Shown: positions 1 to 64,000 of the stretch, in pieces
How positions within the stretch are numbered: the first letter of the stretch is position 1
Layout of the letters: each line of letters starts with the position of its first letter
Assembly: GCA_028283825.1 (NCBI GenBank)
Contig: JAPWJW010000003.1
Location: 124,001-188,000 of the forward strand
Reading direction: 5' to 3'
Length of the DNA stretch: 64,000 bases
Source: Azospirillaceae bacterium
GTDB lineage: Bacteria > Pseudomonadota > Alphaproteobacteria > Azospirillales > Azospirillaceae
The notes under the pieces: generated by a model
The model's database searches: none
What the model was told of the DNA's origin: nothing
Seen by the model: the letters and a program-made list of their open reading frames with translations, nothing else
Translations under genes and position numbers: made by a program

Positions 1-966
1 CAGCACAAGGTGAGCATGCTGTTCGTCGCCCCCACCGCCATCCGCGCCATCAAGCGCGAGGATCCGGAGGGGCTGCTGGTCAAGCATCACGACCTCAGCC
101 ATTTCCGCCTGCTGTTCCTGGCCGGTGAACGGTCGGACGGCGACACCTTGCGCTGGGCCGAATCGCACCTGAAGGTGCCGGTGATCGACAATTGGTGGCA
201 GACGGAAACCGGCTGGCCGGTGGCGGGCAACCCGGCCGGCCTGGAACTGCTGCCGGTCAAGCATGGCTCGGTCTGCCGGCCGCTGCCGGGGTGGGACGTG
301 CGGGTGCTGGATGTGCGCGGGCATGAGGTGGCGCCCGGCACCTTGGGCGCGGTGGCCGTGCGCCTGCCCCTGCCGCCCGGCGCCTTGCCGACGCTGTGGA
401 ACGCGCAGGAACGCTTCATCCGCAGCTATCTGTCCGACTTCCCGGGCTTCTACCAGACGTCGGACGCCGGCTACATGGATGAGGACGGCTATCTGTTCAT
501 CATGGCCCGCACTGACGACATCATCAACGTGGCCGGCCATCGACTGTCCACCGGCGCCATGGAAGAGGTGCTGGCCGATCACCCAGACGTGGCGGAATGC
601 GCCGTCATCGGCGTGCATGACGCGCTGAAAGGGCAATTGCCCCTGGGTTTCCTGGTGCTGAAGGCGGGGGTCGACCGGCCGCATGCCGATATCGTGGCGG
701 AGGTGGTGCGGCGGGTGCGCGAGACCATCGGGCCGGTGGCCGCCTTCCGCCAGGCGGTGGTTGTGGATCGCCTGCCCAAGACACGCTCCGGCAAAATACT
801 GCGGGCAACCATGCAGAAGATCGCGGACAGCGAACCGTGGAAGATGCCGGCCACCATCGACGACCCGGTTATTCTGGGCGAAATTGAAACAGCCCTGGCC
901 GATGTCGGATACGGGCAGAAAGTCTCATTGGATCAACGGCTTGATAAGCTCAGTCCCGCCGTTTGA
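1..966 (+). CDS. prpE: Propionyl-CoA synthetase (acyl-CoA synthetase), 3' part only
   Basis: The reading frame is already open at base 1, so the N-terminal half lies outside the window. What remains is the C-terminal half of an ANL-superfamily acyl-CoA ligase. The motif DNWWQTETGWP (about 190-222) is the adenylate-binding signature of acetyl/propionyl-CoA synthetases, YMDEDGYLFIMARTDDIINVAG forms the hinge region (split here as YMDEDGYLFIM then ARTDDIINVAG), and PKTRSGKILR near the end carries the catalytic lysine (codon 793-795). The phrase FVAPTAIRAIKREDPEG fits PrpE better than AcsA. It would make propionyl-CoA from propionate, ATP and CoA in the cytoplasm. It converges on hsp20 with a bidirectional hairpin between them. 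An acetyl-CoA synthetase of related specificity cannot be excluded. Confidence 0.85.
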   Translation, partial: QHKVSMLFVAPTAIRAIKREDPEGLLVKHHDLSHFRLLFLAGERSDGDTLRWAESHLKVPVIDNWWQTETGWPVAGNPAGLELLPVKHGSVCRPLPGWDVRVLDVRGHEVAPGTLGAVAVRLPLPPGALPTLWNAQERFIRSYLSDFPGFYQTSDAGYMDEDGYLFIMARTDDIINVAGHRLSTGAMEEVLADHPDVAECAVIGVHDALKGQLPLGFLVLKAGVDRPHADIVAEVVRRVRETIGPVAAFRQAVVVDRLPKTRSGKILRATMQKIADSEPWKMPATIDDPVILGEIETALADVGYGQKVSLDQRLDKLSPAV

Positions 967-1139
967 GGTACCCCTCATGTGGCAAAATTGTGACGGTGCC
1001 TTGACCGATCTGTGCGGCTTCTTGCCAAAGTGGGTTGACTGGTCCGCGTAGCCTGCATACCGTCCGTCTCGAAGTTTGGTACGGGTTGAACGGGCGGGCA
1101 AAATCAGGCAGCCGGAAAACCGGCGCCGCTGGGAATGTG

Positions 1140-1170
1140 AAAGGGCCGCAGCGCAAAGCTGCGGCCCTTT
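1140..1170. terminator. Bidirectional hairpin terminator between prpE and hsp20
   Basis: AAAGGGCCGCAGC and GCTGCGGCCCTTT form a perfect 13-bp stem around a short loop. The A-run on one side and T-run on the other let it work in both directions, and it sits between two converging genes. Confidence 0.8.
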
Positions 1171-1237
1171 CCGTTTGTGGCTCAGGTGGACGTCCCCGAG
1201 CGGTCCCCCGCCGCCCGGGACACCCGTGCAGTCCGTG

Positions 1238-1717
1238 TTAAGCTGCGGCCGCCTGGCCGGTGGACAGCTGGGTCGCCGCCTGGCTCAGGTTGGCGATGGG
1301 GATGTGGCGGGGCTTCAGCGTCTCCGGGACCTCACGCACCAGGTCGATGTGCAGCAGGCCGTTCTCCAGCGACGCGCCGGTCACATGGATGTGGTCGGCC
1401 AGCTGGAAGCGGCGCTCGAACGCCCGGCCCGCGATGCCACGGTGCAGGAACTGGGTCTGCTGTTCCGCCGGCTCATCCTTGCGGGACTTGCCGATGACCG
1501 TCAGCGCGTTCTCCTGCGCGACGATGTCGATCTCTTCCTGGCCGAAGCCCGCGACCGCCATGGTGATGCGGTAATTGTCCTCACCCCGCTTCTCGATGTT
1601 GTACGGGGGATAGGCGTTGCCCTGGTCCTCGGTTTTCAGCGCCGACTCCATCAGGCGGGTCAGGCGGTCGAAGCCGACGGTGGAACGAAACAGGGGGGAA
1701 AGGTCGTGACTGCGCAT
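1238..1717 (-). CDS. Small heat shock protein, Hsp20/IbpA family
   Basis: A 159-residue protein with the layout of class A proteobacterial small heat-shock proteins: an N-terminal arm starting MRSHDLSPLFRSTVGFDRL, an alpha-crystallin domain from about residue 35 to 130 (PPYNIEKRGEDNYRI, AVAGF, and GIAGRAFERRFQLADHI), and an alanine-rich tail. The C-terminal anchor motif IPIAN resembles the I-X-I motif used for oligomer contacts. It should bind unfolding proteins in the cytoplasm without using ATP. The start ATG has a clear GGAGG eight bases upstream, and the leader looks like a ROSE thermosensor (separate entry). Regulation by heat is therefore likely at translation and possibly by RpoH. Confidence 0.92.
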   Translation of the reverse strand: MRSHDLSPLFRSTVGFDRLTRLMESALKTEDQGNAYPPYNIEKRGEDNYRITMAVAGFGQEEIDIVAQENALTVIGKSRKDEPAEQQTQFLHRGIAGRAFERRFQLADHIHVTGASLENGLLHIDLVREVPETLKPRHIPIANLSQAATQLSTGQAAAA

Positions 1718-1806
1718 GATGATCCTCCGTTGAGCGATAACCCCGTTCCCCGGGCGCCGGAAGGGCCGTCCATCGGGTGGGGCTCATGTCGGCCGGGAAC
1801 CCCGTA
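1718..1806 (-). promoter_or_regulatory. ROSE-like RNA thermosensor in the hsp20 leader
   Basis: Just before the hsp20 start the transcript reads TCGCT, then CAAC, then GGAGGA. TCGCT fits the U(U/C)GCU anti-Shine-Dalgarno motif of ROSE elements, which pairs imperfectly with the AGGA of the ribosome site. Farther upstream, GGGGTTCCCGG (around 1804-1794) can pair with CCGGGGAAC (around 1755-1747), giving a long stem that encloses further GC-rich hairpins, as in multi-stem ROSE leaders. The arrangement and the gene controlled both fit the class. No folding calculation was made. Confidence 0.6.
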
Positions 1807-2078
1807 TTGGGCATTCCCGCCGACGCCCTTGGAGGTGTGACGCCCGGCCCCGGATTTCAATAGGGGCTCGGATCCGGAAAAATCGGGGGAAGGACTGTCC
1901 ACCGAAAGGCGAGGACATGTTTCCGAAGCCTTAAGCCTTTCGTGGCAACCTGACGCGTCGCATCCCCCGCCCAGAAGGTGACCCGTGGTCGCGCGGGTTG
2001 CGGGCGGGCGCATTTCGCCCTTAAAGTTCAGAACGGTGGCCAGGTGAGCCACCCATAAGCTGCCCCTCGGGGCCCCTT
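1807..2078. other. Intergenic region between divergent hsp20 and rcdA
   Basis: This stretch must hold the promoters for hsp20 (minus) and rcdA (plus). A TTGAAA on the minus strand (1860-1855) could be a heat-shock -35, but no convincing -10 was seen. Near the rcdA end, GGTGG and CCACC (about 2035-2053) can form a small hairpin. No open reading frame of interest was seen. Confidence 0.4.
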
Positions 2079-2495
2079 GTGAAAGGTACGTCGTTGATCG
2101 AGTCCAATGCCTTTTTCGACCGGACGTACGAAGAGACGATGGCCCTTCTGGTGGAGGCCAGGAACTATGTGGCCTTCCAGGAAGCCAAGGACCAGCGGGG
2201 CCTGCCGCCCCAGGTGCGGCTTCAGATCAGCTACGAATCCCTGCGCGTCACCAGCCGCCTGACCCAGGTCATGGCATGGCTGCTGGCCCTGAAGGCCCTG
2301 TACGCGCATGAGCTGACGGCGGACCAGGTGCTGTCGGAACAGTTCGCCCTGTCGGGCGGCGTGGTGTGCAGCGACCCCTCCGGCCCGGAAAACATGGAAC
2401 TGCCCGGGGGCCTGCGCTCCCTGCTGCAACGCAGCCACAGCCTCTACATGCGGGCCGAGCGCCTGGAAGACCAGTACCGGCGCAGCGTGGCTTAG
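2079..2495 (+). CDS. rcdA: RcdA/DUF1465 family protein (regulator of CtrA degradation)
   Basis: The 138-residue product has the sequence pattern of DUF1465, the family of Caulobacter RcdA: FFDRTYEETMALLVEARNYV at the start, then helices with LRVTSRLTQVMAWLLALKA and a C-terminal helix LYMRAERLEDQYRR. In Caulobacter RcdA is an adaptor that helps deliver the cell-cycle regulator CtrA to the ClpXP protease; a similar role here is inference from the family. The start shown is GTG, but a TTG at 2094 has the better ribosome site (AAAGG seven bases before) and gives a start close to the conserved domain. The gene stands alone and converges on rpmE. Confidence 0.8.
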   Translation: MKGTSLIESNAFFDRTYEETMALLVEARNYVAFQEAKDQRGLPPQVRLQISYESLRVTSRLTQVMAWLLALKALYAHELTADQVLSEQFALSGGVVCSDPSGPENMELPGGLRSLLQRSHSLYMRAERLEDQYRRSVA

Positions 2496-2502
2496 TTACG
2501 CT

Positions 2503-2666
2503 GTTCCCTCAGGCGCCGGCGGGCCCATCCGGGCCCTTGGCTATCCTCGCTCCGCCCTACGGTGCTCGCTGCGGGGCCGGCAGTCGCCGGCCTTCAACGG
2601 TACAAGCGCATATTTCCTAGGCCGCGACTGCGGCCGCCGGAACTTTCCGGGGAACGACTGAGGGAA
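2503..2666. repeat. Composite copy of the dispersed structured intergenic repeat (R1)
   Basis: Two copies of the family face head to head. The left one (2503-2597) is in reverse orientation and keeps the terminus GTTCCCTCA, the GGAT-loop stem (GGGCCC/GGGCCC) and the GAC-loop stem (GGCCGGC/GCCGGCC, 2575-2592). The right one (about 2617-2666) is forward, with GGCCGC-GAC-TGCGGCC (2620-2635), TTTCCGGGGAACG, and then directly the terminus CTGAGGGAA, so it lacks the GGAT stem. It lies between convergent rcdA and rpmE. Confidence 0.8.
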
Positions 2667-2686
2667 TACGCGAACGTGCAGGCAGC

Positions 2687-2720
2687 AAAAAAGAGCGCCC
2701 CGAATGTGGGACGCCCTTTT
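2687..2720 (-). terminator. Terminator of rpmE
   Basis: On the minus strand AAAAGGGCGTCCC, a six-base loop and GGGGCGCTCTTTT form a 13-bp stem (with G-U pairs), followed by a T-run. It lies about 45 bases after the rpmE stop codon, as expected of an intrinsic terminator. Confidence 0.8.
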
Positions 2721-2763
2721 CTGAAAGCTCGTACAGCGTCGCGAGAAGTCGCGCCGCGGCTTC

Positions 2764-2985
2764 TTACTTCAGGCCCAGGCCCGAGAAGCGGCGGTTGAAC
2801 TTCGCGATCTGGCCGCCGGTGTCGATCAGCTTCTGCACACCGGTCCAGGCCGGGTGAGACTTCGGATCGATGTCCAGGCGCAGCGTGTCGCCGGCCTTGC
2901 CCATGGTGCTCCGGGTCTTGAACGAGGTCCCGTCGGTCATCACGACGTTGATCTCATGGTAGTCCGGGTGGATGTCAGCTTTCAT
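2764..2985 (-). CDS. rpmE: 50S ribosomal protein L31
   Basis: A 73-residue protein starting [20 protein letters not shown] and containing [12 protein letters not shown], the standard L31 signature, and ending in the FNRRFSGLG tail. The zinc-binding cysteines of the C+ form are absent (valine and methionine stand where the CXC pair would be), so this is the zinc-independent form usual in alphaproteobacteria. It binds the large subunit near the central protuberance and bridges to the small subunit. A longer frame upstream of this ATG exists but has no family similarity. A terminator follows. Confidence 0.95.
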
Positions 2986-3259
2986 GATCGCCCAAGTCCC
3001 AAAACAAATCTCAAAATTGGAAGCCGCGCTTATAGCCAAAACCGGCGCTCTTATCAACAGCCGATCTCGTGCGTTTGCGGCGCGCTGCAACCATAAAGTC
3101 GCATGGCTGCGGGTTTGCGGCCGGTCGCGGTTGCCCTGGGGCCCGGGACGCATTACCTAAGCCCATGGCGCGCGCGGGGAAACCCCTTGATCCGCAAGCA
3201 AGGGGGCGCCGCCAAGCCAGGCCTTGTCAAGGCCATAACCAAGATTGGGACCTTCGCCG

Positions 3260-5065
<1,806 letters not shown>

Positions 5066-5067
5066 TA

Positions 5068-5193
5068 CCAGCGGCACGAGTGACTCGTGCCGCTGTAGGA
5101 CGCGACGGCGTCCGCCGGAAGTTTCCGGGGAACGCAGTGGACCGGAAACTGAGGAAGCCAAGGGCGCGGATGCGCCTGCCCGGCGCTTGAGGG
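5068..5193 (+). repeat. Dispersed structured intergenic repeat, copy R2
   Basis: A full-length forward copy. Hairpin 1 is CAGCGGCACGAG-TGA-CTCGTGCCGCTG (5069-5095). It is followed by GGACGC-GAC-GGCGTCC, then AGTTTCCGG pairing with CCGGAAACT, then GGCGC-GGAT-GCGCC, and the terminus GCGCTTGAGGGG. It fills the gap between the convergent ABC exporter and bdcR-like genes. Confidence 0.85.
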
Positions 5194-5206
5194 GTATAGT
5201 AGGGGT

Positions 5207-5809
5207 TCAGCCCAGCAGCGTGCCCAGCCCTGCCGTCGTGACCCGCGCCACGGCGACCAGCCGCTCCACATTCCAGCCTTCGCGCGCGCCGGCTGACAGG
5301 CCGGACATGGTGGTCACCACCATGTCGGTGGCCGTGTCGGCGGTCTCAGGGTGCGTCCGGCCGATGAAGGCGCGGATGGCGGCCCGCTTGCGCCCGGCCG
5401 TCTGCCGCGCCAGCGCCAGGCTTTCCGCGTCGCCGGTGCCGCGCACCGCCTCCAGCACCAGGCAGCCGGGCCGGGCGGGATCGGCCGCGTAGGTCCGCGC
5501 CGCCTGGTCCAGCAGGGTCGCCAGGGCCTCTATCGGCGGCCGGCCGGGCTGGAGGATCTCATCCAGCGGCAGGGTGGCGGCCGCGTACCGCTCCAGCACC
5601 CGACCGAAGAAGGCCGCCTTGCTGCCGAACGCCGCGTAGAAGCTGGGCGGCTTGATGCCCAGCGCCTGGGTCAATGCCGCCAGGCCCACCCCCTCATAAC
5701 CATGGGCATGGAACAGCGCCTGTCCGATGGCCAGCGCGCCCTCCGGATCAAAGGTGCGGGGACGGCCCCGGCCCTGGGGCGCGTCGGCGGATAATAAATT
5801 AGCGCTCAC
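5207..5809 (-). CDS. TetR-family transcriptional regulator, BdcR-like
   Basis: A 200-residue protein with an N-terminal TetR helix-turn-helix (GRGRPRTFDPEGALAIGQAL ... LAALTQALGIKPPSFYAAFG, residues 14-60) and a C-terminal ligand domain. The phrases PPSFYAAFGSKAAFFGRVL and MVVTTMSGLSAGAREG closely follow E. coli BdcR, and the gene is divergent from a BdcA-like gene as in E. coli. It probably represses itself and the operon at 5884-8813. The start is a GTG with AAGGA about nine bases before it, and this start lies inside one of two similar operator-like sequences. The inducer is unknown. Confidence 0.85.
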   Translation of the reverse strand: MSANLLSADAPQGRGRPRTFDPEGALAIGQALFHAHGYEGVGLAALTQALGIKPPSFYAAFGSKAAFFGRVLERYAAATLPLDEILQPGRPPIEALATLLDQAARTYAADPARPGCLVLEAVRGTGDAESLALARQTAGRKRAAIRAFIGRTHPETADTATDMVVTTMSGLSAGAREGWNVERLVAVARVTTAGLGTLLG

Positions 5810-5863
5810 TATAAAAATCCTTGCGGCCCGTCGTCTTGGCGATTTATATAGCGATCACTCAAT
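5798..5863. promoter_or_regulatory. Probable operators between bdcR-like and bdcA-like genes
   Basis: Two related sequences occur in the divergent promoter: AGTGAGCGCTAAT and AGTGATCGCTATA, both read on the minus strand, at about 5810-5798 and 5860-5848. They share AGTGA-N-CGCTA. One overlaps the regulator's start codon and the other lies about 25 bases before the SDR start, a layout that would let one TetR protein control both directions. Binding is inferred from position and repetition only. Confidence 0.55.
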
Positions 5864-5883
5864 AAGTCGCAAGGGTGATGGAT

Positions 5884-6597
5884 ATGAGGGTTTTCCAGGG
5901 CAAGAAGGTCATGGTCATCGGCGGCAGCCGGGGGATCGGCGCCGCCATCGTGGCCCGGTTCGCGGGGGAGGGGGCCGACGTGCTGTTCACCTATGCCGGC
6001 TCGACGGATGCCGCCGGGACGGTGGCGGCTGAAACCGGCGCCACGGCCCTGTGCGTCGATGCCGCCGACCGGGCCGCCATGCAGGGGGCCATCGCCGCCG
6101 CCGGCCCCATCGACATCTTCGTCTTCAACGCTGGCCTGTTTGTCGCGGGCGATCCATTGGAACTGGATGCGGACGCGGTCGATCGCATGATCGACGTCAA
6201 CGTGCGTGCGGCCTATCACGCCGCCGTGGCGGCGGCCCGCACCATGCCCCAGGGCGGCCGTATCCTGTTCGTCGGCTCCGTCAACGGCGACCGCGTGCCG
6301 TTCGCGGGCCTCGCCGCCTACGCCATGACCAAGTCGGCGCTCCAGGGCCTGGCGCGTGGTCTGGCCCGTGATTTCGGGCCCCTGGGCATCACCGTGAACG
6401 TGATCCAGCCGGGCCCCACCGACACCGACATGAACCCGGCCGATGGGCCGCTGGCCGGCCAGATGCACGGCGTCATGGCCATCAAGCGCCATGGCACGGC
6501 CGGGGAGGTCGCGGGCCTGGCCGCCTTCCTGGCGGGGGCCGACGCCGGCGGCATCACCGGCGCCCTGCACACCATCGATGGCGGCTTCGGCGCCTGA
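5884..6597 (+). CDS. bdcA: Short-chain dehydrogenase, BdcA-like
   Basis: A 237-residue SDR with the NAD(P) motif GGSRGIGAAIV, the structural NAG, a catalytic serine in FVGSVNGDRVP and the YAMTKSALQGLARGLARDFG active-site helix (Y-x-x-x-K). Long stretches, including SVNGDR, KSALQG, QPGPTDTDMNP and HTIDGGFGA, match E. coli BdcA, a protein reported to bind cyclic di-GMP and favour biofilm dispersal. Whether it is an enzyme on a small molecule here is open. The ATG at 5884 is preferred because CAAGGG lies eight bases upstream; GTG at 5875 and ATG at 5878 are alternatives. It heads a four-gene operon. Confidence 0.85.
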   Translation: MRVFQGKKVMVIGGSRGIGAAIVARFAGEGADVLFTYAGSTDAAGTVAAETGATALCVDAADRAAMQGAIAAAGPIDIFVFNAGLFVAGDPLELDADAVDRMIDVNVRAAYHAAVAAARTMPQGGRILFVGSVNGDRVPFAGLAAYAMTKSALQGLARGLARDFGPLGITVNVIQPGPTDTDMNPADGPLAGQMHGVMAIKRHGTAGEVAGLAAFLAGADAGGITGALHTIDGGFGA

Positions 6598-6613
6598 ATA
6601 AGGGAGTTCCCAA

Positions 6614-6931
6614 ATGAGCGATGACGAAAGCGGCGTGGTCATCTACGTCACCTACACCGGCACGCCGGACGCGCGGTTCGACCGCGCCTATTATGTCGAC
6701 CACCACCTGCCGCTGGTGTTGCGGGCGTGGGCGCAATACGGCCTGACCAGCGTGGCCGCCTTCTATCCGGCGGTGGATGCGGCGGGTACCCTCGCCATCT
6801 GCGAATGCCGTTTCCGGGACGCGGCGGCGGTGGCCGCCGCCTTCGCCTCACCGGAGGTGCCCGAGGTGATGGCGGATGTGGCCCGTTTCACCGACCTGAC
6901 GCCCAGCCGCGTGCGGGCGGTGGCGTTATGA
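6614..6931 (+). CDS. EthD-domain protein
   Basis: A 105-residue ferredoxin-like-fold protein with the EthD pattern: VVIYVTYTGTPDARFDRAYYVDHHLPLV (here cut as VVIYVTY and FDRAYYVDHHLPLV) and a C-terminal DVARFTDLTPSRV. The EthD family includes small dimeric proteins associated with ether or aromatic degradation and polyketide cyclisation; the role here is unknown. AGGGAG stands about eight bases before the ATG. It lies 16 bases after the SDR and its stop overlaps the next start (ATGA), so the four genes are probably co-translated. Confidence 0.8.
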   Translation: MSDDESGVVIYVTYTGTPDARFDRAYYVDHHLPLVLRAWAQYGLTSVAAFYPAVDAAGTLAICECRFRDAAAVAAAFASPEVPEVMADVARFTDLTPSRVRAVAL

Positions 6932-7956
6932 GCGGGACGACGATGCCGTTCTGGCGCGATGTGGCGCCCCGCACCGTCCGCCGGGGCCATTTCTGGATCG
7001 CCGGCGATCGCGTCCAACTGGACGGGCGCACCTATCAGCGCGGTCCCATGTTCGTGGAGTGGGAGGCACCGGAGCAGGTCACCCAGCCCTGGCCTGTCAT
7101 CCTCATGCATGGCGGCGGCTTCCAGGGCACGGAGTGGTTCGAGACGCCGGACGGGCGGCCCGGCTGGGCCCAGCGCCTGGTGGAGGCCGGCTACGCCGTG
7201 CTGGTGGTCGACCGGCCGGGCCACGGCCGCGCCCCCTTTCATACCGCGACCTTGGGCGCCATGGGCCCGCCCTTCTCCTACGAAGGGGGCCGCCAGATCT
7301 ATTTCCCGGCGGGGGCCGCCGAGGCGCACACGCAATGGCCGTTTGCGCCGGATGACGAGGCCGCGATGGATGAATTCATCGCCGGTTACGGCCCGCTGCC
7401 GGCCGATCTGGAACTGTCGCAGACCCTGGACGCGGACCGCACGGCGGCCCTGCTGGACCGCGTCGGGCCGGCCATCCTGCTGACCCATTCCGCCTCCGGC
7501 CCCGCCGGCTGGTTGATCGCCGACCGGCGCCCGGGCCTGGTCGTCGCCATCGTGGCGGTGGAGCCGATGGGCCCGCCCTTCGCCGACATCCCCAACATCG
7601 GCCCCATGAGCTGGGGGCCGGCGGCGGCCCCCTTGCGGTTCGAACCACCGGTGACGGACCCGGCGCAGGTGCGCGACGTCGCCCCCGGCCAACTGCGCCT
7701 GCCGGCGCTGGCGGGCCTGCCCATCCTGATCGTCACGGCCGGGGCATCGGCCTTCGCCGCGGCCAGCCCGCCGACGGCCGATTTCCTGAACGCCGCCGGT
7801 GCCTCCGCCCAACTGATGCACCTGCCCGATCATGGTGTGCACGGCAACGGCCACGGCCTGATCTATGAGAGGAACTCCGACGCGGCGCTGGCGCCGGTGC
7901 TGGCCTGGCTGGGCCGGCACGCGTCCGACCCGGCGGACAGGGAAGGAGGGGTCTGA
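6928..7956 (+). CDS. Alpha/beta hydrolase
   Basis: A 342-residue protein of the alpha/beta hydrolase fold. The oxyanion region is HGGGFQG, the nucleophile elbow is HSASGPAGW (serine), and a late histidine occurs in HGNGHG. The N-terminus shows no signal peptide, so the enzyme should be cytoplasmic. Its family is often annotated as esterase. The ATG overlaps the previous stop and its own stop TGA overlaps the next ATG, giving a translationally coupled cluster with an EthD-like protein and two dehydrogenases. The substrate is not known; the context suggests uptake or detoxification of a small carbonyl or ester compound. Confidence 0.82.
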   Translation: MSGTTMPFWRDVAPRTVRRGHFWIAGDRVQLDGRTYQRGPMFVEWEAPEQVTQPWPVILMHGGGFQGTEWFETPDGRPGWAQRLVEAGYAVLVVDRPGHGRAPFHTATLGAMGPPFSYEGGRQIYFPAGAAEAHTQWPFAPDDEAAMDEFIAGYGPLPADLELSQTLDADRTAALLDRVGPAILLTHSASGPAGWLIADRRPGLVVAIVAVEPMGPPFADIPNIGPMSWGPAAAPLRFEPPVTDPAQVRDVAPGQLRLPALAGLPILIVTAGASAFAAASPPTADFLNAAGASAQLMHLPDHGVHGNGHGLIYERNSDAALAPVLAWLGRHASDPADREGGV

Positions 7957-8813
7957 TGGATATCGGCTTCATCGGTCTGGGCCGCATGGGGACGGCGATG
8001 GCGCGCAACCTGGCGGCGGCGGGCCATGCCGTCTGCGCCTGGAACCGCAGCCCCGTGGCCCCCGACGCGGTGCCGGGCATGACCATCGCCGCCACCCCGG
8101 CGGCGGCGTTCGACGCGGACATCGTCTTCACCATGCTGTCGGATGATGCGGCCATCCGCGCGGTGGTGCTGGACGGCGGTGCGTTGGGCCAGGCACGCCC
8201 CAGCGTGGTTCACATCGTGTCGGCCACCATCTCCGTGGCCTTCGCCGATGAACTGGCGGCCTGGCATGCCGACCGGGGCATCGCCTACCTCTCCGCCCCC
8301 GTCTTCGGCCGGCCGGAAGTGGCGGCCGCCGCCAAGCTGAACTTCATGGTGGCGGGCGACGCGAACGCCATCGCCAAGGTCCGCCCCGTCCTGGACATCC
8401 TGGGCCAGCGCGTCTTCGTCATGGGCGAAAACCCGGCCCAGGCCAACGCCGCCAAGGTGGCCGGCAACATGATGATCGCCATGGCCATCGAGGCGCTGGC
8501 GGAAGGGGTGGCGATCACCCGCGCGCAGGGGGTGGAACCGGCGGCGTTCATCGACCTGATGACCACCACGCTATTCGGCTGCCGCGCCTATGAGAACTAC
8601 GGCGGCAAGATCCTGGCCGGCGATTACGAGGCTGGGTTCCGCCTGGCCCTGGGCCTGAAAGACCTGCGCCTGGCTACCGCCGCCGGTGAGGCGTCAGGCA
8701 AGGCACTACCGATGCTGGACGCCGTGCGCGCCCAGATGCAAGCGGCGAGCGAGGCCGGCATGGGCGACCGTGACTGGTCGGCGATGGCGGACTTCACGCT
8801 GGGTGCGCGCTGA
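7956..8813 (+). CDS. NAD(P)-dependent oxidoreductase, 3-hydroxyisobutyrate dehydrogenase family
   Basis: A 285-residue beta-hydroxyacid dehydrogenase. The dinucleotide fold starts at once (GFIGLGRMGTAMARNL), the substrate-binding strand reads SAPVFGRPEVAAAAKL around residues 113-128, and the catalytic lysine is probably K167 in AAKVAGNMM. The substitution of FGRPEV for the usual SGG-x-x-GA in the substrate loop points to something other than 3-hydroxyisobutyrate; glyoxylate or semialdehyde reductases and imine reductases have similar relatives. It is the last gene of the operon that starts with the BdcA-like SDR and overlaps the hydrolase by one base. Confidence 0.85.
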   Translation: MDIGFIGLGRMGTAMARNLAAAGHAVCAWNRSPVAPDAVPGMTIAATPAAAFDADIVFTMLSDDAAIRAVVLDGGALGQARPSVVHIVSATISVAFADELAAWHADRGIAYLSAPVFGRPEVAAAAKLNFMVAGDANAIAKVRPVLDILGQRVFVMGENPAQANAAKVAGNMMIAMAIEALAEGVAITRAQGVEPAAFIDLMTTTLFGCRAYENYGGKILAGDYEAGFRLALGLKDLRLATAAGEASGKALPMLDAVRAQMQAASEAGMGDRDWSAMADFTLGAR

Positions 8814-8847
8814 TCCCACTGATCGGGATTGCTGCGGGCTTGACCAA

Positions 8848-8866
8848 ACTACGGCTTAGCCGTAGT
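8848..8866. promoter_or_regulatory. Palindromic operator candidate upstream of brnT
   Basis: ACTACGGCTTAGCCGTAGT is a perfect 9-bp inverted repeat around one T, placed 25 bases before the toxin start. Toxin-antitoxin operons are commonly repressed by the antitoxin at such sites. A weak T-containing stretch follows, so a terminator for the preceding operon is the alternative reading. Confidence 0.55.
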
Positions 8867-8891
8867 CTTGTTCTGTCTTGCAGGGGGCGCC

Positions 8892-9164
8892 ATGTATCAG
8901 TGGGACGAGCAAAAGGCCGCCATCAATTTCGCCAAGCATGGCGTGCGATTTGAGGAGGCCCAGGCCGTCTTCAACGATCCATTCGCGCTTGAATGGACTG
9001 ATGAACGTGAAGACTATGGTGAAGAGCGCTTCATCATCATCGGTATGGCGGAAGGCCGCCTGTTTTGCGTCGTCTATACGCTGCGGAATGACAATATCCG
9101 CATTATCTCCGCCAGAGGAGCCGAGCCCCATGAGCGCCGACGATACCACGGCGAAAACGCCTGA
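8892..9164 (+). CDS. brnT: BrnT family toxin (type II toxin-antitoxin)
   Basis: A 90-residue protein with the BrnT pattern: WDEQKAAINFAKHGVRFEEA at the start, then FNDPFALEW, a central YGEERFIIIGMAEGRL and the C-terminal IRIISARGAEPHERRRY. BrnT is a RelE-fold ribonuclease that stops translation when free. The ATG at 8892 follows a G-rich ribosome site and begins exactly at the family's first conserved residues. The downstream gene overlaps by 35 bases, as usual for these pairs. The antitoxin is not of the classic ribbon-helix-helix BrnA type (see next entry). Confidence 0.88.
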   Translation: MYQWDEQKAAINFAKHGVRFEEAQAVFNDPFALEWTDEREDYGEERFIIIGMAEGRLFCVVYTLRNDNIRIISARGAEPHERRRYHGENA

Positions 9165-9483
9165 CCCCGACGCTGCCCCTTTCGCGCGCTTCGACGCGAT
9201 GTCGGAGGAGGAGCGTCACCAGGCGGCGCTGAGCGACCCGGACGCCCGTCCGTTGACGCCCGAGGACATGTCCCGCATGCGCCGGGTGCCGCAGGTGCGG
9301 ACGATGCGCCGGGCGCTGGGGCTGACGCAGGAGGAGTTCGCCGCGCGCTTCCAGGTGCCCATCGGCACGCTGCGCGACTGGGAGCAGGGCCGGAAGGAAC
9401 CGGATGCCACGGCGAAAGCCTATCTGCGGGTGATCGCCAAGAATCCCGACTTCGTCCAGGAAGCACTCAAGCGGACCGCCTGA
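9130..9483 (+). CDS. Helix-turn-helix antitoxin paired with BrnT
   Basis: A 117-residue protein with an acidic, flexible N-terminal half (residues 1-50, including PFARFDAMSEEERHQAALSD) and a C-terminal XRE-type helix-turn-helix (RRALGLTQEEFAARFQVPIG then TLRDWEQGRKEP). The N-terminal part probably wraps the toxin, and the HTH would bind the palindrome at 8848-8866. The start ATG lies inside brnT, so the two are translationally coupled. XRE antitoxins with BrnT toxins are less common than RHH ones. It ends two bases before the convergent livF stop. Confidence 0.82.
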   Translation: MSADDTTAKTPDPDAAPFARFDAMSEEERHQAALSDPDARPLTPEDMSRMRRVPQVRTMRRALGLTQEEFAARFQVPIGTLRDWEQGRKEPDATAKAYLRVIAKNPDFVQEALKRTA

Positions 9484-9485
9484 GC

Positions 9486-10213
<728 letters not shown>

Positions 10214-10214
<1 letters not shown>

Positions 10215-11050
10215 CACACCGCCCCCGCGCCGGCGGCCGGCACATCGTCGCTGTCGGGTTCGCCCAGATAGGCCTTGATCACCCGGTCGTCGCTGCGGAT
10301 CTCGGCCGGGGTGCCGGCGGCGATGCGCGCACCGTGGTCGACGACGAAGATGCGGTCGGAAATGTCCATGACCAGGCCCATGTCATGTTCGATCAGCAGG
10401 ATGCCGATGCCGTGTTCGGCGCGGATGCCGGCCAGCAGATCGGCCAGGGCCCGCGTCTCACGCGGGTTCAGGCCGGCGGCCGGCTCATCCAGGCACAGCA
10501 GCAGGGGGTTGGTGCTCATGGCGCGGGCGATCTCCACCCGGCGCTGCATGCCGTAGGACAGGGTGCCCGCCTCCTCATCCGCCACGGCCAGCAGGTCCAG
10601 CCGGCGCAGCCAGTCGTGCGCCGTCTCCACCGCCTGTTCCTCCGCCGCGCGCCAGCCCTTGAGGTTCAGCAATCCGGCGATGGACAGGACGGACTTGCGC
10701 ATCAGCACGCGATGCTGCGCCACCAGCAGGTTTTCCAGCACGGTCATGCTGGGGAACAGGCGGATGTTCTGGAAGGTGCGGACCACGCCGGCCCGTGCCA
10801 CGCCATAACCCTTCAGCTTCTGCAACTCCACGCCCCCGCGCCGGGGATGGCGCAACAGCAGGCGGCCGGATGTCGGTTTGTAGAAACCGGTCAGGCAGTT
10901 GAAGATGGTGGTCTTGCCCGCCCCATTGGGGCCGATCAATGCTGTGATCTGGTTGGCCTGGGCCGTCAGGTCGACATGGTCCACGGCCAGCAGGCCGCCG
11001 AAACGCATGGTCAGGCCCTGGACGTCCAATAAAGGTTCGGTCCCGGTCAT
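10214..11050 (-). CDS. livG: Branched-chain amino acid ABC transporter, ATPase LivG
   Basis: The 278-residue ATPase shows Walker A GPNGAGKTT, TVFNCLTGFYKPTSG-like sequence (IFNCLTGFYKP), the signature LSYGMQRRVEIARAM, LLCLDEPAAGLNPRET and the LivG-type IEHDMGLVM. LSYG in place of LSGG is normal for LivG. GGAGG precedes the start by about eight bases to the ATG at 11050, with a GTG at 11053 as an alternative. It overlaps livM by one base. Confidence 0.94.
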
Positions 11051-12345
11051 CACGCGACCTCCGCCACGGGCTTTTTGCGCGATGACAACCGGATGGTGGG
11101 GCTGCGGCCGGATATCAGGCCGCCGGGCCGCCAGATCATGATCAGGATCATGGCCACGCCGAAGGCCAGCATGCGGTAGTCGGCGAAGCCGCGCGCCAGT
11201 TCGGGCAGCACGACGATGAACAAGGCGGCGATGATCACGCCCGCCTGGCTGCCCATGCCGCCCAGCACGACGATGGCCAGGATGGTGGCCGATTCCATGA
11301 AGCCGAAGCTTTCGGGACTGACGAAGCCCTGGCGCGCCGCGAAGCAGCAGCCGGCCAGGCCGCCCATCAGGGCGCCGGTGGCGTAGGCCGAGACCTTCAC
11401 CATGGTGGGGTTGATGCCCAGCGATCGGCAGGCGATCTCATCTTCGCGCAGCGCCTCCCACGCGCGGCCGATGGGCAGGCGGCGCAGGCGCGCCACGCCA
11501 TAGGCCGCCAGGGCCGTCAGCGCCAGGATGACGAGGTAGAGGAAGATCAGCCGCTGTTCCGGGGCGTAGGCGATGCCCGTCACCTCACTGAACGTGTGGC
11601 CGCCGTCCGGCGCGCGGCGGTCGAAGGTCAGGCCGAACAGGGTGGGCCGGGCGATGCCGGACACGCCGTTGGGCCCGCCGGTCAGGCCCTGCCAGTTCAG
11701 GATGACGATGCGGGTGATCTCACCAAAGCCCAGGGTGACGATGGCCAGGTAGTCGCCGCGCAGCCGCAGGATGGGCAGGGACAGCAGGGCGGCGAACAGG
11801 CTGGACGCCACCCCGCCGGCCAGCAGCGCCGGCCAGAAACCCCAATGCAGCTGCGTCGTGGTCAGGGCGCAGGTATAGGCGCCGATGGCGTAGAAGGCGG
11901 CGAATCCCAGATCCAGCAAACCCGCCAGGCCGACCGTGATGCTGAGTCCCGTGGCCAGCAGCACGTAGATCATGGCGTTGGTGCCCAGGTCGATGATGTA
12001 GCGGTTGGCGAAGGGCAGGAAGGGCAGGATGGCGGCGGCCAGCACCAGCAGGGGGCCGCCATAGGGCCGGAACCGTTGCGCGCCGGCCGGCGGGCGCCAA
12101 GCGGCCACCGGGGCCAGCGCGTGGCGCAACGGGGCCGCCAGCAATCCTGCAGCCAGGCGGCCGATGAAGACGATCAGGCCCGCCAGCGGCACATAGGACA
12201 GGCGGGTGTCCACCACCAGGCCCTGGTCCAGGTTGATGGTGCGCAGGCCCAGGAAGGGTACCGCCAGCGCCATGGCGATCAGGGCGGCGATGCCGCATTC
12301 GCGCAGGCGCTGGGTCAGGGGGATGGCGTGGGTGGGGATGGTCAT
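11050..12345 (-). CDS. livM: Branched-chain amino acid ABC transporter, permease LivM
   Basis: A 431-residue permease. It has an N-terminal extension with extra membrane segments (the DUF3382-type region seen in LivM of E. coli; residues 1-120), followed by the BPD_transp_2 core with [42 protein letters not shown] (two adjacent pieces of one conserved stretch) and [19 protein letters not shown], the EAA-like loop that contacts the ATPases. GAGGG lies nine bases upstream of the ATG. With LivH it forms the transmembrane channel. Confidence 0.93.
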
Positions 12346-12355
12346 GGCGATGCCC

Positions 12356-13288
12356 TCACACCTTCTCGATGTCGGGGCGGCCCAGCAGGCCCGAAGGGCG
12401 GACCACCAGCACCAGGATCAGGATGGAAAACGCCGCCACGTCCTTGTAGGCGCTGGAGACGTATCCCGAAAAGAACGCCTCGATCAGGCCGATCAGCAAT
12501 CCCCCCAGCATGGCGCCCGGCAGGCTGCCGATGCCGCCCAGCACGGCGGCGGTGAAGGCCTTCATACCGGCCAGGAAGCCGATGTAGAAATCGATGACGC
12601 CGTAATAGAGCGTGACCATCACGCCGGCCACCGCCGCCAGTGCGGCCCCCAGCACGAAGGTGAGGGAGATGGTGCGGTCGACATTGATGCCCAGCAAGGC
12701 CGCCATGGTGCGGTCCTGCTCACACGCCCGCTGGGCGCGGCCCAGCGCGGTGCGGTTGATCACCAGCGTGAACCCGGCCATCAGCGCCACCGTCAGCAGG
12801 ATGATGAACAGCTGGATGTTGGTGATGCCCAGGTTGAAGTCGCCGTCATGCCACAGGGTGATGCCGCCCGTCATGACCGGGGGCAGCGATTTGGAACGCG
12901 CGCCCTGCGTCAGCATGACGAAGTTCTGCAGGGCGATGGACATGCCGATGGCGGAGATGAAGGGCGCCAGCTTGGGCGCCTGGCGCAGGGGGCGATAGGC
13001 CACCCGCTCGATCGACCAGCCGTAGACGGCGGTGAAACTGCACGACACCGCCAGCACGATGACCAGGGCCAGCGCCACCGAGGTGACGCCCATTCCCAGC
13101 AGGATGGTGAAGGTGGTGACGGCGATGAAGGCGCCGATCATGTAAATCTCGCCATGGGCGAAATTGATCATGCGGATGATGCCGTACACCATGGTGTAGC
13201 CGATGGCGATCAGTCCGTAGATGGCACCCAGGGTCAGGCCGTTGATCAGATGCTGAAGAAACGTGCCGATAGCCAGCGTGAAACCCAT
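12356..13288 (-). CDS. livH: Branched-chain amino acid ABC transporter, permease LivH
   Basis: The 310-residue permease begins with [21 protein letters not shown], the usual LivH start, continues with [21 protein letters not shown] (conserved core quoted in part) and contains [20 protein letters not shown], the coupling loop. It is the first gene of livHMGF; the ATG is preceded by AAGG. No periplasmic binding protein gene (livJ/livK) lies beside it, so the binding protein must be encoded elsewhere. About 95 bases separate it from the acetyltransferase gene upstream on the same strand. Confidence 0.94.
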
Positions 13289-13382
13289 TGCGCCTTAACC
13301 GCCCCCGTCTGATGCCCCAATCCCCCGTGGGGCCAGCGGCGACCTTACCCATACATCCCGGGCGGCGGCAAGGCGGGGTGGC

Positions 13383-14432
13383 CTAAAATCCAGTCTTCAC
13401 GACATTTTTCACCAAGGGACACATCGGATTTACCGGTTCAGGCCAGTACTTTCTCCAGGCAGGCCGACCGGGAATGGCCGCCGTACGGCCCGTAATTCTC
13501 CCGCACCTCGCATACCCATGGCGCTGGTAGAAGGCCACGGCACGGGTATTGGCCCAGCGCGTTTCCAGCACCAGGGTGCCATAGTCCAGGACCCGCGCCC
13601 GCTTCTCCAGGAAGCGCAGCACGGCCCCGCCGGCCCCGCTGCCGGGTTCGGCGTACATGCGTTTGACCTCCGCCGTGCCGGGCAGGTCCGGCAGCGGCCG
13701 GATGGCGCCGCAGCCCACCACGCGGCCATCACGCCAGGCCAGCGCGAAGACCGACCCTTCCGGCGTCCAATCGGCGAAGCCAGCGCGGCCATCACTGCCG
13801 TAGCGGGCGCCCAGCATGTCGGACAGGATGTCCATCAGGCGCACGGCTTCGGGGTGCGTGGGCGTGGCCGCTGTCACCGTCACGTCGGCGGGCGGTTCAG
13901 GTGCCGTCGTCCCGGGTGCCAGCAGTTTCATCATGAAGGTGGTGGTCAGCAGGCTGCCGCCGGTGTGGCGGGCGTATTCCGGCACCTCGCCGACGATCTC
14001 GAAACCCACGGAACGATAGAGCGCGCGGCCCTCCACGCTGCCGGTGTCCAGCAGCAGCAGGGTGCGTCCCTCCCGCCGGGCCAGGGTCTCGGCGGCGGTC
14101 ATCAGGGCGCGTCCGATGCCGCGCTGGCGGGCGTCGGGGTGGACCAGCATCTTGGCGACCTCCGCCCGGTGCGATCCGTTGGCGGGGTTGGCCAACAGCA
14201 ATTGCACCGTGCCCACCAGCCGTCCCCCCTCCCACGCGCCCATCAGGCGCCGCGCCCCGCTTTCCAGGCCGGGGCGTAGTCCCTGGAAGAAGGCGGCGGC
14301 CTCCTCGATCATGAAGGGCGTCAGGAAACCGACGCTGGCCCCGCCCAGGACGCAAGCGTGCAGGATGGCGGCCAGGCCATCGCAATGGCGGTCCAACGCG
14401 GCGGCGGTGATCTCTTGGATGGTGACGGTCAT
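13383..14432 (-). CDS. Double GNAT acetyltransferase, C-terminus altered by a frameshift
   Basis: Two GNAT domains in one chain of 349 residues. The first (about 1-170) has VHPDARQRGIGRALMTAAE, the acetyl-CoA loop, and the second (about 185-end) has VVGCGAIRPLPDLPGTAEVKRMY and ETRWANTRAVAFYQRHGY. After RCG (near 13500) the frame reads into unrelated sequence. One G added to the GGG run at 13500-13502 would give GENYGPYGGHSRSACLEKVLA and a stop at 13438-13440, exactly the end expected for this acetyltransferase group. So the last part is either truly mutated or a sequencing error. It follows the XRE-cupin regulator after six bases and was probably co-transcribed with it. The substrate is unknown. 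Confidence 0.8.
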   Translation of the reverse strand: MTVTIQEITAAALDRHCDGLAAILHACVLGGASVGFLTPFMIEEAAAFFQGLRPGLESGARRLMGAWEGGRLVGTVQLLLANPANGSHRAEVAKMLVHPDARQRGIGRALMTAAETLARREGRTLLLLDTGSVEGRALYRSVGFEIVGEVPEYARHTGGSLLTTTFMMKLLAPGTTAPEPPADVTVTAATPTHPEAVRLMDILSDMLGARYGSDGRAGFADWTPEGSVFALAWRDGRVVGCGAIRPLPDLPGTAEVKRMYAEPGSGAGGAVLRFLEKRARVLDYGTLVLETRWANTRAVAFYQRHGYARCGRITGRTAAIPGRPAWRKYWPEPVNPMCPLVKNVVKTGF

Positions 14433-14438
14433 GGGGGC

Positions 14439-15023
14439 TCAGGGGCGGGTGATGGCGATGACGTAGCGGGCGGCCTCGGGTCCGGGGCAGTGGAAGCGGC
14501 TGCCCCCCGCCAGGCGGTAGCGCAGGCAATCGCCGGCCGACAGCGCGTGGGTGGTGCCGTCCAGCGCCAGGTCCAGGCGGCCGGCCAACATCCACAGATG
14601 ATGTTCCAACCCCGCCACCGGCGGCGCCTGGTAAGTGATGACGGCGCCGGCGGGCAGGGTGCCCTCCACCATCTCGGTCATATAGCCGCTGGCGGGTAGT
14701 GAGACGCCGCGGCGGCGGAAGCCGGTCTCAGGGTCGGTCCAGACCGGCTGCGCGGCGGGCGGAATGAACTGCTGCGGATCGGCCTCGACCTCCGCCAGCA
14801 GGCGGGACATCGGCCGCTCATAGGCGGTGCACAGGCGGCCCAGCAAGGTGGCGGTCGGGCTGGTTTCCCCCCGTTCCAGGCGGGACAGGGTGGCGCGGCT
14901 GATGCCGCTACGCTCCGCCAATATCTCCAGGGTCCAGCCCCGTTCCAGGCGCAGGCTGCCCAGGCGGGCGGCCAGGCGCTGGTCGAAGGGATCCGGGGCG
15001 GGGGCGGGGGCGGCCTGTTCCAT
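14439..15023 (-). CDS. XRE-family regulator with cupin domain
   Basis: A 194-residue protein with an N-terminal XRE helix-turn-helix (LGSLRLERGWTLEILAERSG and ISRATLSRLERGETSP, residues 17-55) and a C-terminal cupin barrel (LEHHLWMLAGRLDLALDGTT ... LSAGDCLRYR). Regulators of this build often sense a small metabolite and control a neighbouring transferase or amino acid gene. The ATG at 15023 is preferred over an upstream start because it precedes the conserved region and sits next to the palindrome GGGAATATTTCCC. No clear ribosome site is seen, so the message may be leaderless. Confidence 0.85.
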   Translation of the reverse strand: MEQAAPAPAPDPFDQRLAARLGSLRLERGWTLEILAERSGISRATLSRLERGETSPTATLLGRLCTAYERPMSRLLAEVEADPQQFIPPAAQPVWTDPETGFRRRGVSLPASGYMTEMVEGTLPAGAVITYQAPPVAGLEHHLWMLAGRLDLALDGTTHALSAGDCLRYRLAGGSRFHCPGPEAARYVIAITRP

Positions 15024-15026
15024 AAT

Positions 15027-15039
15027 GGGAATATTTCCC
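15027..15039. promoter_or_regulatory. Palindrome at the XRE-cupin gene start
   Basis: GGGAATATTTCCC is an inverted repeat with 5-bp arms, three bases upstream of the regulator's ATG. Its place suggests autoregulation, and the divergent ggt gene starts about 125 bases away, so it may be affected too. This is inference from position. Confidence 0.4.
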
Positions 15040-15164
15040 AGATATGAGATTTGGTCAAGTGACCCTTGAATCACTCATGATGCGAAAACGCCTTATCTTT
15101 CCGCGCGATCCTGGGCATGCTGGCGCCCACCGGACATGAGCCACAGGAAAAGAGGGTTAGTTGA

Positions 15165-16919
<1,755 letters not shown>

Positions 16920-16941
16920 GGTTAAGAGCTTGATTTAGTTC

Positions 16942-16978
16942 AAAGCGCCCCGGACGGAGCACCGCTCCGGGGCGTTTC
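16942..16978 (+). terminator. Terminator of ggt
   Basis: AAAGCGCCCCGGA and TCCGGGGCGTTT form a strong GC-rich stem with a loop that can itself pair (CGGAGC/GCTCCG alternatives), ending in TTTCC. It starts 23 bases after the ggt stop codon. Confidence 0.75.
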
Positions 16979-17110
16979 CTAAATAAGGTCGCATTAAGGC
17001 AAACATCGCCCTTAAATCGTCAACATCCACCTCCATTGTTCAAGGCATGGGAAGCCCGCCGCCGGTTGTTTCCGGCACCACCGGCCTCCCACGTTTTTGG
17101 AGGTAAGATC

Positions 17111-17431
17111 ATGAAGAGCGATTTCCTGCGTCTGGCGAAGGTGAAGCGCTTTGCCGCGGTTGCCGCCCTGGCCGTGGTCGGGATCGCCGCGACGGCCGCC
17201 GTGACCTCGACCCCGGCTAAGGCCGACGGCTACTACCGTCATTACGATCACGGTCGTGACCATGGCTGGCGTGGCCGTGACTACTACGGTGGTCCGCGGG
17301 TCTATGTCGCCCCGCCGCCCTACTACTACGGCCCGCGCGCCTATTACCCGCCGGCCTACTACGCTCCCCCGCCCCCGCCGCCGGTCTATTACGGCGCCCC
17401 GGGCCTGAACGTGGTCATCCCCATCCGCTAA
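17111..17431 (+). CDS. Small secreted tyrosine/proline-rich protein
   Basis: A 106-residue precursor. Residues 1-38 form a Sec signal (basic start MKSDFLRLAKVKRF, hydrophobic core AAVAALAVVGIAATAAV, cleavage after KADG-like AKA). The mature part is low complexity: histidine/arginine first (YYRHYDHGRDHGWRGRDYY), then tyrosine and proline repeats (VYVAPPPYYYG, YYPPAYYAPPPPPPVYYG) and a hydrophobic tail LNVVIPIR. Proteins of this build are common and uncharacterised in alphaproteobacteria, probably in the periplasm or outer membrane. The ATG has GGAGGT eight bases upstream. No function can be assigned. Confidence 0.75.
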   Translation: MKSDFLRLAKVKRFAAVAALAVVGIAATAAVTSTPAKADGYYRHYDHGRDHGWRGRDYYGGPRVYVAPPPYYYGPRAYYPPAYYAPPPPPPVYYGAPGLNVVIPIR

Positions 17432-17544
17432 CCCCGCCTTAAGCCGGCACCTCAAGTCCGGCTGGGACGGCACCCTGCCCGGTGCCGTCCCGCCAGGGCC
17501 CGCCACTTTCAGGCGGCCCGACTGGAAGGAACAGTGAGGCCATC

Positions 17545-17757
17545 ATGTTGAAGAAAGCTGTCATCGTTGTTCTGGCCGGGTCCCTGCTTGCCGGTTGTTC
17601 CGGCCTGACGGCTCGGGAACAGCGCACCCTGTCCGGTGGCGCCATCGGCGCTGCGGGTGGTGCCGTCGTCACCGCCATCGTCGGCGGCCCGGTTCTGGCC
17701 GGTGCCGCGGTCGGTGCGGCCGCCGGCGCCGTGGTGGGCGCTGTCACCAAGCCCTGA
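17545..17757 (+). CDS. Glycine-zipper small lipoprotein
   Basis: A 70-residue precursor with a lipoprotein signal (MLKKAVIVVLAGSLLAGC, cysteine 18 as the lipid-attached residue) and a mature part made of repeated small residues (GGAIGAAGGAVV ... VLAGAAVGAAAGAVVGAV), a glycine-zipper domain like those of SlyB or osmotically induced lipoproteins. It should lie in the outer membrane or periplasm and may stabilise the envelope; this is inference. GAGG stands before the ATG, and a strong terminator lies downstream. Confidence 0.75.
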   Translation: MLKKAVIVVLAGSLLAGCSGLTAREQRTLSGGAIGAAGGAVVTAIVGGPVLAGAAVGAAAGAVVGAVTKP

Positions 17758-17814
17758 TCTGTCTGTCGTTTTTTTAGTGCATCTCCCGTTCCCTTGTTTC
17801 CCATCCCGACCTTC

Positions 17815-17846
17815 AAACCCGGCTGGCCCCAACCAGCCGGGTTTTT
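17815..17846 (+). terminator. Terminator after the glycine-zipper gene
   Basis: AAACCCGGCTGG, a short loop and CCAGCCGGGTTTTT make an 11- to 12-bp stem followed by a T-run, the classic form of an intrinsic terminator. Confidence 0.88.
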
Positions 17847-17988
17847 CTTGCTGGGGAAGAGGACAGGATGGTTGGGGCCGACGCCGACGGGGCATGCGTG
17901 GCAGGAATTCCGGCCGATCTTGTCCGGCTGCGAACAAGCTGCTAGGGTCCGCGCCGCTCGCAAACACCCAGGTTAAAGTTGAAGCACC

Positions 17989-18555
17989 ATGAAGGTTAAC
18001 GCCAACACCATGCGCCCCGGCCACGTTATGGAGAATAACGGCAAGCTGTGGGTGGTCGTGAAGACGCAGATCGTGCAGCCCGGCAAGGGCGGCGCCTTCA
18101 TCCAGATCGAGATGAAGGACGTGCGCACGGGCACCAAGACGATCGAGCGCTTCCGTACCCAGGAAAGCGTGGAACGTGCCCGCCTGGACGAGCATGAGAT
18201 GACCTTCCTGTTCGCCGACGGCGACCTCTACACCTTCATGGACAAGGAAACCTTCGAGCAGGTCTCCATCACCGGCGACATCATCGGTGAGGGCAAGGTG
18301 TTCCTGACCGACGGCATGGAGGTGACGGTGCAGACCTTCGAGAGCGCGCCGCTGTCCGTGGAACTGCCGCAGACCGTGACCCTGCGCATCACCGAGGCCG
18401 ACCCGGTGGTGAAGGGCCAGACGGCCTCTTCCTCCTACAAGCCGGCCCTGCTGGAGAACGGCGTGCGCATCCTGGTGCCGCCGCATATCGAAGCCGGCAC
18501 CCGCGTGGTGGTGAACACCGCCGAGGGTGAATACATGGAACGCGCGAAGGACTAA
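17989..18555 (+). CDS. efp: Elongation factor P
   Basis: A 188-residue, three-domain EF-P. It starts MKVNANTMRPGHVMENNGKL and shows the loop QPGKGGAF with K33, the position that EpmA beta-lysylates in E. coli (K34 there). The C-terminal OB domain includes VELPQTVTLRITEADPVVKG and ends VVVNTAEGEYMERAKD. EF-P enters the ribosome E site and rescues stalling at proline runs. The lysine in the loop agrees with the presence of epmA at 27.9 kb in the same window. The ribosome site is weak. A terminator follows. Confidence 0.96.
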   Translation: MKVNANTMRPGHVMENNGKLWVVVKTQIVQPGKGGAFIQIEMKDVRTGTKTIERFRTQESVERARLDEHEMTFLFADGDLYTFMDKETFEQVSITGDIIGEGKVFLTDGMEVTVQTFESAPLSVELPQTVTLRITEADPVVKGQTASSSYKPALLENGVRILVPPHIEAGTRVVVNTAEGEYMERAKD

Positions 18556-18597
18556 GCGCCTTCCCGCCGCCGCCTCAACCGCGGCAGGCTCGTTGCC

Positions 18598-18640
18598 AGA
18601 GCGAATTCCGCCTTCCGGTGGAATTCGCTCTCGGCTTTTA
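18598..18640 (+). terminator. Terminator of efp
   Basis: AGAGCGAATTCC and GGAATTCGCTCT form a perfect 12-bp stem, followed by CGGCTTTTA. It lies about 45 bases after the efp stop codon. Confidence 0.82.
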
Positions 18641-18697
18641 TGGTAGGGCGCTCCCCCGGGGATGCGCCCGCTGGTAAAGATTTAAAGGGGACACCCC

Positions 18698-19513
18698 ATG
18701 GCCGCCCGTTCCGCCCTTCTCAACGTCATGACCAAAGCCGCCGAGAAGGCGGGCCGCGCCCTGGTGCGCGACTTTGGCGAGGTGGAGCAGTTGCAGGTGT
18801 CCCGCAAGGGCCCGGCCGATTTCGTGTCCGCCGCCGACCGCAAGTCGGAAACCATCATCCGCGAGGAACTGAGCAAGGCCCGGCCCAGCTACGGTTTCCT
18901 GATGGAAGAGTCGGGCAGCATCGCCGGCAGCGACCCGGCCTACCGCTGGATCGTCGATCCGCTGGACGGCACCACCAACTTCCTGCACGGCCTGCCGCAC
19001 TGGGCCATCACCATCGCCCTGGAAAAGGAAGGCGAGATCGTCGCCGGCGTGGTGTATGAGCCGGTGCATGACGAGATGTTCTGGGCGGAAAAGGGGGCGG
19101 GCGCCTTCCTGAACCACACCCGCCTGCGCGTGTCGGCCCGGCGCAACCTGCCCGACTCCCTGATCGCCACCGGCATCCCCTTCAAGGGCCATGGCGACCC
19201 GGCCGCCTACATGCCGCAGCTGCAGGCCATCATGACCGAGGTCGCCGGCATCCGCCGTTTCGGCGCCGCCGCCCTGGATCTGGCCTATGTTGCCGCCGGC
19301 CGCTACGACGGTTTCTTCGAGACCGGCCTGAAGCCCTGGGACGTGGCGGCGGGCGTGCTGATGGTGACCGAGGCCGGCGGCTTCGCCACCGAGATCGGCG
19401 GCGGGCGCAACCCGCAGAGCGGCGCCAGCGTGCTGGCCGCCAACTCCCACCTGCACCTGCCGCTGGGCACCCTGCTGCGCAACGCTGGCGCCAAGAAGAA
19501 GGCCGCCGGCTGA
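18698..19513 (+). CDS. suhB: Inositol monophosphatase family protein SuhB
   Basis: A 271-residue metal-dependent phosphatase. The two signature motifs are WIVDPLDGTTNFLHGLPH (metal and phosphate binding, about residues 85-102) and KPWDVAAGVLMVTEAGG (about 215-231); the upstream metal ligand is the glutamate in LMEESGS. It dephosphorylates inositol monophosphate in vitro; SuhB in E. coli is also a partner of the antitermination complex for rRNA. The ATG is preceded by AAAGGGG about nine bases away. It converges on the histidine kinase gene with a bidirectional hairpin in between. Confidence 0.93.
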   Translation: MAARSALLNVMTKAAEKAGRALVRDFGEVEQLQVSRKGPADFVSAADRKSETIIREELSKARPSYGFLMEESGSIAGSDPAYRWIVDPLDGTTNFLHGLPHWAITIALEKEGEIVAGVVYEPVHDEMFWAEKGAGAFLNHTRLRVSARRNLPDSLIATGIPFKGHGDPAAYMPQLQAIMTEVAGIRRFGAAALDLAYVAAGRYDGFFETGLKPWDVAAGVLMVTEAGGFATEIGGGRNPQSGASVLAANSHLHLPLGTLLRNAGAKKKAAG

Positions 19514-19544
19514 GCCGCTGCTTCTTTCCGATTGAGTTTGCACC

Positions 19545-19571
19545 AACGGCCCGGATGACCTCCGGGCCGTT
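19545..19571. terminator. Bidirectional terminator between suhB and the histidine kinase
   Basis: AACGGCCCGGA, a five-base loop TGACC and TCCGGGCCGTT form a perfect 11-bp stem between the two convergent stop codons. Confidence 0.75.
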
Positions 19572-19578
19572 TGGCGTT

Positions 19579-20937
19579 TCAGGGCAGGGTCACGCGCACC
19601 TCAAGGCCACCCCCTGGCTGGTTCACCAGGGCGATGTCGCCGCCATGGCCGCGCACGATGGCCAGCGCCGCCGTCAGGCCCAGGCCGACGCCGCCGGTCA
19701 TGCGGTTGCGGGACCGGTCCAGCCGGTAGAAGGGGCTGAACACCTGGTCCAGTTCACCCTCCGGGATGCCCGGCCCCTGGTCGCGGATGGTGATCAGGCT
19801 GGCGTCGGCCATCGTCACTAGGCTCACCGCCGGTGGTGTGGCGTGCTTCACGGCGTTTTCCACCAGGTTGGTGACGGCGCGCTTCAGGGCGAAGGGGCGG
19901 CCGCGATAGACGGCGTGCGCGGGGCCGTCATAGGCCACGGCCACGCCCTGGTCGGCATATTCGTCGATGATGGTGGTCAGCAGGCCGGCCAGGTCGAAGG
20001 CGGTCACCGCCTCCTCATCCCCATCGTCGCGGAAGAAGGCCAGGGCGCCGTCCACCATGGCCTGCATCTCGTCCACATCGCGGAACAGGCGGGCCTGCTG
20101 CACCGGGTCCTCCACGAACTCGCCGCGCAGGCGCATGCGGGTCAAGGGCGTGCGCAAATCGTGGGAGATGGCGGCCAGCATGGCGGTGCGATAGCTGACG
20201 AACTTCTGGATCTGTCCCTGCATGGCGTTGAAGGCGCGGATGACGCCCCGCAGTTCGCGCGGGCCCGCCTCATCGATCGGCGGGGCCTGGGGGTTGGTGC
20301 CGAACTGGCGGGCCGCCGTGGCGATGCGCTCGATGGGGCGGGACAGCTGGCGGGCCGCGATCAGCGACACGGCGGCGGCCGACAGCAGCAGCAGCAGCAG
20401 GGCGATGCCGATGCGCAGGGCGCGTGCGAAATCGCGGGAGCGGTCCAGGGCGCTGTACACCAGCCAGCTTCCGTCCTTCATGGGCACGGCCAGGAAGCGG
20501 GCGTCGGGATATGTCGCGAAGTCGTGGCGCAGATGCAGGGGGGCGGCGCCGGCCGCCGTGCCCATGAAGACCACCGCCGGTTCGTTCAATTCCTCCAGCC
20601 ACGGGCTGGGCAGGGGGAACATGCCATCCGGCCGTGGGTCGCGATTCAGCGCCACGGCCAGGGGGCTGGCGGCATCATACCATTCGATGCGGTATATCTT
20701 GGTGGAGGCGGCGCGAGTCAGGCTGGGACGCACCTCCGGCGGGGCGGCGTCGATGACGTGGCTGATGCTGGTGACGGCCTGGAACAGCCCGGCGTCATTG
20801 GCGGGGGATTGCAGCCAGGTGCCGGCGAAGCTGACCACCAGGGCGCTCAGGACCGCGGCGACCGTGGCGGCGGCCATGATGGTCACGGCGAACCGCCGGG
20901 CGATGGTGTCCTGCGGCCAGAACGGCAGGGCCCTCAT
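19579..20937 (-). CDS. Sensor histidine kinase (EnvZ-like)
   Basis: A 452-residue inner-membrane kinase. Two membrane helices (about 18-40 and 174-195) flank a periplasmic sensor domain of some 130 residues, followed by a HAMP region (ARQLSRPIERIATAARQFG). The phospho-acceptor box is AISHDLRTPLTRMRLRGEF, and the ATPase has NLVENAVKHA (N box), DQGPGIP (G1) and GGVGLGLTAALAIV (G2). HK and regulator overlap by four bases, and the pair is divergent from a MipA/OmpV porin gene that may be its target. The signal sensed is unknown. Confidence 0.92.
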   Translation of the reverse strand: MRALPFWPQDTIARRFAVTIMAAATVAAVLSALVVSFAGTWLQSPANDAGLFQAVTSISHVIDAAPPEVRPSLTRAASTKIYRIEWYDAASPLAVALNRDPRPDGMFPLPSPWLEELNEPAVVFMGTAAGAAPLHLRHDFATYPDARFLAVPMKDGSWLVYSALDRSRDFARALRIGIALLLLLLSAAAVSLIAARQLSRPIERIATAARQFGTNPQAPPIDEAGPRELRGVIRAFNAMQGQIQKFVSYRTAMLAAISHDLRTPLTRMRLRGEFVEDPVQQARLFRDVDEMQAMVDGALAFFRDDGDEEAVTAFDLAGLLTTIIDEYADQGVAVAYDGPAHAVYRGRPFALKRAVTNLVENAVKHATPPAVSLVTMADASLITIRDQGPGIPEGELDQVFSPFYRLDRSRNRMTGGVGLGLTAALAIVRGHGGDIALVNQPGGGLEVRVTLP

Positions 20938-21656
20938 TGGCCCTTCACCATGGCCGTGAAGATATAGCCGCCGTTGCGCACCGTGCGGATCAGGGCAGGG
21001 CTCTTGGGATCATCCTCCAGCTTGTGGCGCAGGCGGCTGACCTGCACGTCGATGCTGCGGTCATACGCCGCGTGCGACAGGCCGCGCGCCAGATCCAGCA
21101 ACTGGTCGCGGGTCAGCACCCGCTGGGGATGTTCCACGAAGGCCAGGAGCAGGTCGAACTCCCCACCTGACAGCAGCACCAGCGTGCCGTCGGCCGACCG
21201 CAGTTCCCGCCGTGCGACGTCCAGGCGCCAGTCGGCGAAGCTGAGGTGGGGCCGCGTCTCCGCCGTGCCGCGCGTGGCCGCCGCCTCGGCCGTACGGCGC
21301 AGCACGGCCTTGACCCGGGCCAGCAGTTCGCGCGCGTCGAACGGCTTGGTCAAATAGTCGTCGGCGCCGATCTCCAGCCCCACGACGCGGTCGGTATGGT
21401 CGGCCATGGCGGTCAGCATGATGACCGGGATGCGCGAGGCGGCGCGCAGCCGGCGGCACAGGCTGAACCCGTCCTCGCCCCGCAGCATGACATCCAGGAT
21501 GACCAGATCCACCGGGCCCGCCGCCAGCGCCGCATCCATGCCGGGCCCGTCTTCCGCCACCACCACGGTATAGCCGTGCTTGCGGAAGAACAGGGTCAGC
21601 AGGGACAGGATGTCCTCGTCATCATCGACGAGCAGCAGGGTGGGCATCGGCATCAT
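20934..21656 (-). CDS. OmpR-family response regulator
   Basis: A 240-residue regulator with a receiver domain (acidic pocket DDDED at 11-15, phosphorylated D55 in VILDVMLRGEDG, lysine in LTKPFDARELLARV) and a C-terminal winged helix (LSGGEFDLLLAFVEHP, RDQLLDLARG, IDVQVSRLRHKLEDDP then TVRNGGYIF). It would be phosphorylated by the adjacent kinase and bind promoters as a dimer. ATG codons at residues 1, 2 and 4 are all possible starts. The intergenic region of about 250 bases to the mipA-like gene is the probable control site. Confidence 0.93.
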   Translation of the reverse strand: MMPMPTLLLVDDDEDILSLLTLFFRKHGYTVVVAEDGPGMDAALAAGPVDLVILDVMLRGEDGFSLCRRLRAASRIPVIMLTAMADHTDRVVGLEIGADDYLTKPFDARELLARVKAVLRRTAEAAATRGTAETRPHLSFADWRLDVARRELRSADGTLVLLSGGEFDLLLAFVEHPQRVLTRDQLLDLARGLSHAAYDRSIDVQVSRLRHKLEDDPKSPALIRTVRNGGYIFTAMVKGQ

Positions 21657-21907
21657 GGGGCGGATGGTAGCACGGGGGGCCGGCCCCTTCGTGTCCGATG
21701 TCCCGGCGGATTATTTCAGGCCGGAAACATTGTGCCGCGCCGGTCGCAAAGCGGACATCACCCAACAAAAATCAGCGTTTAGGGTCCGCACCGTTCCAGC
21801 GACCGGGCGGCCGGGGTTGGGCGCCCCTCATGGGTCGGGCGTGAGGGGTGACATCGGCCGCCAGCCGCTGGGCGGTGAATTCAGTCAACATGAAAGGCGC
21901 CCCGCCT

Positions 21908-22708
21908 ATGCGTACCGTTTTCCGTCCCATGACCCGATACGGCATCCTCGCCGCCGTGCTGGCCGCCACCCCCGCCTTCGCCCAAGAGCAGCCGGGCGCG
22001 CAGCCCCGCAGCACCTGGGACTTCACCGTCGGCGCCGGCGCCATGGCGCGCCCCACCTATGAGGGCAGCGACCATTATACCGTCAGCCCCATCCCCCTGA
22101 TCGACATCAAGTGGAACGACATGGTGGAAATGGGGCAGCAGGGCATCGCCGCCTATTGGCACCAGGGTGCCTTGAAGGTCGGCGTGGCCCTGGCCTTCGA
22201 TCCCGGCCGCGACGACAGCAAGAATTTTTTCAACCAGGGTGACGACCGGCTGAAGGGCCTGGGCAATATCGACCTCTCCACCGGCGTCAAGGTGTTCGGT
22301 TCCTACCAGTTGGGCCGGCTGAGCTTCAACGCCTCCGCCACCAAGTTCAACGGCAGCCAGAATGACGGCGTGGTGGCCAATGTCGGCGTGGGCCTGCCCC
22401 TGCGGCTGGCCGACGGCATCATCCTGACGCCGCATGTCGGCGCCACCTGGGCCAACGACAACTACATGGAAACCTTTTTCGGTGTGACGCCGACGCAGGC
22501 CGCGCGCTCCATCTTCACGTCCTACACGGCGGATGCGGGTTTCAAGGACGTCACCGTCGGCGCCAATCTGCGCTATCGCATCACCGAGCATTGGTTCGCC
22601 ATGACGGACGTGTCGGTGAAGAAGCTGCTGGGCAGCGCCGCTGACAGCCCGCTGACCTATTCCGCCACCAATGCCGTGTTCATGGCCGGCGTCGGGTATC
22701 ACTTTTAA
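21908..22708 (+). CDS. MipA/OmpV family outer membrane protein
   Basis: A protein of about 266 residues with a Sec signal (MRTVFRPMTRYGILAAVLAA TPAFAQ, cleaved after AFA) and the MipA/OmpV pattern: GAGAMARPTYEGSDHYTVSP near the start, an internal series of amphipathic strands, and GVGYHF as the last residues (terminal phenylalanine for outer-membrane assembly). The family forms beta-barrels; MipA of E. coli links murein enzymes and OmpV-like proteins are often controlled by two-component systems. ATGs at 21890 and 21929 are alternatives. It is divergent from the OmpR/EnvZ-like pair. Confidence 0.87.
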   Translation: MRTVFRPMTRYGILAAVLAATPAFAQEQPGAQPRSTWDFTVGAGAMARPTYEGSDHYTVSPIPLIDIKWNDMVEMGQQGIAAYWHQGALKVGVALAFDPGRDDSKNFFNQGDDRLKGLGNIDLSTGVKVFGSYQLGRLSFNASATKFNGSQNDGVVANVGVGLPLRLADGIILTPHVGATWANDNYMETFFGVTPTQAARSIFTSYTADAGFKDVTVGANLRYRITEHWFAMTDVSVKKLLGSAADSPLTYSATNAVFMAGVGYHF

Positions 22709-22711
22709 TAC

Positions 22712-22846
22712 TGCCCTCAGGCGGCGGGCGGCCCCATCCGGGGCCTTGCCTTGTCCTCGACTGCCAGTCCGCCTACGGCTCCCCGGAAGTCTCCGGCGGC
22801 TGCGGTCGCAGCCTACAGCGGCGTGAGGCAATACCTCACGCCGCTG
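22712..22846 (-). repeat. Dispersed structured intergenic repeat, copy R3
   Basis: A full-length reverse copy. Read on the minus strand: hairpin CAGCGGCGTGAGG/CCTCACGCCGCTG (22846-22816), then GGCTGC-GAC-CGCAGCC, then GACTTCC with GGCAGTC, then GGCCCC-GGAT-GGGGCC, and the terminus GCCTGAGGGCA. The stems differ from other copies by paired changes. It lies between convergent mipA-like and glutathione peroxidase genes. Confidence 0.85.
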
Positions 22847-22876
22847 GTTTGACGGCTACCCCAGGGCGGTTCGGCC

Positions 22877-23389
22877 TTAAGCCAGCGCGGCCTCCACCGC
22901 CTGAACGACGGCCTCGTTGGAGGGGCGGAATACCGAGGACCAGTAGCGCAGCAGGGCGCCGTCCTTGCCGATCAGGTACTTGTGGAAGTTCCAGCGCGGG
23001 GCCGCGTCCTCGCCCGCCATGTCCACCAGCCAGCTGAAGAAGGGATGGGCGTCGGCGCCCACCACCACTTCCTTGTCGGCCATGGTGAACTCCACGCCGT
23101 AGTTGCGCTGGCAGAAGGCGCCGATCTCCGACGCGCTGCCCGGTTCCTGCTTGCCGAAATCATTGGACGGCACGCCCACCACCACCAGGCCACGCGGGCC
23201 GTACTTGGCATGCAGGGCCTGCAAATCCTCATACTGGTTGGTGAAGCGGCAGTTGCTGGCGGTGTTGACCACCAGCACCGGCTGGCCGGCATAGGCCGCC
23301 AGCGGCACAGGCTGGCCGCCACCCAGGCGGCGGAAACTGAAATGGTGGGCGGTGGCGCCGATGGTGGCGGTTTGCGGCTGGGGCAGCAT
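22877..23389 (-). CDS. Glutathione peroxidase family (peroxidase)
   Basis: A 170-residue thioredoxin-fold peroxidase. The peroxidatic cysteine is C47 in VVNTASNCRFTNQYEDLQ, followed by VPSNDFGKQEPG and RWNFHKYLIGKDG, all positions typical for the family; the second resolving cysteine often found in the helix region (FPCNQF type) is serine here. It reduces hydrogen peroxide or lipid peroxides with glutathione or thioredoxin in the cytoplasm. GGAG lies before the ATG. A perfect TTTAGAA-N3-TTCTAAA box lies 40-56 bases upstream, suggesting control by an Irr or PerR-type Fur-family protein. Confidence 0.9.
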   Translation of the reverse strand: MLPQPQTATIGATAHHFSFRRLGGGQPVPLAAYAGQPVLVVNTASNCRFTNQYEDLQALHAKYGPRGLVVVGVPSNDFGKQEPGSASEIGAFCQRNYGVEFTMADKEVVVGADAHPFFSWLVDMAGEDAAPRWNFHKYLIGKDGALLRYWSSVFRPSNEAVVQAVEAALA

Positions 23390-23428
23390 GGGGAGGCTCC
23401 TCGGGATCGGTTCAGTGTTAACTTCTAA

Positions 23429-23445
23429 TTTAGAATTATTCTAAA
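23429..23445. promoter_or_regulatory. Irr/ICE-type (Fur family) operator
   Basis: TTTAGAATTATTCTAAA is a perfect inverted repeat with 8-bp arms. It equals the iron-control element TTTAGAA-N3-TTCTAAA described for rhizobial Irr, and it is two bases off the PerR box TTATAATNATTATAA. It lies in the divergent promoter of the glutathione peroxidase and an OmpA-like gene. In this GC-rich DNA such an AT-rich palindrome stands out. Confidence 0.75.
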
Positions 23446-23585
23446 CTAAGCCGCTTGGCAAGCATCTCGAACCGATGGGCATATCAGGCGGGCGGGCGCC
23501 GCAAACCGGTGGTAAAAGGGTTGCGCCGAACAAGGATCGGCCACATTTCCAAGGTTTAGTCCTGTTGTCGAAAGCCCCCTGCCGC

Positions 23586-24302
23586 ATGCGCCGCCCCCAG
23601 ATGGTTTCTCCCCAGAAGGCTATACTGCCCGCCGTGGTCGCCCTGTCCGTCAGCCTGCTGGCGGCGTCCGCCTTCGCCCAATCCGACCCGTCCAGCGGCC
23701 AGGCGACGACGCCCCCGACCTCGGGTGACGTGGGCGTGCCGATCGTGAAGCGCGCGCCGGCCGCACCCATCCCTAAGACGGTGGTGGTGCCCGACACGCC
23801 CAAGAGCCTGCTGAAACCCGAGGCGACGCCTACCCCGAATCACGCCAAGGAGCCTGAGGGCTCGACGCCGGCACCGGTCACGGAGATCCGGCCCCACGGC
23901 GTCACCAATGTGGACAAGGCCACGCCGGTGGCACCGGACGACCACATGACCGTGCCCTTCGCCGCCGGTTCATCCACCCTGGACAAGGCGCAGGAGGCGG
24001 CCCTGGTGGGCATCGCCGGGCGTTTAGGCCAGGACCCGACCCACCGGCTGGAGATACGCGGCTTCGCCCCGCTGCCGTCGCCGGACCGGGAGGCCGCCGC
24101 CCGGCGGCTGTCGCTGTTCCGCGCCAACGCCGTGCGCAACCGCCTGATGGCGCTGGGCGTGGCGAAGGAGCGGCTGGTGCTGATCGCCATGGGGTCCATC
24201 GCGGGCGACGACAACGACAAGGTGGCGGTTCGCGGCGCCAACAAAGGCTCCACCCTGCCGGCGGAGGCGTTCGACAAGGTCGAACTGGCGTTCATCCGCT
24301 GA
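23586..24302 (+). CDS. OmpA-like periplasmic protein
   Basis: About 238 residues. A signal peptide (KAILPAVVALSVSLLAASAF, cleaved after AFA) is followed by a proline- and threonine-rich linker (about 35-120) and a C-terminal OmpA-type domain (MTVPFAAGSSTLDKAQEAAL ... RLEIRGFAP ... RRLSLFRANAVRNRLMALGV). It should bind peptidoglycan loosely from the periplasm. A second ATG at 23601 is equally possible. It is 48 bases before the MotA-like gene and shares a strand, so the three envelope genes probably form one operon, perhaps under the Irr-type box. Confidence 0.78.
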   Translation: MRRPQMVSPQKAILPAVVALSVSLLAASAFAQSDPSSGQATTPPTSGDVGVPIVKRAPAAPIPKTVVVPDTPKSLLKPEATPTPNHAKEPEGSTPAPVTEIRPHGVTNVDKATPVAPDDHMTVPFAAGSSTLDKAQEAALVGIAGRLGQDPTHRLEIRGFAPLPSPDREAAARRLSLFRANAVRNRLMALGVAKERLVLIAMGSIAGDDNDKVAVRGANKGSTLPAEAFDKVELAFIR

Positions 24303-24350
24303 CGTTTGACGTTCTACCGACCCGTCCCCAACAATAAAGGAACAGACCCC

Positions 24351-25517
24351 GTGTCGCGGCCCACCCCCTATCTTTTCCGCATGTGTGTGTTCCTGGCGGC
24401 CGTCGTCGCCGTCGCGGCGGGGCTGTACGCGCAGGTCGAACATTTCTTCATGGCCAACCCGGCCCTGAACGGTCTGATCCTGGGCGCGCTGGCCATCGGC
24501 ATCCTCTACATCTTCCGCCAGGCGCTGATGCTGCGGCCGGAGGTGGAGTGGCTGGAGAATTTCCGCAGCGGCACCGTCACCTCCACCCAGCCGCGCCTGC
24601 TGGCGCCCATGGCCCACATGCTGGGCGACCGGGGCCGGGGCGGGACCGGCGGCGTCAACGGCAGCCGCCTGACCCTGTCGGCCATCGCCACCCGGTCCCT
24701 GCTGGACGGCGTGAGCGCCCGCCTGGACGAAAGCCGGGAGATCAGCCGCTATCTCATCGGCCTGATGATCTTCCTGGGCCTGCTGGGCACCTTCTGGGGC
24801 CTGTTGCAGACCGTCTCCACCATCGGCGGCGTCATATCCGGCCTGAAGGTGGGCGACGGCGACGCGGTGGCCATCTTCGCCCATTTGCAGGATGGGCTGG
24901 CCGCCCCGCTGGCGGGCATGGGTACGGCGTTCAGCGCCAGCCTGTTCGGCCTGGCTGGGTCCCTGGTGCTGGGTTTCCTGGAATTGCAGGCGGGCCAGGC
25001 GCAGAACCGCTTCTACATGGATCTGGAGGATTGGCTGGCCGGGTCTACCCGCCTGGGCGGCGGGGGCCTGGTGGAGGCGGGTGACCAGCCGGTGCCGGCC
25101 TACATCCAGGCCCTGCTGGAAACCACCGCCGAGAACATGGAGAAGCTGCAATACACCATGGCGCAGGGGGAGGATGGCCGGCGCAGCGCCAACAGCCATC
25201 TGATGGCGCTGGTGGAACGCCTGTCTGCCCTGTCGGACCAGATGAAGGCGGAACAGCAGCTGATGCTGCGCCTGGCGGAAGGCCAGATGGAGATGCGGCC
25301 GGTGCTGCAACGCCTGGCCGATGCGCTGGGGCAGGGCGGCGCCAACAGTGGCCTGGATGACGCCAGCCGCGCCCACCTGCGGAACTTGGACCTGCACCTG
25401 GCCCGCCTGGTGGAGGAGACGGCCACCGGCCGCGTCCAGTCCACCCAGGAAATCCGCACCGAGATCAAGATCCTGACCCGCACCATCGCGGCGCTGGGCG
25501 AAGGGGCGGAGCGCTAG
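24351..25517 (+). CDS. MotA/TolQ/ExbB-type membrane channel protein (non-flagellar)
   Basis: 388 residues from the GTG at 24351, which has AAAGGA nine bases before it. Four membrane helices are visible: two near the N-terminus (CVFLAAVVAVAAGLY, GLILGALAIGILYIF) and two longer ones (YLIGLMIFLGLLGTFWGLLQ, FSASLFGLAGSLVLGFLELQ), with the TolQ/MotA proton-channel signature LLGTFWGL between. A long helical cytoplasmic tail (about 240-388) follows. It forms a pair with the gene behind it, and together they resemble an ion-driven stator rather than flagellar MotAB, since no flagellar genes are near. The job is unknown. Confidence 0.82.
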   Translation: MSRPTPYLFRMCVFLAAVVAVAAGLYAQVEHFFMANPALNGLILGALAIGILYIFRQALMLRPEVEWLENFRSGTVTSTQPRLLAPMAHMLGDRGRGGTGGVNGSRLTLSAIATRSLLDGVSARLDESREISRYLIGLMIFLGLLGTFWGLLQTVSTIGGVISGLKVGDGDAVAIFAHLQDGLAAPLAGMGTAFSASLFGLAGSLVLGFLELQAGQAQNRFYMDLEDWLAGSTRLGGGGLVEAGDQPVPAYIQALLETTAENMEKLQYTMAQGEDGRRSANSHLMALVERLSALSDQMKAEQQLMLRLAEGQMEMRPVLQRLADALGQGGANSGLDDASRAHLRNLDLHLARLVEETATGRVQSTQEIRTEIKILTRTIAALGEGAER

Positions 25518-25520
25518 GCC

Positions 25521-26549
25521 ATGGCGGGCATCGGCCGGCGGGCCTCACGCCGCCAATTGGACATCTGGCCCGGCTGGGTGGACGCGCTGTCGTCCCTGGT
25601 CATGGTCATCGTCTTCCTGCTGATGGTGTTCGTGCTGTCGCAGTTCGCGCTGTCGTCCCTGCTGCACGGCAAGGACGAGGCGCTGGCCCGTCTGAACAGC
25701 CGAATCGCCCTGCTGGCCGACCAGCTGGCGATGGAGCAGGCGGACAAGGAAAAGCTGACCACCGACATGGCCGCGCTGAACGAACAGCTGCAGGCATCCC
25801 TGGCCAAGAACACCCAGCTTCAGGCCGAGCGGGACGATCTGTCGGCCCAGGTGCAGGCCCTGACGGATGCCGCCACCGCCAAGCAGGCGGAACTGGATAC
25901 CGAAAAGAACGCCAGTGCGGAGGCCAAGGCCCAGGTCGACCTGCTGAACCAGCAGCTGGCGGCCCTGCGCCAGCAACTGGCGCAGCTGAACGCCGCCCTG
26001 GCGGCGTCGGAACAGAAGGACAAGGAACAGCAGGTCCAGATCGTCGATCTGGGCAAGCGGCTGAACGCCGCGCTGGCCGGCAAGGTGGCGGAACTGGCCC
26101 GCTATCGTTCCGAATTCTTTGGCAAGCTGCGCGAGGTGCTGGGCGACCGGCCGGACATCCGCATCGTCGGCGACCGCTTCGTCTTCCAGTCGGAGGTGCT
26201 GTTCGACAGCGGCAGCGCCGAATTGGGCGATCGGGGCCGCAAGCAGTTGGCCAGCCTGGGCAAGACCCTGATGGATGTGTCGAAGAAGTTCCCCAAGGAT
26301 CTGAACTGGATCCTGCGGGTGGATGGCCACACCGACAACGTGCCCATCCGCACCCCCGCCTTCGCCAGCAACTGGGAACTGTCGTCCGCCCGCGCCACGG
26401 CGGTGGTGAAGTTCCTGATCCAGCAGGGCGTGCCGCCGGAACGCCTGGCCTCCACCGGATTCGGTGAGTTCCAGCCGCTGGAGCCCGGCGACGCCCCCGA
26501 CGTGCGCGCCCGCAACCGCCGCATCGAACTGAAGCTGGACCAGCGGTAA
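25521..26549 (+). CDS. MotB-like OmpA-domain protein with long coiled coil
   Basis: A 342-residue partner of the preceding channel protein. One membrane helix (VDALSSLVMVIVFLLMVFVL, about 20-42) has an aspartate at position 21, equivalent to the proton-binding Asp of MotB. It is followed by about 150 residues of heptad-rich coiled coil (for example LADQLAMEQADKEKLTTDMA) and a C-terminal OmpA/peptidoglycan domain (VLFDSGSAEL, VDGHTDNVPI, NWELSSARATAVVKFL). It starts three bases after the preceding stop. The long coiled coil between membrane and cell wall is not typical of flagellar MotB. Confidence 0.85.
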   Translation: MAGIGRRASRRQLDIWPGWVDALSSLVMVIVFLLMVFVLSQFALSSLLHGKDEALARLNSRIALLADQLAMEQADKEKLTTDMAALNEQLQASLAKNTQLQAERDDLSAQVQALTDAATAKQAELDTEKNASAEAKAQVDLLNQQLAALRQQLAQLNAALAASEQKDKEQQVQIVDLGKRLNAALAGKVAELARYRSEFFGKLREVLGDRPDIRIVGDRFVFQSEVLFDSGSAELGDRGRKQLASLGKTLMDVSKKFPKDLNWILRVDGHTDNVPIRTPAFASNWELSSARATAVVKFLIQQGVPPERLASTGFGEFQPLEPGDAPDVRARNRRIELKLDQR

Positions 26550-26673
26550 CCGGCGGCGGCCACGCCGCTGTAGCCCGCGACCGCGGGCGCCGGAGATTTC
26601 TGGGGAGCCGCAGGCGGACTGGAAATCGAGGATGAGGCAAGCCGCCGGATGGCGGCGCCCGCCGTTTGAGGGC
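26550..26673 (+). repeat. Dispersed structured intergenic repeat, copy R4
   Basis: A forward copy with a shortened first hairpin (GGCGGC ... GCCGCTG). It keeps GCCCGC-GAC-CGCGGGC, GATTTC pairing with GAAATC, GCCGCC-GGAT-GGCGGC and the terminus GTTTGAGGGC. It lies between convergent MotB-like and FemAB-like genes. Confidence 0.82.
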
Positions 26674-26680
26674 ACAAAAA

Positions 26681-27721
26681 CTAGTTAAACACGCCCGCCA
26701 GTTCAACCTCCTCACCGCCCAAACCGCGCTTGAAGGTGTTGATGCCTTCCACGTCGGGCGTCAGGCCGCCAAGATCGAAGGCGACGCGACCCTGGGCCTT
26801 CAGTTCCAGGCAGGCCCGCCACAGTAGCAGATGGTGGGCGCGGGTGCGGCGGCCTTCCGGTCCGCTCCACCCCACCTGGTAGGTCGCCGCCACGCCGTGG
26901 CCGAAGACCAGGATGCCGGCCACGCCCACGCCATCCAGCATGGCGCGCAGGACCAGGACGTCGCCGTCCTTGTGCAGGGCGGTGCGCAGGCGGGTCAGCA
27001 GTTTGGACCCCGCCGCGCGGTAACGCCGTTCTTTGCGGTCGGCCTCATGGTGTTCCAGCAGCCAGGGCAGGGTGTCGCCGTCGCGGTCCACCTCCACCAC
27101 CAGGCCGGCCCGTTCGCCCTGGCGCAGCTTGTTGCGCCATTTGGGGTCCAGCTTGGCGCGCAAGCTGGCCTCATCCGGCGTCAGGTCCAGCCAGATGGTG
27201 CGATAGCCGGGGCCGGGCTGGTGGCGCCAGCCGGCCCAGCGCAGGGCGGTGTCCGTCAGGGGCCCGGCCGGCAGTTCGGCGATGACGCTGGGCCAGGAGC
27301 GCAGGCCCGTGGGATAGGCCTGGCGCAGCAGGCGGTAGACCACGCCCACGGTGGTCCAGTCCTGCGCCTCGGGCACCAGCAGGGGGCCGCGGTGGATCTT
27401 GGCCACCTTGACCATGCGGGCCATGCGCTTTTCCAGCACCAGCACCAGGCCGATGGGCTGGCCCTCCCGCTCGATGATGCCCAGCCTGGGTTTCCAGCCC
27501 TCTACCGTCGCCATGGCGGCGGCATACCCGAAACACTGGGTCAGGCTGCTGCGCGGCACGCGTTTCAGCAGGGCGTTCCATTCGCTGATGCGCGCGCCCT
27601 CCCAGCGGATGGCGATGGCGGGTGGCGCGCCGGCCTTGGGTTTCGTCGCGGTGGCGGCGTCGGCGGGGACGGCCGGCGGTGCCTTTTGGCGCGGCCGGGG
27701 GGCGGGGTGCGATTTGGCCAC
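26681..27721 (-). CDS. FemAB/GNAT-fold aminoacyl- or acyltransferase-like protein
   Basis: About 346 residues from a GTG at 27721. A proline/alanine-rich N-terminus (to about residue 35) is followed by a double GNAT-fold region of the FemAB type: CFGYAAAMATVEGWKPRLGI, IGLVLVLEKRMARMVKVAKI, RGPLLVP and the late GILVFGHGVAATYQVGWSG with FDLGGLTPDVEGINTFKRGL. The last motif (GG-x-x-P...FK-x-G-GG) is seen in lipid II:glycine glycyltransferase-like and peptidoglycan-linked proteins. The substrate is unknown. It is divergent from epmA. A longer start is possible upstream but runs into epmA and lacks family similarity. Confidence 0.7.
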   Translation of the reverse strand: MAKSHPAPRPRQKAPPAVPADAATATKPKAGAPPAIAIRWEGARISEWNALLKRVPRSSLTQCFGYAAAMATVEGWKPRLGIIEREGQPIGLVLVLEKRMARMVKVAKIHRGPLLVPEAQDWTTVGVVYRLLRQAYPTGLRSWPSVIAELPAGPLTDTALRWAGWRHQPGPGYRTIWLDLTPDEASLRAKLDPKWRNKLRQGERAGLVVEVDRDGDTLPWLLEHHEADRKERRYRAAGSKLLTRLRTALHKDGDVLVLRAMLDGVGVAGILVFGHGVAATYQVGWSGPEGRRTRAHHLLLWRACLELKAQGRVAFDLGGLTPDVEGINTFKRGLGGEEVELAGVFN

Positions 27722-27854
27722 GGTTATGCGGGGACTCGACAGCGGCGGGGCGGGGCGGTATGCCGCCCTTGAGCGACAAGCGAGGCGATGGTGCCCGCAT
27801 GGGCCCCGCCTTGTCGACCCCGCCATCACGCTTTCTCCCGGAAGGGCCGCCGCC

Positions 27855-28911
27855 ATGAAGACCCCAACCATGCCCTGGTGGCACCCCGACCGCCTGGCCC
27901 AGCGCCGCGCCAACCTGGATGCGCGGGGCCGCATGACCCGGGCCATGCGCCGCTGGTTCGAGGATCGCGACTTCCTGGAGGTGGAAACGCCGGCCCTGCA
28001 GGTGTCCCCCGGCCTGGAGCCGCACCTGATGGCCTTCGCCACCGACCTGGTGGGCAGCCATCCCGACGACCGGCTGACCCTGCGGCTGCACACCAGCCCG
28101 GAATTCACCATGAAGAAGCTGCTGGTGGCCGGCCTGCCGCGCATCTTCCAACTGGCGCATGTCTACCGCAACGGTGAGCGCTCCCCCACCCATAGCCCGG
28201 AATTCTCCATGCTGGAATGGTACCGGGTGGGGGCCGGCTACCGCGACCTGATGGACGATTGCATCGGCCTGACCCGCGCCCTGTGTGCCGCCGCCGGCGT
28301 GGACACGCTGCGCCGGGGCGACCTCACCTGCGGCCCTCATGCGGAATGGGAGGTGCTGACGGTGCAGCAGGCGTTCCAGCGCCATGTCGGCATCGACCTG
28401 CTGGCGACGGCACCCGACCCGGCCCGGCCCGACGTGGCCCTGCTGGCCAAGGCGGCGGCGGCGGTGGGCATCCACGCCCACGCTGGCGACACCTGGGAGG
28501 ATCTGTTCCTTCCGCATCAGCCTGGACCGGATCGAGCCGCACCTCGGCATGGGCCGTCCCACCTTCCTGACCGACTATCCCGTCTCCATGGCCGCCCTGT
28601 CGCGGCCCAAGCCGGAGGACCCCCGCGTGGCGGAGCGGTTTGAGCTGTACGCCTGCGGCGTGGAACTGGCCAACGCCTTTGGTGAGCTGACGGATGCGGC
28701 CGTGCAGAAGGCCCGTTTCGAAGCCGATATGGATTTGAAGCAGGCGCTCTACGGCGAACGCTACCCCATCGACGCCGATTTCCTGGCAGCATTGGAATTC
28801 GGCTTGCCCGACTGCGCCGGCATCGCGCTGGGCTTCGACCGCCTGGTCATGCTGGCCACCAACGCCGCCGCCATCGACGACGTGCTGTGGGCGCCGGTAG
28901 TGGTGCCGTGA
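27855..28911 (+). pseudogene. epmA: EF-P lysine lysyltransferase EpmA (GenX), broken by a one-base insertion
   Basis: The gene encodes a class II lysyl-tRNA synthetase-like core without the anticodon domain, the form of EpmA. Motifs include RRWFEDRDFLEVETP, LRLHTSPEFTMKKLL, QLAHVYRNGERSPTHSPEF, the late RPTFLTDYPVSMAALSRPKP (phase-shifted) and ALGFDRLVMLAT. After TWEDLF the frame changes: an extra C in the CC at 28508-28509 breaks it, and removing it gives TWEDLFFRISLDRIEPHLG, the family sequence. Residues before and after fit completely, with the normal stop at 28909-28911. EpmA attaches beta-lysine to EF-P, whose gene lies at 18 kb. The shift may be an assembly error or a true mutation. Confidence 0.88.
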
Positions 28912-28976
28912 GGCGATTCGACTTGGGCACCGGCCTGTTTTAAGCTCAATCGTTCGAAGTTACGGAGTGAGCCGAC

Positions 28977-29156
28977 GTGGACGCCGTAAAACCTGTTGCC
29001 CAAGCGCAATCGGCCGAACAGCCGATGTCGGTATCGGATGTTGAAGGTATCCAGCAGGGTCTCATTGATATGGCTGCGGGACGCGTCGTTCCTCACGCCC
29101 AGGCAATGGCTCGGTTGGAAGCGACCATCGCCGCCGTGGAGCGGTGGCGGCGATAA
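28977..29156 (+). CDS. Small antitoxin-like protein, no toxin found
   Basis: A 59-residue protein from a GTG start with GGAG about ten bases upstream. Its second half (GIQQGLIDMAAGRVVPHAQA then MARLEATIAAVERWRR) resembles C-terminal segments of ParD/RelB-type antitoxins, in which a helix plus an R-V-V-P-H turn binds the toxin. The N-terminal half is hydrophilic. No toxin-like frame follows before vapB at 29280. It may be a leftover of a lost pair or use a toxin elsewhere. Confidence 0.55.
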   Translation: MDAVKPVAQAQSAEQPMSVSDVEGIQQGLIDMAAGRVVPHAQAMARLEATIAAVERWRR

Positions 29157-29279
29157 CGGGGCCATTTATTGTCTGATCAACTTGCTCTTTAAGTCCGAGA
29201 CCGGTTGCCAAGGCGTGCGTGGGACGGCTGAGGCGATGTCATGGTATGCTGACCTCCATCAACCAGGCGGGAGAGCATT

Positions 29280-29672
29280 ATGGCCCGGACTGCGACGCTG
29301 ACAGTTGAATTGCCTTCCGAGATCACGGAAAGCCTGGATCGGCTTGCCGCCGCTACCCAACGGGACAGGGCGGCGCTGGTGGTGGACGCTATCGCCAACT
29401 ACGTGGCGCAAGAAGGTGCTACTGCCGAACAGACGGAAGCTGATCGCCTGGCGGCGAAGGAGAAGCGAAACGAAGTCCTTCGCGAGGTTCTGAGTGAAGC
29501 GCGGCGCCGATCAAGTGCCGAGGCTGTGGATTCCGACAAGCGTCCGACCAAGGAACAGCGCAACGCTTTCCTCCAGGCTTTTTATGAGAAGGCGAAGGCA
29601 GATCCGGTTCCAGGCATGGATGCCGCGCGAAGCCAGGATTTCCTTTACGGCGACGATGGCTTGCCGGGGTGA
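29280..29672 (+). CDS. VapB-type ribbon-helix-helix antitoxin
   Basis: A 130-residue protein with an N-terminal ribbon-helix-helix (LTVELPSEITESLDRLAAAT then QRDRAALVVDAIANYVAQEG), probably the DNA-binding domain for autorepression. The rest is charged; two similar helical stretches (KEKRNEVLREVLSEARRR and TKEQRNAFLQAFYEKAKA) may each contact the toxin or may be a duplicated linker. The stop TGA overlaps the toxin start GTG. CGGGAGAG precedes the ATG. It is longer than usual VapB antitoxins (70-90 residues). Confidence 0.78.
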   Translation: MARTATLTVELPSEITESLDRLAAATQRDRAALVVDAIANYVAQEGATAEQTEADRLAAKEKRNEVLREVLSEARRRSSAEAVDSDKRPTKEQRNAFLQAFYEKAKADPVPGMDAARSQDFLYGDDGLPG

Positions 29673-30058
29673 GTTCCATCGTTGTGGACACCTCGGCGAT
29701 TATTGAAATCGCCATTCCCGAGAAGCGGGCGGCAGAGTGTCTGGCATGCCTTAAACGTGCCGATGAGATTCTGGTCAGTGTCGGAACCCTGGTGGAGACG
29801 CTGATCGTCGGCCGTCGGCGGGGCTTGGGTGTCCGCATTGAAGAGTTGCTACAGGGCTGGGCCGCTACAGAAATTGCGGTTACGCCTGAGATGGCGCGGC
29901 TGGCAGCCGATGCTTATGACCGTTGGGGCAAGGGCGTGCATCCAGCCGGACTGAACATGGGCGATTGCTATGCCTACGCCTTGGCGTGGGAACGCAATCT
30001 GCCCCTGCTGTTCCTTGGCGATGACTTCGCCGCTACCGACATCATCGCCGCTCTGTAG
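29669..30058 (+). CDS. vapC: VapC toxin, PIN-domain ribonuclease
   Basis: A 129-residue PIN-domain protein with the four acidic positions of the active site: D7 in VVDTSA, E43 in LVETLIV, D99 in MGDCYAYALA and D118/D119 plus D123 in GDDFAATD. PIN toxins cleave tRNA or rRNA and are held in check by the antitoxin encoded just before. The GTG start overlaps the antitoxin stop by four bases. It ends three bases before the convergent thiE stop. Confidence 0.87.
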   Translation: MSSIVVDTSAIIEIAIPEKRAAECLACLKRADEILVSVGTLVETLIVGRRRGLGVRIEELLQGWAATEIAVTPEMARLAADAYDRWGKGVHPAGLNMGDCYAYALAWERNLPLLFLGDDFAATDIIAAL

Positions 30059-30061
30059 GTA

Positions 30062-30691
30062 TTACGCCTCCGCGATCGCCTTGTTGAAGGCCTGCACGGC
30101 GGCACCCGGGCCCTGCGGGTGGTTCCACACGGATGAGACCACGGCCAGGAAGTCGGCGCCGGCGCGGACCAGGTCGCCGCAGTTTTCCGGCGTGATGCCG
30201 CCGATGGCGACGCAGGGGATTTCCATCATCTCCTGCCACCAGGTCAGCACGTCCGGCGTCGCGTGGTGCTCCACCTGCTTGGTGCCGGTGGGGAAGAAGG
30301 CGCCGAAGGCGACGTAGTCCGCACCCTCCTCACCGGCCACCATGGCCAGGTGGCGGCTGTCATGGCAGGTCACGCCCACGATGGCATCGGCGCCCATAAT
30401 CTTGCGCGCGTCGCGATAGGGGGTGTCGCTCTGGCCGACATGCACGCCGTCGCAACCCGTCTCCCGCGCCAGGCGGGGATGGTCGTTCAGGATGAAGGCG
30501 ACCTCGCGTGCTTGCGCGATGGGGCGCAGCACGTCCACGGCGCGGCGCACGGTGTCGTCATCCACGTCCTTCAGCCGCAGTTGCACGCAGGCGACATCGC
30601 CCCCGTCCAGGGCGGCGGCCAGTTGAACGGCGAACGCCGCCGGCTCCAGGGCCGGCGGCGTCACCAGGTACAGACGGCAATCTGCCTTCAA
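30062..30691 (-). CDS. thiE: Thiamine phosphate synthase
   Basis: A 209-residue TIM-barrel enzyme. Core motifs are [11 protein letters not shown] (pyrimidine side), [53 protein letters not shown] and [20 protein letters not shown] followed by AVVSSVW. It joins the thiazole and pyrimidine phosphates in thiamine synthesis. The start is TTG with AAGGA eight to nine bases upstream; no ATG is available before the first conserved strand. The fba stop lies five bases upstream, so thiE is co-transcribed with the aldolase. Confidence 0.9.
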
Positions 30692-30695
30692 AAAC

Positions 30696-31625
30696 TTATT
30701 CCTTGCCCTGATAGATGCGGACGATCCGGTCCAGCAGCGCCAGCGCGTCCTCGCGGGACCGCTGGAAGCTGTTGCGGCCGATGATGGAACCATTGCCGCC
30801 GCCGTCGCGGATGGCGCGGGCGTCGTCGTACACGGCGTCCTCACCCTTGGCGGCACCGCCGGAGAAGACCACGATGCGCTTGCCGTTGAAGGCGGAGCGC
30901 ATGACGTCGGCCACGCGTTCGGCCTGGGTGGAACGGGCGATGTTCTTGGACTCGTAGACCTTCTTGCTGTCCTTGTTGCCCAAATGGTCGGTCGCCAGCT
31001 TCACCTTGATGATGTGGGCGCCCAGCAAGGCCGCCATGTGGGCGGCATAGGTGCTGATGTCGATCGCCAGCTCGGCGTCCTTGTCCAGGTCGCCACCGCG
31101 CGGGTAGGACCACAGCACGGTCGCCAAGCCGCAGGCCTTGGCCTCGGCCGACAGTTCGCGGAATTCCTCGAACTGGTCGAACTGCGCGTCGGAACCGGGG
31201 TAGATGGTGAAGCCGATGGCGGAGCAGCCCAGGCGCAGGGCGTCGGCCACCGTGGCGGTCACCGCCTGGTCCGGCGCATCGCCGCCGCGCGACAGGCTGT
31301 TGGAGCTGTTCATCTTCAGGATGGTGGGGATGGCGCCCGCGAAGGTGGCCGCACCCTGCTCCAGCATGCCCAGGGGGGCGGCGTAGGCGTTCAGGCCGGC
31401 GTCGATGGCCAGCTGGAAATGATAGTGCGGGTCGTAGGCCGGCGGGTTGGGCGCGAAGCTGCGCGCGGGGCCGTGCTCAAAGCCCTGGTCGACCGGCAGG
31501 ATCACCACCTTGCCGGTGCCGCCCAGGCGGCCTTCCATCAGGATGCGGGCCAGGTTGGCCTTGGTGCCGGGATTGTCGCTCTCGTACCAGGAAAGGATTT
31601 CCTTCACGCGGCGGGTTAACTTCAT
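30696..31625 (-). CDS. Class I fructose-bisphosphate aldolase, DhnA/FbaB type
   Basis: A 309-residue aldolase of the archaeal/DhnA class. It shows [18 protein letters not shown], a central [28 protein letters not shown] and the Schiff-base lysine in [11 protein letters not shown], with [20 protein letters not shown] near the end. It interconverts fructose 1,6-bisphosphate and two triose phosphates in glycolysis and gluconeogenesis. The ATG at 31625 is chosen; an upstream frame adds 24 residues with no similarity. It leads a two-gene unit with thiE. Tkt and gap lie 4-8 kb away, on the same strand. Confidence 0.92.
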
Positions 31626-31807
31626 GGTTACGGTATCCCCGAGTTTGTTTTGAGTGTTTGTGTTTATTGTCCTTATGCCGGCTTGATATCCCAGCATCCG
31701 GTCGATGGCAATCTGCCCCGAGGTCGAGGCAAGATCATGGCAGATTTCCGCGAAAACGCGCCGGGCGACTAGTGATCTTCCTGGGGCCGGGGGCGCCCCC
31801 CTCGCCG

Positions 31808-34800
31808 CTAACCCGGGTGGACGGCAACTTGGTCGCGGCCGGCCCGCTTGGCGGCGTAGAGGCCGCGGTCGGCCCGGTCCAGCAGGTCCTTGATGGCGTT
31901 GGCGGTGGCGAGCGTGGTGGGCGCCACCGTGGAGACGGGCGGGGTGGCGATGGCGACGCCGATGCTGACCGTCACCGCCACGATGCCGGCGCCATCCACG
32001 GCATAGGGGGATCCGCCCACCGCCTGGCGCAGGCGCTCGGCCACGGCGGCGGCGTCGCCCTCATCCGTGTTGGGCATGAACAGGGCCAGTTCCTCACCGC
32101 CCAGGCGGGCGAAGATGTCGGTCTTGCGCAGCAGGACGCGGATGCGCCCGACCACCGCCACCAGCACCTCATCCCCCGCGCTGTGGCCCAGGCTGTCGTT
32201 CACCTGCTTGAAATGGTCGATGTCCATCATCAGCAGGGCCGACGGCGCGCCGGTCAGCCGGCTCTGGGCCAGCACCGCCTCCGACAGTTCCATGAAGTGG
32301 CGGCGATTGTGGATTTCCGTCAGCGGGTCGCGGTTGGCCAGTTCCTTCAGCCGCTCATTGGCGGTCAGCAGGTCGCGAGTCTGGCGGGCCACCTGCTGTT
32401 CCAGCACGGCGCGGCGGTGGCTGAGATAGGCGGTGCGGGCCTGGACCAGGCCGATCACCCCGGCCAGCGCCAGCACCACGGCGGCGAAGCGGGCCCACAG
32501 GGTTTGCCACCAGGCCGGACGCACCTCGATGGGCAGTTCCAGCGGTGCCGACCAGGCATCCGCCCGGTTGGCGGCCTTGATCAGCAGGGTGTAGCGGCCG
32601 GGCGGCAGGTTGGTGTAGGCGGCCACGCGCTGCGTGGCGTCGGCCGTCGTCCAGTTCTCATCGAAGCCGCGCAGCTGATAGGCGTAGCGCGCCTCATCTG
32701 GTGCCGCGTAGTCCAGGGCGGCGAACACCACCTCGACGCTGCGGTCGCCGGGGTTCAGCTGTACGGGTGCCGGGGCCGCCATGGTGCCGACCGGCACGAT
32801 CTTGCCCGCGACGCGCACAGCGCTGACCACCACGCGCGGCGGTGGGGCGTCACCCTTCCAGCGGTCGGGGTGCACGATGGTGGCACCACCGCCGCCGCCG
32901 AAGATCAGGCTGCCATCCGGCAGGACCGCACCGGAATGGACCCAATAGGCTGGAATGGCGACGCCGTCCGCCCGGCCCAGGGCACGGATGTCGAAGGTTT
33001 CGGGATCGATGACGGCCAGGCCGTCGGCGGTGCTGGCCCAGATGCGGCCGGTGCCGTCCTGCAGCAAGGTGCCGATGTTGTCGTTGGGCAGGCCGTTGGC
33101 CATGCTCAGCCGCCGGAAGGCGTTCTGATCCACTGCGGGATCCAGCACCCCGATGCCGCCGCCCAGCGTGCCCACCCACAGGCGGCCCCGGCGGTCGCGC
33201 AGCAAGGTGCTGACCATGTCCGCCGGCAGGGACTTCGGCTCGGTCGGATCATGGACATGGTGCCTGAAGGTGCCGCTGGCCAGGTCCAGGTGGTCCAGGC
33301 CGTGGCGCGTGCCCACCCATAGGCCATTACCGTCCGGCAGCATCAGATCGACACTGTCATCGACCAGGGAGGCCGGGTCGGCGCCGTGGCTGTACACCGT
33401 TGCCTTGCCCGTCGCCGGGTCGTAGCGCACCAGCGGCCCGGCGCCGAACCACAGCGCGCCGGCGTGCCACAGGCCGTAGAGGATGGGGCTGACGCTGTTG
33501 CCGGGGAAGGGGCGCTGCTCCAGCGTGCCGGACCGGGGGTCGTAGCGGAACAGGGCCCGGCCGGCCCCGGCCGCCAGCCACATGGCGCCGTCCGGTGTGG
33601 GCGTCACGCTGATGACGCCACCCGGGGGCAGGGTGGTGGCGCCGGGCAGGGGGGTGATGGTGCCGGCGGTGGTGTCCAGCACGGCGGCGCCATGGTTCTT
33701 CAGCCCCAGCCATGCCCGGCCGTCCGGCGTGGCGGTGATGGCCAGGACATTGGCGTCGGGCAGGCCAGCGGCGGTGTCGGTGCCCGGCGCGCCCGGTGCC
33801 GGCACCAGGCCGGGCACGCCCACGGCCGCGGGGTCGGGCAGGATGGTGGCGATGGCGTCGTCGCTCAGGTCGGCGCGGCTGACGCCCAGGTTGGTGGCGG
33901 CCCACAGGGTGCCGTCGCGGTCGCGCATCAAGGCGCGCACGCTCTCATCAGCCAGGCTGCTGGGTGTCAGCGGGTTGTGGCGCAGCGTGCGCACGGTGCC
34001 GGTATCGGCGTCGATGATGGCGATGCCGCCGGCGATGCGGCCCGCCCAGATTCCGCCCGGCTTGCCCTCGGTCAGGCAGAACACCAGCGGCCCGCCCAGC
34101 ACCTGCGGGCTGGCCTCGGGCAGTAGGTGGGCGGGGCCCCATTGCACCTCCGGGGCGTTGATATCGCCTGCCGGTGTCACCCGCCCCAGGCCGGAGCGCA
34201 CGGTGGCGAACCAGACGCGGCCGGCGCTGTCCTGGGTCAGGGCCACCACCTCGTCCGCCACCGGCTGGCCGTGCCCGTCCAGCAGGGCGACGGGGCTGAA
34301 GTCCGTGGCCCCGGCCGGCCGGCGGACCAGGCCGGTGACGGTGCTGACCCACAGGCTACCGTCGCGGGTGCGCAGCAGGGCGCGGATGCGGCCGGCGGGG
34401 GCGCCGGCCTGCGGTTCCACCGCGCCCGTGGTCCCGTCGACATGCTCCAGCCCGGCGTTGGTGCCCAGCCAGACGCCGCCGTCGCCATCGCCGATCAGGC
34501 TGACCACGCCACCGCGCGCGGGTGTGCCCGGCGCCTCGGGGAAGTCCTGGAACAGGCCGGTGGCGGGGTCGTAGCGCGCCACGTTGCCGGTGGCCGTTCC
34601 CACCCACATCCGGCCGCCGGGGGCCGCCACCAGGCCGGTGATGACGTTGCCCGGCAGGCTGCCGGCCACGCCGTCCTGGTGCATGAAGGTGCGGAAGCGA
34701 TAGCCGTCATAGCGCGACAGGCCGCCCTGGGTTCCGACCCAGATGAAGCCGTCGCTGTCCTGGGCCAGCGCCATGGAAATGGGATGGGGCAACCCGGCGT

Positions 34801-34975
34801 CGCGGTCCAGGTTGGTGAAGACGGTGGCGCGCAAACGGTTCCAGCCGCCGGCCCCGGCCGGGGTGTCCGCCGCCGCGGTGCCGGCGCCATAGAGGATCAG
34901 CGGCGTTGCCGCCAAGATCGTCAGGATTTGTCGTAATTGCCGCACGACGGCTCCCAAAAACCTGAATTCGTCCAT
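31808..34975 (-). CDS. Diguanylate cyclase with two-component-propeller sensor
   Basis: A 1055-residue membrane protein. An N-terminal signal/anchor (ILTILAATPLILYGAGTAAA) is followed by two seven-bladed-like arrays of regulator-propeller repeats (SDGFIWVGTQGGLSRYDGYR, GGVWLGTNAGLEHVD, RLWVGTLGGGIGVLD, and others; about 60-660), a Y_Y_Y domain (NPGDRSVEVVFAALDYAAPD, YAYQLRGFDENW; about 690-790), one membrane helix (ARFAAVVLALAGVIGLV), a short coiled coil and a GGDEF domain (DPLTEIHNRRHFMEL, RLGGEELALFMPN). GGEEL is an active-site variant with the I-site RKTD five residues before it. It probably makes cyclic di-GMP in response to an outside signal, perhaps a carbohydrate. Confidence 0.9.
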   Translation of the reverse strand: MDEFRFLGAVVRQLRQILTILAATPLILYGAGTAAADTPAGAGGWNRLRATVFTNLDRDAGLPHPISMALAQDSDGFIWVGTQGGLSRYDGYRFRTFMHQDGVAGSLPGNVITGLVAAPGGRMWVGTATGNVARYDPATGLFQDFPEAPGTPARGGVVSLIGDGDGGVWLGTNAGLEHVDGTTGAVEPQAGAPAGRIRALLRTRDGSLWVSTVTGLVRRPAGATDFSPVALLDGHGQPVADEVVALTQDSAGRVWFATVRSGLGRVTPAGDINAPEVQWGPAHLLPEASPQVLGGPLVFCLTEGKPGGIWAGRIAGGIAIIDADTGTVRTLRHNPLTPSSLADESVRALMRDRDGTLWAATNLGVSRADLSDDAIATILPDPAAVGVPGLVPAPGAPGTDTAAGLPDANVLAITATPDGRAWLGLKNHGAAVLDTTAGTITPLPGATTLPPGGVISVTPTPDGAMWLAAGAGRALFRYDPRSGTLEQRPFPGNSVSPILYGLWHAGALWFGAGPLVRYDPATGKATVYSHGADPASLVDDSVDLMLPDGNGLWVGTRHGLDHLDLASGTFRHHVHDPTEPKSLPADMVSTLLRDRRGRLWVGTLGGGIGVLDPAVDQNAFRRLSMANGLPNDNIGTLLQDGTGRIWASTADGLAVIDPETFDIRALGRADGVAIPAYWVHSGAVLPDGSLIFGGGGGATIVHPDRWKGDAPPPRVVVSAVRVAGKIVPVGTMAAPAPVQLNPGDRSVEVVFAALDYAAPDEARYAYQLRGFDENWTTADATQRVAAYTNLPPGRYTLLIKAANRADAWSAPLELPIEVRPAWWQTLWARFAAVVLALAGVIGLVQARTAYLSHRRAVLEQQVARQTRDLLTANERLKELANRDPLTEIHNRRHFMELSEAVLAQSRLTGAPSALLMMDIDHFKQVNDSLGHSAGDEVLVAVVGRIRVLLRKTDIFARLGGEELALFMPNTDEGDAAAVAERLRQAVGGSPYAVDGAGIVAVTVSIGVAIATPPVSTVAPTTLATANAIKDLLDRADRGLYAAKRAGRDQVAVHPG

Positions 34976-35114
34976 CGGGACGCTAGATGTACACGGGGCC
35001 CACCGTCCTGGGTAGGCTGTTCAGGGATGAAATCGCATGCCAATGACTGGGTATGTCTTGGTGGGCGAAGGTCTTGATCGCATACATATTTAAGTAAAAT
35101 GTCTTCCGAATGCG

Positions 35115-35558
35115 TTAATACGTCCCAGTATTGCGAAATCCCTGATTGCGATCCGGACCATGCCCGGCCAGCCAGGCGCGGCAGGCGGCCACGGGGTCGC
35201 GACGGCCGCGCAGGTCCAGGGCCTCAACACCGCCCAGCCGGTGCAGGCGGGCGCCCTGGGCCTGGGCGATATCCGCCAGCCGGGCGGCCGCGCCATCGTT
35301 CCCGTCGAAGCTGATATCGAGGATGCCCAGCGCCAGTGCTGCCAGGGCATGGCCGGCGGCGTCGCCGCAATCCAGCACCGCCGTCATGGGCGCACCCGGA
35401 AACTCGGCGGCCAGCTGGTCCAACAGGGCGCGCCAACCGCCCACGCCCAGGGACCCTGCGGCATCGGGCGCGCTGACCAGGCGAACGGGCGCACCATCCG
35501 CCGCCGTCAGCGCGGCGCGGGCATCGTCCAGGCACAGGATGCGGATAGGGGCGGTCAT
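35115..35558 (-). CDS. Hypothetical protein downstream of gap
   Basis: A 147-residue protein, rich in alanine and glycine, starting MTAPIRILCLDDARAALTAA. It has alternating strands and helices (APMTAVLDCGDAAGHALAAL, then ILDISFDGNDGAAARLADIA) that suggest a small alpha/beta fold, but I recognise no family. No catalytic motif or signal peptide is visible. The gene follows gap on the same strand, with the gap terminator between them, so expression may depend on read-through or its own promoter. The reading frame and codon use look real. Confidence 0.6.
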   Translation of the reverse strand: MTAPIRILCLDDARAALTAADGAPVRLVSAPDAAGSLGVGGWRALLDQLAAEFPGAPMTAVLDCGDAAGHALAALALGILDISFDGNDGAAARLADIAQAQGARLHRLGGVEALDLRGRRDPVAACRAWLAGHGPDRNQGFRNTGTY

Positions 35559-35571
35559 GGCTTCAGCATAA

Positions 35572-35606
35572 AGAAAAAGGCGCCCCGGCAGAACCGGAGC
35601 GCCTTC
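35572..35606 (-). terminator. Terminator of gap
   Basis: On the minus strand GAAGGCGCTCCGG, a short loop and CCGGGGCGCC form a stem of about ten pairs, followed by TTTTTCTTT. It lies 27 bases after the gap stop codon and just before the start of the hypothetical gene. Confidence 0.85.
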
Positions 35607-35632
35607 ATCATCGGTCACGGAACCGGAAGGGC

Positions 35633-36640
35633 TCAGCCCACCTTGTGCATGGCGACGGCGGTGTCGCTCATGCGGTTGGAGAAGCCCCACTCGTTATCGT
35701 ACCAAGTCATGATGCGCACGAAGGTGCCGTCGATGACCTTGGTCTCGTTCAGCGCGAAGATGGACGAGTGGGCATCGTGGTTGAAGTCGGTGGACACCAG
35801 CGGCTCGGCATAGGCACCCAGGATGCCCTTCAGCGGGCCCTCGGCGGCGGCCGTGATGGCGGCGGTGACTTCCTCGACCGAGGTCGCCTTCTTGGCTACG
35901 AACTTGAAGTCCACGACCGAGACGTTGGGGGTGGGAACGCGCAGCGAGGTGCCGTCCAGCTTGCCCTTCAGTTCCGGCAGGACCTTGCCCACGGCCTTGG
36001 CGGCACCGGTGGAGGTCGGGATGATGTTCAGGGCGGCAGCGCGGGCGCGGTGCAGGTCCTTGTGCATCGTATCGACCGTGTTCTGGTCGCCGGTGTAGCT
36101 GTGGATGGTGGTCATGAAGCCGTGCTCGATGCCGATGGCATTGTTCAGCACGAAGGCCACCGGGGCCAGGCAGTTGGTGGTGCAACTGGCGTTGGAGACG
36201 ATCTTGTGTTCCGGCGTCAGCTTGTCGTGGTTCACACCATAGACGACCGTCAGGTCCTCATCCGTCCCGGGGGCGGAGATCAACACCTTCTTGGCGCCGG
36301 CGGTCAGGTGCTTGGAGGCGGCGTCGCGCGAGGTGAAGATGCCGGAGCATTCCATGGCGACGTCGATGTCCAGGTCGCCCCACGGCAGCTTGGCCGGGTC
36401 GCGTTCCTGGACCACCTTCACCGTATGGCCGTTGACCACCAGGTTGCCGTCCACCACCTCGACCGTGCCGGGGAAACGGCCGTGCACGCTGTCATACTTC
36501 AGCAGGTGGGCGTTGGTCTTGGCGTCGGCCAGGTCGTTGATGGCGACCACCTCGACATCGTTGCGACCGCTTTCGTAAATGGCGCGCAGCACCAGGCGGC
36601 CGATGCGCCCGAACCCGTTGATGGCAACACGAACAGCCAT
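35633..36640 (-). CDS. gap: Glyceraldehyde-3-phosphate dehydrogenase
   Basis: A 335-residue enzyme starting MAVRVAINGFGRIGRLVLRA with the nucleotide-binding aspartate in VVAINDLAD, which points to NAD specificity. The active-site cysteine is C153 in SNASCTTNCLAPV, the HSYTGDQNTVD and TGAAKAVGKVLPELKGKLDG regions follow, and the end is WYDNEWGFSNRM. It oxidises glyceraldehyde 3-phosphate in glycolysis and the reverse reaction. GGAGGAAG precedes the ATG. It lies about 200 bases after tkt on the same strand, with a hairpin between. Confidence 0.97.
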   Translation of the reverse strand: MAVRVAINGFGRIGRLVLRAIYESGRNDVEVVAINDLADAKTNAHLLKYDSVHGRFPGTVEVVDGNLVVNGHTVKVVQERDPAKLPWGDLDIDVAMECSGIFTSRDAASKHLTAGAKKVLISAPGTDEDLTVVYGVNHDKLTPEHKIVSNASCTTNCLAPVAFVLNNAIGIEHGFMTTIHSYTGDQNTVDTMHKDLHRARAAALNIIPTSTGAAKAVGKVLPELKGKLDGTSLRVPTPNVSVVDFKFVAKKATSVEEVTAAITAAAEGPLKGILGAYAEPLVSTDFNHDAHSSIFALNETKVIDGTFVRIMTWYDNEWGFSNRMSDTAVAMHKVG

Positions 36641-36794
36641 GTGTCTTCCTCCGACTTCGTTTAGCCGCCCTATGGTCGGGCGGGCCTTCGCTGAAACCTT
36701 GAAGATGGTAAACGTCACGCCATCGTTTTAGGCGTTATGGGGCTTGCATGGCAGGCCTACCATAGTGGGACATCCCATCCCCAGCCCTGTGTCA

Positions 36795-36827
36795 AAGCGG
36801 GGACCCCGGATTTGCCCGGAGTCCCGC
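36795..36827 (-). terminator. Hairpin between tkt and gap
   Basis: On the minus strand GCGGGACTCCGG and CCGGGGTCCCCGC pair across a short loop (one bulge, one G-U pair), followed by CTTTG. It sits right after the tkt stop and could end most tkt transcripts before gap; a weak T-run keeps the confidence moderate. Confidence 0.5.
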
Positions 36828-36838
36828 CCTGGTTGTGA

Positions 36839-38854
36839 TTACAGGCGGGCCTTGGCGGCCGCGACTACGCCTTCGACGGTGATGCCGAAATGGGCGTACA
36901 GCTCCTTGTACGGGCCCGACTCGCCGAAGCCCGGCATGCCGATGAAGCCGCCCTTGGGGCCGATCCAGCGGTCCCAGCCGAAGCGGACCATGGCTTCCAC
37001 GCCGACACGCACCAGGTCGTCGCCGCCCAGCACGCTGGCCCGATAGGCCTCGTCCTGCTCGACGAAAAGTTCCCAGCTGGGCATGGACACCACGCGGGTG
37101 GGGACACCCTCGGCCTGCAGCACGTCGCGGGCCTGCACGGCGATCTCCACCTCCGAACCGGTGGCCAGTAGGACCACCTTGGCGGCACCGCCCTCGGCCT
37201 CGCGCAGGATGTAGGCACCCTTGGAGGTCAGGTTTTCCTCATTGTGCTCGGTACGCAGGGTGGCCAGGTTCTGGCGGGTCAGCGCCAGGACGGAGGGCCG
37301 GTCCTTGCTCTTCAGCGCCAGCTGCCAGCACTCCGCCGTCTCCACCTGGTCGGCGGGGCGGAAGACCAGCAGGTTGGGGATGGCGCGCAGGGCCGCCATA
37401 TGCTCCACCGGCTGGTGGGTGGGGCCGTCCTCGCCCAGGCCGATGCTGTCATGGGTCATGACATGCACCACGCGCTGCTTCATCAGGGCGCCCAGGCGGA
37501 TGGCCGGGCGGCTGTAGTCGGCGAAGGCCAGGAAGGTGCCGCTCAGCGGGATCAGGCCGCCGTGCAGGGCCATGCCGTTCATGGCGGCGGCCATGCCGTG
37601 CTCACGCACGCCGTAGTGGATGTAACGGCCGTCGTACTTGTCACGCTGCAGGCTGACGACACCCTTGGTGCGGGTGTTGTTGGACCCTGTCAGGTCGGCG
37701 GAGCCGCTGATCAGTTCCGGCACCACGTCGAAGATGGCGTCCAGCACGTTGCCGGAGGCCTGGCGGGTGGCCACGCTGGGGCGGCCCTCGCTGGTGGCGC
37801 GCTTGACGGCGCTGATGGCGGCGTCGAACGCGGCCGAGACGTCACCCGACTGGCCGGCCTTGAAGGCGGCGGCCAGGGTGTTGTCGGCGGCGGTCAGGCG
37901 CTGGTCCCAGGCGGCGGCGTCGGCCGCACCCCGGGCGCCATACTGGCGCCAGGCGTCCAGGATGCCGGCCGGGATCTCGAAGGGCCCATGCTCCCAGCCA
38001 TAGGCGGCGCGGGCGCCGGCGATCTCGGCGGCACCCAGGGGCGAGCCGTGGCAGGAGTTCTTGCCGGCCTTGGTCGGCGCGCCCAGGCCGATGGTGGTGC
38101 GGCAGGCGATCAGCGACGGGGTGCTGGTGGTTTTGGCGTGGGCGATGGCGGCGGCGACGGCGACCGGATCATGGCCGTCCACGGCCTGCACGTCCCAGCC
38201 ATAGGCCGTGAAGCGGCCCTTCACGTCCTCGGTGAAGGACAGGTTGGTGGGGCCGTCGATGCTGATGTTGTTGTCGTCCCACAGCAGGATCAGGCGATCC
38301 AGGCCCAAATGGCCGGCCAGGGCGGCGGCCTCATGGCTGACACCTTCCTGCAGGCAGCCGTCGCCGGCGATGACGTAGGTGTGGTGGTCGACCAGGGCGT
38401 CGCCGAAGCGGGCGTTCAGGTGACGTTCCGCCAGGGCCATGCCGACGGCGGTGGCGATGCCCTGGCCCAGCGGGCCGGTGGTCATCTCGATGCCGCGGGC
38501 CATGCCGTATTCCGGGTGGCCGGCGGTGCGGGCGCCCAGCTGGCGGAACTTCTTGATCTGGTCCAGGTCGATGTCTTCGTACCCGGTCAGGTACAGCAGC
38601 GCGTAGATCAGCATGGAGCCGTGGCCGGCCGACAGCACGAAGCGGTCGCGGTCGGCCCAATCGGGGCGCTTGGGATCGAACTTCAGGAACTGCGTGAACA
38701 GCACGGTGGCGACATCAGCCATGCCCATGGGCATGCCGGGATGGCCGGACTTGGCCGCTTCCACGGCGTCCATGGCCAGGACGCGGATGGCGGTGGCGAG
38801 ATCCTTGTGGGGAACGCCCCCCACGACATCACCGGTTGCGGGCTGCGACGACAT
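36839..38854 (-). CDS. tkt: Transketolase
   Basis: A 671-residue thiamine-diphosphate enzyme. It starts [20 protein letters not shown] and has [37 protein letters not shown], the ThDP/Mg motif [20 protein letters not shown] through [10 protein letters not shown], and the C-terminal [20 protein letters not shown]. It moves two-carbon units in the pentose phosphate pathway. The ATG at 38854 begins the conserved part; a longer frame upstream lacks similarity and codes for low-complexity residues. The gap gene follows. The enzyme is cytosolic. Confidence 0.96.
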
Positions 38855-39309
38855 GGGGCATTGGGCCTTTCGTGAGACGGACGCGCTGGTGCTGGTCCGT
38901 GGGGCATCCGGCAGGGATGCCCTGAATTCTTGGCGGATTCGGGCCCCCATCCTCCCGATGATTGCGCCGCCGCACCGCCCGTTTTCCGGGCGCCGGGCCG
39001 CGCGGATACCGGGCGCCAGGGGCGGCGGCACCATGACCGCCACCGATCCTGCCGTCAAGCTCCGGTGCCCCCCCAAATCTGCAAGCGCGGCCAGCGTTAA
39101 AGGGTGCGATCTGCCCCGGTTTCGGCGGCCCGGCCCGGTGATCATTTCCGCCAGCCGCCGCCGTGATGCCGGAACGCGTCCTAATCGTCTGTGGCTGCGG
39201 TTTTTTTGCTGGCGGGCGCCCCTTTCTTTCTTTATTCGACGCCGCACCTTCTCCATCTTATTTCCTATCTGATCGACATTCCCTTTCCCAATTGGGCCCG
39301 TTCCGTCCC
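38855..39309. other. Divergent intergenic region between tkt and the zapA operon
   Basis: This 455-base gap must hold promoters for tkt (minus) and the DUF4164-zapA unit (plus). A T-run of seven (39200-39206) and pyrimidine-rich DNA precede the plus-strand genes. I found no convincing -35/-10 pair, repeat or small gene, although a frame stays open through part of it on the minus strand. Confidence 0.4.
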
Positions 39310-39570
39310 ATGGACCGACTGAAGACCGCGCTGGATCGTCTGGATGCCGCCGTCCTGATCCTGGACGGGGCGCTGGAACGGCGTGTGACGCAGCCAGTGG
39401 TGGTGGCCGTCGCGGACGCCGATGAGGCGGCCCGGGTGCGGATCGCCCAGCTGGAACGGGCGCTGGCGGCGGCGGAAGGGCGGGAGCAAGGGGCCAAGGC
39501 GGCCACCGCAGCCTTGTCGGAACGGCTGGACCGAACCATCGGACAGCTGCGTGCGGTGCTGGAGGACTGA
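39310..39570 (+). CDS. Small coiled-coil protein upstream of zapA (DUF4164-like)
   Basis: An 86-residue protein, mostly helical, starting [20 protein letters not shown] with heptad-like spacing and ending [15 protein letters not shown]. It lies six bases before zapA on the same strand, a place where alphaproteobacteria commonly keep a short coiled-coil protein of the DUF4164 kind. A role next to ZapA in division is suggested only by the neighbour. The ATG at 39310 is favoured over a longer upstream start without similarity. Confidence 0.7.
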
Positions 39571-39576
39571 TCAAAG

Positions 39577-39924
39577 ATGGCCCGCGTGGACATCATCCTG
39601 AATGGACGCCCCTATGCCCTGGCCTGCGACGACGGGCAGGAGCATCGCCTGCGCGAGCTTGGCTCCTACGTCGATGCCCGCCTGCGCGAGGTGGCGCACG
39701 ATGCCTCCGGCGGCAGCGAGACTCAGCTGCTGGTGCTGACCGCCCTCATGCTGGCTGATGAGATCTTCGACCTGCGCGCCGAACTGGGCGGACCCCGCCG
39801 GCCCGTGTCGGCCCCGGCCGCCGAGGCCCCCGCCCCCCGGGCGGAGGACGAAAGCGTGGCCGCCGCGGTGGATAGTTTGGCAAAACGCATCGAAGACATT
39901 GCGGCGCGGCTCGATCGCACCTAA
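39577..39924 (+). CDS. zapA: Cell division protein ZapA
   Basis: A 115-residue protein with the ZapA pattern: [20 protein letters not shown] at the start (beta hairpin), then the helix [19 protein letters not shown] and the coiled-coil region [16 protein letters not shown]. The C-terminal part is a proline/alanine linker plus a last helix. ZapA bundles FtsZ filaments at midcell. The 6S RNA candidate and fthC follow, the classic zapA-ssrS-fthC order. A short upstream gene is probably co-transcribed. Confidence 0.9.
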
Positions 39925-39930
39925 GTTAGA

Positions 39931-40102
39931 GACCTGGAAGGTGGCTGCGCGGTTCGTCAGGTCGCTTTATCCCCAGGGCCGATACCCATCCTCTCGGGGG
40001 CTGTCCCTGTCGACGCCGTGGTGTCGAACATATGGCTCCCACCTGCCTGGCAGGCCATGGAGGATACACATGGCCAACGGCTGATGTGGCCCCTTCCAGA
40101 CC
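39931..40102 (+). ncRNA. ssrS: 6S RNA candidate
   Basis: Between zapA and fthC lies a 290-base gap, the usual place of 6S RNA in proteobacteria. CTGGAAGG (39934-39941) pairs perfectly with CCTTCCAG (40092-40099), giving the closing stem of a rod of about 170 bases, which is the right size. The interior has a GGCC/GGGG-rich upper stem and unpaired centre that could form the open-promoter-like bubble. 6S RNA binds the housekeeping RNA polymerase holoenzyme. No covariance model was run; the boundary is approximate. Confidence 0.75.
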
Positions 40103-40218
40103 TTAATTCATTCCCCGTCCAGGGTCTCTTGCCCAAGCGGTGCCCCGGTCCATATGAGGCGTTGCGGGCCGCTTCGGGCCCGGTTCCTTGTGTCCATTGA
40201 TCCGAAGGGTGCGCCCAT

Positions 40219-40911
40219 TTGACGTCGCCATCGTCCACTTCCTCGGCCGCCCCGCTGAACCCCGGGGCCCCTCTGGAAGCGCCGGACGCGGTTGAGGCCC
40301 TGCGCGCCGCCAAGAAGGCGGTGCGACTGGCGGCACGGCGGGGGCGGGCGGCGCTGGACGTGGACCGCACGGCGGCGGCCAAGGCGCTGGCCGACAACTT
40401 CCTGGAAATTTCCCCCAAGATAACGGACGGGCTGGTGCCGGTCGGCGTCACCATCGCCGGCTATTGGCCGGTCGGGGACGAGATCGACCCCCGGCCCCTG
40501 ATGCATCGCCTGGCCGCCATGGGGGTGACCGTCGCCCTGCCGGTGTGCGAGGCCAAGGGGCGGCCGCTGCTGTTCCGCCGCTGGCACCCCGGCACGCTGC
40601 TGGCGCCCGACATCATGGGCGTGCCCGCCCCGACGGCGGAGGCTACGCCCAGCGGCGGGGCTGTGATTCCCGATGTCATCCTGCTGCCGCTGCTGGCCTT
40701 CGACCGCGCCGGCGGCCGGCTGGGGTATGGCGCCGGTTTCTACGACCGCACGCTGGACGGCCTGCGCCGCAGCCGCGCCATCCAGGCGGTGGGCATCGCC
40801 TTTGCCGAACAGGAACTGGACAAGGTGCCCTGCGACGCGCATGACCAGGGGCTGGATTGGATCGTGACCGAACGCTACGCCGTTCGCGCCGGCCCGCGCC
40901 CCGCGCGCTGA
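40219..40911 (+). CDS. fthC: 5-formyltetrahydrofolate cyclo-ligase
   Basis: A 230-residue enzyme. The family motifs are KKAVRLAARRGRAALDVDRT (N-terminal), IAGYWPVGDEIDPRPLMHRL, PLLAFDRAGGRLGYGAGFYD and the basic nucleotide loop with DRTLDGLRR. It converts 5-formyltetrahydrofolate to methenyl-THF with ATP. The start is a TTG with GAAGGG nine bases before it; no ATG lies nearby. It follows the 6S RNA candidate, a long-conserved linkage. A YmdB-like gene follows after 24 bases. Confidence 0.9.
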   Translation: MTSPSSTSSAAPLNPGAPLEAPDAVEALRAAKKAVRLAARRGRAALDVDRTAAAKALADNFLEISPKITDGLVPVGVTIAGYWPVGDEIDPRPLMHRLAAMGVTVALPVCEAKGRPLLFRRWHPGTLLAPDIMGVPAPTAEATPSGGAVIPDVILLPLLAFDRAGGRLGYGAGFYDRTLDGLRRSRAIQAVGIAFAEQELDKVPCDAHDQGLDWIVTERYAVRAGPRPAR

Positions 40912-40935
40912 AGTCTTTCATCTGAGGTATGGGTT

Positions 40936-41766
40936 ATGCGTCTGTTGTTCCTGGGTGATGTGGTTGGCCGTAGCGGTCGCGACGGCGTGCTGCGCCATCT
41001 GCCGGAACTGCGCCGGGCGCTGAAGCTGGACTTCGTCATCGTCAACGGCGAGAACGCGGCCGGCGGCTTCGGCATCACCGAGAAGATATCGGCCGAGTTC
41101 TTCGCCGCCGGCGTGGATTGCCTGACCACCGGCAACCATGTCTGGGACCAGAAGGAACTGGTCAGCCAGATCGACCGCCTGCCCAACGTGCTGCGCCCGC
41201 TGAACTATCCCGAGGGCACGCCCGGCCGCGGCGCCTCCCTCCTGCCCACCCGCGATGGCCGCCGCAAGGTGCTGGTGGTCAACGTCATGGCCCGCCTGTT
41301 CATGGACGCGCTGGACGACCCCTTCGCGGCGGTGGAGAAGGTGCTGCGCACCTACCGCCTGGGGCCGGGATCGGCCGATGCCATCGTCATCGACGTGCAT
41401 GGCGAGGCCTCGTCGGAGAAGATGGCCATGGGCCATCTCTGCGACGGCCGCGTGACCCTGGTGGTGGGCACCCACACCCATACCCCCACCGCCGACACCC
41501 AGATCCTGAACGGTCGCACCGCCTATCAGACCGACGCCGGCATGTGCGGCGACTATGACAGCGTCATCGGCATGAAGAAGGAGGCGGCGGTGCTGCGCAT
41601 GACGCGCAAGCTGCCGACCGACCGCCTGACCCCGGCGGAGAACGACGCCACCGTCAGCGTCTGCGGCACCTTCGTCGAGACCGACGACCGCACCGGCCTG
41701 GCCGTCCGCGCCGAAGCCGTCCGCGTCGGCGGCCGCCTGTCCCAGGCGCTGCCGACGGTCGGCTAA
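40936..41766 (+). CDS. YmdB-like metallophosphoesterase (TIGR00282 family)
   Basis: A 276-residue protein with all metal-binding motifs of the TIGR00282 family: LFLGDVVGRSGRDGV, VIVNGENAAGGFG, CLTTGNHVWDQKE, IDVHGEASSEKMAMG and VVGTHTHTPTADTQIL. Members such as B. subtilis YmdB hydrolyse 2',3'-cyclic nucleotides and affect biofilm and motility; the substrate here is inferred. ATG is preceded by GAGG. The gene is co-directional with fthC, and a structured repeat follows. Confidence 0.9.
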   Translation: MRLLFLGDVVGRSGRDGVLRHLPELRRALKLDFVIVNGENAAGGFGITEKISAEFFAAGVDCLTTGNHVWDQKELVSQIDRLPNVLRPLNYPEGTPGRGASLLPTRDGRRKVLVVNVMARLFMDALDDPFAAVEKVLRTYRLGPGSADAIVIDVHGEASSEKMAMGHLCDGRVTLVVGTHTHTPTADTQILNGRTAYQTDAGMCGDYDSVIGMKKEAAVLRMTRKLPTDRLTPAENDATVSVCGTFVETDDRTGLAVRAEAVRVGGRLSQALPTVG

Positions 41767-41778
41767 GGGCCGCAAAAT

Positions 41779-41938
41779 CAGCGGCATGAGGCATCGACTC
41801 ATGCCGCCTAGGCCCCGACCGGGGCCGCCGGAGCCTTTCGGGGAACGGAGTGGACTGAAAGGCGAGGAAGCCCAAGCGGCCGGATGGCCGCGCCCGGGCG
41901 CTTGAGGGAAAACGAGAATCCGGCGCCTGAGGGAACAC
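41779..41938 (+). repeat. Dispersed structured intergenic repeat, copy R5
   Basis: A forward copy. Hairpin GCGGCATGAG/CTCATGCCGC (41781-41807), then GGCCCC-GAC-CGGGGCC, then GCCTTTC pairing with GAAAGGC, then GCGGCC-GGAT-GGCCGC, and a terminus GCGCTTGAGGGAAA followed by a second CGCCTGAGGGAAC a few bases later. It lies in the tandem gap between the YmdB-like gene and yebC, which otherwise shows no clear promoter. Confidence 0.85.
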
Positions 41939-42150
41939 ATAAATCCAATGTGCCCTGCATAAACCGCCTTGGCGCCTTTGCCGGAATTCCGCCATAAAGC
42001 CGCCGTAACCCGGACGGAAAGCGCGTCCCCGTGACAAACCTGTGGCAAGCATCGCCATGGGGGGTGTGCATGGACGTGCCTGGTGCCACAAGATGTGGTA
42101 CAAGCGCCCGAATAAACTCCGCTCAACCCCTATATAGAGCTCAGGGTCCC

Positions 42151-42903
42151 ATGGCCGGACATTCCCAGTTCAAGAACATCATGCACCGCAAGGGCGCCCA
42201 GGACGTCAAGCGGTCCAAGCTGTTCAACAAGCTCGCGCGCGAAATCACCGTTGCCGCCAAGGCGGGCCTGCCCGATCCGGGCCACAACCCGCGCCTGCGC
42301 GCCGCCATCCAGGCCGCCCGCGTGCAGAACATGCCGCGCGACCGCATCGACCGCGCCATCAAGCAGGGCACGCCCGGCGGTGGTGACGACACCAACTATG
42401 ATGAGGTGCGGTACGAGGGTTACGGCCCCGGTGGCGTCGCCCTGATCGTCGAGGCGCTGACCGACAACCGCAACCGCACCGCGTCGGAAGTGCGTTCCGC
42501 CTTCTCCAAGCACGGCGGCACGATGGGCGAGACCAATTCGGTCAGCTTCATGTTCAGCCGCATCGGCCTGATCACCTATCCCGCGTCCGTCGCGGATGCC
42601 GACACGGTGCTGGAAGCCGCGATCGAGGCCGGCGCCGATGATGTCAGCAGCGATGACGACGGCCATGCCATCGTCACCGGCGTGGACAGCCTGGGTGAGG
42701 TGCGCGACGCGCTGGAAGCCAAGTTCGGCGCGCCGGAAGGCGCCAAGCTGACCTGGCAGCCGCTGAACACCGTGGCGCCGGCGGAAGACGCGGCCCAGAG
42801 CCTGCTGAAGCTGTTGGACATGCTGGACGACAGCGATGACGTGCAGAATGTCGTCGGCAACTTCGAGCTGTCGCCGGAGTTGATGGAGAAGCTGGGCGGC
42901 TAA
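42151..42903 (+). CDS. yebC: YebC/PmpR family DNA-binding protein
   Basis: A 250-residue protein with the strict family start [20 protein letters not shown] and later [20 protein letters not shown] (here [20 protein letters not shown]), the [20 protein letters not shown] core, and [10 protein letters not shown]. Members act as transcription regulators or as ribosome-associated proteins that ease stalling at proline runs (YebC in some bacteria). The ATG is preceded by AGGG. It is followed by ruvC after 57 bases, the usual linkage of yebC with ruvCAB. Confidence 0.94.
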
Positions 42904-42960
42904 GGCCGCCCGGCCCGTTTCCATTTGGGGACGGTCAGCGGGAAAAGGGGAACGGCGGCG

Positions 42961-43485
42961 ATGGGGGATCGGACGATCCGCGTGCTGGGCCTGGATCCGG
43001 GGCTGCGCAACATGGGCTGGGGCGTCATCGACGTTTCCGGCAACCGCTTGACGCATGTCGCCGACGGGGTCGTGCATTCCAACGACCGCGATGATCTGGC
43101 CCGCCGCCTGGTTACCCTTTACGAGGGGCTGGAGGACATCATCCGCGCCTGGACGCCCGATGAGGCGGCGGTGGAGGAGACGTTCGTCAACAAGAACCCC
43201 GTTTCCACCCTGAAGCTGGGGCAGGCGCGGGGCATCGCCCTGCTGGCCCCGGCGCGCCAGGGCCTGCCCGTGTCGGAATACCCGCCCAACCTGGTGAAGA
43301 AATCGGTGGTGGGGGCGGGCCACGCCGACAAGACGCAGGTGCAGGCCATGGTGCGGATGCTGTTGCCCGGCTTCCAGCTGTCCAAGGCTGACGCCGCCGA
43401 CGCCCTGGCCGTGGCCATCTGCCATGCCCATCACAGCCAGACCCGGCGCCTGGTGGGCGGCATCATGGCGGGGGCCGCGAGATGA
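42961..43485 (+). CDS. ruvC: Crossover junction endodeoxyribonuclease RuvC
   Basis: A 174-residue Holliday-junction nuclease with the four catalytic acids visible: D in [16 protein letters not shown] in [11 protein letters not shown], and D pair in [16 protein letters not shown]. It cuts the junction while RuvAB migrates the branch. The ATG at 42961 fits the family start and stands after a G-rich site; an earlier start would add 12 residues without similarity. Its stop overlaps the ruvA start (ATGA). Confidence 0.95.
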
Positions 43486-44105
43486 TCGCCAAACTCAAAG
43501 GGCTGCTGGACAGCACGGGCCTGGACTGGGCCATCATCGATGTCGCCGGGGTGGGCTATCTGGTCTCCGCCTCGTCCCGCACCCTGCGCCGCCTGGGCGC
43601 GGTGGGCGAGGCGGTGTCGGTCCTGACCGAGATGTGGGTGTCGGAAGACAAGATGCAGCTGTTCGCCTTCGCCGACGTGGCGGAGCGCGACTGGTTCCGG
43701 CTGCTGACCACCGTGCAGGGGGTGGGCGCCCGCGTGGCGCTGGCCGTGCTGTCGGTGCTGTCGCCGGAACAGATCGCCCAGGCGCTGATGGCCCAGGACA
43801 AGACGGTCCTGACCCAGGCCGATGGCGTGGGGCCGAAGCTGGCCACCCGCATGGTCAGCGAATTGAAGGACAAGGTGCCGGCCCTGGCGCTGGCGCCCAC
43901 CGCCGCCGGCACGCCGGCCGGCAAGACGGACGCCGCCGTTCCCGCCCCGGGCGGTGCCGCGGCTGACGCCGTCTCCGCCCTGGTCAATCTGGGCTACAAG
44001 CGGCTGGAGGCCTTCGCCGCCGTCACCACCTGTGCCGCCCGCTTAGGGCCTGACGCCAGCGTGTCCGACCTGATTCGCGCGGGCCTTAAGGAATTGAGCG
44101 CATGA
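43482..44105 (+). CDS. ruvA: Holliday junction branch migration protein RuvA
   Basis: A 207-residue protein with the three RuvA domains: an OB fold ([20 protein letters not shown]), two helix-hairpin-helix motifs ([20 protein letters not shown] and [20 protein letters not shown]) and a C-terminal RuvB-binding domain ([18 protein letters not shown]) after a flexible alanine-rich linker. It binds the four-way junction and loads RuvB. It overlaps both ruvC and ruvB by four bases. Confidence 0.95.
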
Positions 44106-45178
44106 ATGCTGCCGATTCCGACCGGCTGGTCAGCCGCGAGCGCGCGCCGGGCGACAGCCCCGACGTGTCGCTGCGGCCGCTGTCGCTGGCCGACTTCACG
44201 GGCCAGAAACAGGTGCGTGAGAACCTGTCCATCTTCATCCAGGCGGCGCGGTCGCGGGGTGAGGCGCTGGACCATGTGCTGCTGTTCGGCCCCCCCGGCC
44301 TGGGCAAGACCACGCTGGCCCAGATCGTGGCCAAGGAATTGGGGGCGGGTTTCCGCGCCACCTCCGGCCCGGTCATCGCCAAGGCCGGCGACCTGGCGGC
44401 CCTGCTGACCAACCTTCAGCCGCATGACGTGCTGTTCATCGACGAAATCCACCGCCTGTCGCCGGCGGTGGAGGAAATCCTCTATCCCGCGATGGAGGAT
44501 TTCCAGCTGGACCTGATCATCGGTGAGGGGCCGGCCGCGCGCTCCGTCCGCATCGACCTGCCGCCCTTCACCCTGGTGGGCGCCACCACCCGGTCGGGCC
44601 TGATCACCCGGCCCTTGCGGGAGCGATTCGGCATTCCGCTGCGCATGCAGTTCTATGAGCCGGAGGAGTTGCAGCTGATCGTCAGCCGGGCGGCGCGCCT
44701 GCTGGACATGCCGCTGCTGTCGGAAGGGGCGCTGGAGATCGCGCGCCGTTCGCGCGGCACGCCGCGTGTGGCCGGCCGCCTGCTGCGCCGGGTACGCGAC
44801 TTCGCCGCCGTGGCCGGGGCCACAGAGATCGACGCGCGCGCCGCCGATATCGCCCTGACCCGGCTGGAGGTGGATCGCCTGGGCTTCGACGCCATGGACC
44901 GGCGCTACCTCAACTGTCTCGCCAACAATTACGGCGGCGGCCCGGCCGGCGTGGAGACGCTGGCCGCCGCCCTGTCGGAACAGCGCGACGTGCTGGAAGA
45001 GGTGATCGAGCCCTACCTGATTCAGCAGGGGTTGCTGCAGCGCACGCCGCGTGGCCGCATGCTGACCGACAGCGGCTATCGTTACCTGGGCCTGCCCGCA
45101 CCGGTCAGCAGCCCGGTGCGCCAGATGGACCTGCTGGGCCCGGTCGAGGCCGAGGACGGGGAGGGTGTCGATGTCTGA
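44102..45178 (+). CDS. ruvB: Holliday junction DNA helicase RuvB
   Basis: A 358-residue AAA+ motor. It has [20 protein letters not shown], Walker [10 protein letters not shown], Walker [15 protein letters not shown], sensor 1 [20 protein letters not shown], sensor 2/arginine finger [17 protein letters not shown], and the C-terminal winged helix ending [17 protein letters not shown]. It drives branch migration with RuvA. The start overlaps ruvA. YbgC begins seven bases before its stop. Confidence 0.97.
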
Positions 45179-45749
45179 TGCCGCTCTCGCCCTGTCCGGC
45201 CGCATGCAGGGGAACGTCCACGTCTTCCCGGTGCGGGTCTATTACGAGGACACCGACGCCGGCGGCATCGTCTATCACGCCAATTACCTGCGTTTCGCCG
45301 AGCGCGCGCGGACGGAGATGCTGCGCCTGCTGGGCGTGCCGCATGCCGAGCAGGTGGCCGCCTCCGGCGCCGCCTTCGCCGTGCGCCGCTGCACCGCCGA
45401 TTTTGTCGCGCCCGCCCGGCTGGAAGAGACGCTGGAGGTGCGCAGCCGCATCACCGCCGTCAGCGGCGCCACCGTTTTGGCGGAACAGACCATATACCGG
45501 CCACAAAGTGATGGGATCGTGCCGGCCGCCCCGGCTGCTGACGTGAACATCGATGGGGCCGCCGTGACCGACCGGATCCTGGTCCGGCTGACGTTGAAAC
45601 TGGCCTGCATCAACGCCCAGGGGCGCGCGGTGCGGGTGCCGGCGCCGGTTGCCGCCGCTTTCGCCCGTTTGGGCGTGGGTGGTGGGGCCGGCGACAAGAT
45701 CAATACGAAGGGTGATGGCGCGGCGACGGGCCGCCCGTCAGAAGAGTGA
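45171..45749 (+). CDS. ybgC: YbgC-type acyl-CoA thioesterase
   Basis: A 192-residue hot-dog-fold thioesterase with the signature [20 protein letters not shown] (catalytic aspartate in DTDAGG) and [14 protein letters not shown]. The C-terminal tail (after about residue 150) is longer than in E. coli YbgC (134 residues) and is glycine- and alanine-rich. It hydrolyses acyl-CoA; its fixed place before tolQ ties it to envelope lipid metabolism. GGGAGGG stands just before the ATG at 45171. It ends nine bases before tolQ. Confidence 0.92.
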
Positions 45750-45757
45750 GAGTGGCG

Positions 45758-46486
45758 ATGCAGCATCAGATCATGAGTTTCGTGGCCTTGGGCGCCGACC
45801 CGGTGCAGGACATGTCCGCCCTCAGCCTGTTCATGACCGCCAACTGGCTGGTCAAGGCCATCATGCTGGGGCTGCTGGCGGCCTCCGTCTGGGTGTGGGC
45901 AATCATCTTCGACAAGTCGATCAAGCTGCGCCGCATGAAGGCTGCCGCCGCCGACTTTGAGGAGCAGTTCTGGTCCGGCGGGTCGCTGGACCAGCTGTTC
46001 GACGATGTGGGCAAGGCCCCCAGCGACCCGCTGTCCGCCACCTTCGCCGCCGGTATGCGCGAATGGCGCCACGCCAACGAACGCGGCCTGACCTCGTCCG
46101 GCGCGATGCGGGCCAACCTGGCCCAGCGCATCGAGCGGGTGATGTCCGTGACCGTCAGCCGTGAGATGGCGCAGACCGAACGCTACATCACCGTGCTGGC
46201 CACCGTCGGCTCCAACGCGCCGTTCGTCGGCCTGCTGGGCACCGTCTGGGGCATCATGCACAGCTTCACCAGCATCGCCGCCGCCGGCAACACCAGCTTG
46301 GCCGTCGTCGCCCCCTCCATCGCCGAGGCGCTGTTCGCCACGGCGCTGGGCCTGGTGGCCGCCATCCCGGCCAGCGTGGCCTACAACAAGTTCTCCTCCG
46401 ACATCGCGCGTTTCGGCGACCGGCTGGACAGCTTCGTGACGGAGTTCAGCTCCATCCTGCAACGCCACCTGGAAGAGCGGGGCTGA
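45758..46486 (+). CDS. tolQ: Tol-Pal system protein TolQ
   Basis: A 242-residue inner-membrane protein with three helices (VKAIMLGLLAASVWVWAIIF; FVGLLGTVWGIMHSFTSI; AEALFATALGLVAAIPASVA) and the TolQ/ExbB signature APFVGLLGTVWGIM. With TolR it forms the proton channel that powers TolA. The ATG at 45758 is favoured, a GTG at 45746 is possible. It follows ybgC and precedes tolR by one base. Confidence 0.95.
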   Translation: MQHQIMSFVALGADPVQDMSALSLFMTANWLVKAIMLGLLAASVWVWAIIFDKSIKLRRMKAAAADFEEQFWSGGSLDQLFDDVGKAPSDPLSATFAAGMREWRHANERGLTSSGAMRANLAQRIERVMSVTVSREMAQTERYITVLATVGSNAPFVGLLGTVWGIMHSFTSIAAAGNTSLAVVAPSIAEALFATALGLVAAIPASVAYNKFSSDIARFGDRLDSFVTEFSSILQRHLEERG

Positions 46487-46487
46487 C

Positions 46488-46937
<450 letters not shown>

Positions 46938-46955
46938 GAAAGACCGACCAGCCCC

Positions 46956-47924
46956 ATGCGTCCGGCCGTCATCTTTTCAATCGTCCTGCACGTCGCGCTG
47001 CTGTTGCTGGCGATTCTAGGGCTGCCCCTGCTGAAGCCGGATCCGATGGTGATGGCGGAGCCGGTGGCGGTCGAGGTCGTGGACATCAGCGAACTGACGA
47101 ACGCGGCGACCAAGCCACCGGACAAGCCCCAGCCGCCGGCGCCCAAGGCGCCTGAGCCGCAGCCGGATCCGGCCCCCACCACCCCCGACCAGCCGCCCCC
47201 GCCGCCCGACCAGGCCAAGGCCGATCCCACGCCGCCGCTGCCTGATCCGACGCCGCCACCCCCGACACCGGAACCGCCGAAGCCCGAGCCGCCCAAGCCG
47301 GCGCCGCCGCCTCCGCCGCCCGAGCCCGAAGCCCTGCCCATCAAGAAGATGGAGGTGCCGAAGGTGGAGGAGCAGAAGACGACCGAGCTGGAACAGCCGC
47401 AGGCCGTGCCGAAGCCCGATCCCAAGCCCGAGCCGCCGAAGCCGAAAGAGCAGCCGAAGCCCGAGCCGAAGAAGGATACGCCCTCGCTCGACAGCATCCT
47501 GAAGAACGTGGATAAGCTGAAGGAAGACAAGCCCAAGGACACGGCGAAGGATACGCCGGCCAAGGACACACCGAAGACACAGCAGACTTCGGCCGCTCAG
47601 CCTCAATCCGACCATCTTTCGGTGTCAGAGCAGGATGCGTTGCGCTCGCAATTGGCGGGTTGCTGGGCCGTACCGGCCGGAGGCAAGGACGTGAACACCA
47701 TGAGTGCCGATATCCGCGTGTCCTTCGACACCTCGATGCACGTCACCAAGGTGGACTTCCTGTCCGGCAACGGCTCGCTCTCCAATCCGACCTACCGCAG
47801 TTTCGTGGAAAGCACCCTCCGCGCGCTGCAGAAGGATCAATGTTCGACCTTGCGCCTGCCCAAGGATAAGTACGGCGGGGCCGGGTCCATCGTGTTCACG
47901 TTCAGCCCGAAGGACATGTTCTGA
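46956..47924 (+). CDS. tolA: Tol-Pal system protein TolA
   Basis: A 322-residue protein. A single N-terminal membrane helix ([20 protein letters not shown]) leads to a long proline/lysine-rich periplasmic arm (about 60-190, with many PKPEPPKP-type repeats) and a C-terminal domain III ([35 protein letters not shown]). The arm spans the periplasm so domain III can reach TolB and Pal. Low-complexity DNA in the arm region causes long shadow frames on the other strand. Its stop overlaps the tolB start. Confidence 0.93.
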
Positions 47925-49258
47925 TGACCACGCGACAGACGCTCACCGCTATAAGACGCGCCATCGCCCTGGCTGCCGTGCTGTTCCTGGCGGTCGCGGT
48001 TCCGGCCAAGGCCGAGCTGCATCTCGATATCACCAAGGGCAATGTCGAACCCTTGCCCATCGCCGTGACCCAGTTCTATGGCGATCCCGTGGGCCTGAAG
48101 ATCGCCACGGTGATCGAGGCCGACCTGGAACGGTCCGGCCTGTTCCGGCCCATCGACCACCGCGCCTTCATCCAGACGCCGGACCAGCTGGCCGCCGGCC
48201 TGCCGCGTTACGGCGACTGGAAGGTCATCAACGCCCAGGCGCTGGTCAGCGGCACCGCCGCCGTCCAGCCCGACGGTCGCCTGAAGGTGGAATTCCGCCT
48301 GTTCGACGTGCTGTCGCAACAGCAGCTGACCGGCCTGGCCTATTTCACCCAGCCCGACGGCTGGCGCCGCATCTCCCACATCATCGCCGACGCGATTTAT
48401 AAGCGAATCACCGGTGAGGACGGGTACTTCGACACCCGCATCGTCTACATCGCCGAATCGGGTCCGGCCACCTCGCGACAGAAGCGTTTGGCCATTATGG
48501 ACCAGGATGGCGAAAACAACCTCTATTTGACCGATGGCCGGGTGCTGGTGCTGACCCCGCGCTTCTCGCCGACGGCTCAGGAAATTACATACCTGAGTTA
48601 CTTCAACAACAGGCCTAGGGTTTACATCTTCAACGTGGACACCGGCCGCCAGGAGGTTCTGGGCGACTTCCCGGGCATGACTTTCGCCCCCCGGTTCTCC
48701 CCGGATGGCAACAAGGTCATCCTGAGTTTGGCCCAGAACGGCAACACCGATATCTACCTGTTGGACCTGCGCACCCGCCGTCAGACTCGCCTGACCGACA
48801 ATCCGGCCATTGACACCGCCCCCTCTTTTTCACCGGACGGAAGTAAAATTACTTTCGAGTCTGATAGAGGTGGCAGTCAGCAGATCTATACGATGAATGC
48901 TGACGGGACGAATGTGCAGCGCATTACTTTCGGTGCCGGAAAGTATGGCACGCCGGTGTGGTCCCCCCGTGGCGACCTCATCGCCTTCACACGGTTCAGT
49001 GGCGGGAGGTTTTCGATCGGTGTGATCCGCCCCGATGGTTCCGGTGAAAAGGAATTGACCACCGGTTACTTGGTTGAGGGCCCAACCTGGGCGCCCAACG
49101 GCCGTGTCCTGATGTATTTCAAGGAGAAGCCGGTGGGTGAGGGCGGACGTCAGCGGCAGGTCCGTCTCTACTCCATCGACCTCACCGGGGCCAACGAACG
49201 GCAGATGCTGACACCGACCGACGCGTCCGACCCCGCTTGGTCGCCCTTGATTCCCTGA
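47924..49258 (+). CDS. tolB: Tol-Pal system beta-propeller protein TolB
   Basis: A 444-residue periplasmic protein with a signal peptide ([18 protein letters not shown]), an N-terminal alpha/beta domain ([18 protein letters not shown]) and a six-bladed propeller of WSPDG-like repeats ([73 protein letters not shown]). It binds Pal. The stretch near 48.83-48.93 kb is clearly AT-richer than the rest of the gene. A gap of 174 bases leads to pal. Confidence 0.95.
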
Positions 49259-49325
49259 GGACGGCACAGTATTTTCGCAGCGCAAGAACGACGTAAGACT
49301 TGTCGGTCTACAGAGACGGGAATAA

Positions 49326-49366
49326 GTGGCGGTGGTGGCTTGACAGCTGCCGCCGCCACCTCACTT
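49326..49366 (+). promoter_or_regulatory. Hairpin and possible promoter ahead of pal
   Basis: GGCGGTGGTGGC and GCCGCCGCCACC (49328-49339 and 49349-49360) can form a 12-bp stem with two G-U pairs and one mismatch. Its loop contains TTGACA, which could be a -35 hexamer for pal, but no clear -10 follows at the right distance. It may instead reduce read-through from tolB, letting pal be made in larger amounts from its own promoter. Confidence 0.4.
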
Positions 49367-49432
49367 CAATCGAGATCGCGGTCGCGATAATATCAATCCC
49401 ACTTAAAAGTTGTCCGTAGGGGGTCTCAAATT

Positions 49433-49936
49433 ATGCGCATGAAATACCTGAGCCTGTGTGCTGCTCTGGCCCTGGTGGCCGCCTGCTCCTCCACTCCGGA
49501 GCACAAGGAAGCTGCCCAGACCGCCAGCACCACCCAGACCACCCCGCCGTCGGTCCCGGCCAAGCCGACCGGCCCGGTCCCGGGTTCCAAGGAAGACTTC
49601 GTGGTCAACGTCGGTGACCGCGTGTTCTTCGGTTACGACAAGTTCGACCTGACCCCGGAAGCCACCGCGACCCTGGACAAGCAGGCCGCCTGGCTGAAGA
49701 AGTACGGCCAGGTGACGATCACCGTGGAAGGCCATGCTGACGAGCGCGGCACCCGCGAGTACAACCTGGCGCTGGGCGAGCGTCGCGCCAACGCCGTGAA
49801 GAACTACCTGACCGCCCTGGGTGTCGACCTGGCCCGCGTGCAGGTGATCAGCTACGGCAAGGAGCGTCCCGCCGTCCTCGGTTCCAACGAGGCCGCCTGG
49901 GCGCAGAACCGTCGCGGCGTGACGGTCATCAACTGA
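49433..49936 (+). CDS. pal: Peptidoglycan-associated lipoprotein Pal
   Basis: A 167-residue precursor with a lipoprotein signal (LSLCAALALVAAC, lipobox VAAC), a short linker and an OmpA-like domain (VFFGYDKFDLTPEATATLDK, VEGHADERGTREYNLALGER, RANAVKNYLTALGV). It anchors the outer membrane to peptidoglycan and binds TolB. The gene ends in a strong terminator, and codon use is highly biased, as expected for an abundant protein. The ATG follows an AGGGGG site. Confidence 0.96.
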   Translation: MRMKYLSLCAALALVAACSSTPEHKEAAQTASTTQTTPPSVPAKPTGPVPGSKEDFVVNVGDRVFFGYDKFDLTPEATATLDKQAAWLKKYGQVTITVEGHADERGTREYNLALGERRANAVKNYLTALGVDLARVQVISYGKERPAVLGSNEAAWAQNRRGVTVIN

Positions 49937-49965
49937 TCTGCCCGATCTAGGGTAGCCGGTTAAGA

Positions 49966-50006
49966 GGGCGCCGTTCGACCCATGGGTCGGGCGGCGCCCT
50001 TTTTCT
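49966..50006 (+). terminator. Terminator of pal
   Basis: GGGCGCCG...CGGCGCCC with an inner CGACCC/GGGTCG pairing makes a long hairpin (49966-49999), followed directly by TTTTTCTT. It ends the pal transcript before cpoB. Confidence 0.9.
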
Positions 50007-50181
50007 TGGCCAATATTACTTTCGAACAGAATAATACTTCTTCCGACGTAGGGTCATGCGCCAAGCGCCCTTCCGCTGGCGCCCGTGCCTGCGCTAACGT
50101 CGCGCTGGCGGTGCGTGCCGCCGTTTGACAAGATTCGCCAGACCGTCCCCTCCGCACCGTCCCAGCTCCTGGAACCGCCCC

Positions 50182-51202
50182 ATGACGCCGTCGCTGACGT
50201 CCCTCCGCTCCCGTCTCACCGTTTTGTCACAGCGCGCCGGTTCGGGCCGCTGGATGGCCCTGGCCGGCATGGTCGCCGTGATCGCCGCCCCGATGCTGGC
50301 GCCGGTGCCGGCATGGGCGCAGAGCCGGGACATGCAGGATCTGCTGAACCGCCTGTCGCGGCTGGAGACCGATGTGCAGACCCTGTCGCGCGACGTCTAT
50401 CGCAATGGCGCCCGGCCCTCGGGCCCGGTGTCCGGCGTGCCGGGCGCCCCGGGTGCTGGGTCCGCCGCCGCGGGCGAGCTTGAGGTCCTGAAGCTGCAGA
50501 TGGAAACCTCAGACGCAGCAGCAGACCGGCAAGTATGAGGAGTTGGCCTACCAGGTCAGCCAGATGCGGGAACGGCTGGACAAGCTGTCCACCGACATCG
50601 ACCTGCGCCTGCAGAAGCTGGAGGACAAGGCCGGCATCGGCCTGGGCGCGTCCATGAACGGTGGCGGCAATGGCGGTTCCGGCGATGCCGGCGCCCCGCC
50701 GTCCGACCTCAAGGGCGGTGCCAAGCCGCTGCCGCCGGTGACGGACAGTGCTGCCAAGGGTCCCGCGACTCCCCCGCCGGCCACGGCGCCGGCCGACAGC
50801 GGCGGCACGCTGCCCGCCGGCCCGGCGCAGGAACAGTACGATTTCGCCTTCAACCTGCTGCGCCAGGGCGACGCGCCAGGGGCGGAAAAGGCGTTCACCC
50901 AGTTCCTGAAGCAGAACCCCGACAACCCGCTGGCGGCCAATGCCCAGTACTGGCTGGGCGAGACCTTCTACATCCGCGGCAACTTCAAGGCCGCTGCGGT
51001 GGCCTTCGGCGACGGCTACAAGAAGTATCCCAAGAGCACCAAGGGGGCCGACTACCTGCTGAAGCTGGCGCTGTCGCTGGATTCGCTGGGCGACAAGCCC
51101 AGCGCCTGCGTGGTGCTGAAGCAGCTGGCGTCGGACAAGGACGCCTCCCCCACCGTGAAGCGGCGGGGCGAGGAGCAAAGCAACCGCCTGGCCTGCAAGT
51201 GA
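50182..51202 (+). pseudogene. cpoB: Cell division coordinator CpoB (YbgF), broken by a one-base insertion
   Basis: The first frame gives a signal peptide (MALAGMVAVIAAPMLAPVPA) and the start of the N-terminal coiled coil (MQDLLNRLSRLETDVQTLSR). After LKLQME the frame ends in TGA. The next frame continues with TQQQTGKYEELAYQVSQMRE, then a proline/glycine linker and three TPR-like repeats (QYDFAFNLLRQGDAPGAEKA, NAQYWLGETFYIRGNFKAAA, YLLKLALSLDSLGDK). Removing one A from GAAACC at about 50503-50507 joins the two frames as LKLQMEPQTQQQTGKYEEL. CpoB couples cell-wall synthesis with Tol-Pal at division. It may be intact in the organism and misread here. Confidence 0.88.
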
Positions 51203-52638
51203 CGGCGGGGCCCGAGTCGGTGGGAGAACCCATCGACGAGGCCCTGTTCGACCGCCTGATGGCCCCGCTGGGGCCGTTCGGCACCACACCCGTCCTGGCC
51301 GTGGGGGTCTCCGGCGGCCGCGACAGCATGGCCCTGGCCCTGCTGGCCGACCGCTGGGCCAGGGCGCGCGGCGGCCGGGTGGAGGCCCTGACCGTCGATC
51401 ATGCCCTGCGGCCGGAGTCAGCGGCGGAGGCGGCCCAGGTCGGCCACTGGCTGGCCGCCCGCGGCATCTCCCACACCATCCTGACCTGGACCGCGCCCAA
51501 GCCCGCCAACGGCCTGCAGGCGGCGGCGCGGCAGGCGCGGTATGACCTGCTGGCCCAGGCCTGCCGGACGCGGGGCATCCTGCATCTGTGCCTGGCCCAT
51601 CACCGCGAGGACCAGGCCGAGACCGTGGCCCTGCGCCAGGCCGGCGGCAGCGGGGCGGAGGGGCTGGCCGGCATGGCGCCGGCCCGCGCCCTGGCCGACG
51701 TTCGCCTGCTGCGGCCCCTGCTGCCCGTCAGCCGCGCCGACCTGGGCGCCACCTGCGTTGCCGCCGGCCAGACCTGGATCGATGATCCGTCCAACCTGAT
51801 GCAACGTTATGCCCGGGGCCGCCTGCGCACTGCGGCGGCACCCCTGGCCGTCGATGACCTGCTGGGACAGGCGCGCGGCGCGGCGGTGGCGCGCACGGAG
51901 CTGGAGGGCGCGGTGGCGGCGGCCGTGGCGTCCCATGTGCTGCTGGCGCCGGAAGGCTACGCCGTGGTCGATGTTCCGCCGCTGTTGGCGCTGCCGCTGC
52001 CGGTGGCCCTGCGCCTGCTGGCGGGGGTGGCCGCCGCCCTGGGCGGGCAGGCCTATCCGCCCGCGCCGGTGGCGACGGGCCGCTTGCTGGCGGCTATCCC
52101 TGGGCTGTGGGACGGGGAAGACCGGACGGCCGCTTCCCTGAACCTGGGCGGCTGCCAGGCGCGGCGCCTGGCCGGCGGGGGTGGCGCCCGCCGCCTGCTG
52201 TTGTTGCGCCAGGCGGGACGCATGGCGCCGCCGGTGCCGCTGACGTCGGAAGGCGTGCGCTGGGACGGCCGCTTCCAGCTTGTGGGTTCCGCACCGGGCG
52301 AGGGTTGGACCCTGGGGGCCCTGGGCACTGCCATGGCGCGTCGCCTGTTGGCGGCGGCGACTCCGGTCGACCTCGGCCGCGTGCCCCGGCCGGTGTGGCC
52401 GACTCTGCCCGCGTTCTGGTGGCGGGAAGGGCTGGTGGCGGTACCACATTTGGGATGGCAGGTAGGTCCGCCTAACCTTTTGGATGAGGCCATGGGGCAG
52501 GGGGGGTATCGGGCGGACAGCTTGCCCCGCCTGGCCTTCCGTCCGTCGCTGGCGGTGGCACCTCCCCCGTTTTTGCCGGTTGGAGGTGCCATGATAGACG
52601 TGATGGCAGTTGTCTCGGACGCCCGCGTCATTATCTAA
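51199..52638 (+). CDS. tilS: tRNA(Ile)-lysidine synthetase
   Basis: A 479-residue enzyme with the PP-loop motif VGVSGGRDSMALALLADRW (about residues 34-52), the DHALRPESAAEA and HHREDQAETV motifs of the N-type ATP pyrophosphatase domain, and a longer, less conserved C-terminal half. It converts the anticodon cytidine of tRNA-Ile(CAU) to lysidine, an essential step. The GTG start overlaps the cpoB stop (GTGA). FtsH follows, the usual tilS-ftsH order. Confidence 0.9.
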   Translation: MTAGPESVGEPIDEALFDRLMAPLGPFGTTPVLAVGVSGGRDSMALALLADRWARARGGRVEALTVDHALRPESAAEAAQVGHWLAARGISHTILTWTAPKPANGLQAAARQARYDLLAQACRTRGILHLCLAHHREDQAETVALRQAGGSGAEGLAGMAPARALADVRLLRPLLPVSRADLGATCVAAGQTWIDDPSNLMQRYARGRLRTAAAPLAVDDLLGQARGAAVARTELEGAVAAAVASHVLLAPEGYAVVDVPPLLALPLPVALRLLAGVAAALGGQAYPPAPVATGRLLAAIPGLWDGEDRTAASLNLGGCQARRLAGGGGARRLLLLRQAGRMAPPVPLTSEGVRWDGRFQLVGSAPGEGWTLGALGTAMARRLLAAATPVDLGRVPRPVWPTLPAFWWREGLVAVPHLGWQVGPPNLLDEAMGQGGYRADSLPRLAFRPSLAVAPPPFLPVGGAMIDVMAVVSDARVII

Positions 52639-52758
52639 TGAGGACGGTCCCGGTTGTCTTGAGGTAAAGACGGCCGGGTGGGCTGCGGCCCCCGCCATCG
52701 AAACCGGCCTTTCCGGCCGGGTGGCAGGACGCGGTTGGTCGAGGAAAGGCTGAGAGAC

Positions 52759-54699
<1,941 letters not shown>

Positions 54700-54725
54700 A
54701 GACCTTATTCCCAGGCGATTGAACG

Positions 54726-54765
54726 AAACCCCCGGCGGCCCCCAAGGCCCCGGGGGTTTTGTTTT
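54726..54765 (+). terminator. Terminator of ftsH
   Basis: AAACCCCCGG and CCCCGGGGGTTTTG form a GC-rich stem (with an extra inner C run) followed by TTTTGTTTT. It lies 27 bases after the ftsH stop codon. Confidence 0.85.
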
Positions 54766-54863
54766 GCGCCGGCGCCGCTGCTGGCCTGCCGCCATGGTGG
54801 GTGACGGGGTGGAGAGGGGGCGTCTAGGATCACCGCTGTCGTGACTTCCAGGACAGCCCGCCC

Positions 54864-55997
54864 ATGCTTCCTTCCACCCCCCGGCCCTCCGTTCATCTCG
54901 ACCCCTGGGTCCCCGCCGGGCCCATCGCGCCCGCGGATGTCCACCTGACGCCGATGGGGCTGTTGTCCGGTCCGCAGGCGGCTGACGGTGTGCCCCTGGC
55001 GGGCACAGCCCTGGCCTACACCCAGGTGGAGGTGGCGGTGCGCCGGCCCGACGTCATCGCCCGCAAGGTGATGGACCCGTACGACCTCGGCGCCTGGGCC
55101 GCGGTGGTGGGGGTGGCGGAGGCCTTGAATGAGCGTCTCACCGCCCTGTCGACGCCGCGTCCACCCTTCGCCGGCCTGGACCTCGCCCGCCCGCTGGTCA
55201 TGGGCATCGTCAACGTCACGCCCGACAGCTTTTCCGATGGTGGCGAGTTCGCGGGCACCGATGCCGCCATCGCCCATGGCCGCGCCCTGCTGGCGGCCGG
55301 GGCCGACATCCTGGACATCGGCGGTGAAAGCACCCGCCCCGGTGCCGCTCCGGTTTCCCCGGCGGAGGAGGCGGCGCGGGTGGTGCCGGTCATCCGCGCG
55401 CTGGCGGGTGATGGGGCGGTCATCTCCATCGACACCCGCCACGCCCTGGTCATGGCGGCGGCGCTGGATGCGGGGGCCGCCATCGTCAACGACATCACGG
55501 CGTTGGAGGGCGATCCCGACAGCCTGGCCCTGGTGGCGGCGCGTGGGTGCCCGGTGGTGCTGATGCATATGCGGGGCGACGATCCCCGCACCATGCAGGA
55601 CGCCCCCAGCTACGCCGACGCCGCCCTGGACGTGATGGACTACCTGCTGGCGCGGGTGGCGGCCTGTGTCGCCGGCGGCATTCCGCGCGACCGCATCGCC
55701 GTTGATCCCGGCATCGGCTTCGGCAAGACGGTGGAGCATAATCTGGACATTCTGCGCCACGCGGCGCTGTATCATGGCACCGGCTGCGCCCTGCTGGTGG
55801 GCCTGTCGCGCAAGCGTTTCATCGCGGCCCTGTCGCGGGGGGAGGCGCCGAAGGACAGGCTGGCCGGATCGCTGGCCGCCGGCCTTGCCTGTTTCGACCG
55901 GGGCACGCACATCCTGCGGGTGCACGATGTGGCGGAGACGGTGCAGGCGCGGGCCCTGTGGCTGGGCTTGCACGGCCGCCAGGCCCCGCACATATGA
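54864..55997 (+). CDS. folP: Dihydropteroate synthase
   Basis: A 377-residue protein. The TIM-barrel core begins at about residue 110 with LVMGIVNVTPDSFSDGGEFA, then ADILDIGGESTRPGAAPVSP, ISIDTRHALV, VNDITALEGDP and CALLVGLSRKRFIAAL, all signature stretches for pterin and pABA binding. It joins a pterin diphosphate and p-aminobenzoate in folate synthesis. The N-terminal 100 residues are an extension found in some alphaproteobacterial homologues. The ATG at 54864 follows a CCCGCCC stretch with no strong ribosome site. glmM follows. Confidence 0.9.
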   Translation: MLPSTPRPSVHLDPWVPAGPIAPADVHLTPMGLLSGPQAADGVPLAGTALAYTQVEVAVRRPDVIARKVMDPYDLGAWAAVVGVAEALNERLTALSTPRPPFAGLDLARPLVMGIVNVTPDSFSDGGEFAGTDAAIAHGRALLAAGADILDIGGESTRPGAAPVSPAEEAARVVPVIRALAGDGAVISIDTRHALVMAAALDAGAAIVNDITALEGDPDSLALVAARGCPVVLMHMRGDDPRTMQDAPSYADAALDVMDYLLARVAACVAGGIPRDRIAVDPGIGFGKTVEHNLDILRHAALYHGTGCALLVGLSRKRFIAALSRGEAPKDRLAGSLAAGLACFDRGTHILRVHDVAETVQARALWLGLHGRQAPHI

Positions 55998-56057
55998 GGC
56001 GAGGGCGGGCTACCGCCTGTGGTTGTTGATTTCGAACTTGGAACGGCGTGGAAGACG

Positions 56058-57437
56058 ATGGCGCGTAAACTCTTCGGTACCGACGGCATTCGCGGCACGG
56101 CCAATACCGAGCCCATGACGGCGGAAACGGCCTTGAAGGTGGCGATGGCCGCCGCCTTGCAGTTCCGCCGCGGCAACCATCGCCATCTGGTGGTCATCGG
56201 CAAGGACACGCGCCTGTCGGGGTACATGCTGGAACCGGCGCTGACCGCCGGCTTCATCTCCATGGGCATGGACGTCACCCTGGTGGGCCCCATGCCCACG
56301 CCGGCGGTGGCCATGCTGACCCGGTCCCTGCGCGCCGACATGGGGGTGATGGTCTCCGCCTCGCACAACCCCTATTACGACAATGGCATCAAGCTGTTCG
56401 GGCCGGACGGCTACAAGCTGTCGGATGAGGTGGAGGCCGCCATCGAGGCGCGCATGGCGGAAAGCTTCAGCGCCGACCTCGCCAGCGCCAAGGATCTGGG
56501 CCGGGCCCAGCGCCTGGACGACGCCATCGGCCGTTATATCGAACAGGCCAAGGCCACCTTCCCGCGCGGCCTGCGCCTGGATGGGCTGAGGATCGTGGTC
56601 GATTGCGCCCATGGTGCGGCCTACAAGGTGGCACCCAAGGTGCTGTGGGAACTGGGGGCCGATGTCATCCCGGTGGCGGTGGCGCCCGACGGCTTCAACA
56701 TCAACAAGGATTGCGGCGCCACCGCGCCCAAGGCCATGCGCGACGCCGTGGTGGCCCACGGCGCCCATCTGGGTATCGCGCTGGACGGTGACGCTGACCG
56801 CCTGATCCTGGCGGATGAGACCGGCGCCCAGATCGATGGCGACCAGGTCATGGCCCTGATCGGCAATGCCAACGCCGACGCCGGCACCCTGCGTGGCGGC
56901 GGGGTGGTGGCCACCGTCATGTCCAATTTGGGCCTGGAACTGTACCTGAAGGACCGGGGCCTCGGTCTGGCCCGCACGCCGGTGGGCGACCGCTACGTCG
57001 TGGAGCATATGCGCGAGCATGGCTACAACGTCGGGGGGGAGCAGTCCGGCCACATCGTGCTGTCCGACCATGGCACCACCGGCGATGGCCTGGTGGCCGC
57101 CTTGCAGGTCCTGGCCGTCATCCAGCAATCGGGCCGGCCGGCGTCGGAGGTCCTGCGGGTCTTCCAGGCGCTGCCCCAGGTGCTGAAGAACGTGCGCTTC
57201 GATCCGGCGGGCGGTGCCACCCCCCTGGCCGCCGGCAGCGTGAAGGACGCCATCCGCGAGGGTGAGGCCCGACTGGGCGCCACCGGCCGCGTGCTGATCC
57301 GCAAGTCGGGCACTGAGCCGCTGATCCGCGTCATGGCGGAGGGCGATGACCAGGGCCTGGTGACGGCGGTGGTGGACGACATCGTGGCCGCCATCAAGGA
57401 CGTTGCCCCGGCACCGGCCGCCAAGGTCGCGGAATAA
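56058..57437 (+). CDS. glmM: Phosphoglucosamine mutase
   Basis: A 459-residue phosphohexomutase. It begins [20 protein letters not shown], has the phosphoserine loop [20 protein letters not shown] with S102 as the catalytic serine, the metal loop [13 protein letters not shown] (from [12 protein letters not shown]), the sugar loop [10 protein letters not shown] and the phosphate loop [15 protein letters not shown]. It makes glucosamine 1-phosphate for peptidoglycan and LPS. The ATG at 56058 fits the family start. It lies 60 bases after folP, and thiD follows after four bases. Confidence 0.96.
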
Positions 57438-57441
57438 GGCC

Positions 57442-58239
57442 ATGCGCGGCCGCGTCCTGATCGTCGCCGGGTCCGACAGTGGCGGTGGCGCCGGCATCCA
57501 GGCGGACATCAAGACGGTGACGGCGCTGGACGGCTACGCCATGACGGCGGTGGCCGCGCTGACGGCGCAGGACACCCACGGCGTCCAAGCGGTGATGCCG
57601 GTACCACCGGACTTCATCGCCCTGCAGATGCGCCTGTGCCTGGCCGACATCGGCGCCGACGCGGTCAAGACCGGCATGCTGGCGTCGGCCGAGATCATCG
57701 AGACGGTGGCCGATGTCCTGAGCGAGGTGGGGGTGCCGGCCCTGGTGGTCGACCCGGTCATGGCCGCCAAGGGCGGGCAACGCCTGCTGGAGGACCGGGC
57801 CTTGTCGGTCGCCATTGAGCGACTGCTGCCCATCACCACCCTGCTGACCCCCAACACGGTGGAGGCCACGGCCCTGACCGGCCTGGAAATCCACAGCCTG
57901 GACGACATGCGCCGGGCCGCCGACCGTCTGCTGGACTTCGGCGCCCACGCCGTCCTGGTGAAGGGCGGCCATCGCGCCGGCCCGGTGGTGACCGACCTGC
58001 TGGTGACCCCGGGTGGGGAACACACTTACAGCGCGCCGCGTTTTGACAGCGTGCACACCCACGGCACCGGCTGCACCCTGGCCTCGGCCATCGCCTGCGG
58101 CCTGGCCCAGGGGCTGGACGTTCCCGCCGCGGTGGCCCGGGCGCATGCCTATGTTCAGGAGGCCATCCGTACCGCCCCCGGTTATGGCCACGGCCACGGG
58201 CCTCTGAACCACGCCCACACGGTCAGGCCGTTTCCCTAA
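57442..58239 (+). CDS. thiD: Hydroxymethylpyrimidine/phosphomethylpyrimidine kinase
   Basis: A 265-residue ribokinase-fold enzyme. It starts MRGRVLIVAGSDSGGGAGIQ and continues with ADIKTVTALDGYAMTAVAAL, TAQDTHGVQ, DPVMAAKGGQRLL, LLTPNTVEATALTG and the anion-hole motif HTHGTGCTLASAIA. It phosphorylates the thiamine pyrimidine twice. ATG is preceded by TAAGG four to eight bases earlier, and it is coupled with glmM. Two tandem structured repeats fill the gap to the convergent MocR gene. thiE lies elsewhere in the window. Confidence 0.94.
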   Translation: MRGRVLIVAGSDSGGGAGIQADIKTVTALDGYAMTAVAALTAQDTHGVQAVMPVPPDFIALQMRLCLADIGADAVKTGMLASAEIIETVADVLSEVGVPALVVDPVMAAKGGQRLLEDRALSVAIERLLPITTLLTPNTVEATALTGLEIHSLDDMRRAADRLLDFGAHAVLVKGGHRAGPVVTDLLVTPGGEHTYSAPRFDSVHTHGTGCTLASAIACGLAQGLDVPAAVARAHAYVQEAIRTAPGYGHGHGPLNHAHTVRPFP

Positions 58240-58244
58240 ACCAT

Positions 58245-58372
58245 CGGCATGAGCCGAAGCTCATGCCGTAGGACGCGACGGCGTCCGCCGCAGTTTTGTG
58301 GGGAGCGTCAGCGGACTGCAAAACGAGGATAGCCAAAGCCGCGGATGCGGCTGCCGGCGCCTGAGGAACTCC
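58245..58372 (+). repeat. Dispersed structured intergenic repeat, copy R6 (tandem with R7)
   Basis: A full-length forward copy. Hairpin CGGCATGAG/CTCATGCCG (58245-58268), GGACGC-GAC-GGCGTCC, GTTTTG pairing with CAAAAC, AGCCGC-GGAT-GCGGCT, and the terminus GCCTGAGGAACT. Seven bases separate it from a second copy in the same direction. Confidence 0.88.
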
Positions 58373-58379
58373 GAATACC

Positions 58380-58504
58380 CGGCATGGGCCGAACTCATGC
58401 CGTAGGACGCGACGGCGTCCGCCGCAGTTTTGTGGGGAACGGAGTGGGCTGGAAACCGAGGATAGCCAAAGGGCCGGACGGCCCTGCCGGCGCCTGAGGA
58501 ACTC
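58380..58504 (+). repeat. Dispersed structured intergenic repeat, copy R7
   Basis: A second forward copy: CGGCATG...CTCATGCCG (58380-58402), GGACGC-GAC-GGCGTCC, GTTTTG with weaker partner GGAAAC, AGGGCC-GGAC-GGCCCT and the terminus GCCTGAGGAACT touching the MocR stop codon. R6 and R7 share most of the first half but differ in the third and fourth stems, so they may be an old duplication partly rewritten. Confidence 0.86.
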
Positions 58505-59879
58505 AAACCAGAGCCTCGCCCATCGCTCCAGGCTCCGCCAGCAGGTTGGCGATGACCCGCAAGCCTTGTTCCAGCACCTCCGGCCGCTCCTGCCCGCCGA
58601 TGCAGATCCGCACGGCGTGGGGCGTGTCGCCGCGCGCCACGGCGAAGGCATCGGCGGGGGTGACACGCACGCCCCGGCCCAGCAGGGCGCGGGTAAAATC
58701 CTCCCGCCGCCACGGCTCCGGCAAGGGTAGCCACAGGTGCGGGCAGGCGGGATCGGAACCGGCGGCGGTCAGCACGCGGCGCGCCAGGGCCTGGCGCTCG
58801 GCCACCAGGGTGCGGCGCTGGGCGCAGGCCTCCTCGGCGGCACCCGACAACACGAATTCCGCCGCCAACTCCACGCCCAGCGGGTTGACGCCCAGCAGCG
58901 TGGCGCGCAGCAAGGTGCGCACCCGGTCCATCAGGGGGGCGGGGCACAGCAGGAAGCCGGTCCGCAGGCCCGGCATCAGGCTTTTCGACAGGCTGGTCAG
59001 GTATAGCACCCGGTCGGGATCCAGGGCTGCCAGCGGTGCGAACCCATCCTCCGTCGCCAGGAAGCCATAGACGTCGTCCTCCACCACCAGGATGCCGGCG
59101 CGACGGCAGACATCCATCACCGCCCGGCGCCGGCCCGGGCCCTGGCTGACGGTGGTGGGGTTGTGCAGCCGGGGCATGCAGTAGAGGGCGTGGGCGCCGT
59201 GGGCACGGGCCGCCTGTTCCAGCGCGTCCGGCATCAGGCCTTCGCCGTCCATGGCCACCGGCACCAGCCGTAGGTCCAGCAGGGCCGCCAGGGGCTTCAC
59301 CGACGGGTAGGACAGGCGCTCCACCAGCAGGCTGTCGCCGGGGCGGGTGACGGCGGCCAGGGCCAGGTGCATGGCGTTCTGGCCGCCCGCCGTGGGCAGC
59401 AGCCGGTCGGTATCCACCATCATGCCGGTGGTCTGGCTGATCCAGGCCGCACCCGCCTGGCGGTGACGATGGGTGCCGTTGACGGGCGGATAATTCATCA
59501 GCGCCGACAGGTCGTTGCGGCCGGCCAGTTGCACCAGGGCCTGGCGCAGGCGATCCTCATTGGGGCGTTGCGCCAGGGCGTTGACCGACAGGTCGATGAT
59601 TGGCGTCTCGCCCAGGGGCTCCGGCGCCGTTTCCGCCGGCCGCAGGTCGCGCACGAAGGTGCCGCGCCCGACCTCCCCCCCGATCAGGCCCTGGCGTTCG
59701 GCCTCGGCATAGGCGCGGGTGACGGTGCCGACGGTGACGCCCAGGCGCCAGGCCAGGTCCCGGTGGGTGGGCAGCTTGGCGCCGGCGGGCAGGGTGCCGC
59801 TGCCGATGTCGTCATGCAATGCTGCGGCGATGGCGCGATAGCGGGGGCCGGGACGGGTGGCGATATCGGGCAACCACAT
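58503..59879 (-). CDS. MocR/GntR-type regulator with aminotransferase domain
   Basis: About 458 residues. The N-terminal winged helix of the GntR family (RYRAIAAALHDDIGSGTLPA, LAWRLGVTVGTVTRAYAEAE) is followed by a fold-type I PLP domain (AGGQNAMHLALAAVTRPGDS, VVEDDVYGFLA, and LTSLSKSLMPGLRTGF with the PLP lysine in SKS). MocR proteins sense PLP or an amino acid and control a neighbouring enzyme gene; the likely target is the divergent PhzF gene. The ATG at 59879 gives MWLPDIATRPGPRYRAI, the usual family start; an ATG at 59912 lies inside the operator palindrome and is the alternative. Confidence 0.88.
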   Translation of the reverse strand: MWLPDIATRPGPRYRAIAAALHDDIGSGTLPAGAKLPTHRDLAWRLGVTVGTVTRAYAEAERQGLIGGEVGRGTFVRDLRPAETAPEPLGETPIIDLSVNALAQRPNEDRLRQALVQLAGRNDLSALMNYPPVNGTHRHRQAGAAWISQTTGMMVDTDRLLPTAGGQNAMHLALAAVTRPGDSLLVERLSYPSVKPLAALLDLRLVPVAMDGEGLMPDALEQAARAHGAHALYCMPRLHNPTTVSQGPGRRRAVMDVCRRAGILVVEDDVYGFLATEDGFAPLAALDPDRVLYLTSLSKSLMPGLRTGFLLCPAPLMDRVRTLLRATLLGVNPLGVELAAEFVLSGAAEEACAQRRTLVAERQALARRVLTAAGSDPACPHLWLPLPEPWRREDFTRALLGRGVRVTPADAFAVARGDTPHAVRICIGGQERPEVLEQGLRVIANLLAEPGAMGEALV

Positions 59880-59903
59880 GGCGATGCTGGCCTCTGGGGC
59901 ATC

Positions 59904-59922
59904 TATTGTCATGATGACAATA
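59904..59922. promoter_or_regulatory. Palindromic operator between mocR and phzF genes
   Basis: TATTGTCATGATGACAATA is a perfect inverted repeat with 9-bp arms around a G. A second related palindrome, TGTCATGACA (59986-59995), lies just before the PhzF ribosome site, and a half site ATTGTC lies between. The repeated TGTCAT motif suggests cooperative binding by the MocR regulator to control both directions. Confidence 0.7.
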
Positions 59923-60010
59923 TGATCATTGATCGGCGTAATCGGGCGCCATATTCGACAAGTGTATCGATTGTCGCCCATCTCGTGTCATGACAAAAAG
60001 GAGAGCCGCC

Positions 60011-60826
60011 ATGCGCCTGCCGATCTATCAGATCGATGCCTTCACCGACCGCGTCTTCGGCGGCAACCCCGCCGCCGTGGTGCCGCTGGACGCCTGGCTG
60101 CCGGACGCGACGCTGCAGGCCATCGCGGCGGAGAACAACCTGTCGGAAACCGCCTTTTTCGTGCCGCCGGGGCCGGGCGATGACGGTGCCTGGGGCCTGC
60201 GCTGGTTCACGCCCCTGGTTGAGGTGGACCTCTGCGGTCACGCCACCCTGGCCACCGCCCACCTGATGATGAACGTCCTGCATCCGGGGACGGCGCGGGT
60301 GGTGTTCCGCACGCAGAAAGCCGGCCTGCTGACCGTGACGCGGGAGACCGAGGGGGCGGAGCGCCTGGTCCTGGATTTCCCCGCCCGGCCGCCGCAGGCG
60401 CCGGACACCGTGCATGCCGGCCTGGTGACGGCGTTGGGCGGGCCGCGACCGACGGCCATCCTGGCGTCCCGCGACTATCTGGTGGTGTATGAGGACGCGG
60501 CCACGGTGCGGGCCCTGGCGCCCGACATGGCGGGGTTGGCGGGCATCGACCGTTTCGCCGTCATCGCCACGGCGCCCGGGGATGAGCCGGGCGTGGATTT
60601 CGTCTCACGCTTCTTCGCGCCGGCCGAAGGCGTTCCGGAGGATCCGGTGACCGGCTCCGCCCACTGCACCCTGATTCCCTATTGGGCGGGGCGCCTGGGC
60701 ATCGACCGGCTGACGGCGCGCCAGGTGTCGGCGCGTGGCGGCGCCCTGGCCTGCCGCCTGGATGGCGACCGCGTGCATATCGGTGGCCACGCCGTGCTGT
60801 ACCTGGAGGGGCACATCACCGTCTGA
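60011..60826 (+). CDS. PhzF family isomerase/epimerase-like protein
   Basis: A 271-residue protein with two similar halves of the PhzF fold: PIYQIDAFTDRVFGGNPAAV at the start, NLSETAFFVPP with the catalytic-type glutamate, RWFTPLVEVDLCGHATLATA, and in the second half GVPEDPVTGSAHCTLIPYW with the G-S-A-H-C-x-L motif. Characterised relatives isomerise or epimerise amino acid-like substrates. The substrate here is unknown; the divergent MocR regulator hints at an amino compound. AAAGGAGAG precedes the ATG at the right distance. Confidence 0.88.
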   Translation: MRLPIYQIDAFTDRVFGGNPAAVVPLDAWLPDATLQAIAAENNLSETAFFVPPGPGDDGAWGLRWFTPLVEVDLCGHATLATAHLMMNVLHPGTARVVFRTQKAGLLTVTRETEGAERLVLDFPARPPQAPDTVHAGLVTALGGPRPTAILASRDYLVVYEDAATVRALAPDMAGLAGIDRFAVIATAPGDEPGVDFVSRFFAPAEGVPEDPVTGSAHCTLIPYWAGRLGIDRLTARQVSARGGALACRLDGDRVHIGGHAVLYLEGHITV

Positions 60827-61165
60827 CGCCACCGTCTATGCCTTTCAGCGGATTGACCTGAACCTATCCGTTTGGTGAGGATGCGGGGCTTATCGCGGAG
60901 CGGAAGGGGTATGGCGGCGGCCGGTCTGTCCCCGTCCTCCCCTTATCCTTTCCGGTTCCGCGAAGCCCCTTTGCAGGTAGCTGCCGCCGCCCTTGCCCCC
61001 ACCTGAACGGTCCGCCATGCCGGTTCCGGAAGGGGTGGTTGCGGACATTGTCGTTTACCGGCGCGAGGGGATGCGTGATGATGCCGGCATACACATAAAA
61101 GCGGGCGTTCATGCCGTATTCACTATACGGCAATGCCCCTCTATTTTTTCGGAGCCAGGGTCCCC
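60827..61165 (+). other. Intergenic region with inverted repeat before an unrecognised gene
   Basis: The 339 bases contain no gene that I can support. Near the right end TGCCGTAT (61112-61119) and ATACGGCA (61125-61132) form a perfect 8-bp inverted repeat with a five-base spacer, just upstream of the next gene, and may be an operator or a 5' hairpin. The remainder has no clear promoter. Confidence 0.45.
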
Positions 61166-62893
61166 GTGGATAGGCAGAAGCAACTTGTCGGAACGGTTGA
61201 AACCGCTTTCGAACTGCACAGCCTGCACAACGACCAGTGGCTTCTGGTCAAGGAAAGCCCTGACCTGCGCCAGGTGGAACCGGCGGCGGCCATGCTGGTG
61301 GACCGGCAGGAGGTGGACGGCGTGCGCATCGTTCGCCGCCGCGATTACCGGGACCACGATTTCAAAAGCCACATCACGGTGCGCAAGCGTCTGCGCCCCG
61401 GCGTCGCCGAAACCGATCCGTTGCAGATCGCCAACCCCGGCCGCGATGCCTCCTGGTGCGAACGGTCGGACGATTTCACCGGCGATGTCCAGCGCCAGGT
61501 CATCCGCGGCCTGTTCAGCCGCTACCTGGATGAGAATCGCCTGACCCCGCTTGAGGTCCTGAATTACGAAGTGCCGGCCCGGGCGCTGGACAACGCCGGC
61601 ACCGTGGTCCAGGGCGCCTTGCAGCGCCTGGCCAGCCAGCAGGTGCGCGGCAGCCAGCAGACGGCCGTGTCGCGCATGAAGGAACTGATGGCCATGGTGG
61701 AGGACGGGCTGAACCGTCTGCTCACCCGGGCCAAGGCCACGCCTGTGCCGCCGCTGGCGCCGGGCGGCCTGAAGGCGCTGTCGGAAAAGCTGGCCGCCGC
61801 CGGCGATCCCATTCCCGGGCTTTATCGGGCCACCGCCGCGTATCTGGCCGGGTCCAAGACCTGGACGGAAAAGCTGGACCGTCTGTTCCGCCTGTTCAGC
61901 CCCGACCTGACGGTGCGCGAGATGCGCATCATCGACAGCGTGGCGGCGGAAATCCTGGCCTCTTCCCTGGCTCTGAAGGAATTGGTGGGGAAGGAGGCGG
62001 ACCGCATCGAACTGGTGCTGAACGCCATCAACCTTTACGTAGGCAAGCTGGGCAAGGTCGACGGCGGCGGGCAGCCGCCGGGCCTGGTCACCCTGTCGGA
62101 GCTGCTGGCCCAGGGCGTGCTGCCGCGCACGCTGGCGGAATTGCGCCTGGGCCTGTTGCGCCACCTGCACGCCCGCCTGCCGTTTTATGGCGAGCGCAAC
62201 ATCCAGGATGAGATGCGGGCCCTGGTCCGCATCCTGGATCATCTCAAGGTCACCGCCCCGACCCTGGTGAATGATGAGGAGATCCAGGAGGCCATCGCCA
62301 TCCGGGCCGACAAGCTGATCCAGCCCGAGGCCATGTCCGACCTGATGGGACAGGCGCGCGGCATCTACGCCAAGATCAACCTGGTGCTGGGCCTGGTGAA
62401 CATGGCGCCCGGCCGCCATGCCAAGGCCCGGCTGGCGCCTTACCTGCGGTCCCTGATCGTGCCCGACGACATCGTCTGGGACATGGGCTGCCAGGGGCGG
62501 CGCATGGACATCATCCGGCCTTTGAGCGAACTGTCCGACCGCATCCAGAACGCCGGCGTGCCGGAGGCGGCCAAGCGCGACATGCTGGACATCCTGGACA
62601 GCGCCCTGTTCGAGACGGTGCGGACGGAGATCGTCGGCAACCAGGCCATGGGGTTCGCCGACCGCATGCTGGCCATCATCACCACCTGCGGCAACCTGCC
62701 GGAAGGCGGCCGCGCCCGTGCCTTCGCGGGTGAGACGCTGGCCACCGCCCTGCGCCGGCCGGAATTCATCCTCAACTACCTGGAACGCTTTGAAAGTTCG
62801 GCGGAACGGCGGGACAGCTACTTCCGCCTGTGCCAGGCGCTGGCCGACAGCAAGCTGGTGCCGGCGGCCCTGATACCCAACGCGGCGGCCTGA
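61166..62893 (+). CDS. Large hypothetical protein, family not recognised
   Basis: About 575 residues from the GTG at 61166 (start VDRQKQLVGTVETAFELHSL) with GGAGCCAGGG before it; an ATG at 61133 would add 11 residues. The N-terminal 100 residues look like small beta strands (HNDQWLLVKESP, VRIVRRRDYRDHDFKSHITV), then the protein becomes almost entirely helical to the end (for example LDRLFRLFSPDLTVREMRII, IELVLNAINLYVGKLGKVDG). No signal, membrane helix or catalytic motif is visible. It may be a scaffold or regulator. I cannot name a family, and the frame has normal codon use. Confidence 0.7.
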   Translation: MDRQKQLVGTVETAFELHSLHNDQWLLVKESPDLRQVEPAAAMLVDRQEVDGVRIVRRRDYRDHDFKSHITVRKRLRPGVAETDPLQIANPGRDASWCERSDDFTGDVQRQVIRGLFSRYLDENRLTPLEVLNYEVPARALDNAGTVVQGALQRLASQQVRGSQQTAVSRMKELMAMVEDGLNRLLTRAKATPVPPLAPGGLKALSEKLAAAGDPIPGLYRATAAYLAGSKTWTEKLDRLFRLFSPDLTVREMRIIDSVAAEILASSLALKELVGKEADRIELVLNAINLYVGKLGKVDGGGQPPGLVTLSELLAQGVLPRTLAELRLGLLRHLHARLPFYGERNIQDEMRALVRILDHLKVTAPTLVNDEEIQEAIAIRADKLIQPEAMSDLMGQARGIYAKINLVLGLVNMAPGRHAKARLAPYLRSLIVPDDIVWDMGCQGRRMDIIRPLSELSDRIQNAGVPEAAKRDMLDILDSALFETVRTEIVGNQAMGFADRMLAIITTCGNLPEGGRARAFAGETLATALRRPEFILNYLERFESSAERRDSYFRLCQALADSKLVPAALIPNAAA

Positions 62894-62900
62894 CGTTTTG

Positions 62901-63008
62901 GGTTCCCTCAGGCGCCGGGCGTGGCCATCCGGCCACTTGGCTTCCTCGGTTTCCAGTCCGCTGACGCTCCCCTGAAACCTGCGGCGGCCGCGGTCGCGGC
63001 CTATGGCG
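62901..63008 (-). repeat. Dispersed structured intergenic repeat, copy R8
   Basis: A reverse copy lacking the first hairpin. Read on the minus strand: GGCCGC-GAC-CGCGGCC, GGTTTC pairing with GAAACC, GTGGCC-GGAT-GGCCAC and the terminus GCCTGAGGGAACC. It lies between the unrecognised gene and serC, which run in the same direction. Confidence 0.84.
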
Positions 63009-63130
63009 TCGCCAAGGCCGGGCGCCTATCCGTAAGGATGTTACGTACGGCATTCCGACATGGCAGCAATGTATCGCGCCCGCATCGACATGATTGACGT
63101 TCTTGCGTGAGGCCCATAAGTTCGGCGGCG

Positions 63131-63178
63131 GGACACGCCCCCCCAACGGGGCGCAACTATTCTGCAAGGAATAGCATC
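63131..63178 (+). promoter_or_regulatory. Structured leader of serC
   Basis: Two hairpins stand just before the start codon. CGCCCC/GGGGCG (63136-63141 and 63148-63153) and then CTATTC/GAATAG (63157-63162 and 63169-63174), whose loop and 3' arm hold the AAGGA ribosome site. Closing the second hairpin would block translation. Rfam describes a serC leader motif in alphaproteobacteria, and this could be a member; the ligand of that motif is not settled, and no covariance search was run. Confidence 0.55.
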
Positions 63179-64000
63179 ATGACCGTACCGCCGAAGCCCG
63201 AGAGCCGGCCGTCGAATCCTAATTTTTCTTCTGGTCCCTGCGCCAAGCGTCCCGGATGGACGCTGGATGCCTTGAAGGGCGCCCTGGTGGGCCGCTCGCA
63301 CCGGTCCAAGCCCGGCAAGGCCAAGCTGCAAGAGGTCATTGATCGCAGCCGCGCCCTTCTGAACATCCCGGCCGACTACCGCATCGGCATCGTCCCCGCT
63401 TCCGACACCGGTGCCGTTGAAATGGCCCTGTGGTCGCTGCTGGGCGCCCGCGGTGTCGACATGGTCGCCTGGGAAAGCTTCGGCAAGGATTGGGTGACCG
63501 ACGTCGTGAAGCAGCTGAAGCTGGCCGACGCCCGCACCTTCACCGCCGGCTACGGCAAGCTGCCGGACCTGGCGCAGGTCGATTTCAAGAACGACGTGGT
63601 CTTCACCTGGAACGGCACCACCTCCGGTGTGCGCGTGCCCAACGGTGACTGGATCGCGGATGATCGCGAAGGCCTGACCATCTGCGACGCCACCTCCGCT
63701 GCGTTCGCCATGGACCTGCCGTGGGACAAGCTGGATGTGGTCACCTGGTCCTGGCAGAAGGTGCTGGGCGGTGAGGCCGCGCACGGCATGCTGGTGCTCA
63801 GCCCCCGCGCCGTCGCCCGCCTGGAAAGCTACAAGCCGGCCTGGCCGCTGCCCAAGATTTTCCGCATGACCAAGGACGGCAAGATCGTCGAAGGCATCTT
63901 CAAGGGTGAGACCATCAACACCCCGTCGATGCTGGCGGTCGAGGACGCCCTGGACGGCCTGCGCTGGGCCGAATCCGTGGGCGGCCTGAAGGGCCTGATC
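63179..64000 (+). CDS. serC: Phosphoserine aminotransferase, 5' part
   Basis: The first 274 residues of an enzyme cut by the end of the window. The start [20 protein letters not shown] with CAKRPGW is typical of the alphaproteobacterial SerC type. [20 protein letters not shown] follows, then [14 protein letters not shown], the PLP aspartate in [20 protein letters not shown] and the PLP lysine K194 in [11 protein letters not shown]. It makes 3-phosphoserine from 3-phosphohydroxypyruvate and glutamate. AAGGA stands nine bases before the ATG, in the structured leader. serA would be expected downstream. Confidence 0.95.

Follow-up and report, generated by a model that had tools for sequence, protein, structure and literature searches.

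A cassette in the 64,000-nucleotide stretch of DNA analyzed here (the window) joins a BdcR-like regulator and a BdcA-type SDR, a pair also found in E. coli, to three further genes, and raises the question of what the enlarged set does and what it may say about bdcA itself. The initial annotation placed the regulator divergently from four close-packed genes, and all five ORFs lie where it put them (Table 1). The junctions it listed also agree with the sequence: 16 bases separate the SDR stop (6597) from the EthD start (6614), the EthD and hydrolase genes overlap by ATGA (6928-6931), and the hydrolase and dehydrogenase genes by TGATG (7954-7958). The hairpin that follows the last gene is weak evidence on its own, since four terminator-like hairpins occur in 4.1 kb where 1.3 are expected. 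No site passed a sigma-70 promoter scan of positions 4900-9000, a result that we counted against the operon reading. A foreign origin cannot be argued from base composition: the cassette has a GC content of 0.69-0.73, comparable values are seen at 4.0-5.5 kb and at 13.5-15.5 kb, and the opening 3.5 kb is poorer in GC (0.64-0.66).

Table 1. Features of the cassette and its surroundings (positions in the window)
Feature	Position	Strand	Description
BdcR-type TetR repressor gene (P0001)	5207-5809	-	200 aa, GTG start; TetR_N
Operator-like box O1, TAGCGCTCACTA	5800-5811	.	overlaps regulator start codon (5809-5807)
Operator-like box O2, TAGCGATCACTC	5849-5860	.	overlaps end of -10-like TATATA (5845-5850)
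BdcA-type SDR (P0002)	5875-6597	+	likely start ATG 5884
EthD-fold protein (P0003)	6614-6931	+	105 aa; dimeric alpha+beta barrel type
SulE/esterase-713 family esterase (P0004)	6928-7956	+	342 aa; Ser188, Glu212, His309
Beta-hydroxyacid dehydrogenase family protein (P0005)	7956-8813	+	285 aa; NAD_binding_2 + NAD_binding_11
Terminator-like hairpin after last gene	8848-8866	+	hairpin scan

The regulator matches the Pfam TetR_N domain with 35.5 bits and shares 43% identity with E. coli BdcR; this likeness and its divergence from bdcA place it in the BdcR type. It is 48-62% identical to TetR proteins divergent from the same cassette in five other plasmid records. The match to the CifR structure 6nsn is weaker (E 2e-21), and the NCBIfam model of the acrylate regulator AcuR scores 27.9 against a cut-off of 247. 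The gap between the divergent genes had been described as holding two operator-like sequences of the form AGTGA-N-CGCTA. Both are present, running along the minus strand from 5810 to 5800 and from 5859 to 5849, but each is really one near-palindrome, TAGYGNNCACTA, and we dropped the one-sided motif in its favor. The near-palindromes are spaced about 49 bp apart. The pattern TAGYGNYCACT has two matches in the 64 kb, and two were seen in none of 100 shuffles; in the 7.16-Mb genome it has eight, four per strand, corresponding to O1, O2 and five other places, with one palindromic place counted twice. As a control, the pattern read backwards matches 101 times in the same genome. None of 400 shuffles gave a double box as good as that of the window. 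The -10-like TATATA and a weak -35-like TTGCGG (5821-5826) were recognized by eye and neither passed the sigma-70 scan; a conserved CCTTG in the gap, considered as a -35 element, appears by eye to fit better the regulator's own ribosome-binding site (CAAGG, minus strand).

Boxes at other loci were scored as mismatches out of 20 against a consensus made in this analysis. The double box is present in 10 of the 18 loci with a cognate TetR, Caballeronia among them; the other eight, all Acetobacteraceae, have boxes off the consensus (7-8 mismatches of 20), with 9-50 of 400 shuffles equally good. In the related genus g3, bdcR-bdcA pairs without the cassette carry both boxes in all 10 cases fetched, with at most two mismatches each. 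A genome of another genus, g13, has one bdcA locus (L100) with one good box and one poor (2 and 4 mismatches) and a second (L108) with neither box nor TetR, so that both boxes were found in 10 of 12 bdcA loci overall, these 12 having been hand-picked from database matches. The boxes of the E. coli bdcR-bdcA pair are weak, with 5 mismatches of 20 and 2 of 400 shuffles equally good. No description of a BdcR box was found in a limited literature search.

The SDR passes the NCBIfam model PRK12742/NF009383 (375.9 bits against a cut-off of 343), shares 63% of its residues with E. coli BdcA, belongs to the Pfam family adh_short_C2 and matches the BdcA structure 4pcv with an E value of 7.5e-94; its ATG at 5884 aligns with Met1 of the E. 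coli protein. In the alignment its Ser135, Tyr149, Lys153 and Arg19 correspond to BdcA Ser132, Tyr146, Lys150 and Arg16, and it thus has both the SDR Ser-Tyr-Lys and the NADPH-type Arg in the glycine motif that mark the BdcA family. E. coli BdcA has an effect on biofilm dispersal. The available portion of PMC4171110, whose authors suggest a link to quorum sensing, reports that the protein binds NADPH and that neither DSF nor ITC showed c-di-GMP binding. Because that portion reports no binding, we set aside a c-di-GMP reading of the cassette, and the same result favors the initial annotation's preference for a small-molecule pathway over mere c-di-GMP binding. The E. coli locus resembles the one studied here in its divergent arrangement, in the identity of the two proteins and in the first box lying across the regulator's start. 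It differs in that EthD, esterase and dehydrogenase genes are absent beside the pair, in its poor second box, and in that the regulator mapped at bdcA is NsrR, not BdcR, in the part of PMC7567609 available. The earlier remark that nothing beyond the bdcR-bdcA pair exists in E. coli is roughly correct, except that a RutC-family gene, yjgH, follows bdcA in the same orientation.

The hydrolase scores 26.0 bits against Pfam Abhydrolase_6, just below the cut-off of 26.3, and matches 1qlw with an E value of 1.7e-23. Its fold matches SulE, esterase 713 and 4q34 with Z scores of 30.4-29.3, the next fold falling to 19.8, and the three triad positions are invariant in a 24-sequence alignment. With SulE and the Alcaligenes esterase 713 it shares the fold (Z 30.4 and 29.9), the Ser-Glu-His triad and a serine outside any Gly-X-Ser-X-Gly motif, although it is only 28-29% identical to them over the structural alignment. 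Its sequence, its fold and the retained triad clearly place it in the SulE/esterase-713 carboxylesterase family, and ester hydrolysis is its predicted activity. Cif is not among its nine PDB sequence matches at E 0.001.

The EthD protein passes both TIGR02118 (45.9 bits against 30.5) and PF07110 (28.6 against 22). Its model has a pLDDT of 90.8 and matches best the EthD-like structure 3bf4 (Z 15.1), behind which many alpha+beta-barrel enzymes tie; it shares the fold of the EthD family (3bf4, 2ftr). In the eth operon for ETBE degradation, genes for a P450, a ferredoxin and a ferredoxin reductase accompany EthD. The cassette departs from this ethRABCD set, as all three are absent beside P0003, whose neighbors are the SDR, esterase and dehydrogenase. 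The dehydrogenase matches NAD_binding_2 (120.5 bits) and NAD_binding_11 (81.1 bits), and alignments show the conserved Lys167 and Asn171 of the beta-hydroxyacid dehydrogenases, to which it belongs. Its scores fall far short of the cut-offs in all NCBIfam enzyme models that it matched, including the equivalogs for 3-hydroxyisobutyrate dehydrogenase (139.4 against 291.6) and tartronate semialdehyde reductase (149.5 against 340.75).

We searched for the gene set in 53 loci, from 25 genera, with close hydrolase relatives, comprising 8 plasmid loci and 45 of 55 genome loci; the other 10 genome loci form a distant group. Eight of the 11 plasmid records with a hydrolase at 60-80% identity were used (H6, H7 and H8 were left out), and three plasmid loci at 41-47% (L026-L028) stand outside the counts. 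Genes were called by profile searches and loci cut by contig ends were retained; with all loci of a genus kept, Paraburkholderia and Gluconobacter contribute a large share of the counts. All five genes occur together in 12 of the 53 loci, and the co-occurrence is therefore not peculiar to this strain; in one of the 12 (L083), as in L070, L080 and L082, the hydrolase frame looks interrupted or partial. EthD lies directly upstream of the hydrolase in 38/53 loci and the dehydrogenase adjoins it in 39/53, whereas BdcA is found in 14/53. The constant core is thus EthD-esterase-dehydrogenase, with BdcA an optional extra. A cognate BdcR-type TetR accompanies 18 of the 53 loci and a LysR regulator 17. 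The hydrolase stands without any partner inside the distance limits in six of the close loci and in all ten distant ones; an EthD gene past the limit in L031 was not counted, and a dehydrogenase-family gene near the distant locus L077 fell below the score limit. In three Pseudomonas loci dehydrogenase and esterase form one frame of 637-660 aa (the esterase half identified by profile, the dehydrogenase half by Pfam for L064), a fusion that names a protein pair to assay together.

Six congeners have no close relative of the esterase. Beyond the esterase itself, the top match across 82 genomes of the order is 29% identical (E 4e-18), and relatives at 72-78% identity sit on plasmids of other families. 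These observations suggest that the set was probably acquired, and it appears to move among bacteria of soil and plants. Klebsiella cassette DNA gave no match in the E. coli collection at megablast sensitivity. The parts of the cassette are familiar, and their combination was not described in a limited literature search.

The esterase family, the reductases, the fusion and the recurrence support the proposal of a small-molecule pathway acting on an ester or carbonyl compound. We consider it probable, though by no means assured, that the cassette is a horizontally spread, repressor-controlled operon that disposes of or uses a small ester- or lactone-type compound. The TetR protein would bind both palindromes, of which O1 spans the start codon of its own gene and O2 lies at the cassette -10, and would be freed by a ligand akin to the substrate. 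The esterase would split an ester or lactone, and the dehydrogenase, helped by BdcA or, in other loci, by another SDR, might use NAD(P)H to reduce the carbonyl product, or might instead oxidize the alcohol product. The EthD protein would most likely isomerize, cyclize or protect an unstable enol or lactone intermediate. A precedent for such release exists in CifR, a related TetR reported in the accessible text of PMC8244358 to leave DNA when certain epoxides are present. The cifR-cif operon of Pseudomonas aeruginosa likewise has a related TetR divergent from a hydrolase-bearing operon and, by the title of a paper cited in that text, two binding sites; it differs in its partners, which are given there as morB and an MFS transporter, and in that the hydrolase of the window is of the esterase-713 type. 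Weighing against the operon reading, besides the promoter scan, are the Acetobacteraceae and g13 loci with poor or missing boxes, the weak E. coli boxes and the mapping of NsrR there, the hydrolases that stand without partners, and the low NCBIfam scores of the dehydrogenase.

Since the cassette shares its kind of repressor with E. coli bdcA, it may hint at the real role of that gene. BdcA, named for biofilm dispersal, gains a metabolic context here, as a BdcR-like repressor and the same boxes probably govern an esterase-reductase module. We tentatively suggest, as a possibility that we rate well below an even chance, that BdcA is at heart the carbonyl reductase of an ester/lactone detoxification pathway, and that the BdcR box marks a widespread regulon that consists of bdcA alone in some cells (E. 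coli, genus g3) and takes in the mobile EthD-esterase-dehydrogenase module in others. The true substrate of E. coli BdcA would then be a compound of the kind handled by the module, and the biofilm effect would be secondary. The double box lends itself to a reporter screen for the natural ligand, and such a ligand would make the function of E. coli bdcA directly testable.

A rather unlikely alternative to the ester/lactone operon is a catabolic module for aromatic rings, in which the EthD protein acts in the manner of 4-methylmuconolactone methylisomerase. The hydrolase would then act on a ring-cleavage product made by a flavin monooxygenase encoded elsewhere, either opening an enol-lactone or breaking a C-C bond. 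The EthD model does match that methylisomerase (2ifx, Z 10.5 over 93 residues, 2.5 A), but many other enzymes score alike in the same fold list. One distant hydrolase relative is fused to an FAD monooxygenase in Microbacterium, and others adjoin genes of the FAD monooxygenase, hydroxyquinol dioxygenase, maleylacetate reductase or carboxymuconolactone decarboxylase families; these relatives, however, are 41-53% identical to the hydrolase of the window and have no EthD beside them, and a flavin monooxygenase is found in one (L018) of seven annotated close plasmid neighborhoods.

A role in signal processing, with the cassette breaking down or altering a quorum signal or some other signal and thereby influencing biofilm in the way suggested for E. 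coli BdcA, is improbable. The dispersal effect and suggested quorum-sensing link noted above would fit, LsrG is among the EthD fold matches (Z 9.8-9.9), and genes annotated as N-acyl homoserine lactonase family adjoin distant hydrolase relatives on two Rhodococcus plasmids. Against this stand the reported failure of BdcA to bind c-di-GMP, its optional place in the cassette, and the fetched plasmid regions, in which no autoinducer synthase is annotated (10 of 11 carry annotation; L023 does not). Still less credible is a set of tailoring enzymes for a secondary metabolite, with the EthD protein as a polyketide cyclase or SnoaB-like oxygenase: SnoaB, OAC and CTB10 are among the fold matches, and a Pseudomonas locus and a Terriglobus locus each have SnoaL-like genes next to the core, but the annotations of those plasmid regions include no polyketide or peptide synthase, and the neighbors of the core vary across the gene maps of 40 loci. 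That the genes are chance neighbors with no joint function, as the six loci with a solitary hydrolase might suggest, is scarcely tenable given the recurrence in many genera, the common boxes and the gene fusion, and chance adjacency is also unlikely because, at the thresholds used, the bacterium's own genome holds only two EthD-type and four dehydrogenase-type genes.

The cassette headed by a BdcR-type TetR gene is composed of familiar protein families, and the finding is real and conserved. Going downstream, its four plus-strand genes are joined first by a 16-base spacer and then by two overlaps, ATGA and TGATG.

Features of the cassette in the window and of related gene fusions
Feature	Position	Strand	Remark
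TetR protein gene	5809-5207	minus	200 aa
Near-palindromic operator-like sites TAGYGNNCACTA	5800-5811 and 5849-5860		regulator-SDR gap
SDR gene	5875-6597	plus	true start likely 5884
EthD-fold protein gene	6614-6931	plus	
Alpha/beta hydrolase gene	6928-7956	plus	
Beta-hydroxyacid dehydrogenase family protein gene	7956-8813	plus	
Terminator-like hairpin	8848-8866		
Dehydrogenase-esterase fusion frame	6104-8017		Pseudomonas locus L064
Dehydrogenase-esterase fusion frame	6038-8005		Pseudomonas locus L066
Dehydrogenase-esterase fusion frame	6023-8005		Pseudomonas locus L069

The SDR scores 375.9 bits against a cut-off of 343 for NCBIfam's BdcA-group model. It shares 63% identity with E. coli BdcA and keeps the catalytic and NADPH residues that PMC4171110 names for that protein. 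The same paper describes BdcA as binding NADPH and not c-di-GMP, which fits a reductase role. The regulator shares 43% identity with E. coli BdcR, and among solved structures CifR is the closest to it in sequence. In E. coli K-12, bdcA is followed after 130 bases by the RutC-family gene yjgH in the same orientation (L084, the bdcA region, 1815-3054), so the bdcA unit there may be larger than one gene.

In sequence searches the hydrolase hits esterase 713 and SulE, and its structural model (pLDDT 87) aligns to SulE, esterase 713 and 4q34 with Z of 30.4-29.3, the next fold reaching 19.8. Its Ser188, Glu212 and His309, invariant in a 24-sequence alignment, align with the SulE triad, given as Ser209, Glu232 and His333 in PMC10356948. 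The dehydrogenase carries the two domains of the beta-hydroxyacid dehydrogenases and their conserved lysine, but its scores fall far short of the threshold for each NCBIfam enzyme model that it matched. The model of the EthD-fold protein (pLDDT 91) is closest to the EthD-like 3bf4 (Z 15.1), with weaker matches, at Z of about 9.8-11.5, to SnoaB, CTB10, OAC, 4-methylmuconolactone methylisomerase and LsrG.

Hydrolases 72-78% identical were found in 11 plasmid records, from Paraburkholderia, Acetobacter, Gluconobacter, Erwinia, Caballeronia, Klebsiella and Pantoea, and 55 further loci came from scanning a single genome of each species. Neighborhoods were examined for 8 of the 11 plasmid records; these and 45 genome loci make up 53 close loci from 25 genera. 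Of the 53, 38 (15 genera) have EthD directly upstream of the hydrolase, 39 (18 genera) have an adjacent dehydrogenase, 14 (7 genera) have an upstream BdcA, and 18 (10 genera) have a divergent cognate TetR gene, whose place is taken by a divergent LysR gene in 17. All five genes occur together in 12 close loci, in Paraburkholderia, Acetobacter, Gluconobacter, Salinicola, Asaia and one Acidobacteriaceae strain, the last with an interrupted hydrolase frame. No partner was found within the distance limits in 6 of the close loci or in any of the 10 distant genome loci. Six loci (L029, L031, L036, L042, L047 and L051) carry a different, complete SDR of about 276 aa after the hydrolase, and fragments of it occur in L054, L043, L082 and others. 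The regulator swaps, partner counts and extra SDR thus define a cassette grammar: a regulator (TetR or LysR), an optional BdcA, EthD, the esterase, an optional second SDR, and the dehydrogenase. A second EthD-like gene (42-48% identical) stands by the cassette in four loci (L019 8081-8383, L029 9974-10291, L041 8552-8854 and L083 6310-6642), and a Terriglobus locus (L063 1090-4249) has a rearranged core in the order SnoaL, SnoaL, dehydrogenase, esterase, EthD.

In three Pseudomonas loci, each with a divergent LysR gene, the dehydrogenase and esterase share a single open frame of 637-660 aa, which is strong evidence of their joint function. For the L064 fusion, the dehydrogenase domains were identified by Pfam and the hydrolase half, unlisted by Pfam at threshold, by the cassette's own profile; a SnoaL-like gene follows this fusion. 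Among distant relatives, a Microbacterium locus encodes an FAD monooxygenase fused to an esterase of this kind (L074 5780-7996), and others sit in aromatic-degradation surroundings. These contexts support a catabolic role for the wider hydrolase family rather than for this cassette in particular. L074 also carries a second such esterase (683-1714).

The pattern TAGYGNYCACT matches twice in the window, and none of 100 shuffles had two matches. Genome-wide it matches 8 times, two of these being the gap sites, and the reversed control pattern 101 times. Box pairs were scored over 20 positions, at spacings of 46-52 bp, against 400 gap shuffles; the window pair has 3 mismatches, equaled by none of the 400. 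In nine of the 18 TetR loci the pair shows 2 mismatches or fewer, and Caballeronia has two perfect boxes spaced 45 bp apart, outside the scored range. In the remaining 8, which all belong to Acetobacteraceae, the boxes have diverged to 7-8 mismatches, and 9-50 of 400 shuffles are as good. Both boxes are present in all 10 bdcR-bdcA loci fetched from one related genus, probably Azospirillum; two bdcA loci of one genome of another genus do not have both. E. coli bdcR-bdcA has the same layout as the window, but its first box is fair and its second poor; PMC7567609 gives NsrR as the mapped repressor of both promoters there. Among the papers listed for bdcR, and for yjgJ with TetR, none describing a BdcR box turned up, and such a box may already be published; no paper in the collection searched contains both bdcA and EthD.

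Hydrolase matches at E 0.001 occur in 10 of 82 genomes of the order, the best beyond its own genome being 29% identical (E 4e-18). Of six congeners, one gave a weak partial match and five no match, and none has a BdcA closer than 46-49% identity. In a sample of 385 genomes from the class, 5 hydrolase matches reach E 1e-30 or better; one of these is its own genome, and the best of the others is 45% identical. The cassette was therefore most likely acquired, although in base composition it does not stand out from the window. It is probably mobile.

Directly observed are the gene order, the boxes, the families of the proteins, their catalytic residues, the recurrence and the fusion. Beyond these, we propose that a repressor would keep the operon off until relieved by a ligand; the esterase would split an ester or lactone, the reductases would work on the resulting carbonyl product, and the EthD protein may deal with an unstable intermediate. 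According to PMC8244358, the related TetR protein CifR is released by certain epoxides and governs a hydrolase operon, so that by analogy a reactive small molecule would be a sensible ligand class. What makes the cassette interesting is its connection to BdcR/BdcA, together with the fusion; both are open to experimental test.

About 80 bases past the cassette, a BrnT-type toxin gene (PF04365, 109.9 bits) is followed by an HTH antitoxin-like gene (window 8892-9483). Acetobacter (L020) and Gluconobacter (L022) likewise have toxin-antitoxin genes in the vicinity of the cassette.
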